Notes under the pieces: generated by a model | What the model saw: the letters and a program-made list of their open reading frames with translations, nothing else | The model's database searches: none | Told to the model about the DNA's origin: nothing | Made by a program: the position numbers and the translations under genes | Shown: in pieces, positions 1 to 64,000 of the stretch | Position numbering within the stretch: the stretch's first letter is position 1 | Layout: each line of letters begins with the position of its first letter | IMG/VR virus record: IMGVR_UViG_3300041583_000371 | Coordinates: 18,992 to 82,991 of that record | Length of the DNA: 64,000 nt | Reading direction: 5' to 3' (one strand) | Source of the DNA: a virus

Positions 1-81
1 AATCTTAACTTAGGTGCTGGATTTCGTGGTTTCACGCCACATTTTTTTGCGGATTTGAATTTTAAAAGGATTAAAACATGA
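1..81 (+). CDS. C-terminal end of an upstream gene (partial)
   Basis: Frame 1 is open from the first base and ends at TGA 79-81, giving the last 26 residues of a protein that begins before the window. Its stop overlaps the next start as ATGA (78-81), the same junction style seen throughout this genome, which supports it being a real gene end. Too little is visible to name it; by position it belongs to the late region. Confidence 0.6.
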   Translation, partial: NLNLGAGFRGFTPHFFADLNFKRIKT

Positions 82-614
82 TTATTATAGAAAGCAGGGA
101 AGATACTTTTGATGTCGTTAGGTCAAAAATTGAGGCTCTTAAAGGTTCTTATTTGGTTGACATAGATACCATAACAAAAGTCCAGCTAAAAGGTGGAAAA
201 AAGAATCCAATGCAAGGCAAAGTAACTAAGTTGGTCGCTGGTTCTAAAGTTGTTTTGTGCTCAAATGTAAAGAATGCTTATGAAAGTATGGTAAAATCCC
301 GCATGGAAAAAGAAGGCAAAGACCCCGAAGAATTTGTTCTCAAACCACGCCCATGGGGAAGTAGAATCGAAGACACGCCGTTTGTAGAACACAAAGGCAA
401 CTTTTACATAGAGTGCTTTTTTAAAGAATCAGGTGCTTCGACATATTTCTTAGATGGCGAACCAATTGAAAAAGATGATATTGAAGGGTTGGAGCCTCCT
501 AAATCGTCAGAAGAATCACAAGGTGGTATCAGTGACAAGGTTATTATCCGAACATATGCCATGGAATCGATTGAAAGAATGGTTGTTCTTTCAGAAATAC
601 AAAATATAGAGTGA
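78..614 (+). CDS. conserved phage protein of unknown function
   Basis: 178 aa, soluble, no signal peptide or membrane segment. The start is preceded by AAAAGGA and overlaps the previous stop. The N-terminal part has a basic stretch containing KLKGGKKNPMQG and then alternating hydrophobic and polar residues. It resembles small conserved proteins I associate with T4-like and jumbo phages, but I cannot assign a role. It is followed after 15 bp by the metallophosphoesterase gene and is probably co-transcribed with it. Confidence 0.75.
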   Translation: MIIIESREDTFDVVRSKIEALKGSYLVDIDTITKVQLKGGKKNPMQGKVTKLVAGSKVVLCSNVKNAYESMVKSRMEKEGKDPEEFVLKPRPWGSRIEDTPFVEHKGNFYIECFFKESGASTYFLDGEPIEKDDIEGLEPPKSSEESQGGISDKVIIRTYAMESIERMVVLSEIQNIE

Positions 615-629
615 TGGGAAATATGACGC

Positions 630-2252
630 ATGGATGAAGATATCAACAAGCAAGACGAGGATAAAAACCAACAAATAGTAGACCTCTACAAAACTATCAT
701 AGCAGAAAAGAAAGGGTTGCCTGTATATAAAGATTTTCTTGTGCATGGCATAACCAGAGATATACTAAGAGGAAGATTTGGTGGAATAGAAACCCTTCAT
801 CAATTTGTAAAAGACAATCACGAAGAATTTCTTTCAGAGCATTTCTTTTCAGTTGATGACATATTTGCATCTAATAAAAACTTGATTAACAGCAACAAAA
901 AAGTGTTTATTGTAACTACTGCGGTAGGAAACTGTAAGGCCCATCACGGGTTTCTTGATGCTATTAAGACATTTTGCAAAAGAAATGATGCGCAGGCTGC
1001 AATCATGCCTTGTGAAAGCATAACCAATAGTTTCGAAAACAAAACTGCAGTTTTTGATCCAGTATTCAGTGATCCCTCATATTTGTTTGTTCAAGCAGAC
1101 ACGCCATTAAACGAAAACATTTCGCTATGTAGTATTCAAGTTTCGGCAAAACAAATTAAACCAATTACTGGGTTATCACGACTCGGAAACCGTGAAGGGT
1201 CTAATATTTTTGCAAGTCCTAAACAATTCTTAGAATATATTCCTGCTGGGAACAGTAGAGGTAAAAACTATTCAATAATGACAACAGGTGCTTGTACTTT
1301 ACCTCAATACTATTCTGATTTTTTTATGTCAAAGAGATTGTCATATATTGCAGATTTCGACCACAAGATGGGTGCTATAATTGTAGAAATTGAAGATGAT
1401 AAGTTATTTCATTTTAGACAAATACAATGTGATGAAAGCGGTGCTTTTGTTGATCTTGGTAAGATGTATATGCCAAATGGTCAGGTCAAAGACATACCAA
1501 TTAATATTGTATTTGGGGATCTTCATGGAACAAGTGTGGATAAAGACGCACTTGATGCATTCATCAACACCTTTTCAAAAATGAAAGTAAAAAGCATTTA
1601 TCTACATGATGTATTTGATGGGTACAGTATTAGCCATCATGTCAAATCTATAGTAGAAAGAAGCCAAAGGGCATTGAGCGGCGAAGAAGATTTGCATGAT
1701 GAGCTCGAACAAACCTTCGATTTAATTAAAAGCATTGATATTGCTTTAAAACCAAGCAAGATATATATCGTAAAATCTAACCACGATGAATTTCTCACAA
1801 GATACATATCAAGCGGTAGATATGTTGAAGACCCCAAAAACCACTACCTATCATTGAAGATTGCAACTGCACTTTTTGAAGATGAAGACGTGTTGAAGCG
1901 CGGGTTCAAGTTGACTAATAATAAGATACCTAATAGTTGGGTTTTCTTATCAAGGGATGACTCTTCAAAGGTAGCAAATATAGAATGTGGTTCTCATGGC
2001 GATTTGGGGTTGAATGGTGCTAAACCATCACTTAATGGCTTAGAACAGGTGTATGGTGATTGTGTGGTAGGACATAACCACACAGGCGCAATACAAAGGG
2101 GAGTGTTTAGAGTTGGTACTGTTTCCAAACTAGATTTAGGCTATAATAGAGGGCCTTCATCTTGGACTCACACCTCTTGCTTGGTGGCAGAAAATGGGCA
2201 GAGACAGCTTATTAATGTCATAAATGGAAAATGCACCAATTTACAGTTGTGA
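630..2252 (+). CDS. calcineurin-type metallophosphoesterase, possibly T5 A1-like
   Basis: 540 aa. The C-terminal half carries the full metallophosphoesterase motif set: GDLHG (about 296-300), DVFDG (about 327-331), SNHDE (about 383-387, the GNHD motif), GSHGD near 453 and GHNH (about 481-484). These are the di-metal ligands of the family, so phosphatase or nuclease activity is likely. The N-terminal ~280 residues are a separate domain of unknown fold with a helix-turn-helix-like start. The arrangement of an N-terminal extension plus a late phosphoesterase domain recalls phage T5 A1; that link is from memory and not tested. A clear terminator follows at 2259-2290, so this gene ends its transcription unit. 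Confidence 0.85.
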   Translation: MDEDINKQDEDKNQQIVDLYKTIIAEKKGLPVYKDFLVHGITRDILRGRFGGIETLHQFVKDNHEEFLSEHFFSVDDIFASNKNLINSNKKVFIVTTAVGNCKAHHGFLDAIKTFCKRNDAQAAIMPCESITNSFENKTAVFDPVFSDPSYLFVQADTPLNENISLCSIQVSAKQIKPITGLSRLGNREGSNIFASPKQFLEYIPAGNSRGKNYSIMTTGACTLPQYYSDFFMSKRLSYIADFDHKMGAIIVEIEDDKLFHFRQIQCDESGAFVDLGKMYMPNGQVKDIPINIVFGDLHGTSVDKDALDAFINTFSKMKVKSIYLHDVFDGYSISHHVKSIVERSQRALSGEEDLHDELEQTFDLIKSIDIALKPSKIYIVKSNHDEFLTRYISSGRYVEDPKNHYLSLKIATALFEDEDVLKRGFKLTNNKIPNSWVFLSRDDSSKVANIECGSHGDLGLNGAKPSLNGLEQVYGDCVVGHNHTGAIQRGVFRVGTVSKLDLGYNRGPSSWTHTSCLVAENGQRQLINVINGKCTNLQL

Positions 2253-2258
2253 GAAAAG

Positions 2259-2290
2259 AGGCGACCAGTATAACCAACTGGTCGCCTTTT
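2259..2290 (+). terminator. intrinsic terminator
   Basis: Ten-base arms AGGCGACCAG (2259-2268) and CTGGTCGCCT (2278-2287), nine-base loop, then a T run. It lies 7 bp after the stop of the metallophosphoesterase gene. Confidence 0.85.
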
Positions 2291-2367
2291 ATATTAGGTA
2301 TGCAAAAAATGCACGTTAGATATGCTATAATAAATTACAATTTACTCTCTTTTTAGTGTAATGTAGA

Positions 2368-2375
2368 TATAAATA
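2368..2375 (+). promoter_or_regulatory. T4-type late promoter box TATAAATA
   Basis: A perfect match to the T4 late -10 box, with no -35 element needed in that system. It lies 27 bp before the start of the 49-aa gene at 2402 and after the terminator at 2259-2290. Confidence 0.6.
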
Positions 2376-2401
2376 AGTACATCAATAAGATAGGAAATGA
2401 C

Positions 2402-2551
2402 ATGAGGTTTTTAAGAAATATTTTTGGATACAATAGTGTATCCATTGACATTAATATAATGAGATGGGCAAAAACAGAGTATAAAAAAGACTATCTGTTT
2501 GCTTACTATGAAATTACAAATGGTAGAATTCCATTTACTGGTGTTATGTAA
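2402..2551 (+). CDS. small protein of unknown function (49 aa)
   Basis: Begins with MRFLRNIFGYNSV; ATG preceded by AGGAAATGAC. It ends in TAATG shared with the next gene, so the two are translationally coupled. It has a basic, hydrophobic N terminus and no recognisable domain. It sits directly downstream of the late box at 2368 and is probably a late gene. Confidence 0.6.
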   Translation: MRFLRNIFGYNSVSIDINIMRWAKTEYKKDYLFAYYEITNGRIPFTGVM

Positions 2552-2739
2552 TGAAAAACACAATCAAATGGCTTAGTGACTTTATTTTTAAATCCCATGA
2601 CGATGAGTATAATTATTTGGCATCATCAGAAAACCTTGAAGATTTAGAAAGAAGGCAGCGTCTTTTGTCGAAAGGTGATGCACCGATACAGAAATATAAT
2701 AGGTTTTTGCCAAACTATAAAAATCAAATCGAGAACTGA
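2551..2739 (+). CDS. small DUF3563-like protein (62 aa)
   Basis: The segment DEYNYLASSENLEDLERRQR resembles the DUF3563 consensus found in proteobacterial and phage small proteins (an aromatic-Leu-Ala, Asp-Leu-Glu-Arg-Arg pattern). This is a memory-based resemblance. It is coupled to the preceding gene by TAATG and followed by a strong terminator at 2741-2764. The function is unknown. Confidence 0.7.
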   Translation: MKNTIKWLSDFIFKSHDDEYNYLASSENLEDLERRQRLLSKGDAPIQKYNRFLPNYKNQIEN

Positions 2740-2740
2740 A

Positions 2741-2764
2741 AAGGGGGCATCGCGCCCCCTTTTT
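2741..2764 (+). terminator. intrinsic terminator
   Basis: Stem AAGGGGGC (2741-2748) with GCCCCCTT (2754-2761), five-base loop ATCGC, followed by T residues. It starts immediately after the stop codon at 2739. Confidence 0.85.
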
Positions 2765-2765
2765 G

Positions 2766-2773
2766 TATAAATA
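2766..2773 (+). promoter_or_regulatory. T4-type late promoter box TATAAATA
   Basis: Perfect TATAAATA directly behind the terminator at 2741-2764 and 62 bp before the start of the 694-aa virion-type gene. Terminator followed at once by a late promoter defines a transcription-unit boundary. Confidence 0.7.
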
Positions 2774-2834
2774 GATTAAAGTGCAATTTGCGCTATCATA
2801 AATACACATATTATCTTATTCAGAGGAAATCGAA

Positions 2835-4919
2835 ATGGCTGATGATGACACAAAAAAGACAAATAAAAAAGACAATTCCAAAACTCATGACAGCAAAAAA
2901 TATATTGAGACTGGGCCTACAATGAACGAAGAAGAAATGGATATTTATCTTGAAGGATTAGATGATGATGATTTGTTATCACATTTCGATTCATTAGATG
3001 AGGCCCCTTTAAATATTGCACAACGAAGAAAACGCGCTATGATCATGCGCAAATTCAAAAGTAAAATTGTAGCTGCAAGGGCGCGTTCAAAGAAAAGAAA
3101 AGCATCACCAGAAAAGTTGAAGCTAAGAGCTCGAAAAACTGCTCGTAATATGATACGCCAAAGGCTTATGAAAAATAAATCATATAGTGAAATGACACCT
3201 TCTGAAAAAGTGGCACTAGACAAGCGGCTGGCAAGAGTTCCCAAAGCAGCGATAGACAGAATAGCAACAAGACAACTGCCCATAGTTAGGAAGGCGGAAG
3301 TCGAAAGATTGTCAAAATTGAGATCAACTAAGAAAGAATCTTTAGACAATCGGTTCGAAGACTTTCTGTATGAGGCTTCTTTAGCAGACACAAACATCAA
3401 AAAAAGATATCACATGGCACTTGAAAAAGATAACTCTGTAAAATTTGATAACAGATTTAAGATTTTCAGCAAAAAAAATAGCGAGCAGACTGAATCTATT
3501 GCGGAATCAGAAAAGCTTTGCGAAATAGTTGAAGCATATGAAAATTATTTGTTTGGCGAAAGTATAGATTACCAGAATCTGGACGAACAAACGATATTGG
3601 ACAAAGTTATAAGCGCAGTTCATAAACATGTCTTGAAGGGCACAAATTTGTATGACATAGCATATGAAATTAGTGGTGCAGCAGGCGTTAGCGTTGGTCC
3701 TAGAGAAATCATGAACATGTATATTAAAAAGTTTGGCGACCCAAATATAAAAGAACCAAAAGATCATTCTGCATTAAAAAGAAAATATGGTTTCAAGGAA
3801 AATAACTCCACGCCGTCACAGCGCGAATATGGCACCGATAGTTTGGTAAGGATATTAAAAAAAGACACGCCATATCAAAATGAGTCAGCATTAAACTCTA
3901 TGATACGACGTGGTATGAATGTGGCATTTGAACAGCCATCTATTATAGGGCAACCGATATCAACCAAAGGCATTTTCGTAGGAACTGATGCTAAAACTGG
4001 CAGAATGCGCATACGCGAACGAGATGGTAAGTTGCATATAGTTAAGCATGAATATGTAGAAGCAATTTTAGAATCCAGAAGCGTAATGGGCCTGAAAGAA
4101 TACAGCATGTCATTACCTAAAGCCAAAGATACACTTGGCATCAAAAGAGATAAAATGCCACAAGTTTCTAGTAAGGACATGGATGATTTTAAGAATTATC
4201 TCAAATCCAATAACGTATCAATTGATAAAAAAATTGCAGACCCATCAAAACTAATGGCATCACAAAAAGAATTTGATGCTGACAAAGTTGCTGATAAAAT
4301 GGCGAAGATGAACAAATCTAATGTAGAGCCAAAAGCTATAATCATAAGCTCTGACAACTATGTGATTGATGGTCATCATGGATGGTTAGCTGCAAAGAAC
4401 CTCGGCATAAAAATTCCTGCTCTTAAAGCAACGATGAAGGCCAAAGAGTTGATAAAATTGATCAACAAGTATCCAAAAGTAAAAAATGTTGGCATAAACG
4501 AGAGTGGTCTTTATGAGGCATTTTCGGGGATTAATGAAAACGATTCTTGTACTGTTCTGACTATGGCGCAAATGCGCGAATTTGAAAAACTGGTAGACAA
4601 ACTATTTGCCAAGTTTAAAATTGATTTTGACTTCACTAAGCATTTTAGAGAAAGAATGTCTGATGAAAGAAATTCGCCTTGTATTACTATGCGTGAATTG
4701 GCGGCTATGATTAAAAAAATATATGACCTAAACAAAGCAGATAGTAAATCATTGACAAAATTTACTGACACTGAAGCGGTCATAAAAGATATGCAATCAA
4801 ATCTTAATATGCCTATTGCAGTAGAATATAATAGAAGCAAAGATGAATTGCGTGTGGTTGCTAAAACGATAATGCGCAAAAAAGACTTCCGCACCCCCAA
4901 CACAATAGTAAGAGTCTAA
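2835..4919 (+). CDS. large basic protein with ParB/sulfiredoxin-like fold segment, probable virion component
   Basis: 694 aa. The start follows AGAGGAAATCGAA. Regions seen: an acidic N terminus (residues 1-60); a very basic helical part at about 65-180 rich in Arg/Lys (MIRQRLMKNKSYSEMTPSEK); a small domain at about 350-420; a ParB-like segment near 490-560 with VIDGHHGWLAA, the conserved glycine-histidine core of ParB/Srx nucleotide-binding domains; and a C-terminal domain at about 575-694 with HFRERMSDERN, a pattern recurring in T4-like phage virion proteins. Placement behind a late box supports a virion or packaging role. Whether the ParB-like pocket is active cannot be told from sequence. 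Confidence 0.75.
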   Translation: MADDDTKKTNKKDNSKTHDSKKYIETGPTMNEEEMDIYLEGLDDDDLLSHFDSLDEAPLNIAQRRKRAMIMRKFKSKIVAARARSKKRKASPEKLKLRARKTARNMIRQRLMKNKSYSEMTPSEKVALDKRLARVPKAAIDRIATRQLPIVRKAEVERLSKLRSTKKESLDNRFEDFLYEASLADTNIKKRYHMALEKDNSVKFDNRFKIFSKKNSEQTESIAESEKLCEIVEAYENYLFGESIDYQNLDEQTILDKVISAVHKHVLKGTNLYDIAYEISGAAGVSVGPREIMNMYIKKFGDPNIKEPKDHSALKRKYGFKENNSTPSQREYGTDSLVRILKKDTPYQNESALNSMIRRGMNVAFEQPSIIGQPISTKGIFVGTDAKTGRMRIRERDGKLHIVKHEYVEAILESRSVMGLKEYSMSLPKAKDTLGIKRDKMPQVSSKDMDDFKNYLKSNNVSIDKKIADPSKLMASQKEFDADKVADKMAKMNKSNVEPKAIIISSDNYVIDGHHGWLAAKNLGIKIPALKATMKAKELIKLINKYPKVKNVGINESGLYEAFSGINENDSCTVLTMAQMREFEKLVDKLFAKFKIDFDFTKHFRERMSDERNSPCITMRELAAMIKKIYDLNKADSKSLTKFTDTEAVIKDMQSNLNMPIAVEYNRSKDELRVVAKTIMRKKDFRTPNTIVRV

Positions 4920-4944
4920 TTCTTACCCACAAAAGGACGATAAA

Positions 4945-5652
4945 ATGAAGACGTTTAAAGCACTAAATGAAGAACTTTATATTGAAGGCCATGAAGAGTA
5001 TTTGGGCGATGATATGACACAAAAAGAACTAAAAATTGCAATATATTCTGCTAAAAATATACTTGAAATGCTTCAAGATGGTGAAATGATTCAAAGGTGG
5101 CAAATAAGTGCTATTGTGAAAGCATCTGATGAATTGGCATCTGTATATTCAAGCATGAGCGTAGACATGGATGATGATATGGATGATGATATGGATGATG
5201 ATATGGATGATGATATGGATTACGAATATGAAGATGAATATTATCAAGACGAACCAATGTATGGTCAATATGGATATAACATGTATGGTGAAGATAAAGA
5301 AACCCACAAAACAAAAGACGGTAAAACTGCCAAAAAAGGTCTTTGGTATAATATAAATCAGCGCAAGAAAAAGGGTCTTGCACCCAAAGAAAAAGGCGAC
5401 GAAGGATATCCAGAAACTTTGGATATTGACGAGGCAATAGAAGTCTCTACAAGTAGATACATGAAAACTCATGGTAAAGCCCCAAGAGATTCGGGTGGTT
5501 CTGGCACTTATATGTTTACTGCAAAAAAGACGGGTGAGGTAGATATAAATAATGAAAAAGAAGTTCACCAAGCATACGGTACATTTGCGGGTGCAAAACA
5601 ATCTGCAAAAAATGGGCAAAAGAAAATGGATATGACTCCGTTTATGTCTTAG
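4945..5652 (+). CDS. acidic-repeat protein, probable virion component
   Basis: 235 aa with RBS AAAGGACGAT. Four tandem Met-Asp-Asp-Asp units (residues about 75-90) are followed by a Tyr/Glu/Asp-rich stretch. Then comes GLWYNINQRKKKGLAPKEKG, a motif that recurs at the ends of many phage structural and ejected proteins. A C-terminal domain containing APRDSGGSGTYMFT resembles one found in marine T4-like phages. It lies between two putative virion genes in the late region. Biochemical role unknown. Confidence 0.75.
   Translation: MKTFKALNEELYIEGHEEYLGDDMTQKELKIAIYSAKNILEMLQDGEMIQRWQISAIVKASDELASVYSSMSVDMDDDMDDDMDDDMDDDMDYEYEDEYYQDEPMYGQYGYNMYGEDKETHKTKDGKTAKKGLWYNINQRKKKGLAPKEKGDEGYPETLDIDEAIEVSTSRYMKTHGKAPRDSGGSGTYMFTAKKTGEVDINNEKEVHQAYGTFAGAKQSAKNGQKKMDMTPFMS
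5167..5214 (+). repeat. 4 x 12-bp tandem repeat inside a gene
   Basis: Four identical copies of ATGGATGATGAT (5167-5178, 5179-5190, 5191-5202, 5203-5214), then a partial fifth copy. Each encodes MDDD and stays in frame. Identical DNA units suggest recent slippage expansion. Confidence 0.95.
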
Positions 5653-5685
5653 AAAATAAACTGTAAATTGATTGGAAGAACCCAA

Positions 5686-6399
5686 GTGAAAAGTTTTCAA
5701 GAACATAGAAATCAATCTGAATACATCCTTTATCTTGAAGCTATTGAATTGTACGAAAGTAATATACTAAACGAGTTTATTTCAGGAATCGCTGGGAACC
5801 TCAAAAAGTATTACGACTTTATTAAGGATATAGCACAACAGGTTAAGGTCGGAATTAAAGACATTGCTGCCATGTTAAAGAACAAGAAGATTTTTGAATT
5901 TTTTCAAAAAATAAAATTTTCAATGGCAAATCTATTTTCTAAGGTTAAACTTGGGTTCAAATACTATAAAGAATTGCGTTCAGCTATTTCTGAATATCTT
6001 TCGTCTACAAAAGTTGTTAAGTGGACAGAAGAAAAACTTCGTGGTTTAGATGCTTTTCTTTCAAAGCACCCAAAGACAAAAAGATTAGCAGGCGTTGCGG
6101 TTGGTGCTATCTTATTATACATATGGCTGAATATGAGCTTTACAGGTGACTTTGACTATGACTTTGATCAATCTACCCTAATTTCCGCTTTGATGGGGAA
6201 TTTTACTTTATCAGATATATTTTCAGGGCCTGAAGGCATAAAACTCATTACACTTTTTGTAACTGGTACTTTATTTAGTTTTCCTTGGCCTGGCCCTCAA
6301 GCGGCACTGTTTTCATTATCTCTCCTGTATGGACTGTCTAAAACTGTTGGGTTGCGCGATCTTGCGATGAAATTCAAACAAAATATGAGCAGAAAATAA
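5686..6399 (+). CDS. membrane protein, late gene of unknown function
   Basis: 237 aa from the GTG at 5686, which I prefer to the TTG at 5668 because GGAAGAACCCAA places a ribosome-binding site directly before it. The mature start VKSFQEHRNQSEY matches the N-terminal style of other late proteins here (compare VKSFKEYISEN at 38679). It has an amphipathic helical N-terminal part, one hydrophobic segment near residues 137-150 and further hydrophobic segments in the last 70 residues. Terminator and late promoter follow at 6400-6438. Confidence 0.75.
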   Translation: MKSFQEHRNQSEYILYLEAIELYESNILNEFISGIAGNLKKYYDFIKDIAQQVKVGIKDIAAMLKNKKIFEFFQKIKFSMANLFSKVKLGFKYYKELRSAISEYLSSTKVVKWTEEKLRGLDAFLSKHPKTKRLAGVAVGAILLYIWLNMSFTGDFDYDFDQSTLISALMGNFTLSDIFSGPEGIKLITLFVTGTLFSFPWPGPQAALFSLSLLYGLSKTVGLRDLAMKFKQNMSRK

Positions 6400-6428
6400 A
6401 GCATTTGGTGTTTATCCAAATGCTTTTT
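6400..6428 (+). terminator. intrinsic terminator
   Basis: Nine-base arms AGCATTTGG (6400-6408) and CCAAATGCT (6416-6424), loop of seven, followed by four further T. It begins one base after the stop codon of the membrane protein gene. Confidence 0.85.
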
Positions 6429-6430
6429 CT

Positions 6431-6438
6431 TATAAATA
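6431..6438 (+). promoter_or_regulatory. T4-type late promoter box TATAAATA
   Basis: Perfect box two bases after the T run of the terminator and 55 bp before the gene at 6493. This is the third instance in 6.5 kb of terminator and late box fused back to back. Confidence 0.7.
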
Positions 6439-6492
6439 CAAGTGACATAATTAAATAAATTGCAATAGTCCAGTTAACAAAAAGAGGCTCAA

Positions 6493-7074
6493 ATGATAAA
6501 AGAATTGCTCGCCCAAATTATGAAAGAATTCGCTCCAACTACTATTGTAGAAAAAAACGAATTACAAGAAGCCGTGGAAATACTTGCGGAAGCTGACTTT
6601 AGTAAATCACATCTGGAGATGCTTAAAACAGCATATGCTGGTATTAAAAAAATTGACCCTGATAGTGAAGCATATAAAAAGATGATAAAAATGCTTGATG
6701 CCATGTCAGATAAGCAAATTGCTACTGTAGCAAAATCAGATATAAATTTTCTTAGTCTATTAGCAAAAAATAGGGTGATCCGTCGGGGATTGAAAAAAGA
6801 AAGCTTATCGGAAGATTCTAAATATACCGTAAACCACAAAACATTTTCTTCTGCTGTTCAACATGCACAAGCACAAGCCGAAAAACAGGGATTTGAGATA
6901 GATGGTGATGAATGGGATAGAAAAGTTGCAATGGGGCCAAAAAAGCCAAGTAGTGGCAAGACTAACCGATATATAATTGATTTGATGAAAAATGGTAAAG
7001 AAGTAAATCGCAGACTTCATATGCAAGTTTATTATGATGAAGGCAGATTTGAATTGAACATGTATATCCAATAA
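6493..7074 (+). CDS. conserved T4-like phage protein, probable virion component
   Basis: 193 aa with RBS AAAAGAGGC. An N-terminal helical region (1-100) is followed by a compact C-terminal domain with TFSSAVQHAQAQAEKQGFEI, DDEW-like GDEWDRKVAMGPKKP and ending NMYIQ. I recognise this C-terminal domain as one shared by marine T4-like phages, where it is usually listed as structural or unknown. It is expressed from the late box at 6431. Exact role unknown. Confidence 0.75.
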   Translation: MIKELLAQIMKEFAPTTIVEKNELQEAVEILAEADFSKSHLEMLKTAYAGIKKIDPDSEAYKKMIKMLDAMSDKQIATVAKSDINFLSLLAKNRVIRRGLKKESLSEDSKYTVNHKTFSSAVQHAQAQAEKQGFEIDGDEWDRKVAMGPKKPSSGKTNRYIIDLMKNGKEVNRRLHMQVYYDEGRFELNMYIQ

Positions 7075-7102
7075 ATAACAATAACATATAAAGGAGATTT
7101 CA

Positions 7103-7531
7103 ATGTCACTATGGGGAAAATTAAACGGTGCACCACTAACTGGAACAGTATCGTTAGCAGATGATACCACAACGGTAACTGGCACCTCAACGCTTTTTAC
7201 GTCAGAACTTTCTGTCCGTAATGTAGTTGCTTTAGACTCAACAGAAGATATGTATAGAGTATTATCTATTGTATCAGATACAGAAATGACAGTAGAACCT
7301 GTCGCTACCGCAGAGTATGTAGATGTTGCGGGATCTTTCAATCAAGTACCAAAATATCTGCCACTAGACAAAGCTATCACTGTCGACCTAATATCTGTGG
7401 CGACCGCACAGACTGTCGAATCGCGCTTGATAGGCGTCAAAACACCCGGTTGGACCACTACACAAACCTACACAGACCAAAATGGTAATACAAGACGTAG
7501 AGTTGAAACTTTAATTGCTTTGAAGCCCTAA
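7103..7531 (+). CDS. small beta-rich virion-like protein
   Basis: 142 aa, strong RBS AAGGAGA. The N terminus MSLWGKLNGAPLTGTVSLAD, the Thr/Val-rich alternating pattern (predicted beta strands) and a C terminus of the type RRRVETLIAL match a family of small proteins in cyanophage-like T4 relatives. Function not established; capsid or tail surface decoration is a guess. The next gene starts 2 bp after its stop. Confidence 0.75.
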   Translation: MSLWGKLNGAPLTGTVSLADDTTTVTGTSTLFTSELSVRNVVALDSTEDMYRVLSIVSDTEMTVEPVATAEYVDVAGSFNQVPKYLPLDKAITVDLISVATAQTVESRLIGVKTPGWTTTQTYTDQNGNTRRRVETLIALKP

Positions 7532-7532
7532 T

Positions 7533-7907
7533 ATGAGATTAGATGAATCGACCTTTCTCCAATTTGCAATGAAACATTATGATAACCCACATTGTCACGA
7601 CATTGCGGAATTTGAAGAAGATCTTAAAAGATTTCAGTATATTCGAAAACTTTTTAATAGATATAATATTGATGGTGATTTGAGAGAAAGGTTGATTCTA
7701 AATCATATTATTATTATATATAACACTTTCGGAATAGGTGCCACAAATATGTTATTTTTTAAACTTGATGAGTATGCCACAAAATTAAAACCGTTTATTC
7801 ATTTTTTAAATAGGCTACCCGAAAAAATAGAGTATAATGGAAATGTTATATATACTAATACAATAGAAACAGATATCATAATAGAAAAAAAATTAAAGGA
7901 GATATAA
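7533..7907 (+). CDS. conserved T4-like protein (DUF7207-like)
   Basis: 124 aa. The core FEEDLKRFQYIRKLFNRYNI, then LILNHIIIIYNTFG, is a strongly conserved pattern in T4-like myoviruses of marine hosts, as I recall it. It is all-helical and soluble. Direct abutment with the gene at 7908 implies translational coupling. Function unknown. Confidence 0.8.
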   Translation: MRLDESTFLQFAMKHYDNPHCHDIAEFEEDLKRFQYIRKLFNRYNIDGDLRERLILNHIIIIYNTFGIGATNMLFFKLDEYATKLKPFIHFLNRLPEKIEYNGNVIYTNTIETDIIIEKKLKEI

Positions 7908-8891
7908 ATGTCACTTAAAGATATAATAAGCGCAAGTATAGAATCTAACCCAATTGGCTTAAAAGAAGCATTTTCATTAGCTATTAATGAAAGAATTAAA
8001 ACTGCATTGGAAGAAAAGAAACTTGATGCCGTAAACGCCAAAGAACTTAGCAAAGACTTTAAAGACCGCGACGACAAAGACATTGACAATGACGGTGATG
8101 AAGATGATTCAGATGAGTATCTACATAATCGTAGAAAAACAATTGCTAAAGCAATCAAAAAAGAAAGTCTTGATGAAGCCAAAAAGTATAAAATTACAAC
8201 GGATGAAACTAAAAAGTATCAACAGATGGGTGCCAACGCATTCAAATCTGGGATCACCGCTCCTGTTCTCGACCCTGCATTGTCGCATATTTTTTCGCGT
8301 ACGGCATCGCATGAATCTAAGATAGAGTTCATGAAAGCATGGCTTCGTGGTTGGAACATCGAAAATCTAAAAGAAAGTCTTGATGAAGCCAAGATGGACG
8401 ATTCAGAAGTCCTAAAAGCCGCCAAGTCACTTGCTGCTAATGGCAAAGATGCAAAGTCAAAAGCATTTGGAAAAGGTCTTGTAGATTTTTATGCAAAAAA
8501 TGATTCATTCACACCAGCACAAGTAGGTGGTCTGCAAAATATTATGAAAAATGCAAGCTTCCAATTTGCCAAAGAAGACTATATGCTTGAAGCCAAGATG
8601 CCTAAAGCCGCGTTCGGTAGCAACGATGGTTTCAGCTATGCGGTAAATTTGAATGGCGCAGATAACGAATTTTTCAAACAACCTTTTGGTCGGCAACTTG
8701 ATACGCTAAAGAAAGTAAAAGAATTCACTGCTAAAGCTAAAAAAGGCTCTGTAGGAGCAAAAGGAAAACCAACACTTGCTGCTGTTAAAGATTGGGTGAA
8801 AATGAATCAACCAACACAGTTTTATGCAAAGTGGAAAATGGACAGTAAATCATACAAAGATGACAGTGTAGAAATATACTACACTGATTAA
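7908..8891 (+). CDS. virion-associated protein with prohead-type N-terminal motif
   Basis: 327 aa with RBS AAGGAGAT. The N terminus (MSLKDIISASIESNPIGLKE, then NERIKTALEEKK) is paralogous to that of the gene at 10461. This ~40-residue leader recurs in T4-like phages on small internal or core-type proteins and may be a delivery or processing signal; that is inference. The rest has an acidic low-complexity stretch (about 50-65), two copies of KESLDEAK (about 85 and 158) and Ala/Lys-rich helices. A 15-bp hairpin follows the stop. Confidence 0.75.
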   Translation: MSLKDIISASIESNPIGLKEAFSLAINERIKTALEEKKLDAVNAKELSKDFKDRDDKDIDNDGDEDDSDEYLHNRRKTIAKAIKKESLDEAKKYKITTDETKKYQQMGANAFKSGITAPVLDPALSHIFSRTASHESKIEFMKAWLRGWNIENLKESLDEAKMDDSEVLKAAKSLAANGKDAKSKAFGKGLVDFYAKNDSFTPAQVGGLQNIMKNASFQFAKEDYMLEAKMPKAAFGSNDGFSYAVNLNGADNEFFKQPFGRQLDTLKKVKEFTAKAKKGSVGAKGKPTLAAVKDWVKMNQPTQFYAKWKMDSKSYKDDSVEIYYTD

Positions 8892-8895
8892 TTAT

Positions 8896-8934
8896 AATCC
8901 CGAGTTAGATATCAGTTTCATCTAACTCGGGATT
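8896..8934 (+). terminator. long hairpin, terminator or mRNA 3' end
   Basis: Perfect 15-bp arms AATCCCGAGTTAGAT (8896-8910) and ATCTAACTCGGGATT (8920-8934) with a nine-base loop. The T tract is poor, so it may act as an RNA-stabilising 3' end rather than a strong terminator. Confidence 0.7.
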
Positions 8935-8995
8935 CATATCCTTGTGTATTGCATATCAGGGCAAAGAAACTAAAAATAAGTAGAAAGATTTTTGT

Positions 8996-9577
8996 ATGCT
9001 AGACTTATTCCTCGTATATCAGTTCATTCGGAGGCTTGCCACGCCATTTGTGGAATGGGATGCCTATAAACTTGGCATAATTGATGAAAAGGGGGAAGTG
9101 CTTAGAAAGCGCAAAACCCTTGCAAGACGTGAAGAAAAAAATGCTTTTGGTATATATGATGTTATGCTTCTTAACATAAAAAAGCTATTAGAAAAAATCC
9201 CAGGTGGAAGCACAAGGCTTGGTTCTTATGCAGCTGCACTATATTTAATTCGTGAATGGAATCATTTTTCAGACAACACAATGCTGACCGAAGATGTTAC
9301 AGATAACGAATTGAACCTCGAAGATTTATCTATATACGTTAATAATATAATAAAAGAAAATAATGTCAATATCAAAGATGATATCAATTCTCTTTTTGAA
9401 AAGGCATTTGATGAAGATGCGCCAACTATGAATGTCGGCTCTGGTAATATTGCTGGAATGGGTGTTGGTCCACAAGGTGAAGTCGGTTTCACCCCATCGC
9501 AAGTGAGAAAATACAAAAAAGGTAATCAAAAGACCAAAAAATTCAGAGATATGATTACAGACATCAGAAATGCATAA
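8996..9577 (+). CDS. conserved T4-like phage protein of unknown function
   Basis: 193 aa, possible weak RBS upstream. N-terminal domain with FVEWDAYKLGIIDEKGEVL, Arg/Lys stretch and GSTRLGSYAAALYLIREW; C-terminal tail with DEDAPTMNVGSGNIAGMGVG. Both parts are recurrent in marine T4-like phages. The Gly-rich tail motif appears on several virion-region proteins. It is located just before the endolysin. No catalytic motif seen. Confidence 0.75.
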   Translation: MLDLFLVYQFIRRLATPFVEWDAYKLGIIDEKGEVLRKRKTLARREEKNAFGIYDVMLLNIKKLLEKIPGGSTRLGSYAAALYLIREWNHFSDNTMLTEDVTDNELNLEDLSIYVNNIIKENNVNIKDDINSLFEKAFDEDAPTMNVGSGNIAGMGVGPQGEVGFTPSQVRKYKKGNQKTKKFRDMITDIRNA

Positions 9578-9595
9578 ATTCTAAAGGAAATAGGC

Positions 9596-10459
9596 ATGAT
9601 AACATTACAAAATTTTAGACAGATGATTCCAAGTAACAAAGAACCAGATGCTTGGTATGCGATAGCGATGAGATTCTTTGAGAAGTACCAAATCAATACA
9701 CAAAATAGAATAGCTGGGTTTATGGCACAGTGCGCACACGAATCTAATGATTTTCGTGCACTTGAAGAAAACTTGAATTATAGCGAGGATGCTCTTAATC
9801 GTGTGTTTGGTAGGTATTTTGGTGCAGGAAAAAGAAATGCCGCTGAATATGCCAGAAACCCACAAAAAATTGCTAACTATGTGTACATGGATGAATTTAG
9901 ATCTAAAAAAGGTGCGCTAGGTAATACTGTAGCTGGTGATGGCTGGCGATTTAGAGGCGGCGGAATCAAACAACTTACGGGAAGAAGCAACTTCACGGTA
10001 TTTGCAAATTTTATGAAAATGAGTCCTGAGCAAGCTGCTGATTATGTCAGAACTAAAGAAGGTGCTTTCGAGTCTGCTTGTTGGTTTTGGGAGACTAACA
10101 ATATTTCAGGCTTCGCTGACAGAGACGACATTGATGGGATGTCAAGAAGAATTAATGGTGGTGACATAGGCATTGATGACAGACGTAGAAGATATATTTC
10201 TGCAAAATCCATCATAGGCAACGTTGATACCAAATCTGCAATAGGGGCTGCGACTTCCACATCGAGTGATATTACCTTAAAAATAGGATCAAATAGTAAC
10301 TTGGTAAAAGAAGTGCAAACTGCATTGAAGCTCAATGCCGATGGTGCTTTTGGGCCATTAACAGAATCAGCAGTCAAATCTTGGCAAAGAATAAATAGAT
10401 TCATAGCTAATGGTGTTATAGACCAAAAGCAGATAAATAAACTTTTAAGGAGAAACTAA
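9596..10459 (+). CDS. endolysin: GH19-type lysozyme with C-terminal peptidoglycan-binding domain
   Basis: 287 aa with RBS AAAGGAAA. The catalytic domain (about 1-200) is GH19 chitinase/lysozyme-like: AQCAHESNDF near residue 46-55 contains the conserved Glu, followed by a RFFGRGFIQ-type equivalent WRFRGGGIKQLTGRSNF near 122 and ESACWFWE near 158. Residues about 225-285 form a PG_binding_1-type repeat (LKIGSNSNLVKEVQTAL, then DGAFGPLTESAVK). No signal peptide, so release to the periplasm should need the holin. It heads the lysis cluster: small protein, spanins, holin. Confidence 0.93.
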   Translation: MITLQNFRQMIPSNKEPDAWYAIAMRFFEKYQINTQNRIAGFMAQCAHESNDFRALEENLNYSEDALNRVFGRYFGAGKRNAAEYARNPQKIANYVYMDEFRSKKGALGNTVAGDGWRFRGGGIKQLTGRSNFTVFANFMKMSPEQAADYVRTKEGAFESACWFWETNNISGFADRDDIDGMSRRINGGDIGIDDRRRRYISAKSIIGNVDTKSAIGAATSTSSDITLKIGSNSNLVKEVQTALKLNADGAFGPLTESAVKSWQRINRFIANGVIDQKQINKLLRRN

Positions 10460-10460
10460 T

Positions 10461-10799
10461 ATGTCACTACAGAGAATAATCAAAGAGTCAGTAGATAAAA
10501 ATCCTATCGGTCTTAAAGAAGCACTTGAAAACGAACTTCGTGGCCGTATTGCTGTTGCGCTTGAAGCAAAAATGTGCGACATGGATATGGATGACGAAAT
10601 GGAAGATGATGAACTAGATGAAGTTGACATGGGCCAAGCTAGATCTGTTCAAGATAGACGTGATAGCCAATCGGTAAATCATAAGGTTACTGTTAATGGT
10701 AAAGTAGTTTCAAGTCATGGAAATGATTACTCCGATGCTACTGCTGCAGCAAAAAAACTGCAAGCGGCTGGTAAGAAAAATATAAGAATAGTGTCTTGA
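10461..10799 (+). CDS. small protein with prohead-type leader
   Basis: 112 aa, one base after the endolysin stop, RBS AAGGAGAAAC. Residues 1-37 (MSLQRIIKESVDKNPIGLKE, then ENELRGRIAVALEAKM) parallel the N terminus of the gene at 7908. A Met/Asp/Glu-rich linker follows, then a small domain that looks like a dsRBD-like or ferredoxin-like fold (KVTVNGKVVSS, AAAAKKLQAAGKKNIRI). Probably virion-associated; role unknown. Confidence 0.75.
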   Translation: MSLQRIIKESVDKNPIGLKEALENELRGRIAVALEAKMCDMDMDDEMEDDELDEVDMGQARSVQDRRDSQSVNHKVTVNGKVVSSHGNDYSDATAAAKKLQAAGKKNIRIVS

Positions 10800-10809
10800 A
10801 GGCCAATTG

Positions 10810-11286
10810 ATGAAATCTTGGATTTTCATAGGTATATTGATAGCGTTATTGAGTGGGGCTGTATACTATTATTACAACACCACTCAAACGCGCATTGAAG
10901 CGTTAACACAAGCCAATGCCACATTGGTTGTGAACAATGGCCAATTATTAAGGGCCAATACTGAAAATATCAATACCATTGATAAAATGGAACAGAATTT
11001 CGAAGAAGTCACAAGTAATTTTTATGCTGTTCAGAACGATTTTCAAGTCATACGAATGGAAAATAATGAGTTGCGTGAACGTCTTGGTCGCCATGAATTA
11101 GATGCATTAGCTGCGGCAAAACCAGTATTGGTCCAAAGAACAGTCAATAATGCTTCGGCAAATGTGCTTAGGTGTTTCGAATTATTATCCGGTGTGCCAT
11201 TAAATGATAAGGAAAAAAATGCTAAAAACGAGAAAGAATTTAATGTCGAATGTCCTTGGTTTTGGTCTGGTAATAATACTCCTTAG
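10810..11286 (+). CDS. i-spanin (Rz-like inner-membrane spanin)
   Basis: 158 aa; ATG 10810 chosen over the adjacent TTG at 10807, with GAAGG eight bases upstream. One N-terminal transmembrane helix (about residues 3-23), then a long coiled coil (about 30-100) and a periplasmic C-terminal domain with VQRTVNNASANVLRCFELLS, a pattern shared with spanin-like proteins of T4-type marine phages. The 3' end overlaps the lipoprotein gene in another frame, the classical Rz/Rz1 layout. Role: outer-membrane disruption at lysis. Confidence 0.8.
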   Translation: MKSWIFIGILIALLSGAVYYYYNTTQTRIEALTQANATLVVNNGQLLRANTENINTIDKMEQNFEEVTSNFYAVQNDFQVIRMENNELRERLGRHELDALAAAKPVLVQRTVNNASANVLRCFELLSGVPLNDKEKNAKNEKEFNVECPWFWSGNNTP

Positions 11287-11578
11287 TGCTTGTTCAGTTG
11301 GCCCGAAAGATATTGCAGTAACACCAATTGAGATACGAACAGTTGAAGTCAGTAAACCTAAACCTATTGTTCCTAAAGTAGACCAGCTTGGCCTTAAAAG
11401 TGTCAAATGGATTATCGTTACACCTGAAAACATAAATCAGTTGTTTGATGATATGAATGGCGAAAAAGTTCTTTTTGCATTGACATCTGAAGGGTACGAA
11501 AATATTGCATTCAATTTATCTGATATTATGGCCATGATTAGGCAACAGCAAAAAGTAATAGCAATTTACAAAAAGTAG
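11219..11578 (+). CDS. o-spanin (Rz1-like outer-membrane lipoprotein)
   Basis: 119 aa from ATG 11219 (RBS AAGG at about 11209-11212). A basic start and hydrophobic segment end in the lipobox LLSAC (Cys about residue 26), followed by a Pro/Val-rich periplasmic part. The first 68 bp are embedded in the end of the i-spanin gene in a different frame. Lipoprotein signal plus overlap makes the spanin call solid, although the C-terminal ~60 residues are longer than in lambda Rz1. Confidence 0.85.
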   Translation: MLKTRKNLMSNVLGFGLVIILLSACSVGPKDIAVTPIEIRTVEVSKPKPIVPKVDQLGLKSVKWIIVTPENINQLFDDMNGEKVLFALTSEGYENIAFNLSDIMAMIRQQQKVIAIYKK

Positions 11579-11589
11579 ATTACAAAAGG

Positions 11590-11597
11590 TATAAATA
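11590..11597 (+). promoter_or_regulatory. late-box match TATAAATA close to the holin start
   Basis: Perfect box but only 5 bp before the holin ATG at 11603, so a transcript from it would start at or just inside the gene. It may be fortuitous, or produce a leaderless or downstream-gene transcript. Confidence 0.35.
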
Positions 11598-11602
11598 ATC
11601 TT

Positions 11603-11890
11603 ATGGAAGATGGTAAAAAAAATTGGCTGCGGACGCATTGGAGACCAATGATGGCAGTTGTATATATGATTATTATTCTATTTGATTTTGTTGTAGCTCC
11701 TATACTTTGGAGTTTAATTCAAGTTTGGGGTTCTGGTAGTGTTGCATTACAATGGACTCCTCTAACATTAATAGCTGGTGGTGTCTTTCATGCTGCTATG
11801 GGCGCGGTTTTGGGAATTAGTGCTTTCACAAGAGGCCAAGAAAAGATACAAAGGATAAAGGCAGATTATGACGGGCAATCAGATGAATGA
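11603..11890 (+). CDS. holin-like membrane protein (GTA_holin_3TM-like)
   Basis: 95 aa. WRPMMAVVYMIIILFDFVVA then a second hydrophobic segment (about 50-75) and charged C terminus ending in an acidic tail. The WRP(M/T) start and spacing resemble the 3TM holin family of gene transfer agents and phages. Its position directly after the endolysin and spanins supports holin. No good RBS is visible, which fits tightly controlled expression. It overlaps the next gene by 8 bp. Confidence 0.75.
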   Translation: MEDGKKNWLRTHWRPMMAVVYMIIILFDFVVAPILWSLIQVWGSGSVALQWTPLTLIAGGVFHAAMGAVLGISAFTRGQEKIQRIKADYDGQSDE

Positions 11891-12344
11891 TAATGAAACA
11901 AATTCTATCAAAACAGACATAGCCCTAATAAAAAAAGATGTTAAGCAGATTGAACGGGTGTTCCAAAAAATTGATGATGCTGTCATGCAAATGACTAACG
12001 TAATAAAAAATATAGCTGTTCAGGAAAACATTCTGCAAAATAACGAAAAAAGAATTGCGAGTCTCGAAGAAAAGTCTATGAAGAATACCCAAGACGAACT
12101 AGATTTTCGTAAAGAATTAAATCAAAAGTTGGAAGATATGAAAAATGTATCTGACCATGAAAGAGATAGAAGGCATAAAGAGGTTCTTGATGCCATCAAT
12201 AAGTCAAACCAAAAACTAAGTGACAAGCTAGACCATCAAGATAAACGTATAAATTCTCTGGAAAACTGGAGATGGTACATACTTGGTATAGGTGCAGTCA
12301 TAATTTTTATCTTGTCAAAATTTCCTTTTTCATCATTTTTCTAG
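11883..12344 (+). CDS. coiled-coil tail-anchored membrane protein, lysis-cluster partner
   Basis: 153 aa from ATG 11883, overlapping the holin stop (the in-frame ATG at 11868 is less likely). Long coiled coil (about 10-125) with heptads, then WRWYILGIGAVIIFILSKF as a single C-terminal transmembrane helix. The same architecture occurs next to endolysins in other T4-like phages. It could regulate the holin or act in superinfection exclusion; both are guesses. Last gene of the late block. Confidence 0.7.
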   Translation: MNDNETNSIKTDIALIKKDVKQIERVFQKIDDAVMQMTNVIKNIAVQENILQNNEKRIASLEEKSMKNTQDELDFRKELNQKLEDMKNVSDHERDRRHKEVLDAINKSNQKLSDKLDHQDKRINSLENWRWYILGIGAVIIFILSKFPFSSFF

Positions 12345-12373
12345 TTGACAAGTGCTTGCACTATGTATATAAT
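12345..12373 (+). promoter_or_regulatory. sigma70-type promoter for the replication block
   Basis: TTGACA (12345-12350), 17-bp spacer, TATAAT (12368-12373): a consensus promoter immediately after the last late gene and 45 bp before the primase start. It marks the switch from late to early/middle genes. Confidence 0.9.
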
Positions 12374-12417
12374 CAATGTTATATTGAATGAGATAGTAAG
12401 TAAGAGATAAAATAAAC

Positions 12418-13443
12418 ATGGTTGACTATATTGATCTACAGCACGTTATGATGCTGTCTAATAAACTTGAGCGTTTTTCTATCAAAAATAAATCCCCTTA
12501 TCGTATTAACTTTAGATGCATATATTGTGGTGATTCACAAACCTCCAAATCAAAAGCAAGAGCTTGGTTTCTTGAAGACAAATATCAGTCATTTAGATAT
12601 TTTTGTCATAACTGCGGCGAGAGTCATTCTTTCGTTTCATTCTTGCGCGGGTTTGACACTATGGCATATAATTCATACATTACAGATAAATATGTCAATA
12701 ATGTATCAAGGGTAGATGTACCCCCAACAGCAAAAATAGAACCAACCAAAGAACCGCCAAAATTAAGTATTAACCATCTATCTAAGATCAAAAAAATCAG
12801 TCAGTTGAAATTTGATCACCCAGCAAAACTGTATATCGAATCAAGAAAAATTCCAACCGACCAGCATTACAGGATATTTTATGCGCCCAAGTTTAAGACT
12901 TGGGTAAATTCTATTATACCAGAAAAATTAATATTTACAAGAGATGAGCCTAGAATTGTCATCCCCTTTCTAGATAGTAAAGGAAAAATGTTTGGCTTTA
13001 CGGGTAGGGGATTTGACCCTAATGGATTACGATACCTCACTATCATGATGGATGAAAAGCCAAAAATATTTGGTCTGGATAAAGTCGATTCGAAAAAACA
13101 ATATTATGTACTCGAAGGTGCGATAGATAGTTTGTTTGTTCCAAATTCTATTGCAATGGCGGGTGCTGATGGAAATCTTTCAGGGCTAGATAATGTTGAA
13201 AATGCGGTTTTCGTTTTTGATTTGGAATACAGAAACAAAGAAATTATGAAACGTGTCGAAAAAATAATTGACAAAGGCATGAAAGTATGCTTGTTCCCTA
13301 AAGGGATGACAAAGTATGGAAAAGACATAAATGATTTTGTGTCAAGTGGCTTAACATCATCTTATATTGTAGACATGATCAAGAAAAACGTGTATAGTGG
13401 TTTAGAAGCTAAGATAAAGCTGATCGATCTCAAAAACTGTTAA
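12418..13443 (+). CDS. 61: DNA primase, T4 gp61-like
   Basis: 341 aa. N-terminal zinc-ribbon: two CxxC pairs (CIYC near 34-37 and CHNC near 65-68). TOPRIM-type core with YVLEGAIDSLFVPNS near 229 and FVFDLEYRN near 263 supplying the acidic metal ligands. Length equals T4 gp61 (342 aa). It synthesises RNA primers with a replicative helicase that is not in this window. First gene under the promoter at 12345, followed by methyltransferase and nucleotide genes. Confidence 0.93.
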   Translation: MVDYIDLQHVMMLSNKLERFSIKNKSPYRINFRCIYCGDSQTSKSKARAWFLEDKYQSFRYFCHNCGESHSFVSFLRGFDTMAYNSYITDKYVNNVSRVDVPPTAKIEPTKEPPKLSINHLSKIKKISQLKFDHPAKLYIESRKIPTDQHYRIFYAPKFKTWVNSIIPEKLIFTRDEPRIVIPFLDSKGKMFGFTGRGFDPNGLRYLTIMMDEKPKIFGLDKVDSKKQYYVLEGAIDSLFVPNSIAMAGADGNLSGLDNVENAVFVFDLEYRNKEIMKRVEKIIDKGMKVCLFPKGMTKYGKDINDFVSSGLTSSYIVDMIKKNVYSGLEAKIKLIDLKNC

Positions 13444-13456
13444 CAACGGGGTAAAT

Positions 13457-14152
13457 GTGTTGAAACTAATAAACGGCGATTGCCTACTAGAGATCAAAAA
13501 AATTGAAAGTGGGTCTGTTGATATGGTAGTTACAGACCCGCCATATGGTATGAATTTTGTGTCTAATAGAGCAAAAGAAGGGCCAAGACATAAAGCCATT
13601 AATGATGATGATAAGGTAAACACAGAATGGATTTCAGAAGCTTTTCGCGTATTAAAAGATGGTGGTGGTTTCGTCACATTTTGTGACTGGAATACAAGTC
13701 ACGTTTGGCGGGAGTCTATTGAAAAAAACGGATTTAATTTGCGTTCACAAGGTGTTTGGAATCGTATGCATCATGGCATGGGCGATTTGACAGGGGCTTT
13801 TGCACCTATGCATGATATTATCTGGTATGCATCAAAAGGACGAAGAATCTTTGACAACAAACGATTGAAGTCTGTTTTTTCACATCGTAGACCAAGCCCA
13901 TCCGAAGATAATGGGCATCCGACTTGCAAACCAGTTAGCCTCATGGAAGAAATTATTCATGGGATTGGTGATGGTTCTAATGGCATTGTTTTAGATCCAT
14001 TCATGGGTTCAGGTAGTACAGGTGTAGCAGCAAAGAAATTGAACTTGCCATTTGTAGGAATAGAGTTAGATGAAACATATTTTGCAACTGCACAGAAAAG
14101 AATAAATGGCACAAGTGGATTGATAGATTTTTTTAATATGGGGGAAATATGA
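13457..14152 (+). CDS. DNA methyltransferase (N6-adenine/N4-cytosine, beta-type order)
   Basis: 231 aa, GTG start. The catalytic motif DPPYG (about residue 27-31) precedes the AdoMet-binding motif DPFMGSGSTG (about 180-190), the order of the beta class. TCKPVSLMEEII before motif I is also typical. There is no target-recognition extension or partner restriction enzyme nearby, so it is an orphan enzyme, likely to modify phage or host DNA against restriction. Overlaps the DHFR start by 4 bp. Confidence 0.92.
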   Translation: MLKLINGDCLLEIKKIESGSVDMVVTDPPYGMNFVSNRAKEGPRHKAINDDDKVNTEWISEAFRVLKDGGGFVTFCDWNTSHVWRESIEKNGFNLRSQGVWNRMHHGMGDLTGAFAPMHDIIWYASKGRRIFDNKRLKSVFSHRRPSPSEDNGHPTCKPVSLMEEIIHGIGDGSNGIVLDPFMGSGSTGVAAKKLNLPFVGIELDETYFATAQKRINGTSGLIDFFNMGEI

Positions 14153-14631
14153 CAGTAAATGCTATTTTAGCGCATGATGATAAATACGGTATAGGAAAAG
14201 ATGGTGTTCTGCCATGGCCACATTCCTCAGCCGATATGAAATGGTTTAGAGAATGTACCAATGGTCATATTGTAATTATGGGTAGAAAAACATGGGAAAG
14301 TATCGGTAGTAAAAGCCTACCAAAAAGAATGAATATCGTGGTCACAAGATCAGAAATTATAGGCTCCCCTAAATATACTTGGTTTGGTGACATAGAAGAA
14401 CTTATCAAAAATTTAAAAATGGAGTATCCAAACCTTAAAATCTGGATCATTGGCGGTGCTGATATTTATAGGCAAACCCTTCATCTATGCGACAACATTT
14501 TTGTGACTAAGATTGATGGTGATTATGATTGTGATGCATTTGTAGATATGAATATGTATCTTAATGGTTATGATAAGACGGCGGTAAACAAACAAGATGG
14601 GTTAGAATTTAGTATTTGGAGTAAGAATTGA
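14149..14631 (+). CDS. frd: dihydrofolate reductase
   Basis: 160 aa. MTVNAILAHDDKYGIGKDG with the catalytic acidic residue in the SSADMKWF helix, MGRKTWESIG (NADPH site) and WIIGGADIYRQ, all standard DHFR motifs. It regenerates tetrahydrofolate for the neighbouring thymidylate synthase. Coupled on both sides: ATGA with the methyltransferase and TTGA with thyA. Confidence 0.97.
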   Translation: MTVNAILAHDDKYGIGKDGVLPWPHSSADMKWFRECTNGHIVIMGRKTWESIGSKSLPKRMNIVVTRSEIIGSPKYTWFGDIEELIKNLKMEYPNLKIWIIGGADIYRQTLHLCDNIFVTKIDGDYDCDAFVDMNMYLNGYDKTAVNKQDGLEFSIWSKN

Positions 14632-15518
14632 AACAATATCATATGCTACTGAAAGACATTTTAGAAAACGGTGAAAATGTAAGTGACAGAACAGGGACAG
14701 GAACCCGTACCTTATTCGGTCGTCAAATGCATTTTAATCTTGTAGATGGGTTTCCAGCGGTAACAACAAAAAAACTTGCATGGAAATCTGTTGTTGGTGA
14801 ATTGCTTTGGATGCTTGAAGGAAGCACAGATGAACGTAGGCTTGCCGAACTAACTTATGGTAAGCCCAGAAAAGATTTAGTTGGAAGAAATACAATTTGG
14901 ACTGCCAACGCAGATAATCAAGGTGTTGCGTTAGGATATGAAAATAACGATTCTAAAAAAGAGCTGGGGCCAATTTATGGGGAAATTTGGCGAAACTTTG
15001 ACTATTTCAGAGGATTAGAATGTGGTGTTGACCAAATACTGCAAATTATCGAACAGATAAAAGAGACACCAGATTCAAGGAGAATCATATTATCTGCTTG
15101 GAATCCTTTGTTAATTCCTGAAATGTCATTGCCGCCTTGTCACTACACCGCGCAATTTCGTGTGGTAAATGGCAAACTAAGTTGCATGATGACACAAAGA
15201 TCTGGTGATTTATTTTTAGGAATCCCGTTTAATATCGCAAGTTATGCTCTCTTGACACATATTATTGCTCGTGAATGTGGTTTGGAAGTAGGAAATTTTG
15301 TACATTCTATCGGTGATGCACACATATATAATGACCACTTTGATCAGGTAAAAGAACAACTGCTAAGAGAAGAATATGCTTTACCTACACTTGAAATTGG
15401 TGTAGAGTTTAACCTTATGGATAGACTACGCAATGGCTTTAAACTCGAAGATTGCTCTCTATTTACTCTTAAAAATTATGTACATCATCCCACAATAAAA
15501 GCACCAATGGCAGTATAA
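14628..15518 (+). CDS. td: thymidylate synthase (ThyA type)
   Basis: 296 aa. Uses TTG at 14628, overlapping the DHFR stop, with GGAG six bases upstream; the family N terminus (KQYHMLLKDILENG) supports this start. Motifs: SDRTGTGT, catalytic Cys in PPCHYTAQF (about 170), QRSGDLFLGIPFNIASYALL and HIYNDH. An insertion near 75-105 is unlike the short E. coli form but is common in larger ThyA proteins. No intron is present, unlike T4 td. Confidence 0.97.
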   Translation: MKQYHMLLKDILENGENVSDRTGTGTRTLFGRQMHFNLVDGFPAVTTKKLAWKSVVGELLWMLEGSTDERRLAELTYGKPRKDLVGRNTIWTANADNQGVALGYENNDSKKELGPIYGEIWRNFDYFRGLECGVDQILQIIEQIKETPDSRRIILSAWNPLLIPEMSLPPCHYTAQFRVVNGKLSCMMTQRSGDLFLGIPFNIASYALLTHIIARECGLEVGNFVHSIGDAHIYNDHFDQVKEQLLREEYALPTLEIGVEFNLMDRLRNGFKLEDCSLFTLKNYVHHPTIKAPMAV

Positions 15519-15543
15519 ACACTAAACTTGGTATTTTGACATG

Positions 15544-15551
15544 TATAAATA
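15544..15551 (+). promoter_or_regulatory. late-type box TATAAATA before nrdA, overlapping a TTGACA
   Basis: TATAAATA at 15544-15551 follows TTGACA at 15536-15541 by only 2 bp, so the pair cannot be a normal -35/-10. As a T4 late box it would place a start about 70 bp before nrdA. Confidence 0.4.
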
Positions 15552-15569
15552 CACATCCCAACACAACAT

Positions 15570-15591
15570 ATAGCAAATATATATTTGCTAT
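15570..15591 (+). repeat. 22-bp perfect palindrome upstream of nrdA
   Basis: Perfect palindrome whose left arm is ATAGCAAATAT, centred at 15580/15581, between thymidylate synthase and nrdA. As RNA it folds into a nine-base-pair stem with a four-base loop. It could be a protein-binding site or a weak terminator before nrdA. Confidence 0.75.
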
Positions 15592-15621
15592 TAAAACAAT
15601 TTTTAACACTAAGAGGTACTG

Positions 15622-17241
15622 ATGACTATAATTATTAAACGCGATGGGCGCAAAGAGCAGTTAGATTTGAACAAAATACATACTGTTGTTGAATGGGCTT
15701 GTGACAAGATTACAGGGGTGTCTATTTCGGAAGTTGAACTGAAATCACAAATTCAATTTTATGCAGGTATTACGAGTGAAGAAATTCATGAAACTCTTAT
15801 CCGTTCAGCATCCGAATTAATTTCAGAAGAAACCCCTAACTATCAATTTGTTGCATCAAAGTTGATTAACTTTGATCTTCGTAAGCGAGCATATGGGCAT
15901 TATGAGCCTTGGCATATCAAAGATATCGTAAAGCGAGGCGTTCAGAAAGGTTTTTATAACCCTGACTTACTTTCTGTATACAATGATGAAGATTGGGCGT
16001 TTATGGAGGGTGTCATAAATCACAATAGAGACTATGAAATTTCATATGCTGGTATGGTGCAGTTCAGGACCAAGTATCTCGTAAAAAATAAATCGACTAT
16101 GGAGTATTTCGAAACACCGCAAATTGCATACATGTTGATTGCTGCTAGTGGTTGTATTTCTGAAGAAAGTAAAGATAGACTTAAATTTATCAAGAAAATT
16201 TATAACCATCTTTCCAAGTTTGATTTTACACTGCCAACACCTATCATGGCAGGATTGCGGACTAATGTAAAACAATTTTCATCTTGTACTTTAATTGATG
16301 CTGGTGATTCACTTGATTCGATCAATGCTGCCGCATCGGCTATTGTAAAATATGCAGCCAATAAAGCAGGCATTGGTTTGAATATCGGAAGAATTCGTGC
16401 GGTTGGTTCCCCAATTCGTAATGGTGAAGTTACCCATACTGGTGTAGTGCCATTTATAAAATATTTCAATGCTGCGCTAAAAAGCTGTAATCAAGGTGGG
16501 GTTCGTAATTCAAGCGGCACATTTTATTACCCAATGTGGCATTATGAATATGAAGATATGATTGTACTAAAAAATAACAAAGGTACAGAAGACACGCGAG
16601 TTAGATCAGTAGATTATGGCGTTCAACTTAACAGATTTTTGATTCAAAGGCTAATCGAAGATGGCAACATTACTCTGTTTTCGCCCAACGATGTACCAGA
16701 CCTTTATGAGGCTTTTTTCACAAATCAAGAATTGTTTGGAGAACTTTATGTCAAATATGAAAATGACAGTAGTATTCGTAAAAAAACAATAACTGCTATT
16801 GAGGCGTTCAGTGTCCTTGCGCAAGAAAGAGTTGAGACAGGTCGCATCTATATTCAATTTGTTGACAACACAAACGAGCAAGGTATGTTAGGCGAAGAAA
16901 ATCCAGTATATATGAGTAATTTGTGTTTAGTCGGTGATACCAAAATTGATGTGATTTGTGATAATCAACCATTTAAAATTAATATAGAAGACTTGGGTAA
17001 TTTTATGCGCAAGTATGATAACGTGGTGGTCAAGTCTTACAATACGGATACGAAGGCTGTTGAATATATGCCTATTGAAGCGTTTGGTCTCACAAACCCC
17101 GACGCAGATTTATATCAAGTAACTACCGATGATGATACACATAGTGTAGTGTGTACGAGCGATCATTTATTCTGGACTGATAATAGAGGATATGTGGCAG
17201 CAATAGATTTGACTGAAGAAGATAGAATAAAAACATTATAG
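15622..17241 (+). CDS. nrdA: ribonucleotide reductase large subunit, N-terminal half fused to N-intein
   Basis: 539 aa. Residues 1-434 are class Ia NrdA: ATP-cone start (IIIKRDGRKEQLDLNKI), FSSCTLIDAGDSLDSI with the redox Cys (E. coli C225 equivalent), and GRIYIQFVDNTNE up to VYMSNL. At codon 435 (16924) the protein passes into an intein: CLVGDTKI (block A) and, near the end, VVCTSDHLFWTDNRGYVAA (block B with the T-x-x-H motif), stopping at TAG 17239. The 105-aa N-intein pairs with the 33-aa C-intein encoded at 18262. Splicing would join residue 434 to the Cys of the second half, giving a 760-aa NrdA, the normal family length. Confidence 0.96.
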   Translation: MTIIIKRDGRKEQLDLNKIHTVVEWACDKITGVSISEVELKSQIQFYAGITSEEIHETLIRSASELISEETPNYQFVASKLINFDLRKRAYGHYEPWHIKDIVKRGVQKGFYNPDLLSVYNDEDWAFMEGVINHNRDYEISYAGMVQFRTKYLVKNKSTMEYFETPQIAYMLIAASGCISEESKDRLKFIKKIYNHLSKFDFTLPTPIMAGLRTNVKQFSSCTLIDAGDSLDSINAAASAIVKYAANKAGIGLNIGRIRAVGSPIRNGEVTHTGVVPFIKYFNAALKSCNQGGVRNSSGTFYYPMWHYEYEDMIVLKNNKGTEDTRVRSVDYGVQLNRFLIQRLIEDGNITLFSPNDVPDLYEAFFTNQELFGELYVKYENDSSIRKKTITAIEAFSVLAQERVETGRIYIQFVDNTNEQGMLGEENPVYMSNLCLVGDTKIDVICDNQPFKINIEDLGNFMRKYDNVVVKSYNTDTKAVEYMPIEAFGLTNPDADLYQVTTDDDTHSVVCTSDHLFWTDNRGYVAAIDLTEEDRIKTL

Positions 17242-17252
17242 TACAATGAAAT

Positions 17253-17292
17253 ACCTCTTTGCATAAATAAAATTAGTTAAATGCAAAGAGGT
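17253..17292 (+). promoter_or_regulatory. hairpin covering the HNH gene ribosome-binding site, with late-type box inside
   Basis: Perfect 12-bp inverted repeat: ACCTCTTTGCAT (17253-17264) and ATGCAAAGAGGT (17281-17292), 16-base loop. The 3' arm contains the AAGAGGT Shine-Dalgarno of the HNH gene (ATG 17298). CATAAATA (17262-17269, 7 of 8 to the late box) spans arm and loop, so a late transcript would start near 17275 and lack the 5' arm, freeing the RBS. This matches the known control logic of T4 I-TevI; for this gene it is inference. Confidence 0.7.
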
Positions 17293-17297
17293 GCTAC

Positions 17298-18287
17298 ATG
17301 AACTATCGTAAACTACATGACAAATTTATAAATTATTTTATAAATACCGCCCCTAAAGAAAGGTTAATGGCAAAAAATAATATAGACAAAAGGCTTGATA
17401 AAGAGAATTTATATGTGGAGATTCATCATATAATTCCTAAACATGATGGTGGGTGCGATTCGCCACATAATCTTGTTACTCTATTACCCGAAGAACACGT
17501 CTTCATACATAAGCTAAGATACAAGGCTTACGGTCAAAGAGGTGATATGCTTTCTGTTAGGTTTGTTCTTAATGGTATGAAAAGCAATGCTAGATTTAAT
17601 GTTGATGGGTCTAACATGCACCTTACTAAGTATATATTAGGCGGATATGCGTTCATAAAAAGTAATTCATCTGAATTCAGAAAAAAAGTTGGGTGGCATA
17701 CGCCAAATGGAGCTAAAAAAATATCCGAATCGAGGAAAGGCAATATGCCAGTGAAAGATGTTGATACTTTAAAAATTATAGGTTCAGTAAGTTGCCAACA
17801 CCCTAAAGTGATATCGGGTCAGTGGGTCCACCATAGTAAAGGTGTAAAATACACAGATGAAAGAAAATTATCTATGGTAAATGGTAGTGGGGATAAAAAT
17901 AATAACTATTCTGGTTATGATGATGACCAACTCATTTTAAACTTTATCGAAATATGCAATAAATTAGGATATATACCAGGTCATAAAACAGCAACAGATT
18001 TTGGGGTTGAAAATAATATATATTTTCCTAAGTCAATAAAAGATTTTAGGTTTGATGGAGATGGCTTTCGTGGTATGATACAAATAGTGGAAGAAAAAAC
18101 AGGTCTAAAATATGACCCATACTATACCAGAAGATCTGGTCGTGTGAAAATAATAAGCGGAAAACGTTGTTGGGTTACTGACGGCGTTAATAGCAAATCA
18201 ATCTCTTTTATTGATTTGAATGAATATAATCTAATAGGATGGAAAAAAGGAAGAACATTATATGGCAAAAGTAATAAAATTAAATAA
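17298..18287 (+). CDS. HNH homing endonuclease lying between split-intein halves
   Basis: 329 aa free-standing protein. HNH core at about residues 38-75: VEIHHIIPKHDGGCDSPHNL then EEHVFIHKL, with the His-His pair, Asn and final His of the family. The C-terminal part contains CWVTDGVNSKSI and GWKKGR, a module repeated in T4-type homing endonucleases that probably contacts DNA. It is translated separately (own RBS under the hairpin at 17253) and its last 26 bp overlap the start of the C-intein/nrdA half. It likely promotes spread of the split-intein insertion between nrdA alleles. Confidence 0.92.
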   Translation: MNYRKLHDKFINYFINTAPKERLMAKNNIDKRLDKENLYVEIHHIIPKHDGGCDSPHNLVTLLPEEHVFIHKLRYKAYGQRGDMLSVRFVLNGMKSNARFNVDGSNMHLTKYILGGYAFIKSNSSEFRKKVGWHTPNGAKKISESRKGNMPVKDVDTLKIIGSVSCQHPKVISGQWVHHSKGVKYTDERKLSMVNGSGDKNNNYSGYDDDQLILNFIEICNKLGYIPGHKTATDFGVENNIYFPKSIKDFRFDGDGFRGMIQIVEEKTGLKYDPYYTRRSGRVKIISGKRCWVTDGVNSKSISFIDLNEYNLIGWKKGRTLYGKSNKIK

Positions 18288-19341
18288 AAGAGCCCCAGTA
18301 TATGATATAACAGTAGCAGAAAATCATAACTTTTTTGCTAATGGCGTTTTAGTGCATAATTGCGCCGAAGTCGTACAGACCACAAAGCCAATGCAAAGTA
18401 TTAGTGATGTTGACGGACTAATATCATTGTGCACACTTGCTGCATATAATATGGGCAATATTAAAACGCCTGATGATTTTGAAAAACTTTCAAAAGTAGT
18501 TGTAAGGTTTTTAGATAATGTTTTGACATATCAGACTTATCTTCTACCATCCGCACTTTCATCAACATTGAAGTATCGTAACATTGGTATTGGAATATCG
18601 AATTTGGCATACTTTTTAGCCAAAAACAATTACAAATATACAGGCGAAGACACACCAAAATTCTTACATCCATATATGGAGGCAATGGGGTATTATACTA
18701 TTAAAGCGTCGGCTGAACTTGCCCAAGAAAGAGGTTCTTTTGATGCTTTTTCCACTACTAAATGGGCCAAAGGTAAATTGCCCATTGATACATATCGCAA
18801 AGCTGTTGATAGTATTGTAGAAAACGATTTGTTGCTTGACTGGAATGAATTACGCGAAATTACTAGCAAAGGCATGAGAAATGCTACAATACTGAGCTTG
18901 ATGCCTGTTGAAACTTCGAGTCAGTTGGTCAATGCTACTAATGGTGTTGAGCCGCCCCGTGGACTTATTTCTGTCAAGAATTCTAAGGATGGTTCTATGA
19001 AGCAAGTGGTCCCAGAGATTCAAAGGCTGAAAAATAAATATGATCTTTTGTGGGATCAAAAATCACCTACTGGTTATCTAAATATTATGGCCACGATACA
19101 AAAGTTTGTGGATCAATCTATTTCTACGAATACATCTTACAATCCCGAATTTTATCCAAGCAATGAAATTCCCCTTATGGTTATACTTGGTGATATGATT
19201 TATGCTTGTAAAATGGGAATTAAGACACTATACTATTGCAACACATATGATATGTCTGGTGAAGTAAAATTAGATGAGCCGCTATCTGAAAATGAAGTCA
19301 CAGACGGCGATGATGATTATTGTGAATCTTGCGTACTATAA
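18262..19341 (+). CDS. nrdA: C-intein fused to C-terminal half of ribonucleotide reductase large subunit
   Basis: 359 aa. Residues 1-33 are a C-intein: a strand ending in YDITV (block F region) and HNFFANGVLVHN (block F/G, terminal His-Asn). Residue 34 is the +1 Cys (18361), the start of CAEVVQTTKPMQ. With N-half SNL it restores the N-L-C-x-E finger loop, so the +1 residue is the catalytic thiyl-radical Cys (E. coli C439). Further NrdA features: ISLCTLAAYN (C462 equivalent), a PVETSSQLVNATNGVEPPRG-type segment, and the C-terminal redox pair CESC. RBS AAGGAAG lies inside the HNH gene. Confidence 0.96.
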   Translation: MAKVIKLNKRAPVYDITVAENHNFFANGVLVHNCAEVVQTTKPMQSISDVDGLISLCTLAAYNMGNIKTPDDFEKLSKVVVRFLDNVLTYQTYLLPSALSSTLKYRNIGIGISNLAYFLAKNNYKYTGEDTPKFLHPYMEAMGYYTIKASAELAQERGSFDAFSTTKWAKGKLPIDTYRKAVDSIVENDLLLDWNELREITSKGMRNATILSLMPVETSSQLVNATNGVEPPRGLISVKNSKDGSMKQVVPEIQRLKNKYDLLWDQKSPTGYLNIMATIQKFVDQSISTNTSYNPEFYPSNEIPLMVILGDMIYACKMGIKTLYYCNTYDMSGEVKLDEPLSENEVTDGDDDYCESCVL

Positions 19342-19363
19342 ATTTAAATAAAAGGAAAATATA

Positions 19364-20449
19364 ATGACACTAACAGTAGATTATACGGGCAGGGGGATGT
19401 TCCTTGATGGTTCTGTAGATATCGCAAGATACGATCAACCACAATTTCCTGCTCTTGATCGGTTTGTTAAACAACAAAGAGGATTCTTTTGGGTTCCAGA
19501 AGAAATCAATGACATCAATAAAGACAAAGAAGACTTTCGGAGTTTAACCGAGCATGAACAGCATATTTTTATTTCAAATTTGCTGCGTCAAACCCTTTTA
19601 GACAGTATTCAGGGACGCGCGCCTTCCGAAGTGTTTTCGCCAATTACCTCTGTACCTGAAGCAGAAATCTGGACACAGACTTGGGCATTTAGTGAAACTA
19701 TTCACTCTTACTCGTATACTTATATCATTCGCAATATATTTCCAAAACCAGATGAAATTTTTAGCAAAATGCCTAGTATCATGGAAATTGTAGATTGCTC
19801 AAATGACATTTCACATTATTATGACGATTTAGACAAATATAATAAATTAGTTTCTCTATATGGATATACCGATGGCCGAAACTTGCATGACCATAAAAAA
19901 CTGCTTTGGAAATGTATTATGTCAGTAAATATTCTCGAAGGCATTAGATTTTTTGTGTCTTTTGCATGTTCTTGGAATTTTGCCGAACGTAAACTTATGG
20001 AAGGCAATGCGAAAATTATTAAGTTGATTGCCAGAGATGAAAATCTACATTTAGGATCTACGCAATATATGTTAAGAGAGCTTGTACGTACTGATCCGGA
20101 ATTTGCGGATATTGCAAAAGAAACTGAACAAGAATGTATTGATATGTTCAAAGATGCAATTCTACAAGAAAAAGCATGGGCAAAATATCTATTCAAAGAA
20201 GGTTCTATGGTGGGCCTAAATGAAAATATTCTTTGTGATTATGTAGACTATATCGCAAAAGTTCGTATGAAAGCAGTAGGGCTTCCATGCGATATTGAAA
20301 TTTCGCAAAATCCACTACCTTGGACTTTGAAATGGATTGGCGGAAAAGAAATGCAGCCTGCGCCACAAGAAACAAATATAACATCTTATCGTATAGGTGG
20401 TATGAATACTGCGGTAGATAAAAGTGCTATGGGTAAATTTTCACTATAA
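19364..20449 (+). CDS. nrdB: ribonucleotide reductase small subunit (class Ia beta)
   Basis: 361 aa with RBS AAAAGGAAA. Diiron ligands and radical Tyr are visible: LLDSIQGR (Asp), EIWTQTWAFSETIHSYSYTY (Glu, His and the Tyr at the Y122 position), EGIRFFVSFACSW and RDENLHLGS (Glu and His). It generates the tyrosyl radical used by NrdA. No intein or insertion. A stem-loop terminator follows directly. Confidence 0.97.
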   Translation: MTLTVDYTGRGMFLDGSVDIARYDQPQFPALDRFVKQQRGFFWVPEEINDINKDKEDFRSLTEHEQHIFISNLLRQTLLDSIQGRAPSEVFSPITSVPEAEIWTQTWAFSETIHSYSYTYIIRNIFPKPDEIFSKMPSIMEIVDCSNDISHYYDDLDKYNKLVSLYGYTDGRNLHDHKKLLWKCIMSVNILEGIRFFVSFACSWNFAERKLMEGNAKIIKLIARDENLHLGSTQYMLRELVRTDPEFADIAKETEQECIDMFKDAILQEKAWAKYLFKEGSMVGLNENILCDYVDYIAKVRMKAVGLPCDIEISQNPLPWTLKWIGGKEMQPAPQETNITSYRIGGMNTAVDKSAMGKFSL

Positions 20450-20455
20450 AAAACC

Positions 20456-20481
20456 GAAAATCCTCTGTTTAGGGGGTTTTC
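20456..20481 (+). terminator. terminator after nrdB
   Basis: GAAAATCCTC (20456-20465) pairs with GGGGGTTTTC (20472-20481) with two G-U pairs and a six-base loop, immediately after the nrdB stop. Confidence 0.65.
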
Positions 20482-20539
20482 ATATACATTTTTTTATGAT
20501 AGAATATAAATTCATTCACAATCATAGGATTACATCAGT

Positions 20540-20707
20540 ATGTGGGAACTTTGGGTAGAGTATAGTTATGGCTGGACATGGCGGGTAATTGGTGCTGTAG
20601 AGCCTAATGACTTGCTTCAAAATATTATTGACGAAACGAATGATAATGATTTTATTTCAATGCGGGTGGTTTCAAAAAAAGAAGATAGACCAATCGTATT
20701 GAATTAA
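20540..20707 (+). CDS. small protein of unknown function (55 aa)
   Basis: Begins MWELWVEYSYGWTWRVIGAV, ends EDRPIVLN; Trp-rich amphipathic first half, acidic centre. AGGAT nine bases before ATG; TATAAATT at about 20510 upstream (one mismatch to the late box). No homology recognised. Confidence 0.5.
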   Translation: MWELWVEYSYGWTWRVIGAVEPNDLLQNIIDETNDNDFISMRVVSKKEDRPIVLN

Positions 20708-20782
20708 AAATACACCAACATCATTTTACCCCGATGGCACCAAGAATATTTTTGGTGGACACTATTGAAATTAATAAATCTG

Positions 20783-20808
20783 AAATTGGCGGGCATACTT
20801 GCCAATTT
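20783..20808 (+). terminator. stem-loop directly before an early promoter
   Basis: AAATTGGC (20783-20790) with GCCAATTT (20801-20808), ten-base loop, then a T/C-rich run. The -35 box of the next promoter begins 5 bp later. Confidence 0.55.
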
Positions 20809-20813
20809 CTTTC

Positions 20814-20842
20814 TTGAATCTGTTATTATTATAGGCTATAAT
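20814..20842 (+). promoter_or_regulatory. sigma70-type promoter before the SleB-like gene
   Basis: TTGAAT (20814-20819), 17-bp spacer, TATAAT (20837-20842), 28 bp before the coding start at 20871. First of the accessory-region promoters. Confidence 0.8.
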
Positions 20843-20870
20843 AGTCTTTGGTATGAAAAAAGGGAAAAAC

Positions 20871-21332
20871 ATGAAAATAATTGGTATGGCTTTTATTGCC
20901 TTACTTTTATTTTGTAGTCAAACTTTATCACAAACATGTGACTATGAAAAAGAAATTAAAGTGCTTGCATTGAACATGTATCATGAGGCTCGTGGCGAGG
21001 GTCATGAGGGTCATGATGGTATGCAAATGGTTGGCGAAGTAACACTAAATAGAGTTGAGAATAAAAACTTCCCAGATAATATATGCGATGTTGTTTATCA
21101 ACGCAGTCAATTTTCTTGGACAAAAACAAAAAAAGACCACACACCATATAATGAAAAGCTTTGGGCCGAGTCACTTGAAATGGCCGAAAACCTTATTAAT
21201 GGCGAAGTAGAATATTTCAATAATGGCGCTACCCATTTTTTAAATCCAGACAAATTGAAGCGGATGCCTACATGGGCAATAAAGTTCGAAAAAGTTGGCA
21301 GGATCGGCAATCATATATTTTATGCTATGTGA
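20871..21332 (+). CDS. secreted SleB-type cell wall hydrolase
   Basis: 153 aa from ATG 20871 (RBS AAAGGGAAAAAC; the ATG at 20853 lacks a site). Sec signal peptide MKIIGMAFIALLLFCSQTLS with probable cleavage after LSQ, then a Hydrolase_2 (SleB) domain: NMYHEARGEGHEGHDGMQMV with the catalytic Glu, VGEVTLNRV, and a C-terminal GATHFLNPDKLKRMP. Being exported by its own signal, it acts on periplasmic peptidoglycan without a holin. It is far from the lysis cassette and driven by an early-type promoter, so a role other than final lysis is possible. Confidence 0.88.
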   Translation: MKIIGMAFIALLLFCSQTLSQTCDYEKEIKVLALNMYHEARGEGHEGHDGMQMVGEVTLNRVENKNFPDNICDVVYQRSQFSWTKTKKDHTPYNEKLWAESLEMAENLINGEVEYFNNGATHFLNPDKLKRMPTWAIKFEKVGRIGNHIFYAM

Positions 21333-21343
21333 AAGGATTTGTG

Positions 21344-21655
21344 ATGAATAAAAGAGTAAAAAAGACAAAATCAAGTATTGAGTTTTCAGATTATGAAGAT
21401 GATGAAATGATTGATGAGATCGTAGATAGAGGTTATAAAGTTTTTGACGAAAATTTATATGACCTTGATGATGATGTCATGGTCAAATTATTGAATGAAA
21501 GAGGTTCCTTTGTATACGATAGTGAAGAAGCCACGATATCTAATCACGAACTTAGTTTACTAAAAGATATTTTTGGAAATCCCAGATTAGGGTCTGAGGA
21601 ATCAAACCTTCAAGATAAGGTACTTTATATAATAGAGCAGCAGTTTAAATCTTGA
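21344..21655 (+). CDS. acidic protein of unknown function
   Basis: 103 aa from ATG 21344 (RBS AAAGGATTTGTG; the longer frame from 21272 overlaps the hydrolase and is unlikely). Acidic, helical, with DDEMIDEIVDRGY and SEEATISNHELSLLKDIFG. No recognised domain. Its TGA overlaps a TTG start of the next gene. Confidence 0.65.
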   Translation: MNKRVKKTKSSIEFSDYEDDEMIDEIVDRGYKVFDENLYDLDDDVMVKLLNERGSFVYDSEEATISNHELSLLKDIFGNPRLGSEESNLQDKVLYIIEQQFKS

Positions 21656-21945
21656 TAGTCAACGTCAATAATAGATTATTTGAAACAAAATATTTCCCTT
21701 TTTTCAGAATAGAACAGACCGAAGATTTTGATATATATACCATAACCTACCCATCTGGATTCCAAGAAGAAATGGTAGTGTTTGACCAGAAAGATTATAT
21801 GAATTGTCTAAAATGTCATATGGGGTTTTTAATAAGTGAATACGCACTTGAAGAAGACGATATGCTAACGCCAAGAGCAATGAAATTAAAAAACGACATA
21901 TTAGACATGATAGAAGAAAGATCCGATAATGCAAAAAGAATTTAG
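21652..21945 (+). CDS. protein of unknown function
   Basis: 97 aa, apparently starting with TTG at 21652 inside the previous stop. Beta-rich N-terminal half (NNRLFETKYFPFFRIEQTED), CLKC pair near residue 51, and a helical C-terminal segment. Overlaps the next gene by 17 bp. The start is uncertain because no good RBS is seen. Confidence 0.6.
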   Translation: MIVNVNNRLFETKYFPFFRIEQTEDFDIYTITYPSGFQEEMVVFDQKDYMNCLKCHMGFLISEYALEEDDMLTPRAMKLKNDILDMIEERSDNAKRI

Positions 21946-22336
21946 AATTATTGTATGTGGTGGACGTGACTATGGTTGGGTGATAAACTCTAATCGCAAG
22001 AAAACCATGAATGCACAAGAAGTAAAGTTTATGTTTGATAGATTAGACATTCTGCGACAATCGGTAGAAGAATTAGGCAGAACACTTATTGTTATCCAAG
22101 GTGAAGCTGATGGCGCGGATTCTTGGGCAAAGAAATGGGCAGAAACTAACGACATTCTAAATATGGGATTCTCTGCCGATTGGGATACATATAAAAAAGC
22201 TGCAGGCGCAATTCGTAATAAGCAAATGCTGGCCGAAGGCAAACCAGATTTGGTAGTTGCTTTTAAAGGTGGTAAAGGTACATCCAACATGATTGAACAG
22301 TCAGAAAAGGCAAAAGTGCCAGTAAGGAAATACTAA
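21929..22336 (+). CDS. SLOG-fold protein (DUF2493/YspA-like)
   Basis: 135 aa. IIVCGGRDYGW at the N terminus, VIQGEADGADSWAKKWAE in the middle and KPDLVVAFKGGKGTSNMI near the C terminus are the DUF2493 (YspA_SLOG) pattern: a Rossmann-like nucleotide or ligand binding fold. SLOG proteins occur in nucleotide-based signalling and conflict systems, and are common in phages. Ligand unknown. Confidence 0.85.
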   Translation: MQKEFRIIVCGGRDYGWVINSNRKKTMNAQEVKFMFDRLDILRQSVEELGRTLIVIQGEADGADSWAKKWAETNDILNMGFSADWDTYKKAAGAIRNKQMLAEGKPDLVVAFKGGKGTSNMIEQSEKAKVPVRKY

Positions 22337-22594
22337 ATGACAAAAACCTTTACTACAATCTGTTGCATATCCTGTTCGAAAGTACTCGATAATTTAAATT
22401 ATGAAGGACAAGATGGAAAAGCAATTGAAGTACACCCGATGAATGGGTTGCACTTTAGAACTTATGGACATTACGGGTCCACTATATTCGATCCAATGGG
22501 CACAGGTGAAACACTTGACGTTGCTATTTGTGACGATTGCATCATGGAGAACCTTGATAAAGTTCGCGGTTCTGGAAAAATAGGGTTATCATAA
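22337..22594 (+). CDS. small zinc-ribbon-like protein
   Basis: 85 aa directly abutting the SLOG gene. Two Cys pairs, CCISC (about 9-13) and CDDC (about 62-65), are placed to bind zinc. A Gly/His/Tyr-rich loop lies between them. No known family recognised. Confidence 0.65.
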   Translation: MTKTFTTICCISCSKVLDNLNYEGQDGKAIEVHPMNGLHFRTYGHYGSTIFDPMGTGETLDVAICDDCIMENLDKVRGSGKIGLS

Positions 22595-22595
22595 A

Positions 22596-22820
22596 ATGAA
22601 AAATGGTTGGTTTGATTTGAAAACAGAACCCCCGACAGGAAAAGAATATGCAGTAATTCTTTTCCCTTGTAAAACCGATTGTGGCGTGTTATACACAATA
22701 AGAAATCGGTTTTACGCAAAGAGCAAATATGCATTGAAGGCTGGATATACGCATTGGTGCAATTTCGAATTATCACAAGATCATGATAAACTGGTTGCTT
22801 GGCAAGACAACTTAAATTAG
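22596..22820 (+). CDS. small protein, possibly DUF551-like
   Basis: 74 aa. NGWFDLKTEPPTGKEYAVIL at the start and YTHWCNFELS later recall the short 'W...P...thW' layout of DUF551 proteins found in phages, a weak resemblance. Starts one base after the preceding stop. Confidence 0.6.
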   Translation: MKNGWFDLKTEPPTGKEYAVILFPCKTDCGVLYTIRNRFYAKSKYALKAGYTHWCNFELSQDHDKLVAWQDNLN

Positions 22821-23206
22821 AGGAATTTAATATCATTAAAATTGAATACATCCCAAGTTTTATTACAAGTTCGCCACTACCAAACGGCGAAAAAACTTAT
22901 GAGTTTTGCACTTTCGCTGAATTTAAAGATTGGGTACAATCTTATGTATGTATTCATTGTCTTGTAGATTTTGCGATGAGTAATAATCGTTCGCCAGAAA
23001 CCCTATCTGAATGGCTTGATATGGGTTGTGGTTGTGAAATTGATATTGAAGATGACACCAACCAAATTGATTGGGCATCAAAGATGACACAACCAAGTAA
23101 TTTAGAAGAAGAGTTATCTATGTTGAATGATGATTTTGGCATAGGCGACCAAGACATTAGCGTTTCTCTACCAGATGATGTGATTGATATGTTGAAGGAT
23201 GAATAA
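22799..23206 (+). CDS. acidic protein of unknown function, non-ATG start
   Basis: Up to 135 aa. The only conventional start is TTG 22799, overlapping the previous gene by 22 bp. The natural Shine-Dalgarno (AGAGGAA, 22819-22825) points instead to ATC 22832 or ATT 22835, which would give about 123-124 aa. Contains CIHC near 46-49, CGC near 77 and an acidic C-terminal tail (LPDDVIDMLKDE). Confidence 0.6.
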   Translation: MARQLKLEEFNIIKIEYIPSFITSSPLPNGEKTYEFCTFAEFKDWVQSYVCIHCLVDFAMSNNRSPETLSEWLDMGCGCEIDIEDDTNQIDWASKMTQPSNLEEELSMLNDDFGIGDQDISVSLPDDVIDMLKDE

Positions 23207-23207
23207 A

Positions 23208-23534
23208 ATGGTAAAATATCAAAAACCTGCGGAAGGTGTATTAAAAACTGATGCTTCTTGGGGTAACTCTTTGGTTTATCATGTTCGGTGCGATTGTGGT
23301 GACGAATATTGTTCGCATGAAGTTGAAATTGAAGCAGACAAAATGCATATCCAAGTACACACGCACCTTATCGTACATACCAGATGGTCGGGAAAAAGCC
23401 GATGGAAACAAATCTGGCAAATACTCACAAAAGGATATGCAGAAATGCAAAGTACAATTGTGATGAAAGAGCAAACTGCGTTAAATTATGCTGAAACTAT
23501 AAAAGTTGCAATAATTCAAAGCAAAAAACTATAA
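23208..23534 (+). CDS. protein of unknown function
   Basis: 108 aa from ATG 23208 (RBS AAGGATGAATAAA). RCDCGDEYCSHEVEIEADK suggests a small metal-binding knuckle followed by beta strands, then an amphipathic helix with WKQIWQIL. TAATG-type overlap with the next gene. Confidence 0.65.
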   Translation: MVKYQKPAEGVLKTDASWGNSLVYHVRCDCGDEYCSHEVEIEADKMHIQVHTHLIVHTRWSGKSRWKQIWQILTKGYAEMQSTIVMKEQTALNYAETIKVAIIQSKKL

Positions 23535-23956
23535 TGCAATTTTTTATTAAGATTAAGAAACACAAATGTTTTATCCTATTCAAAAGAAATTGGATAAATG
23601 TAAATAGCGAAATTATGGCAGGAGGCGGTGGCATTAAAGGATTCTGTATTTTGTTTACAGGTCTTGTAAAATGTTTATTTGGTGTACACAGGTTTCACAA
23701 GATTTTTCGTGTTAATAGCATGGATTTTAGTAACCAATGTAGATATTGTAGAAGTGAGTTTAAGATGCGCTATGCAATAATGATACCTTTTGAAGGTAGT
23801 TATATGTATGTAACAAAACTACCTATTGATGCCCATAGCAAAAATATTGAAGTTCATACATATAACACACTATATAAAGCTAAAGAAGCAGCACTTATTT
23901 GGGGTACGTTGGCAAAAGTTGTTGAGTATCCAGATACCACAAAGGAAATTATATGA
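23534..23956 (+). CDS. protein of unknown function, possibly two-part
   Basis: 140 aa from the ATG overlapping the preceding stop. The first ~75 residues are basic and hydrophobic with CRYC (about 74-77). The last 64 (from MRYAIMIPFEGSYMYVTKLP, ATG 23765) look like a stand-alone small phage protein. The true start could therefore be 23765, with AAGTGAG upstream. Overlaps the next gene by 4 bp. Confidence 0.55.
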   Translation: MQFFIKIKKHKCFILFKRNWINVNSEIMAGGGGIKGFCILFTGLVKCLFGVHRFHKIFRVNSMDFSNQCRYCRSEFKMRYAIMIPFEGSYMYVTKLPIDAHSKNIEVHTYNTLYKAKEAALIWGTLAKVVEYPDTTKEII

Positions 23957-24768
23957 GAATTAATTATTGGAGTTGTAGCAAGTTTGCTGATAAAATTCGA
24001 GGCACTAAAAAAATTGAGTGTGGTACCGCCGATGAATGGGCATCTTGGGATAGAAATGCAAAAAACTTTAACAAATTTAGATTTTGGGTTGCTGAAGAAG
24101 CTCTTGACGGCATTCAAAATTTCGTAAATTGGCCCAAAGATAAGATTTATGCAGTAAAATATTATGTTGTGAATCGTTGGGTTGATGAGACACATGCTCT
24201 TGTTGCGCACAAAAAACATATCAAACGAGGGCAATATCTAGATTTTGATAGCAGGATTTTGATATGCTTATTTGATGAGCTCGTAGATTTTGTAGAAATC
24301 GAAATGGCATATTCTTATCATCGCTGGGATGAAGAAAAAATAAAGAAATTGTCTTGGTGGCAAGGTGGAATGTGGCGTACCAGAACATGGCGCAGTTCTG
24401 AATTTGGAATTAAGCATCTTCAATGGTCAATGTCATTAACTAACGAAGATTGGCTTGAAGACGATAAAAAGCACGAAGCAGTTCCTACTTCACAAGCAGA
24501 AAATGCTAAAGAAATACTACATCTTTACACATGGTGGACTGAAACATACCCCAATCGCCCAGAAGCGTATGATTTGAGTGGTTGGAGTGCATATTGTGAC
24601 GACAAGAGATCTAGAGGTGTAGGATTTCTGGAAACAGACCCCGAAGAAAACCATGAAAAAACTGATATGATGCTTGAAAATATCAATTCAATCGAAAAAT
24701 CATATGAAGATGAAGATACAGAAATGTTAATTCGTCTCATTAAAATTAGAAGGTCATTGTGGACATGA
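23953..24768 (+). CDS. conserved phage protein of unknown function
   Basis: 271 aa. MRINYWSCSKFADKIRGTKK, FRFWVAEEALDGIQNFVNWP, YYVVNRWVDETHAL and LFDELVDFVEIEMAYSYHRW. Trp- and Tyr-rich and very recognisable as a family present in many unrelated myo- and siphoviruses, as I recall, but with no assigned activity. Soluble. Its conserved His/Asp/Glu residues could form a catalytic site; untested. Confidence 0.8.
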   Translation: MRINYWSCSKFADKIRGTKKIECGTADEWASWDRNAKNFNKFRFWVAEEALDGIQNFVNWPKDKIYAVKYYVVNRWVDETHALVAHKKHIKRGQYLDFDSRILICLFDELVDFVEIEMAYSYHRWDEEKIKKLSWWQGGMWRTRTWRSSEFGIKHLQWSMSLTNEDWLEDDKKHEAVPTSQAENAKEILHLYTWWTETYPNRPEAYDLSGWSAYCDDKRSRGVGFLETDPEENHEKTDMMLENINSIEKSYEDEDTEMLIRLIKIRRSLWT

Positions 24769-25172
24769 AAATATTTTGGTTTGCCCTTGGGGTACTATTA
24801 CTTGGAATTGCATATTTGGGTGTTATCCTACCTGGGATTCCTTGGAGTACCCCTGCGGTGGGAGCAGCATATTGTTTTGCAAAATCCAGCACTAGGATGC
24901 ATAAATGGATTTACAGCCATAAATTGTTCGGTCCTTTCTTGATTGGATGGCAAGAAAAAAGAATCTTCCCATTGAAATTCAAGTTTTTTATGGTAGGAAC
25001 AATGTCAACTTCACTATTATTTCTGTGGTTTACTACAGGTAATGTATTTGCAGTAATGGGGTCTGGTGGGTTTATGTTGTTGGTCGGTATTTGGAGTTGG
25101 AGATACCCAAGTTCATATGATGAATACCAAAAAAGAGTAAAAAATCAAAAACGTATAGGATGGCTAAAGTAA
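24765..25172 (+). CDS. DUF454 (YbaN-like) inner membrane protein
   Basis: 136 aa from ATG 24765 in ATGA overlap. Two N-terminal hydrophobic helices around LGVILPGIPWSTPAVGAAYC, FAKSSTRMHKWI, then two more helices. The LPG(I/L)PxTP signature and the FxxSSxRxHxW segment are the DUF454 core. The host homologue YbaN is an inner-membrane protein of unclear role. Confidence 0.85.
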   Translation: MKIFWFALGVLLLGIAYLGVILPGIPWSTPAVGAAYCFAKSSTRMHKWIYSHKLFGPFLIGWQEKRIFPLKFKFFMVGTMSTSLLFLWFTTGNVFAVMGSGGFMLLVGIWSWRYPSSYDEYQKRVKNQKRIGWLK

Positions 25173-25296
25173 ATAAAAATCATACAATAAATACAGGTGT
25201 TGTGACATCAAACCACCTTCACTTTTGATGTTACATAAAGCCCATACTACTAATAATCAGTGGATCACATATCCGCGTAGAATTGAAGGAAAAATA

Positions 25297-25905
25297 ATGA
25301 ATAAAAAAGCATCAAAATTTGACTTGGCTGATATTTTTGGCAAGCAAACAAAACAAGATGATAAAAGTTTTTGCAAGCCTATTATGCATATACATGAATT
25401 TTACCTAAGTGGTGTCATAGAAACCGCAGATGAATATATCCCATGGTTTGACACAATTCGCCATGCTGGTTCTAATGATGCAATAAAAATATACATAAAT
25501 TCGTATGGTGGTGATATGAATACCGCAATTCAAATGTTGAGAGTTATCAACGAGACAGAAGCAACAGTAATTGCATCTATCGAAGGCGCATGTATGTCAG
25601 CAGCTACTATGATATTGTTGGCGGCAGACAATGTTGAGGTTTCGCCACACTCACAAATTATGTTTCACAACTATTCAGGCGGCACTATCGGCAAGGGCAG
25701 TGATATGCATTCGCAAATAGAGTTTGAAAGAAAATGGTCTATCAAACTAATGAATGATGTATATCAGGGGTTTCTATCAAAAGATGAAATCCAAAAACTT
25801 ATAGACGGAAGTGATATATGGATGGATGGCGATGAAGTTGTCAAGCGTCTCGAAGCAAAAAACAAAAAAGATAAACCAAAGTCCAAGAAAAAATCAGAAA
25901 AATAA
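25297..25905 (+). CDS. clpP: ClpP-like serine protease
   Basis: 202 aa from ATG 25297 (RBS GAAGGAAAAATA). ClpP/crotonase fold: YINSYGGDMNTAIQML (oxyanion region), nucleophile Ser in EGACMSAATMILL, catalytic His in MFHNYSGG, acidic residue in DGSDIWMDGDEV, and a Lys-rich C terminus. About the size of bacterial ClpP (~200 aa) but without the usual ClpA/X-binding N-terminal sequence. Could process head proteins, or replace or redirect host ClpP; which is not shown. Confidence 0.9.
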   Translation: MNKKASKFDLADIFGKQTKQDDKSFCKPIMHIHEFYLSGVIETADEYIPWFDTIRHAGSNDAIKIYINSYGGDMNTAIQMLRVINETEATVIASIEGACMSAATMILLAADNVEVSPHSQIMFHNYSGGTIGKGSDMHSQIEFERKWSIKLMNDVYQGFLSKDEIQKLIDGSDIWMDGDEVVKRLEAKNKKDKPKSKKKSEK

Positions 25906-25988
25906 ACTACAATTTTGATATGTTGTTTGTGTTAGTAGAATTAAATTCCAACCTTGCACAAACAACAACAAAAGATGTATATCCCCTA

Positions 25989-26017
25989 TTGACAAGCCTC
26001 CCAAATTATCATATAAC
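25989..26017 (+). promoter_or_regulatory. sigma70-type promoter
   Basis: TTGACA (25989-25994), 17-bp spacer, TATAAC (26012-26017), 25 bp before the gene at 26042. Upstream, an 11-bp inverted repeat (TGTTGTTTGTG near 25921 with CACAAACAACA near 25958) may end the clpP transcript. Confidence 0.8.
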
Positions 26018-26041
26018 ATAGATAAAGAAAAGGAGATATCA

Positions 26042-26296
26042 ATGCGTATCACTGCTGAAAATATGACTTCTATCGCAATCGGAACCAAAGTTGTTATGGT
26101 CTGGGGTGCATATTACCCAACAGAAGAAGGTCTCGTAGTTGATTACGAAATTATGCCACCTTCAAAATTCTTTCCGGCCAAATATATGGTTGTCGTAGAA
26201 GGTTCTAATGGTCAAATCCATGACACAACAGAATTTGTAAATTCTGGAGTCGGAATTTATCTCGAAAGTGTTTATATGCAACCCAGAAGCTACTAA
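26042..26296 (+). CDS. small beta-rich protein of unknown function
   Basis: 84 aa, strong RBS AAGGAGATATCA. Contains TKVVMVWGAYYPTEEGLVVD, a KOW/SH3-like beta pattern, and ends YMQPRSY. First gene of the operon from the promoter at 25989. Function unknown. Confidence 0.65.
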   Translation: MRITAENMTSIAIGTKVVMVWGAYYPTEEGLVVDYEIMPPSKFFPAKYMVVVEGSNGQIHDTTEFVNSGVGIYLESVYMQPRSY

Positions 26297-26309
26297 GGAG
26301 AATTTAAAA

Positions 26310-26852
26310 ATGACAAACCCAATTTGCACCGTGATGGTTGGTATGCCCGCGATGGGGAAGTCTACACAAGTTGATCTATTGAAAAAAATAGACCCAGATA
26401 TTTTTGTATACAGTACAGATAACTTCATCGAAGAAGCTGCCCTGCAATTCAATATTACTTATGATGAAGCGTTCGAAGCAAATATTAAAAATGCAACTTC
26501 GTCAATGAACGCACTTCTTGATATTGCTGCGCAAAACAAACAAAATATTATTTGGGACCAAACAAATTTAGCACTTGCCAAACGCAAAAAAATCATAAAT
26601 CGTATGAAACAGGCGAATTATGATATTCACTGTCATTGCATTGTTCCACCAGAAGTCAAAGACGTTGACAATTTACATGCTTGGAAATATCGCCTATTAA
26701 ATCGGATTGGCAAAACTATCCCCATTAACATATTGACAAGCATGTATAATTCTTATATTACCCCATCTATTGATGAGGGGTTTGATATGATTACTTTTGT
26801 CGATATGAATGGAACCTTATTGTCTACAAATCATATGGAGTTGCCTTTATGA
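26310..26852 (+). CDS. P-loop kinase, polynucleotide-kinase-like
   Basis: 180 aa from ATG 26310 (RBS AAGGAG; the longer frame overlaps the previous gene). Walker A GMPAMGKST (about 10-18), VYSTDNFIEE, and WDQTNLALAKRKKIINRM near 82-100, the substrate-strand and helix pattern of T4 PseT-type 5'-kinase domains and zeta-like small kinases. There is no C-terminal 3'-phosphatase. With the RNA ligase at 44657 it could take part in RNA end repair; that link is inference. Confidence 0.8.
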   Translation: MTNPICTVMVGMPAMGKSTQVDLLKKIDPDIFVYSTDNFIEEAALQFNITYDEAFEANIKNATSSMNALLDIAAQNKQNIIWDQTNLALAKRKKIINRMKQANYDIHCHCIVPPEVKDVDNLHAWKYRLLNRIGKTIPINILTSMYNSYITPSIDEGFDMITFVDMNGTLLSTNHMELPL

Positions 26853-27169
26853 TGTATAATCCTGATAATTGGGTTGTTGTATATTTTAAAACCGAAAATC
26901 CACACTATAGGGTGGTAGCTGGATGGGGTGGTGGATACACAACAGGTAATAGTTGGAAAATGAGCTCTGGGATTGTTGGTGTTACAATAAACGAAGATAA
27001 GTTTACCTTTACTGGTTACAGTGATTCTACATACTTATGCCACAAAGACTCATATTGTTTTCGATTGAATAATGCCCATGTTTGGGATATGCTTGTAAAA
27101 AAACATGGCGATAATGTAGAAATTGTAGATGAATTTGTTGATTGGAAAAACATGGATTGGATTATATAA
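26849..27169 (+). CDS. phage protein, paralogue of the gene at 30323
   Basis: 106 aa, ATGA overlap with the kinase. DNWVVVYFKTENPHYRVVAG, GGYTTGNSWKMSSGI, Cys-His knuckle, AHVWDMLVKKHGDNVEI and DWKNMDWI align along the full length with the 121-aa protein at 30323. This indicates a duplicated family in this genome. Function unknown. Confidence 0.75.
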   Translation: MMYNPDNWVVVYFKTENPHYRVVAGWGGGYTTGNSWKMSSGIVGVTINEDKFTFTGYSDSTYLCHKDSYCFRLNNAHVWDMLVKKHGDNVEIVDEFVDWKNMDWII

Positions 27170-27195
27170 TGTGGAGTAAAATACAAAATTAGTGC

Positions 27196-27224
27196 TTGCG
27201 CGGTACTACCATAAATGCTATAAC
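27196..27224 (+). promoter_or_regulatory. sigma70-type promoter
   Basis: TTGCGC (27196-27201), 17-bp spacer, TATAAC (27219-27224), 30 bp before the GTG of the high-GC gene at 27255. Confidence 0.6.
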
Positions 27225-27254
27225 TAACACACAGGTAAAACACAGGAGACGAAA

Positions 27255-27554
27255 GTGGGACGCATTATTACTCCAACCTACCGCGCCGAATACAGAGACC
27301 AAGCTGGATGGCATGTGATTGCGTGGAATGTCCGAGGCGGCGTCAACAGCACGGCGAACGGTGCACCGACTGATAAAAACGCAGAGATCATGCGCCGCAA
27401 TCTGAACGCCAGCTTTGAGCAGAACGGCTGTAACTATCACGCGTCGGTTGCAGCAGGATACCTCATCCATGTTAGTCAGGTTCGCCTAATCCATCAAGCA
27501 ACAGGCCAGCAAGTTGCCAATATCGCCGCGCCCATGTTCGAAATTTTTAACTAG
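27255..27554 (+). CDS. high-GC gene of unknown function, probable recent acquisition
   Basis: 99 aa, GTG start with RBS CAGGAGACGAAA. Contains TYRAEYRDQAGWHVIAWNVR and HASVAAGYLIHVSQVRLIHQ. The base composition is clearly GC-rich (roughly 55%, by eye) against AT-rich neighbours, with codons such as CGC, GCC and CAG that surrounding genes avoid. This fits a recent origin from a host chromosome, plasmid or another phage. The domain resembles small plasmid/phage proteins I cannot name. Confidence 0.7.
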   Translation: MGRIITPTYRAEYRDQAGWHVIAWNVRGGVNSTANGAPTDKNAEIMRRNLNASFEQNGCNYHASVAAGYLIHVSQVRLIHQATGQQVANIAAPMFEIFN

Positions 27555-27572
27555 TTATATGTGAAATACATG

Positions 27573-27601
27573 TTGGCTTACACACATTTTAGATATATAA
27601 A
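27573..27601 (+). promoter_or_regulatory. sigma70-type promoter
   Basis: TTGGCT (27573-27578), 17-bp spacer, TATAAA (27596-27601), 31 bp before the small membrane protein at 27633. Confidence 0.55.
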
Positions 27602-27632
27602 GTAATTCTAATGACAAATAAAGGAACACACC

Positions 27633-27806
27633 ATGAAACTAACTTTTGGAATACTGCTTATTGTTTTTGTTGCGGTTATGCCGCTTGTACTGATTTGGGC
27701 GGTTAATACCCTATTCCCAGTTGCGGCTATTCCGTTCGTATTTGAGACTTGGTTGGCCGCGCTTGTAATCGGCGGTATGTTTAGTAAAAACACGGCTGTC
27801 AAGTAA
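27633..27806 (+). CDS. small membrane protein (57 aa)
   Basis: Two hydrophobic helices: MKLTFGILLIVFVAVMPLVL and a second ending IGGMFSKN. RBS AAAGGAACACACC. This two-helix small protein type is common in early regions of proteobacterial phages. Function unknown. Confidence 0.65.
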   Translation: MKLTFGILLIVFVAVMPLVLIWAVNTLFPVAAIPFVFETWLAALVIGGMFSKNTAVK

Positions 27807-27877
27807 CAGTCTGACACCACCTACTGTGATGCTATTGTAAAACAAGTAGGTTAAATATATATCAAAGGAAACACGCT

Positions 27878-27994
27878 ATGACATACTTTCTGATTATACT
27901 TATTACACATATTATTGTACTTGCAGTAGGTTATCTTTATGGGCGCAACAATGCGGAACCAGTTTTTGACTTACAAAACGAGAAAGATATTTGA
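27878..27994 (+). CDS. small membrane protein (38 aa)
   Basis: MTYFLIILITHIIVLAVGYL then YGRNNAEP and a polar tail. Single transmembrane helix, RBS AAAGGAAACACGCT. Stop followed after 1 bp by the next gene. A weak promoter (CTGACA 27811, 16 bp, TATTGT 27833) lies upstream. Confidence 0.55.
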   Translation: MTYFLIILITHIIVLAVGYLYGRNNAEPVFDLQNEKDI

Positions 27995-27995
27995 C

Positions 27996-28136
27996 ATGGT
28001 TAATTTTTTACTTTTGTTGTTTGTCGTTTTTAGTATTGGCATGGCGGCTTTCACTTTTTCAAAATGTGGTTCGCGTACATTGATGCTAGGAAATGGTGTT
28101 TCTTATGCCGCATTTAGTGGTATGTGCGACAATTAA
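27996..28136 (+). CDS. small membrane protein (46 aa)
   Basis: ATG 27996 rather than the upstream in-frame ATG at 27939, which lies within the preceding gene. MVNFLLLLFVVFSIGMAAFT is one membrane helix, followed by a short Cys-containing tail. Function unknown. Confidence 0.55.
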   Translation: MVNFLLLLFVVFSIGMAAFTFSKCGSRTLMLGNGVSYAAFSGMCDN

Positions 28137-28211
28137 AACTAGATTGGTGCTTGACAAGATACGAATTATCAATTAATCTGTATTCATAATGTAACACAAA
28201 AGGAACGAAAC

Positions 28212-28553
28212 ATGTCTTACATCTCAAAAGAAATGAAGTCTGTCCGTATGCCAAACATCAAAGCCGTACTGAAAAAGTATGACATGAAAGGTACTGTTTC
28301 TACGCCTAAGAATTCTAAGATAGTCGTCACACTTACTTCAGGTAAGGTTAATATTGGCGAAAATGTAAATGTTTACAACATTGATTACAACTTTAAAGGT
28401 GTTGCAAAAGACTTTTTGAACGAACTTGTTGCCGCAATGAAAGGCAGCGATTGGTATGATAATTCCGAAGTCAATAGCGATTACTTTGATGTCGCCTTTT
28501 ATTACGGTATTGATGTAGGTAGGTGGCCTAAGAAATTCGTACTTACAGAGTAA
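28212..28553 (+). CDS. conserved phage/plasmid protein, LPD29-like
   Basis: 113 aa, RBS AAAGGAACGAAAC. MPNIKAVLKKYDMKGTVSTP, IVVTLTSGKVNIG and SDYFDVAFYYGIDVGRWPKK form the pattern of a widespread phage and plasmid protein, similar to the large-polyvalent-protein-associated domain LPD29 as I recall. Exact role unknown. Upstream TTGACA at 28151 has no convincing -10. Confidence 0.75.
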   Translation: MSYISKEMKSVRMPNIKAVLKKYDMKGTVSTPKNSKIVVTLTSGKVNIGENVNVYNIDYNFKGVAKDFLNELVAAMKGSDWYDNSEVNSDYFDVAFYYGIDVGRWPKKFVLTE

Positions 28554-28581
28554 TTTTAACATGAAATTAATGAGGGCTTGA

Positions 28582-28938
28582 ATGTCAATTTCTAATAAAG
28601 AAATAATCCCATATGTAGTGCAAGATTGTTTAGTAATGAAATCGCTTGACAGTAGTGCAGAAAATTTAAAAGATGAAATTGATAATGTAGTTACATTAGC
28701 AAAATCAAAAGGAATGGTAAATGCTGGAACGTTTTATTTTTCCGCTTGCGAATTAAATGATGGCGAAATTGTAGCAAGGTATTATTATTACCGTAGTGAA
28801 ACCGACAAAGAACAAAGAAAAAGACTAAATGAAGAAATGAAAAGTAAGAATGCAGGTATCCTTATTGCTAAAACAAAAAAAGACAAAGAGTATGCCAATT
28901 ATTTGCGGTTGCATAAAAAGTTTGGTACAGACGAATGA
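28582..28938 (+). CDS. protein of unknown function
   Basis: 118 aa. A mixed alpha/beta N-terminal half (YVVQDCLVMKSLDSSAENLK) and a Lys/Glu-rich helical C-terminal half (ETDKEQRKRLNEEMKSKN). RBS GAGGGCTTGA. Overlaps the next gene by ATGA. Confidence 0.6.
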   Translation: MSISNKEIIPYVVQDCLVMKSLDSSAENLKDEIDNVVTLAKSKGMVNAGTFYFSACELNDGEIVARYYYYRSETDKEQRKRLNEEMKSKNAGILIAKTKKDKEYANYLRLHKKFGTDE

Positions 28939-29114
28939 TTAATACAGCGGGTGCATTCATCTTGGTAATTATATACACCACTTTCAATTTCAGTGGGAGT
29001 GGCGTGGCAATGCAAGAATTTAATAATGAAGAATCTTGTCGAGCAGCAATTGTTCAGTTAAAACTAATTGGCAGTGTTAGAGGGTTCTGCATTGCCAAGG
29101 ATGTAATTGAATGA
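28935..29114 (+). CDS. small membrane/exported protein (59 aa)
   Basis: MINTAGAFILVIIYTTFNFS hydrophobic start, then AMQEFNNEESCRAAIVQLKL and GFCIAKDV with two Cys that could form a disulfide if exported. The same layout (membrane leader plus a short Cys domain) recurs in small phage proteins. ATGA overlap on both sides. Confidence 0.6.
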   Translation: MINTAGAFILVIIYTTFNFSGSGVAMQEFNNEESCRAAIVQLKLIGSVRGFCIAKDVIE

Positions 29115-29269
29115 ATGAACATCATAGTAAATTATTATTATTTTTGCTGGCAGCAGAAAACAATGATCCCACTATGCGTTTTGGGGTCTATACTATCCAT
29201 GAAACTATCAATAGTCTTGCATCAATACTCGAAACCACTCCAGACAAATTGCGAAAATCGTTAGAATAA
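29111..29269 (+). CDS. small protein of unknown function (52 aa)
   Basis: Begins MNEHHSKLLLFLLAAENNDP; ATGA overlap with the preceding gene. Predicted helical; ends TTPDKLRKSLE. No homologue recognised. Confidence 0.5.
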   Translation: MNEHHSKLLLFLLAAENNDPTMRFGVYTIHETINSLASILETTPDKLRKSLE

Positions 29270-29318
29270 AATTTTATTGGTTATCATAAGGTATTAACAG
29301 AAAAAGACACTTTATGTA

Positions 29319-29347
29319 TTGACTAACCATTCAATCTGTCGTATACC
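29319..29347 (+). promoter_or_regulatory. sigma70-type promoter
   Basis: TTGACT (29319-29324), 17-bp spacer, TATACC (29342-29347), 30 bp before the gene at 29377. Confidence 0.6.
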
Positions 29348-29376
29348 TATTATGTAGAAAATAGTAAGGATTTAAA

Positions 29377-29577
29377 ATGACATGTGCTGAAAAATTAATT
29401 GCTTCTTTTTACTCGAAACCCGTTACTTTTTGTACCTCATCCGATGGATTTCGTGCGGTAGAAGTTTTTAATGTACACACATTTAGTTATGAAGTGCATG
29501 AAGTCCTTGTTTTGGCAGCGGAAATTATGAAATATAAGCGCATGATGAACCGCTTGCGCAACAAAAGAAACAAATAA
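29377..29577 (+). CDS. small basic protein of unknown function (66 aa)
   Basis: TFCTSSDGFRAVEVFNVHTF followed by a basic helix ending MMNRLRNKRNK. RBS AAGGATTTAAA. The basic tail could contact nucleic acid; not otherwise recognised. Confidence 0.55.
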   Translation: MTCAEKLIASFYSKPVTFCTSSDGFRAVEVFNVHTFSYEVHEVLVLAAEIMKYKRMMNRLRNKRNK

Positions 29578-29623
29578 TATTTTTATGTTGGCATGAAACC
29601 AGTATAAGATTTGGTGAGGCAAA

Positions 29624-30283
29624 ATGAGTAAAACAAGATATATAGGCGATGTACACGGCTACGTTCGCGAACTGCAATTGGTCCTGAACAATCTTCCTCA
29701 GGAAGTCACTTCTGTCGTTCAAGTTGGTGATATGGGCGTGGGGTTTGAAAAAAGCAAATATTGGCACACAAATCTTGATGATATGATGGTTCGCAAAAAT
29801 GCAAAATTCATTCGAGGAAATCATGACTCGCCTAATGAATGTAAGAAGATGAAATCGTGGATTCCAGATTCTACAGTTATTAATGATGTAATGTATATGG
29901 GCGGTGCTTGGTCGATTGATCACCATTGGAGGACTATGGGTATTGACATGTGGGAGGATGAAGAACTCTCTTATGCTGATCTAAACATTGCTATCAATAT
30001 GTTTGAACTTGCACAGCCAAGAGTAATGGTTACGCACGATTGTCCTGCAGAGATCGCTCTCGAACTGTTTATCAAAACAGGGAACAGTTTAGGCGGTAAA
30101 AACCAATTCAAAACTAGGACCGCATCGGCACTACAGGCCATGTTTGAAGTCCACCAGCCCGATTTGCACATTTTTGGTCATTGGCACACTGATGTTGATA
30201 AAGTTGTAAATGGGACAAGATTTATTTGTCTTGGTGAACTCAGCTATTGTGATGTTGATGATGATACTCTTGAAGTTGCATAG
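29624..30283 (+). CDS. metallophosphoesterase
   Basis: 219 aa. GDVHG (8-12), GDMGVGF (about 35), GNHDSP (about 66), THDCP (about 138) and GHWH (about 185): complete calcineurin-like phosphoesterase signature. The short single-domain form resembles bacterial and phage serine/threonine or dinucleoside-polyphosphate phosphatases. Substrate unknown. Second of three such enzymes in the window. Confidence 0.9.
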   Translation: MSKTRYIGDVHGYVRELQLVLNNLPQEVTSVVQVGDMGVGFEKSKYWHTNLDDMMVRKNAKFIRGNHDSPNECKKMKSWIPDSTVINDVMYMGGAWSIDHHWRTMGIDMWEDEELSYADLNIAINMFELAQPRVMVTHDCPAEIALELFIKTGNSLGGKNQFKTRTASALQAMFEVHQPDLHIFGHWHTDVDKVVNGTRFICLGELSYCDVDDDTLEVA

Positions 30284-30322
30284 TAAAAATAATATAATCA
30301 TTTTGAAATTAAGGAACATTTC

Positions 30323-30688
30323 ATGAAAAATTATAAAGTTGACAATTGGGTTATTATAAAATTTAATGGTGTGGAACCACACTATAGAGTTCTCAGTGGA
30401 AAATCAGGTGGCTACCTTGATGGTAGCAGTTGGTGTATGGAAAGCGGCATCATAAGTGTTAAAAGTAGAACTGACCATTATGTGAGTCTAGGCGAAAAGA
30501 TAGAAATCTTTTTGTATGAATTTTTCAGCACAAGTGGTTCTTGTTACACTTGCAACAAAGAATCTTACGGTATCAAAATGAACAACGCATATGTTTGGGA
30601 CAAGCTAAAAAAAATCTATGGGGATGAAGTCGAATTGATGAACGAAGATACAGATTGGCTGGACATTGATTGGCTGACCAAAGTATAG
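30323..30688 (+). CDS. phage protein, paralogue of the gene at 26849
   Basis: 121 aa with RBS AAGGAACATTTC. VDNWVIIKFNGVEPHYRVLS, GGYLDGSSWCMESGIISV, then an insertion of ~15 residues with CYTC before YGIKMNNAYVWDKLKKIYGD. Shares the whole layout with the 106-aa protein at 26849. Function unknown. Confidence 0.75.
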   Translation: MKNYKVDNWVIIKFNGVEPHYRVLSGKSGGYLDGSSWCMESGIISVKSRTDHYVSLGEKIEIFLYEFFSTSGSCYTCNKESYGIKMNNAYVWDKLKKIYGDEVELMNEDTDWLDIDWLTKV

Positions 30689-30816
30689 TATTATAAATTC
30701 CAGTACTATAGTTGTTGGATTATAAGTCAACTACATTTTCAACAGTGTTTTCTAAATTAGCGATTGTTGCGTTGATTACATCGTGGCCTATCACCTATAA
30801 AAGAACGTAATATCTA

Positions 30817-30873
30817 TTGACTTTGATCTACTGAAAAAGTATAGTTGACGCAACACTTCGATTAGCTTATGAC
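30817..30873 (+). promoter_or_regulatory. two tandem overlapping sigma70-type promoters
   Basis: First: TTGACT (30817-30822), 17 bp, TATAGT (30840-30845). Second: TTGACG (30845-30850), 17 bp, TATGAC (30868-30873). The -10 of the first touches the -35 of the second. The 200-bp space 30689-30890 holds no gene that I can see. Confidence 0.6.
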
Positions 30874-30890
30874 AATAAAAGGACTGTGAA

Positions 30891-31091
30891 ATGAAAGTTT
30901 ATATTTACCTACATGACTGGCATGTTGATTATGATATGCACGGTACTAATATCGTCTGGGTGTCAGATGAACTACATCTACCAACTTATAATTCTATAAT
31001 TCAATGCTGTCACCGAGTGGAGTTCTGGGAAGACGGGATCAAACAATGGACTAAGGAACAAGTCGGAAAAATGTCACCAAATTGGATCTGA
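30891..31091 (+). CDS. small protein of unknown function (66 aa)
   Basis: MKVYIYLHDWHVDYDMHGTN, Trp/His-rich, ends KMSPNWI. RBS AAAGGACTGTGA. It sits directly behind the tandem promoters at 30817. No homologue recognised. Confidence 0.55.
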   Translation: MKVYIYLHDWHVDYDMHGTNIVWVSDELHLPTYNSIIQCCHRVEFWEDGIKQWTKEQVGKMSPNWI

Positions 31092-31134
31092 TAAACATCT
31101 TTTGGCTAATTTTTATATGTGTATCGGAAAGCGC

Positions 31135-31287
31135 ATGGAATTTAAAAACTACGAACCAAAGCATTACTCTGGAATGCCAGAAGAATTAAAGTCTTATGAT
31201 GAAGTGGAAGTTGTATTTTCGGATTCGGATGAGTCTTGGATTGACATTGCAGCCAATGCGCTGTATTCAGCATCAAAATTCCTATGA
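31135..31287 (+). CDS. small acidic protein (50 aa)
   Basis: ATG 31135 with GGAAAG seven bases upstream. MEFKNYEPKHYSGMPEELKS then SDSDESWIDIAANALYSASK. Overlaps the next gene by ATGA. Function unknown. Confidence 0.5.
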   Translation: MEFKNYEPKHYSGMPEELKSYDEVEVVFSDSDESWIDIAANALYSASKFL

Positions 31288-31490
31288 AGCTAATTGATAA
31301 ACTCATGGATATAGATGCCATGCTGTATGGTAAAGGCGGAACAAACTTTATCAATATTCGCATTGTGATGGATGATATTGATGATCTAGTTTTGGAAAAA
31401 AACAGCAATGCAATTAAATTTGCAGATAGTATGGAATTACTACATTCAGTATTAAAGAAAGTAACGGAAATAAAATCTGATAATAGGTAA
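31284..31490 (+). CDS. small helical protein (68 aa)
   Basis: MKLIDKLMDIDAMLYGKGGT and two later helices, acidic. Translationally coupled to the gene before it. Function unknown. Confidence 0.55.
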   Translation: MKLIDKLMDIDAMLYGKGGTNFINIRIVMDDIDDLVLEKNSNAIKFADSMELLHSVLKKVTEIKSDNR

Positions 31491-31513
31491 ATTTAATAAC
31501 AAGGAAAAATGAT

Positions 31514-31759
31514 ATGGAACCTGATGAAGAATATGATAGAATACTAAAAATTAATAATAAAACCGCTGTGTTACTCATTTCTCTATTAGAGCAATTCAGT
31601 GAATCTAATATAGATGAAGATAATTTTCTTGCTGACATTTACTCCAAGCTTATCTGCGCGGAAATTTTTGGATTTAATTTAGAAGCTCTTTTGGCAGATG
31701 CAAAAGCAGCGGCATCCCGCTTACTCGCGGAAGAAGCAAACGGAAAGGAAGATAATTAA
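31514..31759 (+). CDS. small acidic helical protein (81 aa)
   Basis: NNKTAVLLISLLEQFSESNI then LLADAKAAASRLLAEEANGK. RBS AAGGAAAAATGAT. All-helical, acidic. Function unknown. Confidence 0.55.
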   Translation: MEPDEEYDRILKINNKTAVLLISLLEQFSESNIDEDNFLADIYSKLICAEIFGFNLEALLADAKAAASRLLAEEANGKEDN

Positions 31760-31851
31760 TAAGCTAAGTGGGTACTTTTAAGCAAAATTAACAGTGAAAT
31801 GATGGCGTTTGACCATTATGCAATCATTACATCTTTTATCAGGATTTAAAT

Positions 31852-32115
31852 ATGACAATACCTACATGCAAGCATTGGGCGATTATAACATGCACACCCA
31901 CAAGTGTATTTGTATCATGTGATAACCGTGCCCAGATACCTCTTGGGCACGGTTACTTTGAAGACAGCGAAGAAATTATTGGATATGAAGCGTTCGTAGA
32001 ATTTGAAAAATTCGAGAAACGAGTACTACAGCTCACACTTAAAAATTCCAAGTTTCATGCGATTGACGCAAATCCCCTAAAAGTAGAGATGACTACAACA
32101 ATAAAATTAACATAA
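31852..32115 (+). CDS. protein of unknown function with internal hairpin
   Basis: 87 aa, RBS CAGGATTTAAAT. Beta-rich N-terminal half (CKHWAIITCTPTSVFVSCDN). The coding sequence contains an 11-bp perfect inverted repeat at 31924-31954. No homologue recognised. Confidence 0.5.
   Translation: MTIPTCKHWAIITCTPTSVFVSCDNRAQIPLGHGYFEDSEEIIGYEAFVEFEKFEKRVLQLTLKNSKFHAIDANPLKVEMTTTIKLT
31924..31954 (+). repeat. 11-bp perfect inverted repeat inside a gene
   Basis: AACCGTGCCCA and TGGGCACGGTT separated by nine bases; GC-rich compared with its surroundings and strong enough to form an RNA hairpin within the mRNA of the 87-aa gene. Confidence 0.8.
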
Positions 32116-32126
32116 GGCGGTAGATT

Positions 32127-32282
32127 ATGAAAACATTTAGACGGGTGCTCGGTATAGGCGGCACAGTAAGTATTGTTGGTGGCATACTATTCAGTAGCAC
32201 TCCCTTCCCATTTTTAATCGGATTTGTATCTTTGCTATGTCTGGCATATATACAGTACACCGATGTAGATTGGGATAAGTAA
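32127..32282 (+). CDS. small membrane protein (51 aa)
   Basis: MKTFRRVLGIGGTVSIVGGI then a second hydrophobic segment (FPFLIGFVSLLCLAYIQ) and an acidic tail. RBS AAGGCGG. TAATG overlap with the next gene. Confidence 0.6.
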   Translation: MKTFRRVLGIGGTVSIVGGILFSSTPFPFLIGFVSLLCLAYIQYTDVDWDK

Positions 32283-32524
32283 TGGAAAACTGGGAAATGC
32301 GAGCAGGAAATAAAATATCTACAGTAACTTTTGAGTATGATAATTTGACATATGTAGATGAATTGTTTCATGATGCTATCGTCTATTGCCATGTACGCAT
32401 CATGAAACTTATCATTAAAATGAATAAGACTCCCGATGATCCATTAGATCAACAAATGTTAGATTATTACAATTCTAAAATTACCGCATACGAAAAAATG
32501 GCTGCTACTCTTAGTAACAGTTGA
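32282..32524 (+). CDS. small protein of unknown function (80 aa)
   Basis: ENWEMRAGNKISTVTFEYDN then a helical part with DDPLDQQMLDYYNSKITAYE. Its stop codon TGA is part of the -35 box of the promoter at 32521. Confidence 0.55.
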   Translation: MENWEMRAGNKISTVTFEYDNLTYVDELFHDAIVYCHVRIMKLIIKMNKTPDDPLDQQMLDYYNSKITAYEKMAATLSNS

Positions 32525-32549
32525 CATCAATAATTTAAATTACTATAAT
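32521..32549 (+). promoter_or_regulatory. consensus sigma70-type promoter overlapping a stop codon
   Basis: TTGACA (32521-32526), 17-bp spacer, TATAAT (32544-32549). The TGA of the upstream gene (32522-32524) lies inside the -35 box. The 5' leader to the gene at 32633 is about 77 bp. Confidence 0.9.
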
Positions 32550-32632
32550 ATGATAAATTTAGGAGCATAAATAAAAATTTAAAAACGCACCAAGTCGGAA
32601 GATTAGAAACTGCAAACAACAGGAAAAATAAT

Positions 32633-32977
32633 ATGATTAAAACTATCCCACTAGGAACCATAGATATTTCGTTATGTCTCGAACATAACGGTATTTATGT
32701 TTATCTCAATGATGATGAAATACCCGCAGGCAATTGGACAATAGACGATTTAGTTACTGATATAATCGAATGTTATGCTATTGACGGTTTTTTTGAACTA
32801 GGTACAAAAGAAGCAGAAGTAGTCGACCAGCTTGCAACCGCACTTGAAAAAGCTGCAAAAACTCTTCGAAATTCTAGAAGAAAAGAAGAGGGCGTGATTG
32901 ATGTTGATTGGTTGGGGACTGTTGGTACTGTCCAAGAAGATGGAAACGATCTTATCATGACGGTGAAGCCACAATGA
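32633..32977 (+). CDS. protein of unknown function
   Basis: 114 aa, RBS CAGGAAAAATA. N-terminal beta-rich part (GTIDISLCLEHNGIYVYLND), then TKEAEVVDQLATALEKAAKT helix and a C-terminal strand. First gene from the promoter at 32521. Function unknown. Confidence 0.6.
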   Translation: MIKTIPLGTIDISLCLEHNGIYVYLNDDEIPAGNWTIDDLVTDIIECYAIDGFFELGTKEAEVVDQLATALEKAAKTLRNSRRKEEGVIDVDWLGTVGTVQEDGNDLIMTVKPQ

Positions 32978-33252
32978 ATATGATCTTAGTTTTGGCAGGA
33001 ATAATCTTGTGATTTGGCATTAGTTCAGCATATTTCTTATGCAACATGGGCAAGAAAAATAAAAAAGAGCCTTGGTATATTTGGATATTTCTGCCTCCTG
33101 TAATTATTTCATTGCTAATATTCTTGGTACTGCCATTTTCTATTGGATATTTTTTAGAATGGGTTTTCGAGAGCAGACTTCGTTCACATACAAGTGTTGT
33201 AAAAGGTGTTATTAGGAACATCGGAGACTTCATGCATTATTTTCTAAAATAA
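32974..33252 (+). pseudogene. small membrane protein gene interrupted by an in-frame TGA
   Basis: ATG 32974 overlaps the previous stop (ATGA). The frame reads MNMILVLAGIIL, then TGA (33010-33012), then continues open as FGISSAYFLCNMGKKNKKEP to 33252. Read through, it would be a 92-codon protein with two or three membrane helices. TGA is one base from TGG (Trp), which would fit the hydrophobic context. TGA is a normal stop elsewhere here, so recoding is unlikely; this is either a nonsense mutation or a base error. A shorter start at ATG 33046 has no RBS. Confidence 0.6.
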
Positions 33253-33255
33253 TAG

Positions 33256-33284
33256 TTGACATTTGATGATATGAAATATATAGT
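33256..33284 (+). promoter_or_regulatory. sigma70-type promoter for nadV
   Basis: TTGACA (33256-33261), 17-bp spacer, TATAGT (33279-33284), about 55 bp before the NAMPT gene. CATAAATA (about 33303) between them is one mismatch from the late box. Confidence 0.85.
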
Positions 33285-33338
33285 ATCATCTATTACAAAA
33301 TAACATAAATAAAGACGTTATAACATCATAAGGAGTTT

Positions 33339-34799
33339 ATGAAAATGACCAATGTACTATCTCTACTAACTGCAATTATCCGAACTGATAGCTATAAATT
33401 GAGCCAGTTCTTGCAGTATCCCCCAGATACTACCCGTATCAGTTCATATATCGAATCTCGCGGCGGTGAAAAAGAAAGTGTTTTCTTCGGCTTGCAAGCA
33501 TTCATTAAGCAGTATATGCTCACGCCAATCACACAAAAAGATATCAATATGGCGGAAAAGCTTGTGCTTGCACACGGGTTGCCATTCAATCGTGAAGGTT
33601 GGGAAATTATTGTCAACGAATATGACGGTATGCTACCACTTGAAATTGAAGCAGTGCCTGAAGGTACTGTTATGGAAACGCGAAATGTACAGGTTCAAGT
33701 TGTCAACACTGATCCTCGACTGTTTTGGTTGACCTCTTATATCGAGACTGCGATGCTGCGCGGCATTTGGTATCCTTCTACCGTCGCGACAAAAAGCCGT
33801 AAACTGAAAAAGATTATTGCGGCTGGATTGCATAAAACAAGCGATATTCCAGTAAATGATCAAATTCAGTTCAAATTGCACGACTTTGGCGCAAGAGGCG
33901 CTAGTAGCTCAGAATCTGCAATGCTTGGTGGAATGGCACACTTGACTAACTTTATGGGCACTGATACAGTAGAAGCACTTGTGGGTGCAATGGAATACTA
34001 TAATTCAGAAGTAGTGCCTGGGTTTAGTATCCCCGCTAGTGAGCATAGTACAATTTGTGGGTGGGGAGGACCAGAAGGCGAAGTTGTTGCATTTGAAAAT
34101 ATGATAGTCAAATTTGCTGGGGAAGGCAAGATTTACGCTTGTGTAAGCGACAGTTATGATATCTATGCCGCGTGTCGAGAGTTGTGGGGTGGTGTTCTGA
34201 AAGATAAAGTAATTTCATCAGGTGGAACTTTGGTAGTTCGTCCTGACTCTGGCGATCCAATGACAGTACCAATCGAAGTATTGAATATTCTTGCCGAAAA
34301 GTTTGGCTTTGCGGTAAACAGCAAAGGATATAAAGTTTTGCCTTCTTATATTCGTGTAATTCAAGGCGATGGCCTCAATGAAGAAACCCTTCCTATCCTG
34401 ATTAAAAACGTGATAGATGCTGGGTTTTCACTTGACAATATCGCATTTGGTATGGGTGGCGGATTGCTACAAGCTTGGAATAGAGACACACTGAAGTATG
34501 CAATGAAAGCAAGTGCTCGTGAGGATACCAATGGTATTTGGCATAATGTATTCAAAGACCCAATTTCAGACAAAGGCAAGACTTCTAAGAAAGGTCTTTT
34601 GGGGCTTGTGTATGACTGTGGTGTGGGTAGCTGTAGTTATAAAACAGTACCTAAGAATGTTGCAACAGAAAAAGGAAACCTGCTTCGTACAGTGTATCGC
34701 AATGGTGCTCTCTTAATTGAAGATACATTTGATGAAGTTAGAGCTCGGGCCGGACTAAAAGTCGAAGAGTATTCACCTCAGATTATAGAAAGATATTAA
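33339..34799 (+). CDS. nadV: nicotinamide phosphoribosyltransferase
   Basis: 486 aa, RBS AAGGAGTTT. NAMPT/NadV family: RTDSYKLSQFLQYPPDTTRI at the start, FGLQAFIKQY, KLHDFGARGASSSESAMLGG, TIPASEHS-type PASEHSTICGW, SDSYDIYAACRELWG, RPDSGDP (phosphoribosyl site) and FGMGGGLLQ. It converts nicotinamide and PRPP to NMN. No NMN adenylyltransferase gene is visible in the window. Phage NAMPT genes support NAD pools and, in some phages, rebuild NAD after NAD-depleting defence. Confidence 0.97.
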   Translation: MKMTNVLSLLTAIIRTDSYKLSQFLQYPPDTTRISSYIESRGGEKESVFFGLQAFIKQYMLTPITQKDINMAEKLVLAHGLPFNREGWEIIVNEYDGMLPLEIEAVPEGTVMETRNVQVQVVNTDPRLFWLTSYIETAMLRGIWYPSTVATKSRKLKKIIAAGLHKTSDIPVNDQIQFKLHDFGARGASSSESAMLGGMAHLTNFMGTDTVEALVGAMEYYNSEVVPGFSIPASEHSTICGWGGPEGEVVAFENMIVKFAGEGKIYACVSDSYDIYAACRELWGGVLKDKVISSGGTLVVRPDSGDPMTVPIEVLNILAEKFGFAVNSKGYKVLPSYIRVIQGDGLNEETLPILIKNVIDAGFSLDNIAFGMGGGLLQAWNRDTLKYAMKASAREDTNGIWHNVFKDPISDKGKTSKKGLLGLVYDCGVGSCSYKTVPKNVATEKGNLLRTVYRNGALLIEDTFDEVRARAGLKVEEYSPQIIERY

Positions 34800-34807
34800 C
34801 CTAAAGA

Positions 34808-34828
34808 GGGGCAGGGAAACTTGCCCCC
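34808..34828 (+). terminator. hairpin after nadV
   Basis: GGGGCA arm with TGCCCC arm (six GC-rich pairs, short loop) 9 bp after the nadV stop. The T tract is weak. Confidence 0.55.
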
Positions 34829-34854
34829 ATTCACTTTAAGTATTGGATAATAAA

Positions 34855-35010
34855 ATGGAAATTGATATGCGCTCAAAAGAATATGTTGAATGGACTGCAA
34901 ATGTTTGGAAACTAAATTCCGAACGAAACGAAATTTTACAAAGAGAAATCCGACGGCAAGAAGATTTGGATTGGGTAGCAGAGTTTAGTAGTCAAGATAA
35001 TGATGTTTAA
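34855..35010 (+). CDS. small charged helical protein (51 aa)
   Basis: MEIDMRSKEYVEWTANVWKL, then SERNEILQREIRRQEDLDWV. Highly charged single long helix. RBS poor (GGATAATAAA). Function unknown. Confidence 0.5.
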   Translation: MEIDMRSKEYVEWTANVWKLNSERNEILQREIRRQEDLDWVAEFSSQDNDV

Positions 35011-35013
35011 CTA

Positions 35014-35042
35014 TTGACAGCGATATATATCTAGTCTATGTT
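35014..35042 (+). promoter_or_regulatory. sigma70-type promoter
   Basis: TTGACA (35014-35019), 17-bp spacer, TATGTT (35037-35042), between two small genes. Confidence 0.6.
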
Positions 35043-35069
35043 TATCTTGATGGAAATGAACACAAAGCG

Positions 35070-35153
35070 ATGATTAATACAGGCAAGGTGTTGTATGCCA
35101 TGGCCAAATTAGAAAATCCAAAAGATATATATTTTCTCGGAAAGGGAATATAA
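35070..35153 (+). CDS. possible very small gene or remnant (27 aa)
   Basis: MINTGKVLYAMAKLENPKDI ending LGKGI, stop 1 bp before the next gene. The same frame is open upstream with protein-like sequence (IYLVYVYLDGNEHKA) but without a normal start, so this may be the 3' part of a gene whose 5' end was replaced by the promoter at 35014. Confidence 0.3.
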   Translation: MINTGKVLYAMAKLENPKDIYFLGKGI

Positions 35154-35154
35154 A

Positions 35155-35517
35155 ATGACAAATATCGAACGCAAAATGATTACCGCTACATTGGGCGAAA
35201 CGTATACCCGCAAAGATGGCAGTACAGCTTTCTTAAAGGATGAAATGAACTGGGACGGCGCCACATTGGATGAAATGGCGAACCGCATTAACCGCATTCG
35301 AGATGAATATGGTGCCACATATACCGATATCCGTATCAGCAAAGAAACTGTGTGGGAATATGGCGAAGAGCGTATTGAATGGGTATTTACAGGTCGCCGC
35401 ATGGAAACAGAAGAAGAGTGTGCTGCAAGAGTCACGGCGGTCGAAAAAAATAAATCTGATACTGATGCCCGAAACCACAAAGAATTTGAGCGCTTGAAAT
35501 CTCTCTTGGGAAAATAA
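35155..35517 (+). CDS. protein of unknown function
   Basis: 120 aa with RBS GGAAAGGGAATATAA. MITATLGETYTRKDGSTAFL, WDGATLDEMANRINRIRDEY, then a beta strand and a charged helix (EEECAARVTAVEKNKSDTDA). Alpha/beta; no named family recognised. Confidence 0.65.
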   Translation: MTNIERKMITATLGETYTRKDGSTAFLKDEMNWDGATLDEMANRINRIRDEYGATYTDIRISKETVWEYGEERIEWVFTGRRMETEEECAARVTAVEKNKSDTDARNHKEFERLKSLLGK

Positions 35518-35550
35518 AATCTTAGTAACAAAAAAATGAGGTTATATACT

Positions 35551-35823
35551 ATGAAAAAAGAAGAATTTGATGCGCTAGATAAAGAAATCCGAACACTAGT
35601 GACAGAAGGATATATTGATGGATTTGAAACAGCGATTATGGTGGTAAAATCAATTGTCATGCGTGTTGGCGACAAAGAACTGGATGATAATTATAAGGCG
35701 GCACTTGATTTTGCTGTCAGTCTTTTGAATAATAACTTAGACATGTTGAAGCGTGATGAATTGATTGTGTTGGGACGAGATGAATTGAATATGTTGAAGG
35801 GTGGCAATGATGATAAACTTTGA
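35551..35823 (+). CDS. small helical protein with C-terminal repeat (90 aa)
   Basis: ATG 35551 with GAGG about nine bases upstream. KKEEFDALDKEIRTLVTEGY and, near the C terminus, an imperfect repeat of MLKRDELIVLGRDELNMLKG. Overlaps the next gene by 17 bp. Function unknown. Confidence 0.6.
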   Translation: MKKEEFDALDKEIRTLVTEGYIDGFETAIMVVKSIVMRVGDKELDDNYKAALDFAVSLLNNNLDMLKRDELIVLGRDELNMLKGGNDDKL

Positions 35824-36526
35824 TGATGAGGAAAGCAATGCAGCCGATGCAAAACAAGATCAACTCGAACAAAATAGAAATTTCATGCTAAATCTTGATG
35901 AAAGTGAAAGCAATGCCGCCGATGCTATTCTTGAGCCAAAAGATTATTTTGCCGACTTAAAAAGCAAAATAACTGATGTTCAGTACGATCAGCTAGAACA
36001 GAATCGTGGGTTCATTGGCAAAGAAATTGAAAAGGCAAATCGTCTAGGCCAAAAGAATCTTACCCATAAAGCATCTTATATGTGGGAAATTCTCGAAAAA
36101 GAACTAATTTTACATGCTATGGGGCTTACTAAGTATGTGCATCGTCAAGATGTCATATTGCTTATTGACAAAGTGAAACCAAAAAACTCTGTAAAAATAG
36201 TTGAACTTGAAAATTATCCTCGGTCAATTCCAGACGCGAATATGGAAGACATCATCAAAGCTCGTGAGCTTGGACTTTTTGATGTTTTACTTATTCTATA
36301 TACAGACCTTACCGACGAAGAAGTAAACACGCCTGCGCAAAAGCAATTTGCTGCCAGAAAAAAAGATCCCATTGTATTCGGCATGTTTATTAATGATAAG
36401 ATCAATCTAAAACATGATCGTCTATACTTTATTACTGACTGGGAAGATGAGTTTTGTGAACTTACATTTACAAAGATGATTGACAAGATGTCTGAAATGG
36501 GTATTAAAAACCCTGAAAAAACATAA
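35807..36526 (+). CDS. conserved phage protein with duplicated N-terminal motif
   Basis: 239 aa from ATG 35807 (RBS GAAGG; GTG 35801 is possible). The N-terminal region repeats ESNAADA (about 7 and 34) and DQLEQNR (about 18 and 58), showing an internal duplication. The C-terminal ~150 residues form an alpha/beta domain (VKIVELENYPRSIPDANMED, HDRLYFITDWEDEF). Function unknown. Confidence 0.7.
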   Translation: MMINFDDEESNAADAKQDQLEQNRNFMLNLDESESNAADAILEPKDYFADLKSKITDVQYDQLEQNRGFIGKEIEKANRLGQKNLTHKASYMWEILEKELILHAMGLTKYVHRQDVILLIDKVKPKNSVKIVELENYPRSIPDANMEDIIKARELGLFDVLLILYTDLTDEEVNTPAQKQFAARKKDPIVFGMFINDKINLKHDRLYFITDWEDEFCELTFTKMIDKMSEMGIKNPEKT

Positions 36527-36561
36527 CCATAGATGAAAATCACATCAATTCTATCGTAGCA

Positions 36562-36669
36562 ATGTCAAAACAGGAAGTTTCTGCGGTTAAACTAGAGGAA
36601 AAGTTTGTAGTATCAACACCAGAGAAAAAGAAATTCTTCTCGAAGCTAAAGGCATATCTCTTTAAATGA
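36562..36669 (+). CDS. very small basic protein (35 aa)
   Basis: MSKQEVSAVKLEEKFVVSTP then EKKKFFSKLKAYLFK. Overlaps the following gene by ATGA, which supports translation, although the RBS is poor. Confidence 0.45.
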   Translation: MSKQEVSAVKLEEKFVVSTPEKKKFFSKLKAYLFK

Positions 36670-37112
36670 CTCCCGATAATGATAAAACTCTACGGTCAAT
36701 CTTTTGCAAAGCCGTAGTTGGCTGGGATGAATGGAATGATCGTAGAGATTATAAACGAAAATATGAAAGTAGCGAGTTCCACTTAGGTAATGGCGTCGGC
36801 AATAGTATTTTAAGAATCATGTCATACTACATTGAAGATACCTATGGAAAGAAAAATATACTGAAAGATAATGTTACAGATAGCGAAGAATATATGCATT
36901 TTCTATCTAAAATCATGCCAGAGTCTAAGCAAGGCCAAGAGTATGATTATATGATGTCATTCGGGATGGCTAGAAATATAGACGGCACATTTTCCAATTG
37001 TGATTGTTGCGGAAAGGACTTGAATATTATAAATTCTTCGAAGTTTGCTATGTGTGATGCTTGCGATGATGTCCATAGTGAAAAAATTATACCTAAAATA
37101 GATTTACGTTAG
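36666..37112 (+). CDS. protein with C-terminal zinc ribbon
   Basis: 148 aa. Helical N-terminal domain (FCKAVVGWDEWNDRRDYKRK); C-terminal CDCCGKDL and CDACDD pairs form a probable zinc ribbon (about residues 116-135). Coupled to the upstream small gene. Function unknown. Confidence 0.65.
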   Translation: MTPDNDKTLRSIFCKAVVGWDEWNDRRDYKRKYESSEFHLGNGVGNSILRIMSYYIEDTYGKKNILKDNVTDSEEYMHFLSKIMPESKQGQEYDYMMSFGMARNIDGTFSNCDCCGKDLNIINSSKFAMCDACDDVHSEKIIPKIDLR

Positions 37113-37202
37113 GTAAATAGGCTTAAAATTTATCTGTCAAGAAAAATTCAATATACCTAAATATGTTAGTGCTGGTTGGCCCAAGCATATTGGAGGGAAA
37201 GC

Positions 37203-38420
37203 ATGAATTACGAATCAGCACTTGATGTAGTATTAGACAGATTACGTTTGGAGTCGCGGTATAGGACTTTCATAGATATTGAACGTATAAGAGGTAGGTA
37301 TCCTACTGCATTATGGCACAAACCAAATGGGGATAAAAAAGAAATTACCGTTTGGTGTGGTAATGACTATCTTGGTATGGGGCAGCACCCAATCATTATA
37401 GATGCAATGATTGCGGCATTAGATGCTACCGGAGCGGGTTCTGGGGGCACAAGAAACATTTCTGGGACAACAGTATACCATACCAGTCTTGAAAAAGAAT
37501 TGGCGGAATTACATGGAACAGAATCTGCTTTGGTTTTTACATCAGCCTATAATGCCAATGATGCCACATTATCAACTCTATCAAAAATATTCCAAAATCT
37601 CATAATATATTCGGACGAACTAAATCATGCTTCTATTATAGAAGGGGTGCGGCGCAATAATACCACAAAAAGAATTTTTCGCCATAACGATGTTCAACAT
37701 CTGCGTGAGTTGTTGAACAATGACGAACCTTCATTACCGAAGTTAATTGTATTTGAATCGATATATTCTATGGATGGTGATTTTGGGCCAATCAAAGAAA
37801 TTTGTGATTTGGCTGAAGAGTTTAATGCACTCACATATATAGACGAGGTTCACGCGGTTGGTATGTATGGGCCGCGTGGTGCAGGTGTTGCGGAACGCGA
37901 TGGTGTTATGCATAAATTAGATATTATAAATGGTACATTAGCCAAAGCATATGGAGTTGCTGGTGGTTATATCGCGGCAAGCTCAAAAATGTGTGATGCT
38001 ATACGGTCATACGCCCCAGGTTTTATTTTCACATCTTCCATGCCACCATCAGTTGCCGCTGGTGCAACAGCGTCAGTTAGTTATTTGAAAAATGCACAAC
38101 ATTTGCGGGACAAACAACAATTAAATGCAAAAATACTAAAAGATAGGTTTAAGTCGATAGGACTTCCTGTAATTGATTATGGTAGCCATATCGTACCAGT
38201 TCAAGTAGGCGACCCAATCAATTGCAAAATATTATCAGATATTCTACTCGAAAAATATGGCATATACGTTCAGCCAATTAATTTTCCTACAGTACCAAGA
38301 GGAACAGAAAGATTGCGCTTTACACCTTCGCCTTTGCATGATGTAGAACATATAGATGTATTGGTTAATGCCATGGAAGATATCTGGGCACATTATATCA
38401 TAGGCGGAAATGCTACGTGA
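37203..38420 (+). CDS. hemA: 5-aminolevulinate synthase (ALAS, C4/Shemin pathway)
   Basis: 405 aa from ATG 37203 with RBS GGAGGGAAAGC. Alpha-oxoamine synthase, clearly of the ALAS subgroup: [81 protein letters not shown] lysine in [16 protein letters not shown], and [17 protein letters not shown]. It condenses glycine and succinyl-CoA into 5-aminolevulinate, the first and limiting step of haem, cobalamin and bacteriochlorophyll synthesis in alphaproteobacteria. Full length, so probably active. Other tetrapyrrole genes are not in the window. Confidence 0.97.
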
Positions 38421-38537
38421 TTACACATATTTTAAATTGAAAAATTATTTTACCAAAGCTGATTTTAAATATATAGAATTTAACAATAAAATTTATAAAA
38501 ATCACTAGGTTTCTACCACTTCATCCCATTAACATTG

Positions 38538-38565
38538 ATTATACCAAGATTTTTATACTTGTCAA
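38538..38565 (-). promoter_or_regulatory. possible minus-strand sigma70-type promoter
   Basis: Read on the minus strand: TTGACA (38565-38560), 16-bp spacer, TATAAT (38543-38538), both perfect. It points toward the 3' end of the ALAS gene, where there is no minus-strand gene, so it could give an antisense RNA. Confidence 0.4.
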
Positions 38566-38594
38566 GACATAAAATGCATGTTTATTGAAATAAG

Positions 38595-38602
38595 TATAAA
38601 TA
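38595..38602 (+). promoter_or_regulatory. T4-type late promoter box TATAAATA
   Basis: Perfect box in the 258-bp gap after ALAS, 76 bp before the virion-type gene at 38679. The rest of the gap (38421-38594) is very AT-rich and holds no plus-strand gene. Confidence 0.7.
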
Positions 38603-38678
38603 GTGAAATACAGCAAAATATATTTGTATGAATAACCAAATCATGCTACTGTATTCAAGAACAAATAGAGGAGTGCCT

Positions 38679-39734
38679 GTGAAAAGCTTCAAAGAATATA
38701 TTTCTGAAAATACAGAAGCTACCAACATCTTCAAAAATGCAAAAGGCATTGCTTTTTACATCAAGGGCGAAAAAAGAAAACAATCCTATATTGATGCACT
38801 GACTGCACTTGAAATTGCAGCAGAAGAGAAAGAAATATATAACGCAAGATTTGATGAATACAAATCAAGCATAAATCTTGGCATCGAGTATGCTTACAAT
38901 ACCATGTTTGCTGAAATACAGAAAGATGTGAGAGATGCTGGGCAAGAAACATCTGACCTTTGGAGTATGACTTCGGCAGGTGATGTTAAGAAAATAACTA
39001 AAATTTTCAATAGTATGACGCCAAAAAATAACAAGGCGATATCCTTTACTAATGCCATTTCAGATATTCATGGTGGCTTCAAGATTATAAAAAGTTATGT
39101 CAAAGCGGGTAAGCCCCCTGCACAACCAAAACCAGATCAATTTTACAAGCCCATTGCTTCTGTTGATGCTACAAAATTAGCATTAAAATTCATGAAAGAG
39201 GCTTCCGATTCTTTTTCTAAAGAATTAAGAACCAACATAGAATCGCAAATGATGACAGCATATAATAAAATAAAAAATTTGACCGACCCTAAAGAATTGC
39301 CATCATCTCCTACTATACAGCAAGTCGCCTCTACTATATTTTTGCTGAGGAAAAAAGATGGCAAACCACTACTGGAATTGATTTCTGGCCACAAAGAAAG
39401 AGTAGAAAAACTCATTAACGATAGTGTGAATTCTATCGTAGATGGGTTTGTTTCAAAAAGCTCTTCTAAACTTTCTTTGATACTTCAAAAAAAAGATGCC
39501 CCAAAATCACACAAAATTGTTCGTACAAATGTAAATAATGGCATGGTCGAAAATGTTATGCAATTTGAGTTCAACGATGGTAGCAGTTTTACTATGGAAA
39601 GCAGTGTTGTATTTAAGCGTAGCTCTGGCGGAAAGTTATTTTTTCAATACCCAACACGATTCAGAAACATAAAAATGGCAGATGGTTCTATGATGAAATC
39701 CCCATCTGAAGAAAAAATGATAAAAGAATTTTGA
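38679..39734 (+). CDS. probable virion protein (late gene)
   Basis: 351 aa from GTG 38679 with GAGGAG upstream; the ATG at 38628 is less likely. Starts VKSFKEYISENTEATNIFKN, matching the N-terminal style of the late gene at 5686. The C-terminal domain with MQFEFNDGSSFTMESSVVFK and PTRFRNIKMADGSMMKSPSE is a module I recognise from T4-like virion proteins. Long helical middle part. Driven by the late box at 38595, inside an otherwise early region. Confidence 0.7.
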   Translation: MKSFKEYISENTEATNIFKNAKGIAFYIKGEKRKQSYIDALTALEIAAEEKEIYNARFDEYKSSINLGIEYAYNTMFAEIQKDVRDAGQETSDLWSMTSAGDVKKITKIFNSMTPKNNKAISFTNAISDIHGGFKIIKSYVKAGKPPAQPKPDQFYKPIASVDATKLALKFMKEASDSFSKELRTNIESQMMTAYNKIKNLTDPKELPSSPTIQQVASTIFLLRKKDGKPLLELISGHKERVEKLINDSVNSIVDGFVSKSSSKLSLILQKKDAPKSHKIVRTNVNNGMVENVMQFEFNDGSSFTMESSVVFKRSSGGKLFFQYPTRFRNIKMADGSMMKSPSEEKMIKEF

Positions 39735-39757
39735 TATCAACAAAGGAAAATAGCAAA

Positions 39758-40279
39758 GTGATCAGATATAAAGCTTATATACAAGACCCAATGTCTAAGT
39801 GGAAAAATAAAGAACCAGCTAAGTATGCAAGGCATCTTCAAATGTTTTTTGGACCACCGGAAGAATTGACAGAAAAAAGAGCAGTGTGGTATGAAAAAGA
39901 TGGTTTCATCCGCATAGAAGTGTTAGATGAATTTGTCCTACATGCTTCACCTAGCCCACATCATGATTATGTATATTGTTATGTGAATCTGAAAATTCCC
40001 CATGATTTAGCTGATGACTTGGCGAAAAGTAGTGAAAGCATCCTTATTGATAATCTTAAAAGTGAGCTTGGGGCACGTTGTGCTAGTCTTGCTGCAAACG
40101 CTGTTACGATACAATACGTTATGGATGTAGTAGAAGAAAGAGTAGCACCATCTAAAGCAGAATACGAAAAGCGAATAAAGTCTATGACGAAAATGTTCAA
40201 TGATGGACAAATATTTGAGTTGGATTGGTGGAAAGATATGTCAGGTGATACTGACCCCGAAAACCCTTATTACCAATAA
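39758..40279 (+). CDS. protein of unknown function, co-transcribed with the late gene
   Basis: 173 aa from GTG 39758 (RBS AAAGG); a TTG at 39731 overlapping the previous stop would add nine residues. Contains YKAYIQDPMSKWKNKEPAKY and a C-terminal acidic helix. It follows the virion gene without promoter, so probably late. Confidence 0.6.
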   Translation: MIRYKAYIQDPMSKWKNKEPAKYARHLQMFFGPPEELTEKRAVWYEKDGFIRIEVLDEFVLHASPSPHHDYVYCYVNLKIPHDLADDLAKSSESILIDNLKSELGARCASLAANAVTIQYVMDVVEERVAPSKAEYEKRIKSMTKMFNDGQIFELDWWKDMSGDTDPENPYYQ

Positions 40280-40291
40280 TGCAATTTTGCA

Positions 40292-40320
40292 GTTGACATA
40301 TATATTGATACTGTGTAACC
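40292..40320 (+). promoter_or_regulatory. sigma70-type promoter
   Basis: TTGACA (40292-40297), 17-bp spacer, TAACCT (40315-40320), 27 bp before the gene at 40348. The -10 is weak. Confidence 0.55.
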
Positions 40321-40347
40321 TATATAAGTACAATATGGAGATATGTT

Positions 40348-40566
40348 ATGTGGCACACTACTGATGGAAACATGTTAGCAGCAGATAATTTCTACAATCA
40401 ACCGACGATAGAAGATGAAGCACAAGAAATATTAGAGTCTCTTTCTGAATTTGAGATTTCTGATCTTATCGAAGACCTCAAAGAAACAGATGAAAATTTC
40501 AATTCATTAGACCCTAATGAATCCGTTTTTGCATACATTGTAGAAAACATTGATAATTTTACCTGA
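40348..40566 (+). CDS. small acidic protein (72 aa)
   Basis: TIEDEAQEILESLSEFEISD then LIEDLKETDENFNSL. Strongly acidic and helical, such as DNA mimics or binding-partner inhibitors often are, but no family is recognised. RBS TGGAGATATGTT. Confidence 0.55.
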   Translation: MWHTTDGNMLAADNFYNQPTIEDEAQEILESLSEFEISDLIEDLKETDENFNSLDPNESVFAYIVENIDNFT

Positions 40567-40656
40567 GAAGATGTTTTTGCGTGACAAGTTACTGTAATGG
40601 GATGATGTGTATTAGACAAAAGTATATCAAACACAATTGAAAAATAAGAGAATAAT

Positions 40657-40809
40657 ATGAAAATTTATCTAACACACTTGGGTATGGTACAATATCTTGG
40701 AATTAGTTTCGGGATTATTTTGCCATCTCTTTTTAGCACTAAAAGCGCAATTATGGTTTGCTTTGGACCAGCCTATATCATCCTAATGCTGCCATACATG
40801 GCTGGGTGA
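40657..40809 (+). CDS. small membrane protein (50 aa)
   Basis: MKIYLTHLGMVQYLGISFGI, hydrophobic throughout with two possible membrane helices, ends LPYMAG. RBS AAGAGAATAAT. Confidence 0.5.
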   Translation: MKIYLTHLGMVQYLGISFGIILPSLFSTKSAIMVCFGPAYIILMLPYMAG

Positions 40810-40856
40810 AAACTTTTGTAATGAAACCTTCCTAAAATAATTAAATGTCACTAAAT

Positions 40857-40885
40857 GAAATAGTAGCTTCAAAAACTACTATTTC
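40857..40885 (+). terminator. stem-loop abutting an early promoter
   Basis: Perfect 10-bp arms GAAATAGTAG (40857-40866) and CTACTATTTC (40876-40885), nine-base loop. The -35 box of the dda promoter begins 3 bp later. Confidence 0.65.
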
Positions 40886-40888
40886 GTG

Positions 40889-40918
40889 TTGACATTTGGT
40901 AATTGTTTGTGGTATGAT
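40889..40918 (+). promoter_or_regulatory. sigma70-type promoter for the helicase gene
   Basis: TTGACA (40889-40894), 18-bp spacer, TATGAT (40913-40918), about 40 bp before ATG 40959. Confidence 0.75.
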
Positions 40919-40958
40919 GATAGTTAATAAAATATGTAAATAACAATAGGATAATTTA

Positions 40959-42059
40959 ATGCAATGGAATAGCCAGCAAGAGCCTGCTTTGAAAGCAGCG
41001 AACACTTGGTTTTATAGAGATTCTAAAAAACAACAAATATTCAGAGTTTTTGGATTTGCTGGGACTGGAAAAACTACATTAGCAAGACATTTTGCTGAAA
41101 ATATAGATGGTGATGTTTGTTATGCATCTTTTACAGGTAAAGCAGCACTTGTAATGCGAAAAAACGGTTGCGTTGGTGCAAAAACTATTCACAGCCTGAT
41201 TTACAAACCAGTTGTGAACGATCAAGGGCAAGTATCATTTAAACTCAATAAAAAAGAAAGTCCAGTGAATGATTGCGCATTGATAATCATTGATGAGTGC
41301 TCAATGGTCGATGAAGAGCTTGCTAAAGATCTACTTTCTTTCAAAAAGCCAATTCTTGTTTTGGGTGATCCGGCGCAGCTACCACCAGTAAAGGGTGCAG
41401 GATATTTTACTGAATGCAAGCCTGATATTATGCTCACAGAAATTCACAGACAAGCAGCTGACAATCCAATTATTTATTTGGCAAATGAAGTTAGAAATGG
41501 TCGGATGCCCGATATAGGACAATATGGCGGAAGTCGGGTTGTGGATAAAGTATCAAGTGAAGAAGTATTAAGTGCAGATCAGGTTATTGTAGGAAGAAAT
41601 GCGACCCGCGAAAGACTAAACTCAAAAATGCGGAAAATGAAAGGCATAGACAGCGATTTACCAATAAAAGGCGATAAACTTATTTGTTGTAGAAATGATT
41701 CTACTTTGGGTATTTTTAATGGTGGCATGTTTACAGTAGAGGCCATATTAGATAAAAAATTCAAAACAAACTTTATCCATATGAGTGTTAATAGCGATGA
41801 CTTTGATTCTATTCCACCATTAGTAAAAGTACACAAGAGCCTTTTTGATTATGAAATACCAAAACCAGATTGGAAAATGCTGAAGGGCAGCCAAGAATTC
41901 GACTTTGGATATGCCATTACTTGCCACCGAACACAAGGTTCGCAATGGAAAAATGTTTTGATTTATGATGAGTCTTGGTGCTTTAGAGATGATTGGAATC
42001 GGTGGCTGTATACTGCAATAACTAGAGCTGAAGAAGATATTGTGCTGTATAAAGTTTAA
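40959..42059 (+). CDS. dda: Dda/RecD2-like SF1B DNA helicase
   Basis: 366 aa. Walker A GFAGTGKTT (about 31-39), motif II IIIDECSMVD (about 107), motif III GDPAQLPPVKG (about 131), LTEIHRQ, and motifs V/VI in FGYAITCHRTQGSQWKNVLI and LYTAITRAEED. This is the 5'-3' SF1B layout of T4 Dda and RecD-type enzymes; slightly shorter than Dda (439 aa). Likely acts in replication initiation or displacement of bound proteins. Confidence 0.92.
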   Translation: MQWNSQQEPALKAANTWFYRDSKKQQIFRVFGFAGTGKTTLARHFAENIDGDVCYASFTGKAALVMRKNGCVGAKTIHSLIYKPVVNDQGQVSFKLNKKESPVNDCALIIIDECSMVDEELAKDLLSFKKPILVLGDPAQLPPVKGAGYFTECKPDIMLTEIHRQAADNPIIYLANEVRNGRMPDIGQYGGSRVVDKVSSEEVLSADQVIVGRNATRERLNSKMRKMKGIDSDLPIKGDKLICCRNDSTLGIFNGGMFTVEAILDKKFKTNFIHMSVNSDDFDSIPPLVKVHKSLFDYEIPKPDWKMLKGSQEFDFGYAITCHRTQGSQWKNVLIYDESWCFRDDWNRWLYTAITRAEEDIVLYKV

Positions 42060-42063
42060 AACA

Positions 42064-42100
42064 CAACACCCAAAATCAGAAAAATTGATTTTGGGTGTTG
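42064..42100 (+). terminator. long hairpin merged with the next promoter
   Basis: Perfect 14-bp arms CAACACCCAAAATC (42064-42077) and GATTTTGGGTGTTG (42087-42100), nine-base loop, 4 bp after the helicase stop. The 3' arm shares its last three bases with the -35 box at 42098. Confidence 0.75.
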
Positions 42101-42126
42101 ACAACTCATATTTGTTGCTATATGTG
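42098..42126 (+). promoter_or_regulatory. sigma70-type promoter
   Basis: TTGACA (42098-42103), 17-bp spacer, TATGTG (42121-42126). The downstream TATGTGTTAAT string recurs at the promoter near 46238. Confidence 0.65.
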
Positions 42127-42156
42127 TTAATAGTAGTAAACACAGAAAGAGACAAA

Positions 42157-42354
42157 ATGACATATGCAGAAGCACTTAGCGCGGCAAAGATTGCAATTTC
42201 GTTCTCAAGCGCCACGCGCAGTCATGCCAAGCACTGGAATAAATTGGATGATGCTTTGCGCGCATTGCCATTTTCTGAATTTGAGAATATCTATGATAAC
42301 GCCATCAAAGGCGAAACAGAAGCAGATTTTGCTATTGTCTGTATGTGTGAGTGA
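42157..42354 (+). CDS. small protein of unknown function (65 aa)
   Basis: ATG 42157 with AGAAAGAGACAAA; the earlier in-frame start lies inside the promoter hairpin. MTYAEALSAAKIAISFSSAT helix, then FSEFENIYDNAIKGETEADF. Function unknown. Confidence 0.6.
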   Translation: MTYAEALSAAKIAISFSSATRSHAKHWNKLDDALRALPFSEFENIYDNAIKGETEADFAIVCMCE

Positions 42355-42372
42355 GTGAAGAGAAAATAGTTC

Positions 42373-42401
42373 TTGACACCAATTTGAAAATATACTAACT
42401 T
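42373..42401 (+). promoter_or_regulatory. sigma70-type promoter
   Basis: TTGACA (42373-42378), 17-bp spacer, TAACTT (42396-42401), 35 bp before the gene at 42436. The weak -10 is similar to the one at 40315. Confidence 0.55.
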
Positions 42402-42435
42402 ATACAAGTAATCAGAAAACATGAAAGAATGTAAA

Positions 42436-43224
42436 ATGACCGAACAGAACAATCGCGACAAAATGCTTCAGCGTGTTATGAATCTTCGCGCAAAAGCCGA
42501 AAATGACGGTGCTTCCGAGTCTGAAATGCAAAGTGCTTTCACTATGGCAGCAAAACTTATGGACGCCTACAACATCGAAGAAGCAGAACTTGCGCTTGCA
42601 GAAACAGAAGGCCGCATCGTTCTTGACATCATCAATAAAGTAGTTGACACCTCTTGTCTGAACGGTAAACAGCGCCACAAAATTGTGTTGTGTCTTGCTG
42701 GTGTTTCGGCATTCACCTCCACCAAAGCGGTTTATAATCGTTATTCAGGCGATATCACTTTCACTGGCCACCGCCCAGATGTTGAACTTTCAAACTACCT
42801 CATTGCCGTTATCAAAGAAGCCCTTGATCGTGAATATGAAAACTACCGCATGAATAACAAAGCTGTTGGGTATGGTGCAAAAACAGCATTCCAGACTTCC
42901 ATGGCTTCGCGGATTTCGTTGCGCCTGTTTCAAATGGCAAAGGAAGCCGATGAGAATCGTAGAAAAGAAAAAGTAAAAGCCGAAAGTTTGCAGATTGAAA
43001 ACACGGACACTTCATCTTATACTGCTCTTGTAATTTCTGAAATTGCTGATATGAAGCGCAAAGAAGTTGACGCCGCGTATCATAAAGCGCACCCTCGCCT
43101 TCGGACCTCGGCAAGCTTTAGCTTTGGGAATAACACTACGGCGCACGGCGCAGGGCGGTCTGCTGGTGATCGTGTGAACCTAAACCGTGCCATCTCTTCG
43201 GGATCACAAAGGCGGGTGGCATAA
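42436..43224 (+). CDS. DUF2786-domain protein
   Basis: 262 aa from ATG 42436. N-terminal DUF2786 signature: RVMNLRAKAENDGASESEMQ, AFTMAAKLMDAYNI; then a larger conserved domain with VSAFTSTKAVYNRYSGDITF and GHRPDVELSNYL; basic, Gly/Ser/Arg-rich C terminus. Such proteins occur in many phages and bacteria without known activity; the tail suggests nucleic-acid contact. Base composition is higher in GC than neighbouring genes, hinting at separate origin. Confidence 0.85.
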   Translation: MTEQNNRDKMLQRVMNLRAKAENDGASESEMQSAFTMAAKLMDAYNIEEAELALAETEGRIVLDIINKVVDTSCLNGKQRHKIVLCLAGVSAFTSTKAVYNRYSGDITFTGHRPDVELSNYLIAVIKEALDREYENYRMNNKAVGYGAKTAFQTSMASRISLRLFQMAKEADENRRKEKVKAESLQIENTDTSSYTALVISEIADMKRKEVDAAYHKAHPRLRTSASFSFGNNTTAHGAGRSAGDRVNLNRAISSGSQRRVA

Positions 43225-43226
43225 AA

Positions 43227-43248
43227 AAGTGGGGAGTAATCCCCACTT
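43227..43248 (+). terminator. stem-loop before an early promoter
   Basis: AAGTGGGGA (43227-43235) with TCCCCACTT (43240-43248), tetraloop GTAA, followed by a T-rich stretch; 3 bp after the stop of the DUF2786 gene. Confidence 0.75.
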
Positions 43249-43262
43249 TATACTTTTTAATG

Positions 43263-43290
43263 TTGACAATAGGTTTGAATTTGGTATTGT
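43263..43290 (+). promoter_or_regulatory. sigma70-type promoter
   Basis: TTGACA (43263-43268), 16-bp spacer, TATTGT (43285-43290), 35 bp before ATG 43326. Confidence 0.65.
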
Positions 43291-43325
43291 GGTTTTGTAG
43301 AAACAATCAAAGAAAGATTATTGAT

Positions 43326-43763
43326 ATGCTACATACACTTGATTTTAAAGGTTGGGAAAATTTTACTGCTTGGTGTGTTCCTACTGCAGTTTCGCTTTTG
43401 ACTGGTTCGCCTGTAGGGCATATGCATAGTCGTGCAGCGATGATGCAAAATATTGCTAGAAAAGATGTTAAAGGCGTATTTATTGAGGAGGCGGTTCTTT
43501 TGTTGCGGGAACAAGGATACAATGCTATTCCTATCGATATGATAAGCCGTTGGAAAACCCCTCCTTCAATTGACAAATTTCTTGCTGGTCGTTCATCTTA
43601 TGAAATGGTGATGCCAGTTATGTTCGCAACCGATGACCATATGATGACAGCCCATTTTGGTCATGCAGCTGACAATTGGACCAAAAAGCCTGTTCCAATT
43701 GCATCTTTCCCAAAACTAAATCGTAAAGTTGTTGTCGCATGGGTGGTATCAAAAGCAAAATAA
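43326..43763 (+). CDS. possible papain/C39-like cysteine protease
   Basis: 145 aa from ATG 43326. Candidate nucleophile in AWCVPTAVSLLTG (Cys about 17, followed by a helix as in papain-fold enzymes). The candidate His is in TDDHMMTAHFGHAADN (about residue 110-120) with a nearby Asp/Asn. The order Cys, middle part, His, Asp/Asn and the length fit minimal C39/NlpC-like folds. This is pattern inference only; a non-catalytic protein is equally possible. Confidence 0.5.
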   Translation: MLHTLDFKGWENFTAWCVPTAVSLLTGSPVGHMHSRAAMMQNIARKDVKGVFIEEAVLLLREQGYNAIPIDMISRWKTPPSIDKFLAGRSSYEMVMPVMFATDDHMMTAHFGHAADNWTKKPVPIASFPKLNRKVVVAWVVSKAK

Positions 43764-43773
43764 AGGAATTAAA

Positions 43774-44031
43774 ATGAGACTAAAACCCGAAAATCTGAAA
43801 GTTGGTTCTACTTTTTATGAGTGTCAATATGGAATTAATTTAAAGTTTACCGTAACGGTAGAACCATATTGTATTGATGGAAAAATTCAATGGGAAGCAC
43901 TATCAGAAAACGATAAACCAACTAATTTTATGAACACTGTTGGCTATGAAAATTATGGCCCCAAAATTTATTCCGAACCAGCATATACTATGAAAGATTT
44001 TCGGGCTTTGAAAGAAAGTACAATGGAGTAA
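43774..44031 (+). CDS. small beta-rich protein (85 aa)
   Basis: ATG 43774, RBS AAAGGAATTAAA. LKVGSTFYECQYGINLKFTV suggests a small beta barrel. Ends MKDFRALKESTME. Function unknown. Confidence 0.6.
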   Translation: MRLKPENLKVGSTFYECQYGINLKFTVTVEPYCIDGKIQWEALSENDKPTNFMNTVGYENYGPKIYSEPAYTMKDFRALKESTME

Positions 44032-44035
44032 AAAT

Positions 44036-44599
44036 ATGACAAGAAACATTTGGGTAAGTAGCGACCTTCATTTATTCCATGCAAATATGCTTAATTTTGT
44101 TGACGATGAAGGAAAGCCCCAGCGGGCATTTTCAAATGCACTTGATATGAATCAACATATTTTGGATTCGCACAACTCTGTAGTCAAAAAAGGAGACATT
44201 TGGTATAATTTGGGTGATGTTCTGATAGGTAGTAAAGAAGAATTCAAAACATTATGGCCAAAATTTAATGGTTCTAAACGTCTAATCGTAGGCAATCATG
44301 ATGACATTCCATTTCTTTCTAATGGTGGTTTCTTTTCTAAAGTACTAATGTGGAGACAATTTCCTGAATATGAATTAATTCTTTCGCATGTCCCATTACA
44401 TGAAAGTTCAATATATAGTAGCAAAGATATAAGTGCGCCTCTTCTGTCTGTCCATGGGCATATCCATACTCGCCCTTCCCCTTCAAGAATGCATTATTGT
44501 GTATGCGTAGAACAAATAGATTATACGCCTGTAAATATTGAGGATCTTGCTGTAATCGCAAGGGAGCGTAGAAAAGAATGGCGCGAAAAAAGCAGTTGA
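44036..44599 (+). CDS. metallophosphoesterase (YfcE/phage type)
   Basis: 187 aa. SSDLHLFHANM (8-18), YNLGDVLIG (about 57), VGNHDDIPFL (about 85), LSHVPLH (about 118) and VHGHIHTRPSP (about 140) give all metal ligands. The layout with DLHLFH at the start is a known phage phosphoesterase subfamily. Substrate unknown. Its stop codon TGA is embedded in the -35 box at 44596. Directly upstream of RNA ligase, so a role in RNA end processing is conceivable. Confidence 0.88.
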   Translation: MTRNIWVSSDLHLFHANMLNFVDDEGKPQRAFSNALDMNQHILDSHNSVVKKGDIWYNLGDVLIGSKEEFKTLWPKFNGSKRLIVGNHDDIPFLSNGGFFSKVLMWRQFPEYELILSHVPLHESSIYSSKDISAPLLSVHGHIHTRPSPSRMHYCVCVEQIDYTPVNIEDLAVIARERRKEWREKSS

Positions 44600-44624
44600 C
44601 ATGACAAGACGTATGGGATATATT
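44596..44624 (+). promoter_or_regulatory. sigma70-type promoter overlapping a stop codon
   Basis: TTGACA (44596-44601) containing the TGA stop 44597-44599, 17-bp spacer, TATATT (44619-44624), 33 bp before the RNA ligase gene. Confidence 0.8.
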
Positions 44625-44656
44625 TTTACTGGAATAATATACAAGGGAATTTTAAT

Positions 44657-45634
44657 ATGAGCGAGTTTAAAAAGTTTACGTCAATCGAAAAGTTTTCAGA
44701 CGTGTGGCTCAAAGCACAAAAATATTGTGTGGGCGAGTTTAAACTTCGCTCAAAGATCAAACTTCATGGAACAAATGGTGCGATCAGAATTGTAGATGGC
44801 GTAGTAGCTGCACAAAAAAGAACATCAGATGTGACGCCGCTTTCTGATAATGCTGGTTTTGCTTTTTGGGCAACTAGCATCAACTGGAAAACTGAACAAA
44901 ACGTAATCATTTACGGTGAATGGGCGGGGCCAGGTGTTCAAAAATCAGATGCGATTTGTCTAACTGATCGTAAACGGTTTTATGTGTTTGGAGTGCTTCT
45001 ATTGGGGCCAAATGGGCTCTTAGATGATAATGATGGCAAATATGTGGTCGAGCCACGATTGATTGCACCATACCTACCAGAAAGCCCTGATATTGTCGTT
45101 TTGCCATGGTTTGATGAACCTATGTATATCAATACAGATTTTGTAAGCACAGCAAAAGACATTCAAGAAAAACTTGAAGTTCAGGTTTGTAGCATTGGTG
45201 ATGAAGACCCATTTGTTAAAACCATGTTTGGAATTTCTGGTTCTGGTGAAGGTCTGGTTGTCGCCCCATATCATGAAAGTGGTATTGTAGATTTGTCTTT
45301 TTATAACTCTTATGTGTTCAAAGTAAAATCAGAAGCACATAGCGCAAAGAAAACCAAATCACCTGCTTCTGTTTTTGTTGAAGTTCCTGATTCTGTCATC
45401 GATTTTGCAAAATCTTTTGTCACTGATGTTCGTTGTCAGCAAATGATTGATGAGCATTGTGAAGGTTCTATGTCACCAAAAGTTATTGGCAACTTCCTAA
45501 AAAACATCAATGCAGACATTCTTAAAGAATCTACCAATGAGCTTGCTGGCATGGATGTTGAATGGAAATCAGTTGCCAAAGAGATCAACAAAAGAGCGGT
45601 AGCTTGGTTTAACATGAGGAATAAAATTCAATGA
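44657..45634 (+). CDS. rnlB: RNA ligase, T4 Rnl2-like
   Basis: 325 aa. Nucleotidyl-lysine motif I KLHGTNGAIR with Lys35, the same residue number as in T4 Rnl2; motif III/IIIa in IIYGEWAGPGVQ and RFYVFGVLL; motif IV in GEGLVVAPY; motif V in YVFKVKSEAH. The C-terminal ~90-residue helical domain is also as in Rnl2. It seals nicks in RNA duplexes or repairs cleaved tRNA. Ends in ATGA overlap with the next gene. Confidence 0.95.
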   Translation: MSEFKKFTSIEKFSDVWLKAQKYCVGEFKLRSKIKLHGTNGAIRIVDGVVAAQKRTSDVTPLSDNAGFAFWATSINWKTEQNVIIYGEWAGPGVQKSDAICLTDRKRFYVFGVLLLGPNGLLDDNDGKYVVEPRLIAPYLPESPDIVVLPWFDEPMYINTDFVSTAKDIQEKLEVQVCSIGDEDPFVKTMFGISGSGEGLVVAPYHESGIVDLSFYNSYVFKVKSEAHSAKKTKSPASVFVEVPDSVIDFAKSFVTDVRCQQMIDEHCEGSMSPKVIGNFLKNINADILKESTNELAGMDVEWKSVAKEINKRAVAWFNMRNKIQ

Positions 45635-45881
45635 ATGAAATGGAATCACTAAAAAAGAAAATGCAAGTCTATTAAAGGCTCTTGAAATCTATCAAAGAGA
45701 GCGTGATAGATTTCGACATGCCCACCCAGAAATCAGTGGTTCTTTTTATTTGGCGGGCGTTCATGGAAAAACTGACGAAAACTTTCTTCCAAAATATATT
45801 GAGATTTCGCCTGCATATGGTTGTGCATGGGTCCAGATATATGAAAAAACAGAAAAAACAATATCTTATGAAGGCAGTTAA
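45631..45881 (+). CDS. conserved phage protein in two frames, joined by a -1 shift at A AAA AAG
   Basis: ATG 45631 reads 14 codons and stops at 45673-45675. The -1 frame from 45657 to TAA 45881 encodes a well-formed domain (FRHAHPEISGSFYLAGVHGK, FLPKYIEISPAYGCAWVQIY, ending YEGS) that I recognise from other phages, but it has no start. The slippery heptamer AAAAAAG (45651-45657) lies in the correct phase for -1 slippage and would join MNEMESLKK to ENASLLKALE, giving 83 aa. Either programmed frameshifting or one A missing from an A7 run explains it. Confidence 0.65.
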
Positions 45882-45910
45882 TTTAAAATATACGTAAGGA
45901 AAATCTTAAA

Positions 45911-46066
45911 ATGACTACAGCTAAACAGTATGCCAAGTGGTGTATGATGCTACTTGAAGGCGAAAGTGATGAATACTTGATATTGGAGATGTACAAAGCC
46001 ATGTATCAAGATGGATTTGTTGATGATAATGATGAATGGTATGAGGATGAAGAAGAAAATGTTTGA
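45911..46066 (+). CDS. small protein, paralogue of the gene at 52114
   Basis: 51 aa: TTAKQYAKWCMMLLEGESDE, then YLILEMYKAMYQDGFVDDND and an acidic tail. RBS AAGGAAAATCTT. Aligns with MATKQQYATWALKLSEGEDD at 52114. Function unknown. Confidence 0.6.
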   Translation: MTTAKQYAKWCMMLLEGESDEYLILEMYKAMYQDGFVDDNDEWYEDEEENV

Positions 46067-46241
46067 TATTTGGTTGGGAGCTTTTGTTTCTTCTATTTTT
46101 ACCTTCGGGTTAATTATGGTTGTGTACGTCGCGCCACATACAACCGACAATAAAACTTGGCAAGGATTTGCTATTGAGCGTGGATATGGGCTGTACTGCC
46201 CAAACACCGGAAATTTTGCATGGATAGATGAATGTGATTGA
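46059..46241 (+). CDS. small membrane-anchored protein (60 aa)
   Basis: ATG 46059 inside the end of the previous gene. FDIWLGAFVSSIFTFGLIMV is one membrane helix; the exposed part ends GLYCPNTGNFAWIDECD with two Cys. A recurrent type in phage early regions. Its stop TGA is part of the -35 box at 46238. Confidence 0.65.
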   Translation: MFDIWLGAFVSSIFTFGLIMVVYVAPHTTDNKTWQGFAIERGYGLYCPNTGNFAWIDECD

Positions 46242-46266
46242 CATTTGTGGTTATATGTGTTAATTG
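46238..46266 (+). promoter_or_regulatory. sigma70-type promoter for the DNA ligase gene, overlapping a stop codon
   Basis: TTGACA (46238-46243) with the stop TGA 46239-46241 inside; TAATTG at 17 bp (46261-46266) or TATGTG closer. The string TATGTGTTAAT matches the promoter at 42098. Confidence 0.6.
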
Positions 46267-46293
46267 TAGTTTGTAACAATATAGGATGATGAG

Positions 46294-47622
46294 ATGATTT
46301 ACGATATTATTGAAGAAATGTCTGCAAATAATAGTGCAAATTATAAGATGGATGTATTGAAAAAGCATCAATCAAATACCCTACTTCAAAGAGTGCTTAA
46401 AATGACCTACGACAAAGTGGTGTATAATTATTATATGTCACTAAATCACTGGCATAAAAATGGGATTGTTTTTGAATCAGTACAATCTTCACATATTTCC
46501 TTTGAGCAAGGTCTCGACTTTATGGAAAATACATTAGCATCACGCAAACTTACTGGACATGCTGCAATTGATGCGATGAATGAAATTTTGAAATCCACTA
46601 CAGACAAAGACCGCGATGTTTTGATGAAAATCTTGAATCGTGACTTGAGAATCAACTGTGGTCGCACACAAATCAATAAGGTATTTTCGGGACTTATTAC
46701 CAAGCCTTGCTATATGCGGTGCGGTGTTTTCAACGGAAAGTCAAAAAAAGATATTAATTTTCCTGCGATTGTCCAGTTGAAGGCTGATGGCACTTATCGT
46801 GAAATGCAAGTATTTGATGGTAAAGTTGAATTGTTTTCGCGCACAGGCGAGCAATATTTTTATGAGTTTGAAAATAATTTTAGTGATCTGCCTAACGGTC
46901 ATTACACAGGTGAAATGATTGTAGAAGATGCTGAGAATCGTGCTATTAGTAATGGTATGCTAAATTCAGATACGCCTCCTACAGATAAGATTATTTTTCA
47001 CGTGTGGGATTATATCACACCAGATGAATACAAAAACGCAATCACAAAAGTAAAAAACAAGATCCCATATTTTATGCGGTTGGTTCAACTGCGTGAAATC
47101 GTCAATGCGAAAAATGACCGTCAGCTTCGTGTGATCGAAACCTACGAAGTTTCAAACGTCAAAGAAGCTTTGGATTACGTTAGTATGTGGTTAAATGCTG
47201 GTCTAGAAGGCGGCGTTTTGAAAGATGCTCGGGGCCTATATAAAGATGGCACAAGTAAGGAGCAATTAAAGCTGAAACTTGAAATGGTAATTGATTTGCG
47301 GGTCAAAGGGTTCAAAGAAGGTAAAATCGGAACTAAACGTGAAAACACTTTTGGCGCAATTGAATTTGAGTCAGATGATGGTAAAATTAAGGGCTTTACT
47401 TCTGGGTTCTCTGATGATATGCTTAATAAAATCAATTCGAACCGTGATGCTTATATTGGTAAAATCATGGCAGTCAGCTGCAATGATATTACAAAAGGCA
47501 GAAACAATGAGCATTATGCACTGTCGCATCCACGTTACGATGAGTTTCGTGATGATAAAGATGAAACAGATACTTTGGAACGCGCACTAGAAATCAAGAA
47601 CATGGCAATGGAGTTCAAATGA
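46294..47622 (+). CDS. 30: ATP-dependent DNA ligase, T4 gp30-like
   Basis: 442 aa. Motif I QLKADGTYREM (Lys about 163), motif III in LPNGHYTGEMIVED, motif IIIa in IIFHVWDYI, motif IV in LEGGVLKDARGLY, motif V in QLKLKLEMVIDLRVKGF. N-terminal helical domain like T4 ligase. Seals Okazaki fragments and repair nicks. Overlaps the next gene by ATGA. Confidence 0.95.
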   Translation: MIYDIIEEMSANNSANYKMDVLKKHQSNTLLQRVLKMTYDKVVYNYYMSLNHWHKNGIVFESVQSSHISFEQGLDFMENTLASRKLTGHAAIDAMNEILKSTTDKDRDVLMKILNRDLRINCGRTQINKVFSGLITKPCYMRCGVFNGKSKKDINFPAIVQLKADGTYREMQVFDGKVELFSRTGEQYFYEFENNFSDLPNGHYTGEMIVEDAENRAISNGMLNSDTPPTDKIIFHVWDYITPDEYKNAITKVKNKIPYFMRLVQLREIVNAKNDRQLRVIETYEVSNVKEALDYVSMWLNAGLEGGVLKDARGLYKDGTSKEQLKLKLEMVIDLRVKGFKEGKIGTKRENTFGAIEFESDDGKIKGFTSGFSDDMLNKINSNRDAYIGKIMAVSCNDITKGRNNEHYALSHPRYDEFRDDKDETDTLERALEIKNMAMEFK

Positions 47623-47915
47623 AGGAATCTACAGACTCGTCTTTAGTTTATATGAAGCAAGCAGATGTTATGAAATCAACTGGGCATTGTAACATTATTG
47701 TGAACAAATGGTTTGCCGTACATCCTGATACAGGTGATTTGATGTTTTGGCAACCAATCAAAAAACGACAAGGTAAATTGTTGGGTGCTGCGCCGCAGTG
47801 CAACTCTTCTAGATTTACAGCGGAAATCATATATAAGAAAATTTACCCTTGGGCTTCAATTGCGTTTTTTGAACGTGTTGCATTTCCAATTTTAGCAGAG
47901 GATTACTTGCAATGA
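47619..47915 (+). CDS. conserved protein of unknown function
   Basis: 98 aa. NKWFAVHPDTGDLMFWQPIK then QCNSSRFTAEIIYKKIYPWA. Coupled by ATGA to ligase and to the HAD gene. Soluble; no motif I can tie to an activity. Confidence 0.65.
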   Translation: MKESTDSSLVYMKQADVMKSTGHCNIIVNKWFAVHPDTGDLMFWQPIKKRQGKLLGAAPQCNSSRFTAEIIYKKIYPWASIAFFERVAFPILAEDYLQ

Positions 47916-48444
47916 AAATCTTGTTTCTTGATTGTGATGGGGTCCTTAATGACAGTAACGATATGATGGTGACAGGTGATATTCGACCATACTATGTGCT
48001 AAATTACAAAAAATCGATCATCTTCGTCATATTATCTCAAAAACCGATTGCAAAATTGTGGTATCATCTTCTTGGCGTATCATGGAAGATGGCATAGAAA
48101 CATTAATTCGTCATGACATTCCAGTATTTGACAAAACAGATTCTTTGTCTGGGCCGCGAGGAAACGAAATTCAAGCATGGTTGGATTGTCATCCCGATGT
48201 CACAAATTATACAATTTTAGATGATGATAGCGACATGCTAATTCATCAACGACCACATTTTGTACAGACAGATTCTTCGGTAGGACTGAATGAAGTCTTA
48301 GCTTATCGCGCAATCCAGCGTCTCAATCTACCGATCACACCTTCATTTGACCAATTGTTAGATTCTTTTAACGGCGATGCTAAAACAATCAAGGCAATTC
48401 GTGATTTGTTAAATGAGACTTATCAATATAAAGGGAGCATATAA
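47912..48444 (+). CDS. HAD-family phosphatase-like gene with a frameshift
   Basis: Frame 47912-48097 gives MKILFLDCDGVLNDSND (HAD motif I). The continuation KTDCKIVVSSSWRIMEDG (motif II) and YTILDDDSDMLI (acidic motif) is in the -1 frame, ending at 48444. The frames meet at an A6 run (48008-48013); one more A would restore a ~177-aa protein. It resembles the HAD domain linked to phage RNA-repair proteins, from memory. Either a homopolymer error or a true disruption. Confidence 0.7.
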
Positions 48445-48445
48445 T

Positions 48446-48709
48446 ATGAAAAAAGAATTGCATACACTGCCAGTCGTCGTTCTTGGTGCACAATACCCAC
48501 AGTATTTAATAGATAATGCGATGGAAAAAGTCACAAAAACTTCACCAGAAGAATACATGAAAGCCATTAAAGAATTAGGGCTTGAAATCAAACGATACAA
48601 AGAATGCCTTGAGTTCAAGGGATTTAAGTTGTGTGGTGATGTTACAAGCACTGGATTATATGCAAAAAAGAAGTATTTGTACAATCAAGCCAATACCCAC
48701 AACATCTAA
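48446..48709 (+). CDS. small protein of unknown function (87 aa)
   Basis: ATG 48446, RBS AAAGGGAGC. KKELHTLPVVVLGAQYPQYL, then KAIKELGLEIKRYKECLEFK and a C-terminal Lys/Tyr-rich part. Function unknown. Confidence 0.6.
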   Translation: MKKELHTLPVVVLGAQYPQYLIDNAMEKVTKTSPEEYMKAIKELGLEIKRYKECLEFKGFKLCGDVTSTGLYAKKKYLYNQANTHNI

Positions 48710-48725
48710 ACTTGCAAAATTTGTA

Positions 48726-49202
48726 ATGAAACTAATGGGTTATTTTCCATTAGTTTCTGTAAAGACAAAGATCCTACTTGAATCGAAAGTATATGATTTG
48801 AATATGAAACTTCAAGGTGAATCAGACCGAAACCGCAGTCTACAAAAAGACTATTTGAAATTGATTGACAATATTTCAATTGGAAGTGCGCGCATGAAGG
48901 TAGACATAAATAAAAATAACATAGATACAATGGCAAAATACGTTAGGTTCACCGCAAATATAGAGCCTGTCAGTTATCATTTTATGATCCCAGAAAATGT
49001 GACAAGAATTGATATTGCGGACGAAACACATTATATGATACGAAAAGTCGCACATGAAATTTCAAAAAATATTGCAGACCAATACGAAGAAAATATATAT
49101 CAACTTGCTACCGAAAAGTTTAACGTATTAGCCGAAAGCCCTTTAAGAAGTAGCCAAACACAATTCATAAACGAATTATATACTAGAAAATATGAATGTT
49201 AA
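48726..49202 (+). CDS. protein of unknown function with coiled-coil segment
   Basis: 158 aa from ATG 48726 (upstream frame overlaps the previous gene). Hydrophobic first 20 residues (MKLMGYFPLVSVKTKILLES), a heptad-like stretch to about 50, then an alpha/beta domain (VRFTANIEPVSYHFMIPENV). RBS weak. No family recognised. Confidence 0.6.
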   Translation: MKLMGYFPLVSVKTKILLESKVYDLNMKLQGESDRNRSLQKDYLKLIDNISIGSARMKVDINKNNIDTMAKYVRFTANIEPVSYHFMIPENVTRIDIADETHYMIRKVAHEISKNIADQYEENIYQLATEKFNVLAESPLRSSQTQFINELYTRKYEC

Positions 49203-49213
49203 GGAGTGTAATA

Positions 49214-49375
49214 ATGGAATATGAAAATAAAAATTTTCTACCAGAACCCAATAAAAATACGTTTTCGATAACTTGCGGAAAATGTAAAACGAAATTTGAA
49301 AAAGTTACGAGTTATTATTGCATACATAATGATTGTCCCACGGTTACAAAAGCTGTTTTTAAATATGCAAAATGA
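49214..49375 (+). CDS. small zinc-finger-like protein (53 aa)
   Basis: ITCGKCKTKFEKVTSYYCIH then DCPTVTKAVFKYAK: CxxC and Cx4C pairs suited to one zinc. RBS AAGGAGTG. Ends within the next gene (11-bp overlap). Confidence 0.6.
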   Translation: MEYENKNFLPEPNKNTFSITCGKCKTKFEKVTSYYCIHNDCPTVTKAVFKYAK

Positions 49376-49700
49376 CCTTAGGGAGGCAGTTGAAGACTAC
49401 AAAAAAGATTTTCAATCTGCACTTTGGGATTATGGACATGTAATTGAAGGGTGCTTGGATGAAATAGAGCAATTGGAAAAGTCTTGCTCTGAATGGGCAA
49501 ACGTGTCACAGACAAATTTTCAACTTGCTAAAAGATATGAAGAAACACTTGATAAGATCGCAAAGCCTAGATTTGGATTGCAAAGCATACAAGAAAAACA
49601 TGAAAATAATACGTTGGAATACTACAAAGAGATTTCTGAATATTACCGCGTTATGGCAAATGATATGCAGAAATTAGCAAGAGAGGATATATATACATGA
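49365..49700 (+). CDS. helical protein of unknown function
   Basis: 111 aa from ATG 49365. DLREAVEDYKKDFQSALWDY and LDEIEQLEKSCSEWANVSQT are long amphipathic helices. ATGA overlap with the next gene. Function unknown. Confidence 0.6.
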   Translation: MQNDLREAVEDYKKDFQSALWDYGHVIEGCLDEIEQLEKSCSEWANVSQTNFQLAKRYEETLDKIAKPRFGLQSIQEKHENNTLEYYKEISEYYRVMANDMQKLAREDIYT

Positions 49701-50269
49701 AAATTAACTGGAACCAAAACCCATTATACTCTACTATAGATGTAGACGATAAAGATAGACATATGATTTTATTGTCTTTACAAACGGATAAATATTCTGA
49801 ATTGTTGTGTGATATTGATATGTACATCGAAACCTCCACCAAAAACGCAACGCCTATTGACATGAAATACATAACCAACAAAATTTCTGGTTGGAGTACA
49901 ATTTGTGATATGGAAGTTGATGATGCTGAAGTAGAAAGATGTGTTACTTTCCTACAAGAATCGCACGGCGGAGATTGTACCTGTTGGCCTGCATCATGCA
50001 TGAAATGTTATGCTGAGTCAATGTTAGGCGTCAATACACTTGAAGGCTTGGGTAAGCACTCTGCAAATAAAATTATGGGCGCTTTTAGTAACAATAATAC
50101 AATATCTGACGCAATCAAAATTCTTGAAACAGAGCAGAGTTATACTAAGACCGCTCTTTGGGATATGTTCACACAAGAAGAATATGAAAAACACATCCCT
50201 AGATGGAAAAATGAAAAGGAAATAGCAGCTATTTGGTTAATAAAATACAAAGAAATGCACGGATTTTGA
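49697..50269 (+). CDS. conserved phage protein with Cys cluster
   Basis: 190 aa. A compact Cys-rich signature HGGDCTCWPASCMKCYAE near residue 93-110 could bind a metal; then LGKHSANKIMGAF and a helical C-terminal half. I have seen the GDCTC..SC.KC pattern in other phage unknowns. Function not known. Confidence 0.7.
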   Translation: MKINWNQNPLYSTIDVDDKDRHMILLSLQTDKYSELLCDIDMYIETSTKNATPIDMKYITNKISGWSTICDMEVDDAEVERCVTFLQESHGGDCTCWPASCMKCYAESMLGVNTLEGLGKHSANKIMGAFSNNNTISDAIKILETEQSYTKTALWDMFTQEEYEKHIPRWKNEKEIAAIWLIKYKEMHGF

Positions 50270-50298
50270 TTGACAACAAATCGCTTATGATATATAAC
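50270..50298 (+). promoter_or_regulatory. sigma70-type promoter
   Basis: TTGACA (50270-50275) immediately after a stop codon, 17-bp spacer, TATAAC (50293-50298), 30 bp before the gene at 50328. Confidence 0.8.
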
Positions 50299-50327
50299 AA
50301 TAGAAGGAAAACAAAAGGAATCCTGTT

Positions 50328-50639
50328 ATGAGCGCTTCAAAAATTATCGCACAAAAGATTGTCGACACTGCGGCCAAATACGGATGGAAAGTCATTGTTC
50401 GTGGTTCTATCTTGACCATCACAAAAACCGGAATTGATTCTAAAGATGCTTTTGTTCGTGCTGACATGGAATACTATAGCGTACTTGGAATCTTGCCTTC
50501 TACCAGCCCAGGTAGCATTTGGGGCACTGATGGAGGTGGCATTGGTGCGCTTACAGCAATGAAAAGCGGCGTGTTTACAATGAATAAAAGTGGTGGTTCT
50601 ACTCGTGTGTTGAACGCACTGAAGAAGATCGTTGCTTGA
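50328..50639 (+). CDS. conserved small phage protein
   Basis: 103 aa. KIVDTAAKYGWKVIVRGSIL, then LPSTSPGSIWGTDGGGIGAL and MNKSGGSTRVLNALKKI. A recognisable phage family with a Gly-rich loop; role unknown. Its TGA is inside the next -35 box. Confidence 0.75.
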   Translation: MSASKIIAQKIVDTAAKYGWKVIVRGSILTITKTGIDSKDAFVRADMEYYSVLGILPSTSPGSIWGTDGGGIGALTAMKSGVFTMNKSGGSTRVLNALKKIVA

Positions 50640-50664
50640 CACCGACAAAAAAACATTCTATTGT
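50636..50664 (+). promoter_or_regulatory. sigma70-type promoter overlapping a stop codon
   Basis: TTGACA (50636-50641) containing stop TGA 50637-50639, 17-bp spacer, TATTGT (50659-50664), 28 bp before ATG 50692. Confidence 0.7.
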
Positions 50665-50691
50665 GATTATGGAAACAAAAGGAATCCTGAC

Positions 50692-50895
50692 ATGACATAT
50701 GACATTTACGCAATGTATCCAGAAGCCTCTTATCTTGTATGTTCCAGTAATAATTCTTCGCATGGTGAAGCAATGGCTGATAAAATTTTGAATACATTAA
50801 ATGAAAAACCTTTGGGTGTTGCGACACTGACTCGGGGCTTGCATAACATCAAAGGTAAAGTTCTGCAAGTATCGGATATTATGAACAAAAAATAA
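50692..50895 (+). CDS. small protein of unknown function (67 aa)
   Basis: ATG 50692 with RBS AAAAGGAATCCTGAC. TYDIYAMYPEASYLVCSSNN then ADKILNTLNEKPLG. Alpha/beta. Function unknown. Confidence 0.6.
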   Translation: MTYDIYAMYPEASYLVCSSNNSSHGEAMADKILNTLNEKPLGVATLTRGLHNIKGKVLQVSDIMNKK

Positions 50896-50917
50896 TTTAG
50901 AATGGGAATATTTAAAT

Positions 50918-52098
50918 ATGAGTAGACTACCAAAAAATCCAGACCCCTTTGATTTAAGGGGCTGTTACATTGCAGGTGGCACAATTTTGTCATTGGCGAC
51001 AAAATCAGATATTAATGACTATGACGTTTGTCCAAAAAATGCCGAGGGTTTTAGTAATGCTATTGATAAACTATTGGATAGTGGTTGTTTTGTCGTAAAA
51101 GTATCTGACAGAGCAATTACATTTAAGTGCAACACCGAAAAAATAGCAAAGGCGAACGAGCAATCATACAGGTTGTGACGTATGATTACTTCGATACCGC
51201 AGAAAAGATTTTTGATAATTTTGACTTTACTGTTTGTATGGGCGCGTTTGATTGCGACACGAGCAGCTATACTCTACATCAAGATTTCTATCCAGATATT
51301 GCAACAAAGACACTTCGTTTTAACCACAAAACAAAATATCCTTTGAATAGTCTTCTGCGCGTGAGTAAGTATAACCACAAGGGATTCTTCATGAGCAAGC
51401 CTGAATATGTCAAGATGGCACTTGCTATTGCAAAAGAAGGTATGCCCTCATCTTGGGAAGAGCTCGAAGATCAGATTGGCGGCAGTTATGGTCGTGAAAT
51501 TGGATTGACCCGTGATGGTTTAGAATATAGTTTTGAAAATATGATTATGGTTCTTAGCGATATGGTATTTGACTTTGAAAATTATATCAATGCTGAAGAC
51601 AAAGAATACGACAAACTCAGCGCAGATGATATTATCAATTTTTACGTCAAAACCAAAAAAGTAAGATTTTTCGAAATTGAACAGAAAGAAGATTACTTGA
51701 ATGTTCGGAAAAAGCTACGATATACATTAGATGAAAACAACTGTGTACTAGGCGAAATGGATGGTAGGCTAATAAAAGAGTTTGGGATGCCAACACACTT
51801 TGTAGATGTTTCAACTGAAAGGCTGTGCGCTTTCATCATATTGAAAGATAATGAGCAAAGTATTCTAAGAACAAATGACTATAAAAGTCCCGATTATGCT
51901 ATCGGACATGAGACAATATTCTCAACTAACTTGCAAAAAACACAAATAACGGCAAACAGAAATGCAACTACACAAAAAAGCAGAGTCTTTGTAGCATCTT
52001 TTAATGCATATGATGTGGTCAGAGTATATGACAATATAGTAAATGTCTCAAAAGTAAAAGTCGATACTGAAGTCGTCACCCCAACTGATAATAAATAA
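50918..52098 (+). CDS. nucleotidyltransferase-like protein, frameshifted
   Basis: Frame 50918-51178: GCYIAGGTILSLATKSDIND then YDVCPKN, the G-G-T ... D-x-D layout of a nucleotidyltransferase fold. The -1 frame continues the same domain (ERAIIQVVTYDYFDTAEKIF, DNFDFTVCMGAFD) to TAA 52098. Frames meet at an A6 run (51138-51143); one extra A restores a ~393-aa protein. The C-terminal ~150 residues are a second domain. Such phage NTase-like proteins lack a proven substrate. Confidence 0.7.
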
Positions 52099-52113
52099 AG
52101 GAACCCTACAAAA

Positions 52114-52275
52114 ATGGCAACTAAGCAGCAATACGCAACATGGGCATTGAAACTATCAGAAGGTGAGGATGATTTTGTCGATGAGCTATATGAATCTTTA
52201 ATCGAAGATGGATATGTTGATTATCGTAATAAGTTGATCGTAACAGATCAAGATGATGATGATATGGAAGATTGA
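52114..52275 (+). CDS. small protein, paralogue of the gene at 45911
   Basis: 53 aa: MATKQQYATWALKLSEGEDD, ESLIEDGYVDYRNKLIV, acidic tail. RBS AAAGGAACCCTAC. Function unknown. Confidence 0.6.
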   Translation: MATKQQYATWALKLSEGEDDFVDELYESLIEDGYVDYRNKLIVTDQDDDDMED

Positions 52276-52277
52276 AA

Positions 52278-52496
52278 TTGTCACATGACTTTGAAATTGG
52301 AAGTTATGAGTATATCGGAAGTAGCATAGGAAACGCATATTTTAGTGGCGTTTCCTATGCGCAATTATGGGATTGTATACTTATGGCACAAAACCGCGAA
52401 GAATTAGATGCCGCAGTTGATATCACCATAAAAATGAACAATATATATGTGGGAAGGCAAAATGATAGAATTTTACCAAAAAAATATAAAAAATGA
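52278..52496 (+). CDS. small protein with internal hairpin (about 72 aa)
   Basis: TTG start at 52278 (GGAAG seven bases before) or 52272. SHDFEIGSYEYIGSSIGNAY and EELDAAVDITIKMNN. The coding sequence contains a perfect 13-bp inverted repeat at 52324-52360. Overlaps the next gene. Function unknown. Confidence 0.5.
   Translation: MSHDFEIGSYEYIGSSIGNAYFSGVSYAQLWDCILMAQNREELDAAVDITIKMNNIYVGRQNDRILPKKYKK
52324..52360 (+). repeat. 13-bp perfect inverted repeat inside a gene
   Basis: GCATAGGAAACGC (52324-52336) and GCGTTTCCTATGC (52348-52360), 11-base loop, within the coding region of the 52278 gene. Strong hairpin potential in mRNA. Confidence 0.9.
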
Positions 52497-52887
52497 ACCT
52501 TGGCTGTTTACACAAGAGCAGGTCGCCACAATCGAAAAAACAAAAAAAGCAAAATATGTATGTGACACCGAACAAAAAAATAACACAGTGGCAGTATTCT
52601 ATGGGGAATCAGCACACCCCGTTTCTGGGAGTCGTTACTTCGCACTATATTATACGCAGATAGATGGGAATTTAATGATAACAGATGGTTCTTTCATAGA
52701 ATCACAAGAAATTGCTGGCGTAGTTGCTGAAAATGGTGACATCATTTATTCGAGATTTCGCCATGATTATAGGGAAAGTAAAGATGGTAGTGTGATGGTA
52801 GACGGCGGAAGGAGCTACTTGAGGACAAATACCAAAAACACAATTAGGCTATACGTGAAAGATGGCCTCTTGACATATGATGAATAA
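52462..52887 (+). CDS. beta-rich protein of unknown function
   Basis: 141 aa from ATG 52462, RBS GGGAAGGCAAA. Many beta strands: AVFYGESAHPVSGSRYFALY, YTQIDGNLMITDGSFIESQE. No signal peptide. Function unknown. Confidence 0.65.
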   Translation: MIEFYQKNIKNEPWLFTQEQVATIEKTKKAKYVCDTEQKNNTVAVFYGESAHPVSGSRYFALYYTQIDGNLMITDGSFIESQEIAGVVAENGDIIYSRFRHDYRESKDGSVMVDGGRSYLRTNTKNTIRLYVKDGLLTYDE

Positions 52888-52929
52888 AAGGGTATGTTAA
52901 ATAATAAATAAAATAACAAAGTAAGAAAA

Positions 52930-53241
52930 ATGGCAAAAAAAAGATTCGACATGATCGCAATTATATATGATAAGCGCGGTCGTGTAATTTCGGTTGGAAA
53001 AAATTCTTATTTCAAAACCCACCCATTGCAACACAAACACTCTAATATTGTAGGACTACCAGATAAGCAATTCCTACATGCTGAAATACATGCTATCAGT
53101 CTATGTCGAAATATAAAAAAAGCACATAAAATTGTTGTTATGCGCTTTGATACACAAGGCAACCCTAAAAATGCTAAACCATGTCCGGTATGTCAAAATG
53201 CCATTGAATCTGTCGGAATCAAAATAATAGAGCACACCTAA
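52930..53241 (+). CDS. cytidine/deoxycytidylate deaminase-like protein
   Basis: 103 aa. Zinc site motifs HAEIHAI (about 57-63, with catalytic Glu) and PCPVCQNAIE (about 85). Small stand-alone deaminase fold with substrate segment MIAIIYDKRGRVISVGKNSY. Could deaminate a free (d)C nucleotide or a modified base; the substrate is not evident. Fits with the other nucleotide-pool genes. Confidence 0.85.
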   Translation: MAKKRFDMIAIIYDKRGRVISVGKNSYFKTHPLQHKHSNIVGLPDKQFLHAEIHAISLCRNIKKAHKIVVMRFDTQGNPKNAKPCPVCQNAIESVGIKIIEHT

Positions 53242-53253
53242 AAGGAAAAAATA

Positions 53254-53337
53254 ATGTTCAAACTATACATGATATTTGTCAATATCTGCCCATCACATAT
53301 CGCATCATCTATATTTTTCGCAACTTATATTTTATAA
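53254..53337 (+). CDS. very small hydrophobic peptide (27 aa)
   Basis: MFKLYMIFVNICPSHIASSI then FFATYIL, good RBS AAAAGGAAAAAATA. Its stop overlaps the late box at 53333. Might be a real membrane peptide or a fortuitous frame. Confidence 0.35.
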   Translation: MFKLYMIFVNICPSHIASSIFFATYIL

Positions 53338-53340
53338 ATA
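53333..53340 (+). promoter_or_regulatory. T4-type late promoter box TATAAATA
   Basis: Perfect box, followed by a GGGGGAG Shine-Dalgarno and ATG 53366. Confidence 0.6.
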
Positions 53341-53365
53341 TACCCATATAGGGGGAGATAAATAT

Positions 53366-53608
53366 ATGGATAAGTTTTATAAGTATTTAAAAAGAATAGG
53401 TATAGCACTGTCTATACTTTTAAACGTATTATTAGGTGGGTATATTAATCAAACGTTTAGCGCAAGAAATTATGGATGGCATTTAAAAAACAAGCCAAAC
53501 CTTGTTATGGTTTTAGATTTTGTGTTTGATAAAGTTTTTAATGACCGATCACATTGCATGAAAGCTTGGAGTTATTGGTTAACCAGAAGGAAATTGATTT
53601 GTGATTAA
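53366..53608 (+). CDS. small phage membrane protein
   Basis: 80 aa from ATG 53366, strong RBS GGGGGAGATAAATAT. GIALSILLNVLLGGYINQTF is a membrane helix; then SARNYGWHLKNKPNLVMVLD and CMKAWSYWLTRRKL. I recognise the family from many phage genomes (the FSARN motif and ILLNVLLGG helix). Function unknown. Confidence 0.75.
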   Translation: MDKFYKYLKRIGIALSILLNVLLGGYINQTFSARNYGWHLKNKPNLVMVLDFVFDKVFNDRSHCMKAWSYWLTRRKLICD

Positions 53609-53852
53609 AATATATGGTAATGAACGTTGTGTGTGGTGTATAAAAGCAAAAAATATGGTGAAGAATTACAACATCAAATACGAATGGTTGAATACAGATG
53701 AAAGTGAAGTAATAGCAGAGCTAAAAAACTTGCTACCAGAAGCCAAAAAAATACCACAAATATGGTGGTATGATAGGTATATTGGTGGATATGACGAACT
53801 TGCAAGTGAAATAGAAAACACTGTAGGTGGTCATGGTGAAGGCAAAATTTGA
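53601..53852 (+). CDS. glutaredoxin
   Basis: 83 aa, GTG start overlapping the previous gene. CVWC active site (about residues 10-13), then KKIPQIWWYDRYIGGYDEL with the cis-proline TxxP-type element. A CxxC glutaredoxin of this type is the expected reductant for the ribonucleotide reductase at 15622-20449. Confidence 0.92.
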   Translation: MIKIYGNERCVWCIKAKNMVKNYNIKYEWLNTDESEVIAELKNLLPEAKKIPQIWWYDRYIGGYDELASEIENTVGGHGEGKI

Positions 53853-53891
53853 AGGCAAAATGACTGCTATGAAACACGATTAATTAATATT

Positions 53892-54080
53892 ATGTCGAAA
53901 AGTGATGCTACTTTGGTGGCATCACTAATATTTGACATGTACCAAAACAATATCAACTTAATTGATGTTTTTGAAATGACAGATTATCTTGAATTGAAGC
54001 TAAATTCTGATATGGACAAAGTTCAATTTTATATGAATGTGTTGACTGGCATTCATCCGGATATGAGGTTGTCTAAGTAA
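53892..54080 (+). CDS. small helical protein (62 aa)
   Basis: MSKSDATLVASLIFDMYQNN then DVFEMTDYLELKLNSDMDKV. All-helical. RBS not obvious. Function unknown. Confidence 0.5.
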   Translation: MSKSDATLVASLIFDMYQNNINLIDVFEMTDYLELKLNSDMDKVQFYMNVLTGIHPDMRLSK

Positions 54081-54116
54081 ATAATAATAAATACTTCCAA
54101 ATAGGAGGTATCAATT

Positions 54117-54674
54117 ATGATAATATGCGGAATAGATTACAGTTTGACAAGCCCAGCAATATGCGTACATGAAGGCGACACTTGGAATCCAGAAAGTTGC
54201 ACATTTCATTATATAGTAAACTCACAAAAAAAGGTGTTCAATACCGAAAAATTTAAAGGTGTTGTGTACCCAGATTACAACTGCGAAGCCCAAAGGTATG
54301 ATAACTTATCTTCTTGGTCTACAAGAATACTGACAGATTGTGGGGCTACCCGTACTTTCATAGAAGGGTATTCATATAACTCAGTCGGAAAGGTTTTCCA
54401 AATTTCAGAAAACACTGGCGTACTTAAATACAGCCTTTGGAAAAAAAACTTAAAATACTTTGTTTTCGCACCAACTGCCATCAAAAAATTTGCCACCACA
54501 AAAGGCAACGCAAATAAAGAGATGATGTATGCTTGCTTTCTTGAAGAGACAATGATAGACATAAGAAAGGAACTTGAAATAAAAAGCTTGAAGCAATGGA
54601 ACCCTTTATCTGACATAGTAGATTCTTACTATATCGCTAAGATGGGGTTTGAAAATACATTGACAATTGATTAA
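54117..54674 (+). CDS. RuvC-like Holliday junction resolvase
   Basis: 185 aa, RBS AATAGGAGGTATCA. RNase H-like fold with acidic residues: IICGIDYSLTSPA (first Asp), TFIEGYSYNSVGK (Glu), KGNANKEMM and DIVDSYYIAK (last Asp). The order fits the RuvC/phage resolvase superfamily and suggests cleavage of recombination intermediates before packaging, a job done in T4 by the unrelated gp49. Confidence 0.85.
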   Translation: MIICGIDYSLTSPAICVHEGDTWNPESCTFHYIVNSQKKVFNTEKFKGVVYPDYNCEAQRYDNLSSWSTRILTDCGATRTFIEGYSYNSVGKVFQISENTGVLKYSLWKKNLKYFVFAPTAIKKFATTKGNANKEMMYACFLEETMIDIRKELEIKSLKQWNPLSDIVDSYYIAKMGFENTLTID

Positions 54675-54727
54675 AAATACTATATACTATATACTACTAT
54701 AATGGTTAAGTGAATGGAGTTATGTCG

Positions 54728-54940
54728 ATGTTGATTGAAAGAAAAAGTGCTATTAGTGGTACAGTACGAAAAAAAGATATTCCCGTAAATCCAGAAGATT
54801 ATATGTCTTGGAAACTAGGATATGGTTCTATTGATGATCTGATGCCCTACCTCAGCAATGAGGATTCAGAATTTATTTTGTCTGGCATTGTCAAAGAAGA
54901 ATGGAATGATTTTATAACTAGAGAAATGGCTACTGTATAA
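54728..54940 (+). CDS. small protein of unknown function (70 aa)
   Basis: ATG 54728 with GGAG eight bases before (two upstream starts in frame are less well placed). LIERKSAISGTVRKKDIPVN, then SNEDSEFILSGIVKEEWNDF. TAATG-like overlap with the kinase gene. Confidence 0.6.
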   Translation: MLIERKSAISGTVRKKDIPVNPEDYMSWKLGYGSIDDLMPYLSNEDSEFILSGIVKEEWNDFITREMATV

Positions 54941-55581
54941 TGATTATCATCTTCAATGGTCCACCTGGGAGCGGTAAAGACAAGTGCTGCGAACACATAG
55001 AAGAAAAAGGATTTATCCACTTATCTTTCAAAAAAATGCTCTTTGAGAAAACAATAGAGTATTATGGTGTAGATACAGGCTGGTTCTTAGATGAATATAA
55101 CAATCGCGAAATCAAGGAAAGAAAAGAAAATGCTTTAGGTGGATTTTCGAGGCGCGAAGCTATGATTCATGTAAGTGAGAATGTTCTAAAACCAGAATAT
55201 GGTAAAGATTTCTTTGGTATAGAAGCAGCAAAACTGTTAGAAGATGGACTAGATTATTGTTTTAGTGATGGTGGGTTCGCAGAAGAAATACGACCTGTTA
55301 TAAATAAGTGTGGTGCAGATAATATTTGTATAATCCAGCTCACAAGAGATGGCTGTGATTTTTCATCTGATTCAAGAAAATACATTAACGGAAATTTGAT
55401 AGAAAGTTTTGTATTAGGTAAAGCAACCACCATATCAAAATCACACATACTACCCGAAGAGTTTTCAGTAAAAACTTACAGGGTACACAATAACGGGAAT
55501 ATCAAAGAACTATATGGGGCAATCGAACAAATTTGCGAAAAAGAAAGAAGGGGAGCGGGTTCTTATAGAGAACCCCTATGA
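54940..55581 (+). CDS. deoxynucleoside monophosphate kinase-like P-loop protein
   Basis: 213 aa. Walker A FNGPPGSGKDKCCEH (5-19), GFSRREAMIHVSE, YCFSDGGFAEEIRPV (Walker B-like) and IQLTRDGCDFSSDSRKYI (LID-like). This order matches phage dNMP kinases such as T4 gp1. It converts dNMPs to dNDPs, including products of the ThyA/DHFR pathway. It overlaps the next gene by 68 bp, unusually long. Confidence 0.85.
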   Translation: MIIIFNGPPGSGKDKCCEHIEEKGFIHLSFKKMLFEKTIEYYGVDTGWFLDEYNNREIKERKENALGGFSRREAMIHVSENVLKPEYGKDFFGIEAAKLLEDGLDYCFSDGGFAEEIRPVINKCGADNICIIQLTRDGCDFSSDSRKYINGNLIESFVLGKATTISKSHILPEEFSVKTYRVHNNGNIKELYGAIEQICEKERRGAGSYREPL

Positions 55582-55753
55582 TGTTGAATCAGTTTTTGAA
55601 TCTTTAGAAATCGCAGGTAGATATGAAAAAGAATTGATATACATGGATAGGCTAATAGCAAATCTAAGAATTGATTCGGACTGCGATCTAATAAACTTGA
55701 ATTTTAAGATACTAAGTGACTTGGGATTAATTACGATAAAACCAAAAAAATAA
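55514..55753 (+). CDS. small protein of unknown function (79 aa)
   Basis: MGQSNKFAKKKEGERVLIEN, then FESLEIAGRYEKELIYMDRL. Basic start, helical. The start lies deep inside the kinase gene; a shorter form is possible because GGGGAG lies about 30 bp inside. Function unknown. Confidence 0.55.
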   Translation: MGQSNKFAKKKEGERVLIENPYDVESVFESLEIAGRYEKELIYMDRLIANLRIDSDCDLINLNFKILSDLGLITIKPKK

Positions 55754-55776
55754 ATAATGAAATAGGAGTTATAATA

Positions 55777-55986
55777 ATGGCTAACAAATCTTCTGGAAAT
55801 AAGTACACCTCTAAAGGTGAGCGCAACAACGTATCTAAGTCAACACTTTTGGCTATTAAAAATGACCGCGCGGCATTTGAACAAAATGTAAATATCCAAA
55901 CAGCTTATTGGAAAGGCCAAAATCCTTGGGTTACAATTGACAATCCCAATAAAAGTGAAACTAATAAGCTAAAAGTCCGTGTCTGA
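55777..55986 (+). CDS. small conserved basic protein (69 aa)
   Basis: MANKSSGNKYTSKGERNNVS, then NQ/NPWVTIDNPNKSETNKLK. RBS ATAGGAGTTATAATA. Basic and disorder-prone; a small family seen in related phages. Followed by the 137-bp space with the 30-bp palindrome. Confidence 0.65.
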   Translation: MANKSSGNKYTSKGERNNVSKSTLLAIKNDRAAFEQNVNIQTAYWKGQNPWVTIDNPNKSETNKLKVRV

Positions 55987-56060
55987 GCAAATGATCTTTG
56001 GGGCAACGCAAAAGTAAGACTGAAAAATTCATACAGCATGAAATCTGCGAGCTGATTTAA

Positions 56061-56090
56061 CGCGCAATGTGCAATATTGCACATTGCGCG
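56061..56090 (+). repeat. 30-bp perfect palindrome in an intergenic space
   Basis: Left arm CGCGCAATGTGCAAT (56061-56075), right arm ATTGCACATTGCGCG (56076-56090), no spacer, every base matched. It lies between genes at 55986 and 56124, is GC-richer than its surroundings, and nothing like it was seen elsewhere in the window. Likely a protein-binding site or cruciform element. Confidence 0.9.
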
Positions 56091-56123
56091 AAATGCCAAT
56101 AAGCAGCAAAGAAAGATCAATAA

Positions 56124-56480
56124 ATGGAAGATGACAACGTGGTGTTCTTACCTTTTGGCAAGAAAGATACGGATATTAAGCCCCCAATCAAAACAATAGA
56201 GGATTATGCGGCGAAAGCGGCATCTTACCAGCTTAGTTATTCGCAAGATTTCTGCGAAAGAATTTCTAACATGGTTTTTAAAGAAATGGAACGTGATGGT
56301 ATTGATTTTCAAAATGACGACAGCTTGATACCAAGCACAATATTAGTTATGGAGTCCTTGCTTTCATTGCATATGAAAGCAAATCAACTGGATCATTTTT
56401 TACAAGAATTCGCAGATGAAACTTTTGATCAGACTTCCGACGATTTTGTAGATGATGATGACGATGATGACGATGAATAA
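56124..56480 (+). CDS. protein with acidic tail
   Basis: 118 aa. Helical centre (MESLLSLHMKANQLDHFLQE) and a C-terminal run of Asp ending DDDDDDDDE. RBS AAAGAAAGATC. Poly-Asp tails often bind basic nucleic-acid-binding partners. Function unknown. Confidence 0.65.
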   Translation: MEDDNVVFLPFGKKDTDIKPPIKTIEDYAAKAASYQLSYSQDFCERISNMVFKEMERDGIDFQNDDSLIPSTILVMESLLSLHMKANQLDHFLQEFADETFDQTSDDFVDDDDDDDDE

Positions 56481-56483
56481 TAG

Positions 56484-56510
56484 TTGACTTTCATCAAGTA
56501 TTCGTATAAT
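56484..56510 (+). promoter_or_regulatory. sigma70-type promoter for RNase H
   Basis: TTGACT (56484-56489), 15-bp spacer, TATAAT (56505-56510), 31 bp before the gene at 56541. Confidence 0.65.
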
Positions 56511-56540
56511 ATTGTACAATAAAATTTAATGAGGTTATGA

Positions 56541-57398
56541 ATGATACTATTAGACTACAATCAAGTTATGCTTGCTGCATTATTTCAGAGTATAGGCAAT
56601 CATCACAATGCAGATATAAACGAAGATATGATAAGACATATGTTTCTAAATTCTTTGCGCGCGAATAGAAATAAATTTGCAAAAAATTACGGCGAAATTG
56701 TTATTTGTGCAGATGGAAAAAGTTCTTGGCGCAAAGGCGAATTCCCCTACTATAAAGCAAATAGAAAAAAAACAAGGGATGAATCGGAGTTAGATTGGGG
56801 TGAGCTTTATCGGATTATTGCTTTGGTTCGTGAAGAGCTGGATGAACATTTTCCCTATAAAGTGATGCATTTTGATCATTTGGAAGCAGATGATATCATC
56901 GGTGCTGTATGTGAAGAACTTGGCACAGAATTGAATATGGGCTGTGAGCAAATACTAATTTTGTCTGCCGACAAGGATTTTGTCCAATTACAAAAATATG
57001 CCAACGTTTCTCAATATGACCCAATACAAAAAAAGTCTATTGTACATGGCGATCCATCATCATACCTTTTTGAACATATATTGAAAGGTGATTCTGGTGA
57101 TGGTATACCAAATATTCTTTCAGAAGACAATTGCTTGGTCATTGGCAAAAGACAAAAATCAATGACATCTAAAAAAATTGCCATGTTCACTAACGATTTT
57201 GCAGCCATGGAAGAGACCGAAAAGCATAGATTTATCAGAAACCAAAAGCTTATAGACCTAAGTTTCATTCCTGATAAATATAAAAAAGAGGTTACAGACA
57301 AATACGCAGAACCAAAAACGTTAGGCCGAACTAAGTTGTTTAAATATTTTATTAGTAGAGGCTTACGAAATTTGGTAGAAGATATTGGTGATTTTTAA
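56541..57398 (+). CDS. rnh: RNase H / 5'-3' exonuclease, T4 Rnh-like
   Basis: 285 aa. FEN/PIN nuclease family: ILLDYNQVMLAAL (first Asp), ICADGKSSWRKGEFPYYKAN (helical-arch Arg/Lys and Asp), HLEADDIIGAVCEELG (Glu-Ala-Asp-Asp), ILSADKDFVQLQ, and ILKGDSGDGIPNI (helix-hairpin-helix). It removes RNA primers from lagging strands, in line with primase and ligase of this phage. Confidence 0.94.
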   Translation: MILLDYNQVMLAALFQSIGNHHNADINEDMIRHMFLNSLRANRNKFAKNYGEIVICADGKSSWRKGEFPYYKANRKKTRDESELDWGELYRIIALVREELDEHFPYKVMHFDHLEADDIIGAVCEELGTELNMGCEQILILSADKDFVQLQKYANVSQYDPIQKKSIVHGDPSSYLFEHILKGDSGDGIPNILSEDNCLVIGKRQKSMTSKKIAMFTNDFAAMEETEKHRFIRNQKLIDLSFIPDKYKKEVTDKYAEPKTLGRTKLFKYFISRGLRNLVEDIGDF

Positions 57399-57409
57399 AG
57401 GAGTTAAAT

Positions 57410-57847
57410 ATGTTACTTTCGCTTTCTGAAATAGTGAACAAGGCAGCAGCAATGAAGAAAAATAGTGATAAAGTTGAATGGTTACAAAAAAACAACACAA
57501 TATCACTAAGAACAATACTAAAAATTATGTATGACAAAACTGTGATAGTTTTGCTTCCAAAAGAGCCACCACCGTATAATGATAGTCTTGCTGTTGGTAT
57601 TGAAGGGATGTTATATAAAGAAACCCGCCGACTAAAAATATTTGTGCAGGGCGGTGGTTATGATGATTTAAATCAAACAAAGCGCGAAAACCTTTTTATA
57701 CAGCTTTTGCAAGATGTAGATAAAGGTGATGCAGCACTCTTAGTGAAAATGATTTCACAAAAAGGGTTGACAGGTCTTCCCATTAGTGTTATTAATGAAT
57801 CCTTCCCGATGTTAATCAATGAAAAAGTAGAGAGAACAAATGACTAA
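57410..57847 (+). CDS. conserved T4-like protein (DUF6433-like)
   Basis: 145 aa, RBS AAAGGAGTTAAAT. LSLSEIVNKAAAMKKNSDKV, WLQKNNTISLRTILKIMYDK, then LKIFVQGGGYDDLNQTKREN and FIQLLQDVDKGDAALLVKMI. A highly recognisable family conserved in marine T4-like phages; no defined role. Overlaps the next gene by 8 bp. Confidence 0.8.
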   Translation: MLLSLSEIVNKAAAMKKNSDKVEWLQKNNTISLRTILKIMYDKTVIVLLPKEPPPYNDSLAVGIEGMLYKETRRLKIFVQGGGYDDLNQTKRENLFIQLLQDVDKGDAALLVKMISQKGLTGLPISVINESFPMLINEKVERTND

Positions 57848-58007
57848 ATCCTTCAAAAAATTTCGCGAACAAAGCTGTGACGACGAGTGGACAGAAGATA
57901 ATGAAGCATACTACGGAAAAAAAAGAAAGCTTGAAACCCGTCGGCAACAACGTCGAGATAAGTTTGAAAGTAGGAACTCTGTATTAGACGAAAATCCAGA
58001 AGATTAA
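57840..58007 (+). CDS. small charged protein (55 aa)
   Basis: MTKSFKKFREQSCDDEWTED, then RKLETRRQQRRDKFESRN. An acidic patch followed by a basic helix. Contains an intact A8 run in frame. Function unknown, but co-translated with the DUF6433-like gene, as in related phages to my memory. Confidence 0.65.
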   Translation: MTKSFKKFREQSCDDEWTEDNEAYYGKKRKLETRRQQRRDKFESRNSVLDENPED

Positions 58008-58022
58008 AATTAAGGGTATATC

Positions 58023-58502
58023 ATGAAAAAACAAAAAATCTTTATCGATCTTGATGGTGTAATGGCCGATTTCGATAAACACTTCCCAGAAGCTTTTGGT
58101 GTTGATAAAGACACATTGTCTGATATTGAAATGTGGGCGATGATCAACTCCAATCCAACATTCTTCTTAGATTTGCCATTGTGTGTGGGTGCAAAAGACT
58201 TTTTCGAGTCTGTTGAACACAAAGACCCTATTATCTTAACCGCATGTCCAAAAAGTAATTATACGGTTGCAGCGACACAAAAGCGGGAATGGGTTCGTAA
58301 TAATCTTTCCAAAGATGTTCTCGTAATGCCTATCATGGGTGGAAAAAACAAATGTCTATTCATGCATAGTGCTGGGGATCTACTTATTGACGATTTCGAA
58401 AAAAACTGTAAACCTTGGGATGATATGGGTGGAATTTCTATCACGCATAGAAATTTTGGAGATACTGTTGCAGAAATGAAATGGTTTGGTTTTGATGTTT
58501 GA
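58023..58502 (+). CDS. 5'(3')-deoxyribonucleotidase-like HAD phosphatase
   Basis: 159 aa. FIDLDGVMADFDKHFPEAFG (motif I, with the D-x-D-x-V/T layout of 5'-nucleotidases), LTACPKSN (motif II), KR.. Lys region (ATQKREWVRNNL) and DLLIDDFEKNCKPW (motif III). Removes phosphate from (deoxy)nucleoside monophosphates. Fits pool balancing with the thymidylate pathway. Confidence 0.87.
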   Translation: MKKQKIFIDLDGVMADFDKHFPEAFGVDKDTLSDIEMWAMINSNPTFFLDLPLCVGAKDFFESVEHKDPIILTACPKSNYTVAATQKREWVRNNLSKDVLVMPIMGGKNKCLFMHSAGDLLIDDFEKNCKPWDDMGGISITHRNFGDTVAEMKWFGFDV

Positions 58503-59079
58503 AAATGTAATTTTGGCTGATTATGATGGTGTGTTAGGGTATTGGGCACACTCTTTTGATTTGTGGATGCGCCGCAGTGACTACATCATCAAAAATTACG
58601 AAGCTTATGATATAGAGCATCGTTACGGTATTAGTTTAGATGAATCTCTTTTCTTGATTCAGTGTTTTGATGAAAGCCCTATACTTGGCAAACTTCCACC
58701 ATATAAGGATGCAATTAAGTACGTCAAAAAGCTTCATGAAGGACATGGGTATGTTTTTCATATCATATCTGCTGTTCCAAGCACTACTAAAGTATATAAT
58801 TTGAGGCTAGAAAATATTCACAATTTGTTTGGTAATACTGCCGTAGAAAGCGTTATTTTGTGTGACAACAGTTTGAACAAGAAAAAACATCTCGAATTTT
58901 ACAAAGGTAGTGGGTGCTATTGGATTGAAGATGTCCCTGCTAATGCAGAATATGGGTTGCTTTATGGTCTTGAACCCATAATTATGGAACAGCCTTATAA
59001 TAAAAGTTATGAAAATCCACATATGATAAAAAAAGTTCAAAATTGGAAAGAAATATACCATATTATTACTGGAGAGTAA
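58495..59079 (+). CDS. HAD-like phosphatase of unknown substrate
   Basis: 194 aa from ATG 58495, overlapping the previous gene. ILADYDGVLGYWAHSFDLWM (motif I), FHIISAVPS (motif II) and CYWIEDVPANAEYG (acidic motif). A second HAD enzyme next to the nucleotidase, with a larger cap (about 25-85). Substrate unknown. Confidence 0.82.
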   Translation: MFENVILADYDGVLGYWAHSFDLWMRRSDYIIKNYEAYDIEHRYGISLDESLFLIQCFDESPILGKLPPYKDAIKYVKKLHEGHGYVFHIISAVPSTTKVYNLRLENIHNLFGNTAVESVILCDNSLNKKKHLEFYKGSGCYWIEDVPANAEYGLLYGLEPIIMEQPYNKSYENPHMIKKVQNWKEIYHIITGE

Positions 59080-59126
59080 TCTTATATTTGATAAATAAGA
59101 TTGTAGATCATACAAGTGACCTTTGA

Positions 59127-59158
59127 AAGGCGATCTGCATTAGGTCGCCTTATTTTTT
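59127..59158 (+). terminator. intrinsic terminator
   Basis: AAGGCGA (59127-59133) with TCGCCTT (59145-59151), 11-base loop, then a T-rich tail to 59158, after the HAD gene. Confidence 0.8.
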
Positions 59159-59172
59159 ATATAGGAGATATG

Positions 59173-59409
59173 ATGCCAATCTATTCGATTCGTAATAATG
59201 AGACTAAAGAAGAATATGAAGTTACCGTAAAGCTTTCCGAGCTTGAGGTATATCTTAAAGACAACCCCCATTTACAGCAAATTTTCAACAAGTTTCCAGG
59301 TATTGGTGACTCAGTACGTCTTGGGATTAGGAGGCCAGACGACAATTTTCGTGATGTTCTAAAAAAAGCTAAATCTGCCCACAAATATAGTACGGTTAAC
59401 GACTTCTAA
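59173..59409 (+). CDS. small conserved T4-like protein (FmdB-like, Cys-less)
   Basis: 78 aa from ATG 59173 (GGAG six bases before). MPIYSIRNNETKEEYEVTVK, LKDNPHLQQIFNKFPGIGDS, RLGIRRPDDNFRDVLKK. The first part resembles the FmdB zinc-ribbon fold without Cys; the family is common in T4-like phages. Role unknown. Confidence 0.75.
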   Translation: MPIYSIRNNETKEEYEVTVKLSELEVYLKDNPHLQQIFNKFPGIGDSVRLGIRRPDDNFRDVLKKAKSAHKYSTVNDF

Positions 59410-59435
59410 ATAAAAGAAGGCAAATAGGAGATTTT

Positions 59436-60167
59436 ATGACTAAACATATGGCAAAGCGCAAGCGCATACAAATCACAAAAGAAACTGACCAACTAGTTAA
59501 TACTAAGTTTGCAATGAAAAAAATAAATCCAATGACTGACAACCAAGCCAATTTGTTTGATTTATTTGATGAAGGCAAGCATATATTAGCAATAGGAAGT
59601 GCAGGGACAGGTAAGACATATATTTCTTTGTGGTTGGCCTTAAAATCAGTTATGTCAGGTAAAGAGCAGAAACAAATAATCATAGTCCGTTCATCTGTGC
59701 AATCAAGAGAGCAAGGCCATATGCCAGGCAACGCTTCAGAAAAAATGACATATTTTGAAATGCCATACATAGACATAGTAAATGATCTTTTCGAAAGGGG
59801 TGATGGTTATTCCATCATGAAACAGAAAGGGATGATCAAATTTATGAGTACATCGTTTATTCGTGGCTTGACATTTGACAATTCAATAATTATAGTGGAT
59901 GAAATACAAAACATGACGGATAGTGAAATAAACACTATCATGACAAGAGTTGGAAAAAATTCCAGAATTGTTCTTTGTGGCGATGTTAGACAAGATGATC
60001 TCGTCTTGTCTAAAAACAGAGCTGATGTTTCTGGATTGAGCAAATTTATTAGGATTGCCCGAAAAATACCTTCCTTTGACATTATCGAGTTTGGGGTTGA
60101 CGACATTATAAGAAGTGGTTTAGTCCGTGAATACATAATTGCGCGTGAAGCAGAACTAAGTAACTAG
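59436..60167 (+). CDS. phoH: PhoH-like P-loop ATPase
   Basis: 243 aa, RBS AATAGGAGATTTT. NQANLFDLFDEGKHILAIGS, Walker A GSAGTGKTY (about 54-62), RSSVQSREQGHMPGNASEKM, Walker B IIIVDEIQNMT and LCGDVRQDDL. Full PhoH core in the size range of phage PhoH. Widely present in marine phages; ATPase probably acting on RNA, exact role unsettled. Confidence 0.95.
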   Translation: MTKHMAKRKRIQITKETDQLVNTKFAMKKINPMTDNQANLFDLFDEGKHILAIGSAGTGKTYISLWLALKSVMSGKEQKQIIIVRSSVQSREQGHMPGNASEKMTYFEMPYIDIVNDLFERGDGYSIMKQKGMIKFMSTSFIRGLTFDNSIIIVDEIQNMTDSEINTIMTRVGKNSRIVLCGDVRQDDLVLSKNRADVSGLSKFIRIARKIPSFDIIEFGVDDIIRSGLVREYIIAREAELSN

Positions 60168-60177
60168 TAAATATAAC

Positions 60178-60204
60178 GTGGTGCAAGAACAATTCTTGCA
60201 CCAC
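60178..60204 (+). terminator. 12-bp hairpin after phoH
   Basis: GTGGTGCAAGAA (60178-60189) with TTCTTGCACCAC (60193-60204), three-base loop, 10 bp after the phoH stop. No T tract follows, so it may stabilise an mRNA end. Confidence 0.7.
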
Positions 60205-60224
60205 AAATAAAAAGGTAAGCAAAA

Positions 60225-60530
60225 ATGCCAGCATTAGCATTATGTGATGTAGATTTTATATCCACTGGACATGCCTGTGACACAACAGCGAAAATACAAG
60301 GAAATCTTCAAAGTAAAGTATCCGTAAATGGAAAGTTTGTTGCTGTTTTAGGTGACTCTATTTTTCCACATGATATTCTTATAAATTCTAGTTGTTTACC
60401 ACACAATGCGTTCATAACAGGCGGTTCTTCTAAAGTTTTTATAAATGGCATACCAGTGTCGCGCGTAGGTGATTCTGCGGATCAGGGAGCGATAATATCA
60501 GGATCCGCAAGTATAACTGTTGGATCATGA
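60225..60530 (+). CDS. PAAR-domain tail-spike tip protein
   Basis: 101 aa, RBS AAAAGGTAAGC. CDVDFISTGHACDTT, the LGDSIFPHD and IPVSRVGDSADQG segments and repeating short Gly-Asp turns are the PAAR pattern: a cone that caps the membrane-piercing spike of contractile tails, as T4 gp5.4 does. A virion gene isolated among replication genes, as gp5.4 also is in T4-like genomes. Confidence 0.9.
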   Translation: MPALALCDVDFISTGHACDTTAKIQGNLQSKVSVNGKFVAVLGDSIFPHDILINSSCLPHNAFITGGSSKVFINGIPVSRVGDSADQGAIISGSASITVGS

Positions 60531-60531
60531 C

Positions 60532-61011
60532 ATGAAAACACTTAAAGAATTCATGCAAGAAAGAAAGAAAGTACATTGCACTTATTTACGATGATGAGAC
60601 CCAAGTAAAACTTCGTGAATGGGCGATAAATAATGGGTTCGATCTTACCATAAACTATGATGGTGAAGCTCAGGAAGAAAAAGATTTCGATTTTCACACC
60701 ACTATTTTTTATACCACTAATGAAGTATACTTAAAAAATAAAACAATCCCAGAACCCCCTACAGAAGTAAAAGTATCGGGAATAAAATTTCTTGGTGTGA
60801 ATCAAGATGTGTCCGTATTGTCTGTATCATTGTCAGGTAGAATAAAAAAATTAGAGGTGATTTCGAGATGATGGGCTTGTTAGATAAATGGCCTTCCTAC
60901 AAACCGCACATTTCATTGTCATATCGTAATGACAAAGTATCACCGGATAATGTAGTATTGCCAGATTTTAAGCTAAAATTCGATAAAATAGTAATAGAAG
61001 GATTGAAGTGA
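60532..61011 (+). pseudogene. 2H phosphoesterase (possibly Acb1-like) with two frameshifts
   Basis: ATG 60532 starts in one frame and stops after 20 codons. The +1 frame from ~60572 gives YIALIYDDETQVKLREWAIN and FDFHTTIFYTTNEV (first H-T-T). After the A7 run (60844-60850) the -1 frame gives GLLDKWPSYKPHISLSYRND (second H-I-S) to TGA 61011. Correcting a (GAAA)3 to (GAAA)2 and A7 to A8 restores one ~159-aa protein with both 2H motifs. The H-T-T and PHISLSY spacing recalls Acb1, the phage enzyme that degrades CBASS cyclic nucleotides; this is inference. Confidence 0.7.
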
Positions 61012-61667
61012 ATTTTGTACATGATGGTGCTTTTACATTTCCAGAGTTGAGTGTAGTTACTACCCCAAACGGAAGATTTTATACAACACCCCAAGGCAAC
61101 AGTTACCCATCTGTCACTACTGTAATCAGTAAGGGCACTGACCAATCTTGGAAAGATAAATGGGTTAAAAGAGTTGGCGAAGATGAAGCCAAAAAGATTT
61201 CTAAGATTGCATCCAGAAGAGGCGAATCCGTCCACGAGATAATCGAAAAATACTTAAAAAACGATCCAAATTACAAACAAGGCAAAAATATATTTGACAT
61301 TCAAAATTTTGATGATATAAAAGATATATTAGATTCGAATATAGGAAACATAGAAAAGCTCGAAGTCCCTTTATGGTCAAATTTTCTGCGAGTTGCGGGC
61401 AGGGTAGACTGCATTGCGCAATGGAATGGAACTTGGTCTATTGTAGATTTCAAAACGAGCAAAAAGCAAAAAACAAAGGATCAAGTATTTCATTATATGT
61501 GCCAAGAAGCAGCGTATGCTTACATGTTTTTTGAGATGACTGGAAAGCCGATTGGTCAGATAGTGACTATAATTACGGTAGATGATGATCAGCCACAAGT
61601 GTTTGTTGAGAGAACAAAGTCTTACCTTCCACATTTTATAAAAATAAGAGAATCAATAGAAATTTAG
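61008..61667 (+). CDS. RecB/Cas4-like PD-(D/E)XK nuclease
   Basis: 219 aa, GTG start in GTGA overlap. RRGESVHEIIEKYL (motif I His/Glu), VAGRVDCIAQWNGTWSIVDF and KTSKK (motifs II-III: Asp ... D-F-K-T) and QEAAYAYMFFEM (QxxxY). This is the RecB-type exonuclease core of ~220 residues, as in phage and mitochondrial MGME1-type enzymes. Likely ssDNA exonuclease in recombination or host DNA degradation. Confidence 0.88.
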   Translation: MNFVHDGAFTFPELSVVTTPNGRFYTTPQGNSYPSVTTVISKGTDQSWKDKWVKRVGEDEAKKISKIASRRGESVHEIIEKYLKNDPNYKQGKNIFDIQNFDDIKDILDSNIGNIEKLEVPLWSNFLRVAGRVDCIAQWNGTWSIVDFKTSKKQKTKDQVFHYMCQEAAYAYMFFEMTGKPIGQIVTIITVDDDQPQVFVERTKSYLPHFIKIRESIEI

Positions 61668-61676
61668 GGGAACAAC

Positions 61677-61979
61677 ATGAAATATCTGATAATTTGCGAA
61701 AAAAGAGGTGTCTTTTTAGGTACGTACTCACGACTTGGATTTTTCAGTTTACTTGACAATTTTGGTTCTTACAAAGCACCTGCCTTTGATAGCATAAAAG
61801 ATGCCATAGATTATGCAGAAGAATTTATGAATATTGACAAAACACAGAAATTCATGTATCCTTCATTTAGCACAAAAGAAAAACACATATCAATAATTGA
61901 CATTGCAAGATCCGGCTATGGCCAATATGCTGGTGATATGATGTCAAACTTACCAAATTATTCTGAAACCATGCACTGA
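61677..61979 (+). CDS. protein of unknown function
   Basis: 100 aa, RBS AGGGGAACAAC. KYLIICEKRGVFLGTYSRLG, FDSIKDAIDYAEEFMN. An alpha/beta protein with a pattern of a short beta-hairpin followed by a helix. Function unknown. Confidence 0.6.
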   Translation: MKYLIICEKRGVFLGTYSRLGFFSLLDNFGSYKAPAFDSIKDAIDYAEEFMNIDKTQKFMYPSFSTKEKHISIIDIARSGYGQYAGDMMSNLPNYSETMH

Positions 61980-61992
61980 AGTAAGAAACATG

Positions 61993-62021
61993 TTGACACG
62001 ATTGTGATTATAATATATACA
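61993..62021 (+). promoter_or_regulatory. sigma70-type promoter
   Basis: TTGACA (61993-61998), 17-bp spacer, TATACA (62016-62021), 26 bp before ATG 62048. Confidence 0.7.
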
Positions 62022-62047
62022 TGTTAAGTATAGAAATTAGGAAAAAT

Positions 62048-62392
62048 ATGAAACCAGTAGCAGCAACTATAAACGCATTGATTCAAGGGTTTGCCTTCGT
62101 AGGCACCTTTCAATTTAACATAGTATGGGCAATCTATCCTCTTATAATGCTAACAGTATTAATTATACTGGCACAGACAATAACATCAGCATTTGCAATA
62201 GCAAACCTTGAAAACGCTATCAAAACACCACCTACCGACATCCATGTTGGTCTAAATGTTCTTGTTGGTTTTATGTATGCTGCATCTACATATCTTCTTT
62301 TCAGCTTAGGATATGTTTTTTTTGCGGGTGTTTTGTCAACGCATGTTGCGATATATCTTTTGACTATACTCTTTAAAAAGGAGACCAAATGA
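62048..62392 (+). CDS. multi-pass membrane protein of unknown function
   Basis: 114 aa from ATG 62048 (RBS AGGAAAAAT). Three or four hydrophobic helices: FVGTFQFNIVWAIYPLIMLT, LIILAQTITSAFAIANLE, FMYAASTYLLFSLGYVFFAG. ATGA overlap with the next gene. Confidence 0.65.
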   Translation: MKPVAATINALIQGFAFVGTFQFNIVWAIYPLIMLTVLIILAQTITSAFAIANLENAIKTPPTDIHVGLNVLVGFMYAASTYLLFSLGYVFFAGVLSTHVAIYLLTILFKKETK

Positions 62393-62832
62393 CAGCTGTA
62401 TTATACATAATTGCAAGAAATGACTTGGATTCTATGAACAGCGGCAAATTGGCTGCGCAATGTTCACATGCCTCTAATGCTTTCATCAACCATGCAAGAA
62501 AACATAAAATGCCAAATTATTCTGTAACTACCACAGCAGTATTGGGCGACAACTTTATTGATGACACCACAGCATGGGAAAATGAAACCACACAAGGATT
62601 TGGAACTGTCCTTGTACTTGAAGGAAGTATGAATAAAATCAAACCAGTTGTTGAAATCTTTAAGCGTTTGAACTATATTGCTGGTATCGTACACGATCCA
62701 ACATATCCTATTTTAGATGGGCAAGTCGTACACCACATACCGCTTGATACTTGTTCATACATTTTTGTACCAAACAAAGAAGAGGATATACTTGCTAAGA
62801 CACTACTACAAGATTTTACACTACACAAATAA
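62389..62832 (+). CDS. peptidyl-tRNA hydrolase type 2 (Pth2-like)
   Basis: 147 aa. LYIIARNDLDSMNSGKLAAQ, CSHASNAFINHARK at the N terminus is the Pth2 signature (GK-aaQ-aHA). Then FGTVLVLEGSMNKIKPVVEI, GIVHDPTYPI and a C-terminal strand with TCSYIFVPNKEE. It has an insertion near 55-75 unlike archaeal Pth2. Would recycle peptidyl-tRNA, useful in intense late translation. Confidence 0.85.
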   Translation: MTAVLYIIARNDLDSMNSGKLAAQCSHASNAFINHARKHKMPNYSVTTTAVLGDNFIDDTTAWENETTQGFGTVLVLEGSMNKIKPVVEIFKRLNYIAGIVHDPTYPILDGQVVHHIPLDTCSYIFVPNKEEDILAKTLLQDFTLHK

Positions 62833-62855
62833 ATAACCCTACAGGAGATTACATT

Positions 62856-63104
62856 ATGAACGATAACGCATATTCGGTAACAGCTGACGAACTACGTCAA
62901 ATCATCGAACAATACGAAACCATGCAATCTGAAAAACAAGACGTGAATGAACGCCAAAAAGAATTAATGGCAGACGCAAAAGGACGTGGATATGACACAA
63001 AAATTCTAAAGAAAATTGTAGCAATTCGCAAACGCAACCGTGACGATATCGCGGAAGAAGAAGCCGTACAAGAAATGTACATGACTGCATTGGGAATGCT
63101 TTAA
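62856..63104 (+). CDS. gapR: GapR-like nucleoid protein (DUF2312)
   Basis: 82 aa, RBS ACAGGAGATTACATT. ADELRQIIEQYETMQSEKQD, VNERQKELMADAKGRGYDTK, ILKKIVAIRKRN, MYMTALGML: the complete DUF2312/GapR consensus. GapR in alphaproteobacteria forms a clamp on overtwisted DNA ahead of replication and transcription. A phage copy suggests handling of supercoils on its own genome, and an alphaproteobacterial host. Confidence 0.95.
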   Translation: MNDNAYSVTADELRQIIEQYETMQSEKQDVNERQKELMADAKGRGYDTKILKKIVAIRKRNRDDIAEEEAVQEMYMTALGML

Positions 63105-63132
63105 CAATGTATGGGATCGGAATAAATGTGTT

Positions 63133-64000
63133 ATGAGTAGAAAAATTCTGGTCCCACCAAAGCAAGAGCTAATAGATATCTATGCCAAAGAAGGAAATAC
63201 CATTTCTTCTTTGGCAAGACTATACAACACCTCTAACCCTACAATGAGAAGTTGGCTTGTAAAATATGAAATATATCTAAAAGACCAAAAACAAGCATCA
63301 ACAGAGGCCAACAATAGGCATAAAATACATTCAAAACCAACAAAAGAAGTATTGACAACCCTATATGAAGAATCTACTATAAAGTCGCTATCATCATATT
63401 ACAACGTGAGTCTTGCAACTATATATGAATGGCTATTAGAATATGACATACAAACGCGAACATTGTCTGAATCAACAAAAAAATGCAAGCAAATTCAATA
63501 TGAAAATATTCAGTTCACAAAAGAATATCTCGTATCGCAGTATGATACCAAACAGTCTATATTAGTGTTGGCAGAAAAACTTGGCGTATCAAAAACACAT
63601 ATTAGAAAACAACTTTTGATAAATGGCATAAAAATATTGCCCATCGATCCATCTTGGAGAAGCAAAGCCGAAATATCACTTTATGAATATCTCATAGAAA
63701 ACTTCCCCAATGACAACTGGAAAAACAATGATAAGTCTATAATACAACCATTTGAATTAGATATTGTAAATGTTGACAAGAAGATTGCTATTGAATATTG
63801 TGGCCTGTATTGGCATTCAGAAGCATCAAGTGGAAAGAAAAAAAACTACCACAAGAATAAATATCTGATGTGCAAAGAAAAGGGATATAAACTTGTAACC
63901 ATACTCGAGTCTGATAATATGGAAAAAGTCAAAAATCTACTGCTAAAACTCTTTGGAAAAACTATAAAAATCGGCGCAAGAAATACTACTTTGAAAGCAC
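63133..64000 (+). CDS. multi-HTH homing endonuclease of Vsr/EDxHD type (partial, runs off end)
   Basis: ATG 63133, open to the last base (289 codons seen). Three homeodomain-like HTH repeats: ELIDIYAKEGNTISSLARLY, VLTTLYEESTIKSLSSYYNV and LVSQYDTKQSILVLAEKLGV. Then a nuclease domain with AEISLYEYLIENFP (Glu), FELDIVNVDKKIAIEYCGLY (Asp and Glu), YWHSE (x-H-S) and NKYLMCKEKGYKLVTILESD. This is the EDxHD/Vsr-like family described with split inteins and group I introns, so a fractured or intron-bearing gene may lie next to it beyond the window. Confidence 0.88.
   Translation, partial: MSRKILVPPKQELIDIYAKEGNTISSLARLYNTSNPTMRSWLVKYEIYLKDQKQASTEANNRHKIHSKPTKEVLTTLYEESTIKSLSSYYNVSLATIYEWLLEYDIQTRTLSESTKKCKQIQYENIQFTKEYLVSQYDTKQSILVLAEKLGVSKTHIRKQLLINGIKILPIDPSWRSKAEISLYEYLIENFPNDNWKNNDKSIIQPFELDIVNVDKKIAIEYCGLYWHSEASSGKKKNYHKNKYLMCKEKGYKLVTILESDNMEKVKNLLLKLFGKTIKIGARNTTLKA

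Follow-up and report, generated by a model that had tools for sequence, protein, structure and literature searches.

The DNA analyzed here (the window) is a stretch of 64,000 nucleotides that makes up the 3′-terminal part of a virus record of 82,991 bp. At its 3′ end, on the plus strand and downstream of genes for a peptidyl-tRNA hydrolase and a GapR-like protein, lies a reading frame of 289 codons that is open up to the end of the contig (Table 1). Because the window is the 3′ end of the record, no sequence can be read past position 64,000. The rest of the window's own contig was searched for gp23, the major capsid gene found downstream in relatives. It was not found there, and the window allele cannot be completed for this reason. 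The remainder of the gene was read in three near-identical contigs (L002, L003 and L004), which are 97-98% identical to the window protein. The complete protein is 462 aa long in L002 and L003, the L004 copy being without its 5′ end, and it extends 173 aa past the window edge as a second domain. The gene order 3′ of it in all three contigs is a GIY-YIG-like ORF, gp23, gp22 and gp21, the last three on the minus strand, with gp23 whole (439 aa) in L002 and L004. The downstream context of the window allele, which itself ends inside the gene, is thus taken from these relatives. The matches of the GIY-YIG-like ORF are weak (Pfam E 0.047; PHROG homing endonuclease E 1e-4). Farther on, between gp22 and gp21, L004 carries an intact 597-aa Hef-type gene with DUF7487/KYG repeats (L004:4746-6539, minus strand). 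In L002 this gene is mostly deleted, and a remnant with a 126-aa ORF is left (L002:10858-11268, minus strand).

Two other window genes are of note. Positions 17298-18287 hold a further gene of homing type, with a match to PHROG_655 (homing endonuclease, E 8e-17); it is probably the first nuclease meant by the original prediction when it counted the gene at the window edge as the second. The ORF at positions 35801-36526 matches phrog_10081 (E 1e-38), a PHROG with the annotation transposase, and lies on what is a T4-like phage contig.

Table 1. Features at the 3′ end of the window and in the near-identical contigs that complete the gene
Feature	Location	Strand	Evidence or remark
PTH2-type peptidyl-tRNA hydrolase gene	window 62389..62832	+	PF01981 E 3.4e-8
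gapR-like gene, 82 aa, intact, left neighbor of the insertion	window 62856..63104	+	PF10073 E 9.5e-27
Hef-type homing endonuclease gene, 5′ 868 bases (289/462 codons)	window 63133..64000	+	cut by contig end
HTH unit 1, aa 10-44	window 63160..63264	+	Pfam HTH_28 above cut-off; AlphaFold three helices
HTH unit 2, aa 71-103	window 63343..63441	+	AlphaFold three helices; sub-threshold Pfam HTH_17
HTH unit 3, aa 130-163	window 63520..63621	+	AlphaFold three helices; sub-threshold Pfam HTH_23
Vsr-like/EDxHD nuclease domain, aa 177-275	window 63661..63957	+	3r3p match; conservation; U5 Hef alignment
First codons of the C-terminal Mom-like/GNAT-fold domain	window 63958..63999	+	remainder of domain beyond contig
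Complete Hef-type gene	L002:6001-7389, L003:1584-2972		462 codons
Full C-terminal domain	L002:6829-7386		phage Mu Mom (8bv8) top PDB hit in Foldseek
GIY-YIG-like ORF, 307 aa	L002:7463-8386	-	between Hef and gp23, hairpin-flanked

Domain organization and kinship of the protein

The protein begins with three HTH units. The first exceeds the Pfam cut-off (28.2 bits versus 25), and the second and third give weak matches below threshold. In the AlphaFold model, which was built with 28 relatives and has a mean pLDDT of 89.9, each of the units is tri-helical. The nuclease follows at about residues 177-275, and a second alpha/beta domain occupies about residues 286-458. The nuclease-core residues are S177..E180, E208-x-D210, E221, W227-H228, H240 and K243. 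No exception to D210, E221, G224, H228 or K243 occurs among 70 non-redundant relatives, 64 of which also keep E180. The sole significant sequence match in the PDB is 3r3p, the EDxHD nuclease I-Bth0305I (E 9e-4 with the single sequence, 2.3e-7 with a profile), in an alignment that spans only the second half of the core (IExxGxYW...K...KGYxxxTIxE). In its Vsr-like nuclease fold and its conserved acidic and histidine residues the domain is of the EDxHD type, whose prototypes in Dassa et al. 2009 are reportedly intron- or intein-associated. The original prediction of three HTH units ahead of a Vsr-like nuclease at the window edge, with an intact GapR gene upstream, is borne out by the AlphaFold units, the 3r3p match, the intact E/D/E/H residues and the complete PF10073 gene of Table 1.

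The segment coding for HTH1-HTH2 is divergent in the comparison with L003. Upstream of window 63211-63360 the two sequences have 2 differences in about 1.6 kb, within this segment they have 10 in 150 bases, and thereafter 1-3 per 150. This divergence may come from recombination between coexisting alleles, from selection in the DNA-recognition part, or from an assembly effect at the contig end.

Relatives of the protein are present in 403 of 50,697 phage records, among them Hef-like genes from phages of Campylobacter, Pseudomonas, Acinetobacter and Vibrio; the match to PHROG_3339 (‘homing endonuclease’) has an E of 2.3e-83. The window protein and Hef of Enterobacteria phage U5 are homologous over nuclease and C-terminal domains alike (30% overall in the alignment; 35%, E 1e-14 by tblastn for the C-terminal domain alone). 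Residues E208, D210, E221, G224, W227, H228, H240 and K243 are common to the two proteins. The target cleaved by U5 Hef is nrdB (review PMC2988022). The window gene has its own ORF between intact conserved genes and is missing in some relatives, as befits a Hef-type gene. Judged from its sequence relationships, it is a free-standing (intronless) Hef-type homing endonuclease gene, U5 Hef being homologous to it in both domains. This homology and the 3r3p profile also agree with the earlier call of a homing-type nuclease with an EDxHD/Vsr-like core. What precedes the nuclease and C-terminal unit varies: it may be an HTH array, KYG/DUF7487 repeats or another N-terminus. As the same unit is joined to differing N-termini, modular DNA recognition is plausible.

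For the C-terminal domain, sequence searches of PDB, Pfam and NCBIfam returned nothing useful, and the Mom/GNAT likeness was seen only by fold and profile. The best PDB match in Foldseek was phage Mu Mom (8bv8, E 2.6e-6), ahead of all GNAT enzymes, and the BFVD comparison likewise returned a Mom. The hhalign comparison of 70 Hef C-termini with seven Mom proteins gave 98.3%, versus 1.0% for the reversed Mom profile and 0.5% for the Hef nuclease domain against Mom. Foldseek and hhalign thus concur in a Mom-like GNAT fold. Hef residues H303, R343, D377 and Y386, kept in 64-69 of the 70 relatives, align with H58, R111, D149 and Y159 of Mom (241-residue numbering), which we take to matter for Mom activity. 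The S124A mutant of Mom is called inactive in its PDB title. Ser124 falls in an hhalign gap, the nearest Hef loop residues being G354, G355, A/V356 and S357, and the VVGG[AV]SKL loop of the Hef domain has no clear equivalent of it. Ser357, present in 55 of the 70 relatives, was considered as the counterpart and rejected, since hhalign leaves the two serines unaligned and 15 of the 70 relatives are without it. The essential serine of Mom is thus not evidently kept in the Hef-type domain. The GNAT-like loop makes acyl-CoA binding by this domain possible; Mom chemistry is not implied.

The likeness to Mom raises the possibility of a restriction-modification-like fusion, whereby the Mom-like domain would modify the phage's own DNA and the nuclease would attack unmodified DNA of the host or a competitor. 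The homology by fold and profile and the four aligned, near-invariant active-site positions are in keeping with such a role, but the Ser124 gap argues against it, and the insertion at a single locus, the empty sites described below and the U5 Hef homology all point to homing. Mom-REase fusions in jumbo phages have indeed been read as restriction-modification, with five momylating enzymes counted in PA5oct (PMC7824862). In Pseudomonas phage Paride (L092) the Hef-type C-terminal domain occurs five times, every copy within an ORF of 509-614 aa. As PA5oct presumably belongs to the same genus as Paride, its five ‘momylating enzymes’ appear, by this analogy, to be Hef-type homing genes, a further point against restriction-modification, which we consider quite improbable for the window gene. 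One Acinetobacter record is annotated ‘putative nuclease/acetyltransferase’, and no paper linking Hef to Mom turned up in our literature searches.

The insertion beside gp23

Some 50 related contigs have gapR and gp23 in convergent orientation, and the interval between them exists in several states. Empty sites, with a gapR-gp23 spacing of 79-89 bp, are seen in L014-L018, L066, L068-L073 and L076, and a terminator-type RNA hairpin is present in the empty spacers. L099 has the Hef gene without the GIY-YIG-like ORF, and L002/L003 have both. The empty, Hef-only and double states therefore indicate a nested order of insertion. The longer gapR-gp23 gaps of other Hef-less relatives contain ordinary phage ORFs and no recognizable homing gene. 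The closest Hef-less relatives found have a gp23 protein identity of only about 72-85%. Empty alleles, which the original prediction had named as something to look for in related phages, are thus found in many relatives.

The same prediction had a second element, namely a fractured or invaded gene, split intein or intron just downstream. An EDxHD nuclease belonging to a split intein, a fractured gene or a group I intron, with the other pieces just past the window, would suit the fold, which is that of the EDxHD prototypes (3r3p match), and the intron or intein association typical of them (PMC3943268). Yet the sequence beyond 64,000, as read in L002, L003 and L004, has neither intein halves nor an intron. 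The downstream genes are continuous and whole in these three contigs, gapR and gp23 are unbroken, and the nuclease is encoded by a separate ORF with start and stop codons of its own. The Rfam search for introns gave no match in L002 or L099 at the gathering threshold, nor in window 55000-64000 at E up to 0.1. This part of the prediction fails for the L002, L003 and L004 alleles, because no split gene, intein or group I intron lies downstream in them, and we regard the reading as extremely unlikely.

A decayed or domesticated homing gene, immobile at a fixed locus and acting, for example, as a regulator of the gapR/gp23 region, was also weighed. Homing genes decay once fixed, and of the related gene between gp22 and gp21 only a remnant is left in L002, as against all 597 aa in L004; moreover, terminators frame the gene in question. 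Set against this, the catalytic residues are intact, the frame is open in the three contigs and in all full-length relatives, and a comparison of L002 with L003 shows constraint on the amino-acid sequence (16 synonymous against 3 non-synonymous codon differences over the full-length gene). Decay or domestication is accordingly an unlikely explanation.

The location of the free-standing gene was compared among relatives gathered by sequence alone. All 15 non-redundant members with the triple-HTH N-terminus are at the gp23 3′ end, 13 of them within 133 bp of gp23 and the other two behind another homing-type gene (a GIY-YIG-like ORF in L097, a second Hef-type ORF in L104). Members with other N-termini are at this site in 12 of the 38 cases with enough flank, a count that includes the second copy of L162, behind another Hef. 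The Fisher p for 15/15 versus 12/38 is 4e-6, with related sequences treated as independent. The orientation to gp23 is convergent in L097-L104 and L110 and co-directional in L105-L107 and L111-L115, where the neighbor is other than gapR. Since both orientations occur and gapR is not adjacent in the co-directional cases, gp23 is the one shared neighbor. Cultivated phages AM101, Kimel, K364 and B23 have the same or nearly the same position. The recurrence of triple-HTH relatives at the same spot in many T4-like phages suggests, as far as sequence can tell, that gp23 is the gene cut by Hef in order to spread. Adjacency to gp23 alone does not prove its cleavage. The T4 table lists the target of segD, between genes 23 and 24, as unknown (PMC2988022).

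Two contigs have more than one Hef-type gene at this site. L104:6001-9046 is a tandem pair of different Hef-type genes beside gp23, the first with the triple-HTH N-terminus and the second with another, and L162 has two Hef-type genes after gp23.

The presence of Hef is patchy on the gp23 tree, with at least six changes needed. For the triple-HTH members the Hef and gp23 trees broadly agree, with a single disagreement. We rejected this conflict as proof of horizontal transfer, as its gp23-side p-AU of 0.148 is not significant. Because the trees broadly agree, part of the location pattern could be due to long periods of vertical inheritance at a single position.

Proposed mechanism and known systems

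We consider it very likely, from the comparisons above, that the window gene is a Hef-type free-standing homing gene, whose product would be guided by its HTH units to cut in or near the 3′ part of gp23 and which would be copied by repair. The HTH array would bring the nuclease to a conserved sequence that lies within the 3′ part of gp23, or close to it, in a co-infecting phage without the Hef gene, and the nuclease would make a break or nick in gp23 or its 3′ flank. Phage recombination would then repair the break with the Hef-bearing genome as template, such that Hef and flanking gp23 sequence would be copied over. The Hef-bearing genome would itself be protected, as the insertion or linked gp23 differences would alter its own site. 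Candidate roles for the C-terminal domain are extra DNA contacts, dimerization or an acyl-CoA-dependent activity. It seems very improbable that the Mom-like domain of Hef-type homing nucleases is catalytically active and acylates DNA close to the target, with a single protein cutting the competitor gp23 and marking the Hef-bearing copy for protection. Were this so, the protein would be a restriction-modification-like homing system in one chain, complete in itself and directed at the capsid gene.

The tie of the triple-HTH Hef subfamily to the gp23 3′ end provides a testable prediction for a poorly studied type of homing nuclease, for which empty, single-insert and double-insert states can be compared. 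The association may also account for some of the localized exchange around gp23, a gene that serves as a standard marker of diversity in T4-like phages. The present analysis further connects Hef-like homing endonucleases with the Mom-REase fusions of jumbo phages, two descriptions that had been apart in the literature searched.

Among known systems, U5 Hef has the homologous nuclease and C-terminal domain and is likewise free-standing between conserved phage genes, whereas its N-terminal part is different, without the triple-HTH array, and it sits between nrdA and nrdB. I-Bth0305I (3r3p, ‘Mobile intron protein’ in its PDB title) has a Vsr-like nuclease domain with an aligned core. It is intron-encoded, presumably within recA, whereas the window gene is free-standing and has the HTH array and the Mom-like domain. 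Phage Mu Mom and the fusions of Mom with an REase in jumbo phages have in common with the window gene the C-terminal fold and the four aligned active-site positions. The window gene differs from Mom in that Ser124 is not evidently conserved, in the fused nuclease and DNA-binding array, and in being mobile and locus-specific.

The nearest parallels in location come from cultivated phages. Hef-like genes at or near the gp23 3′ end are present in the Acinetobacter lazarusviruses AM101 and Kimel, Vibrio phage K364 and Synechococcus phage B23, and homology to the window gene in the nuclease and C-terminal domains was found for all four. F-LimVII of Dickeya phage LIMEstone1 is at or near the same site and is Hef-like by annotation only. 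These gp23-side genes of cultivated phages differ from the window gene in N-terminus or orientation, and in B23 one gene intervenes. T4 segD belongs to an unrelated nuclease family (GIY-YIG), yet it too is a free-standing homing-type gene in the 3′ flank of gp23, oriented opposite to gp23.
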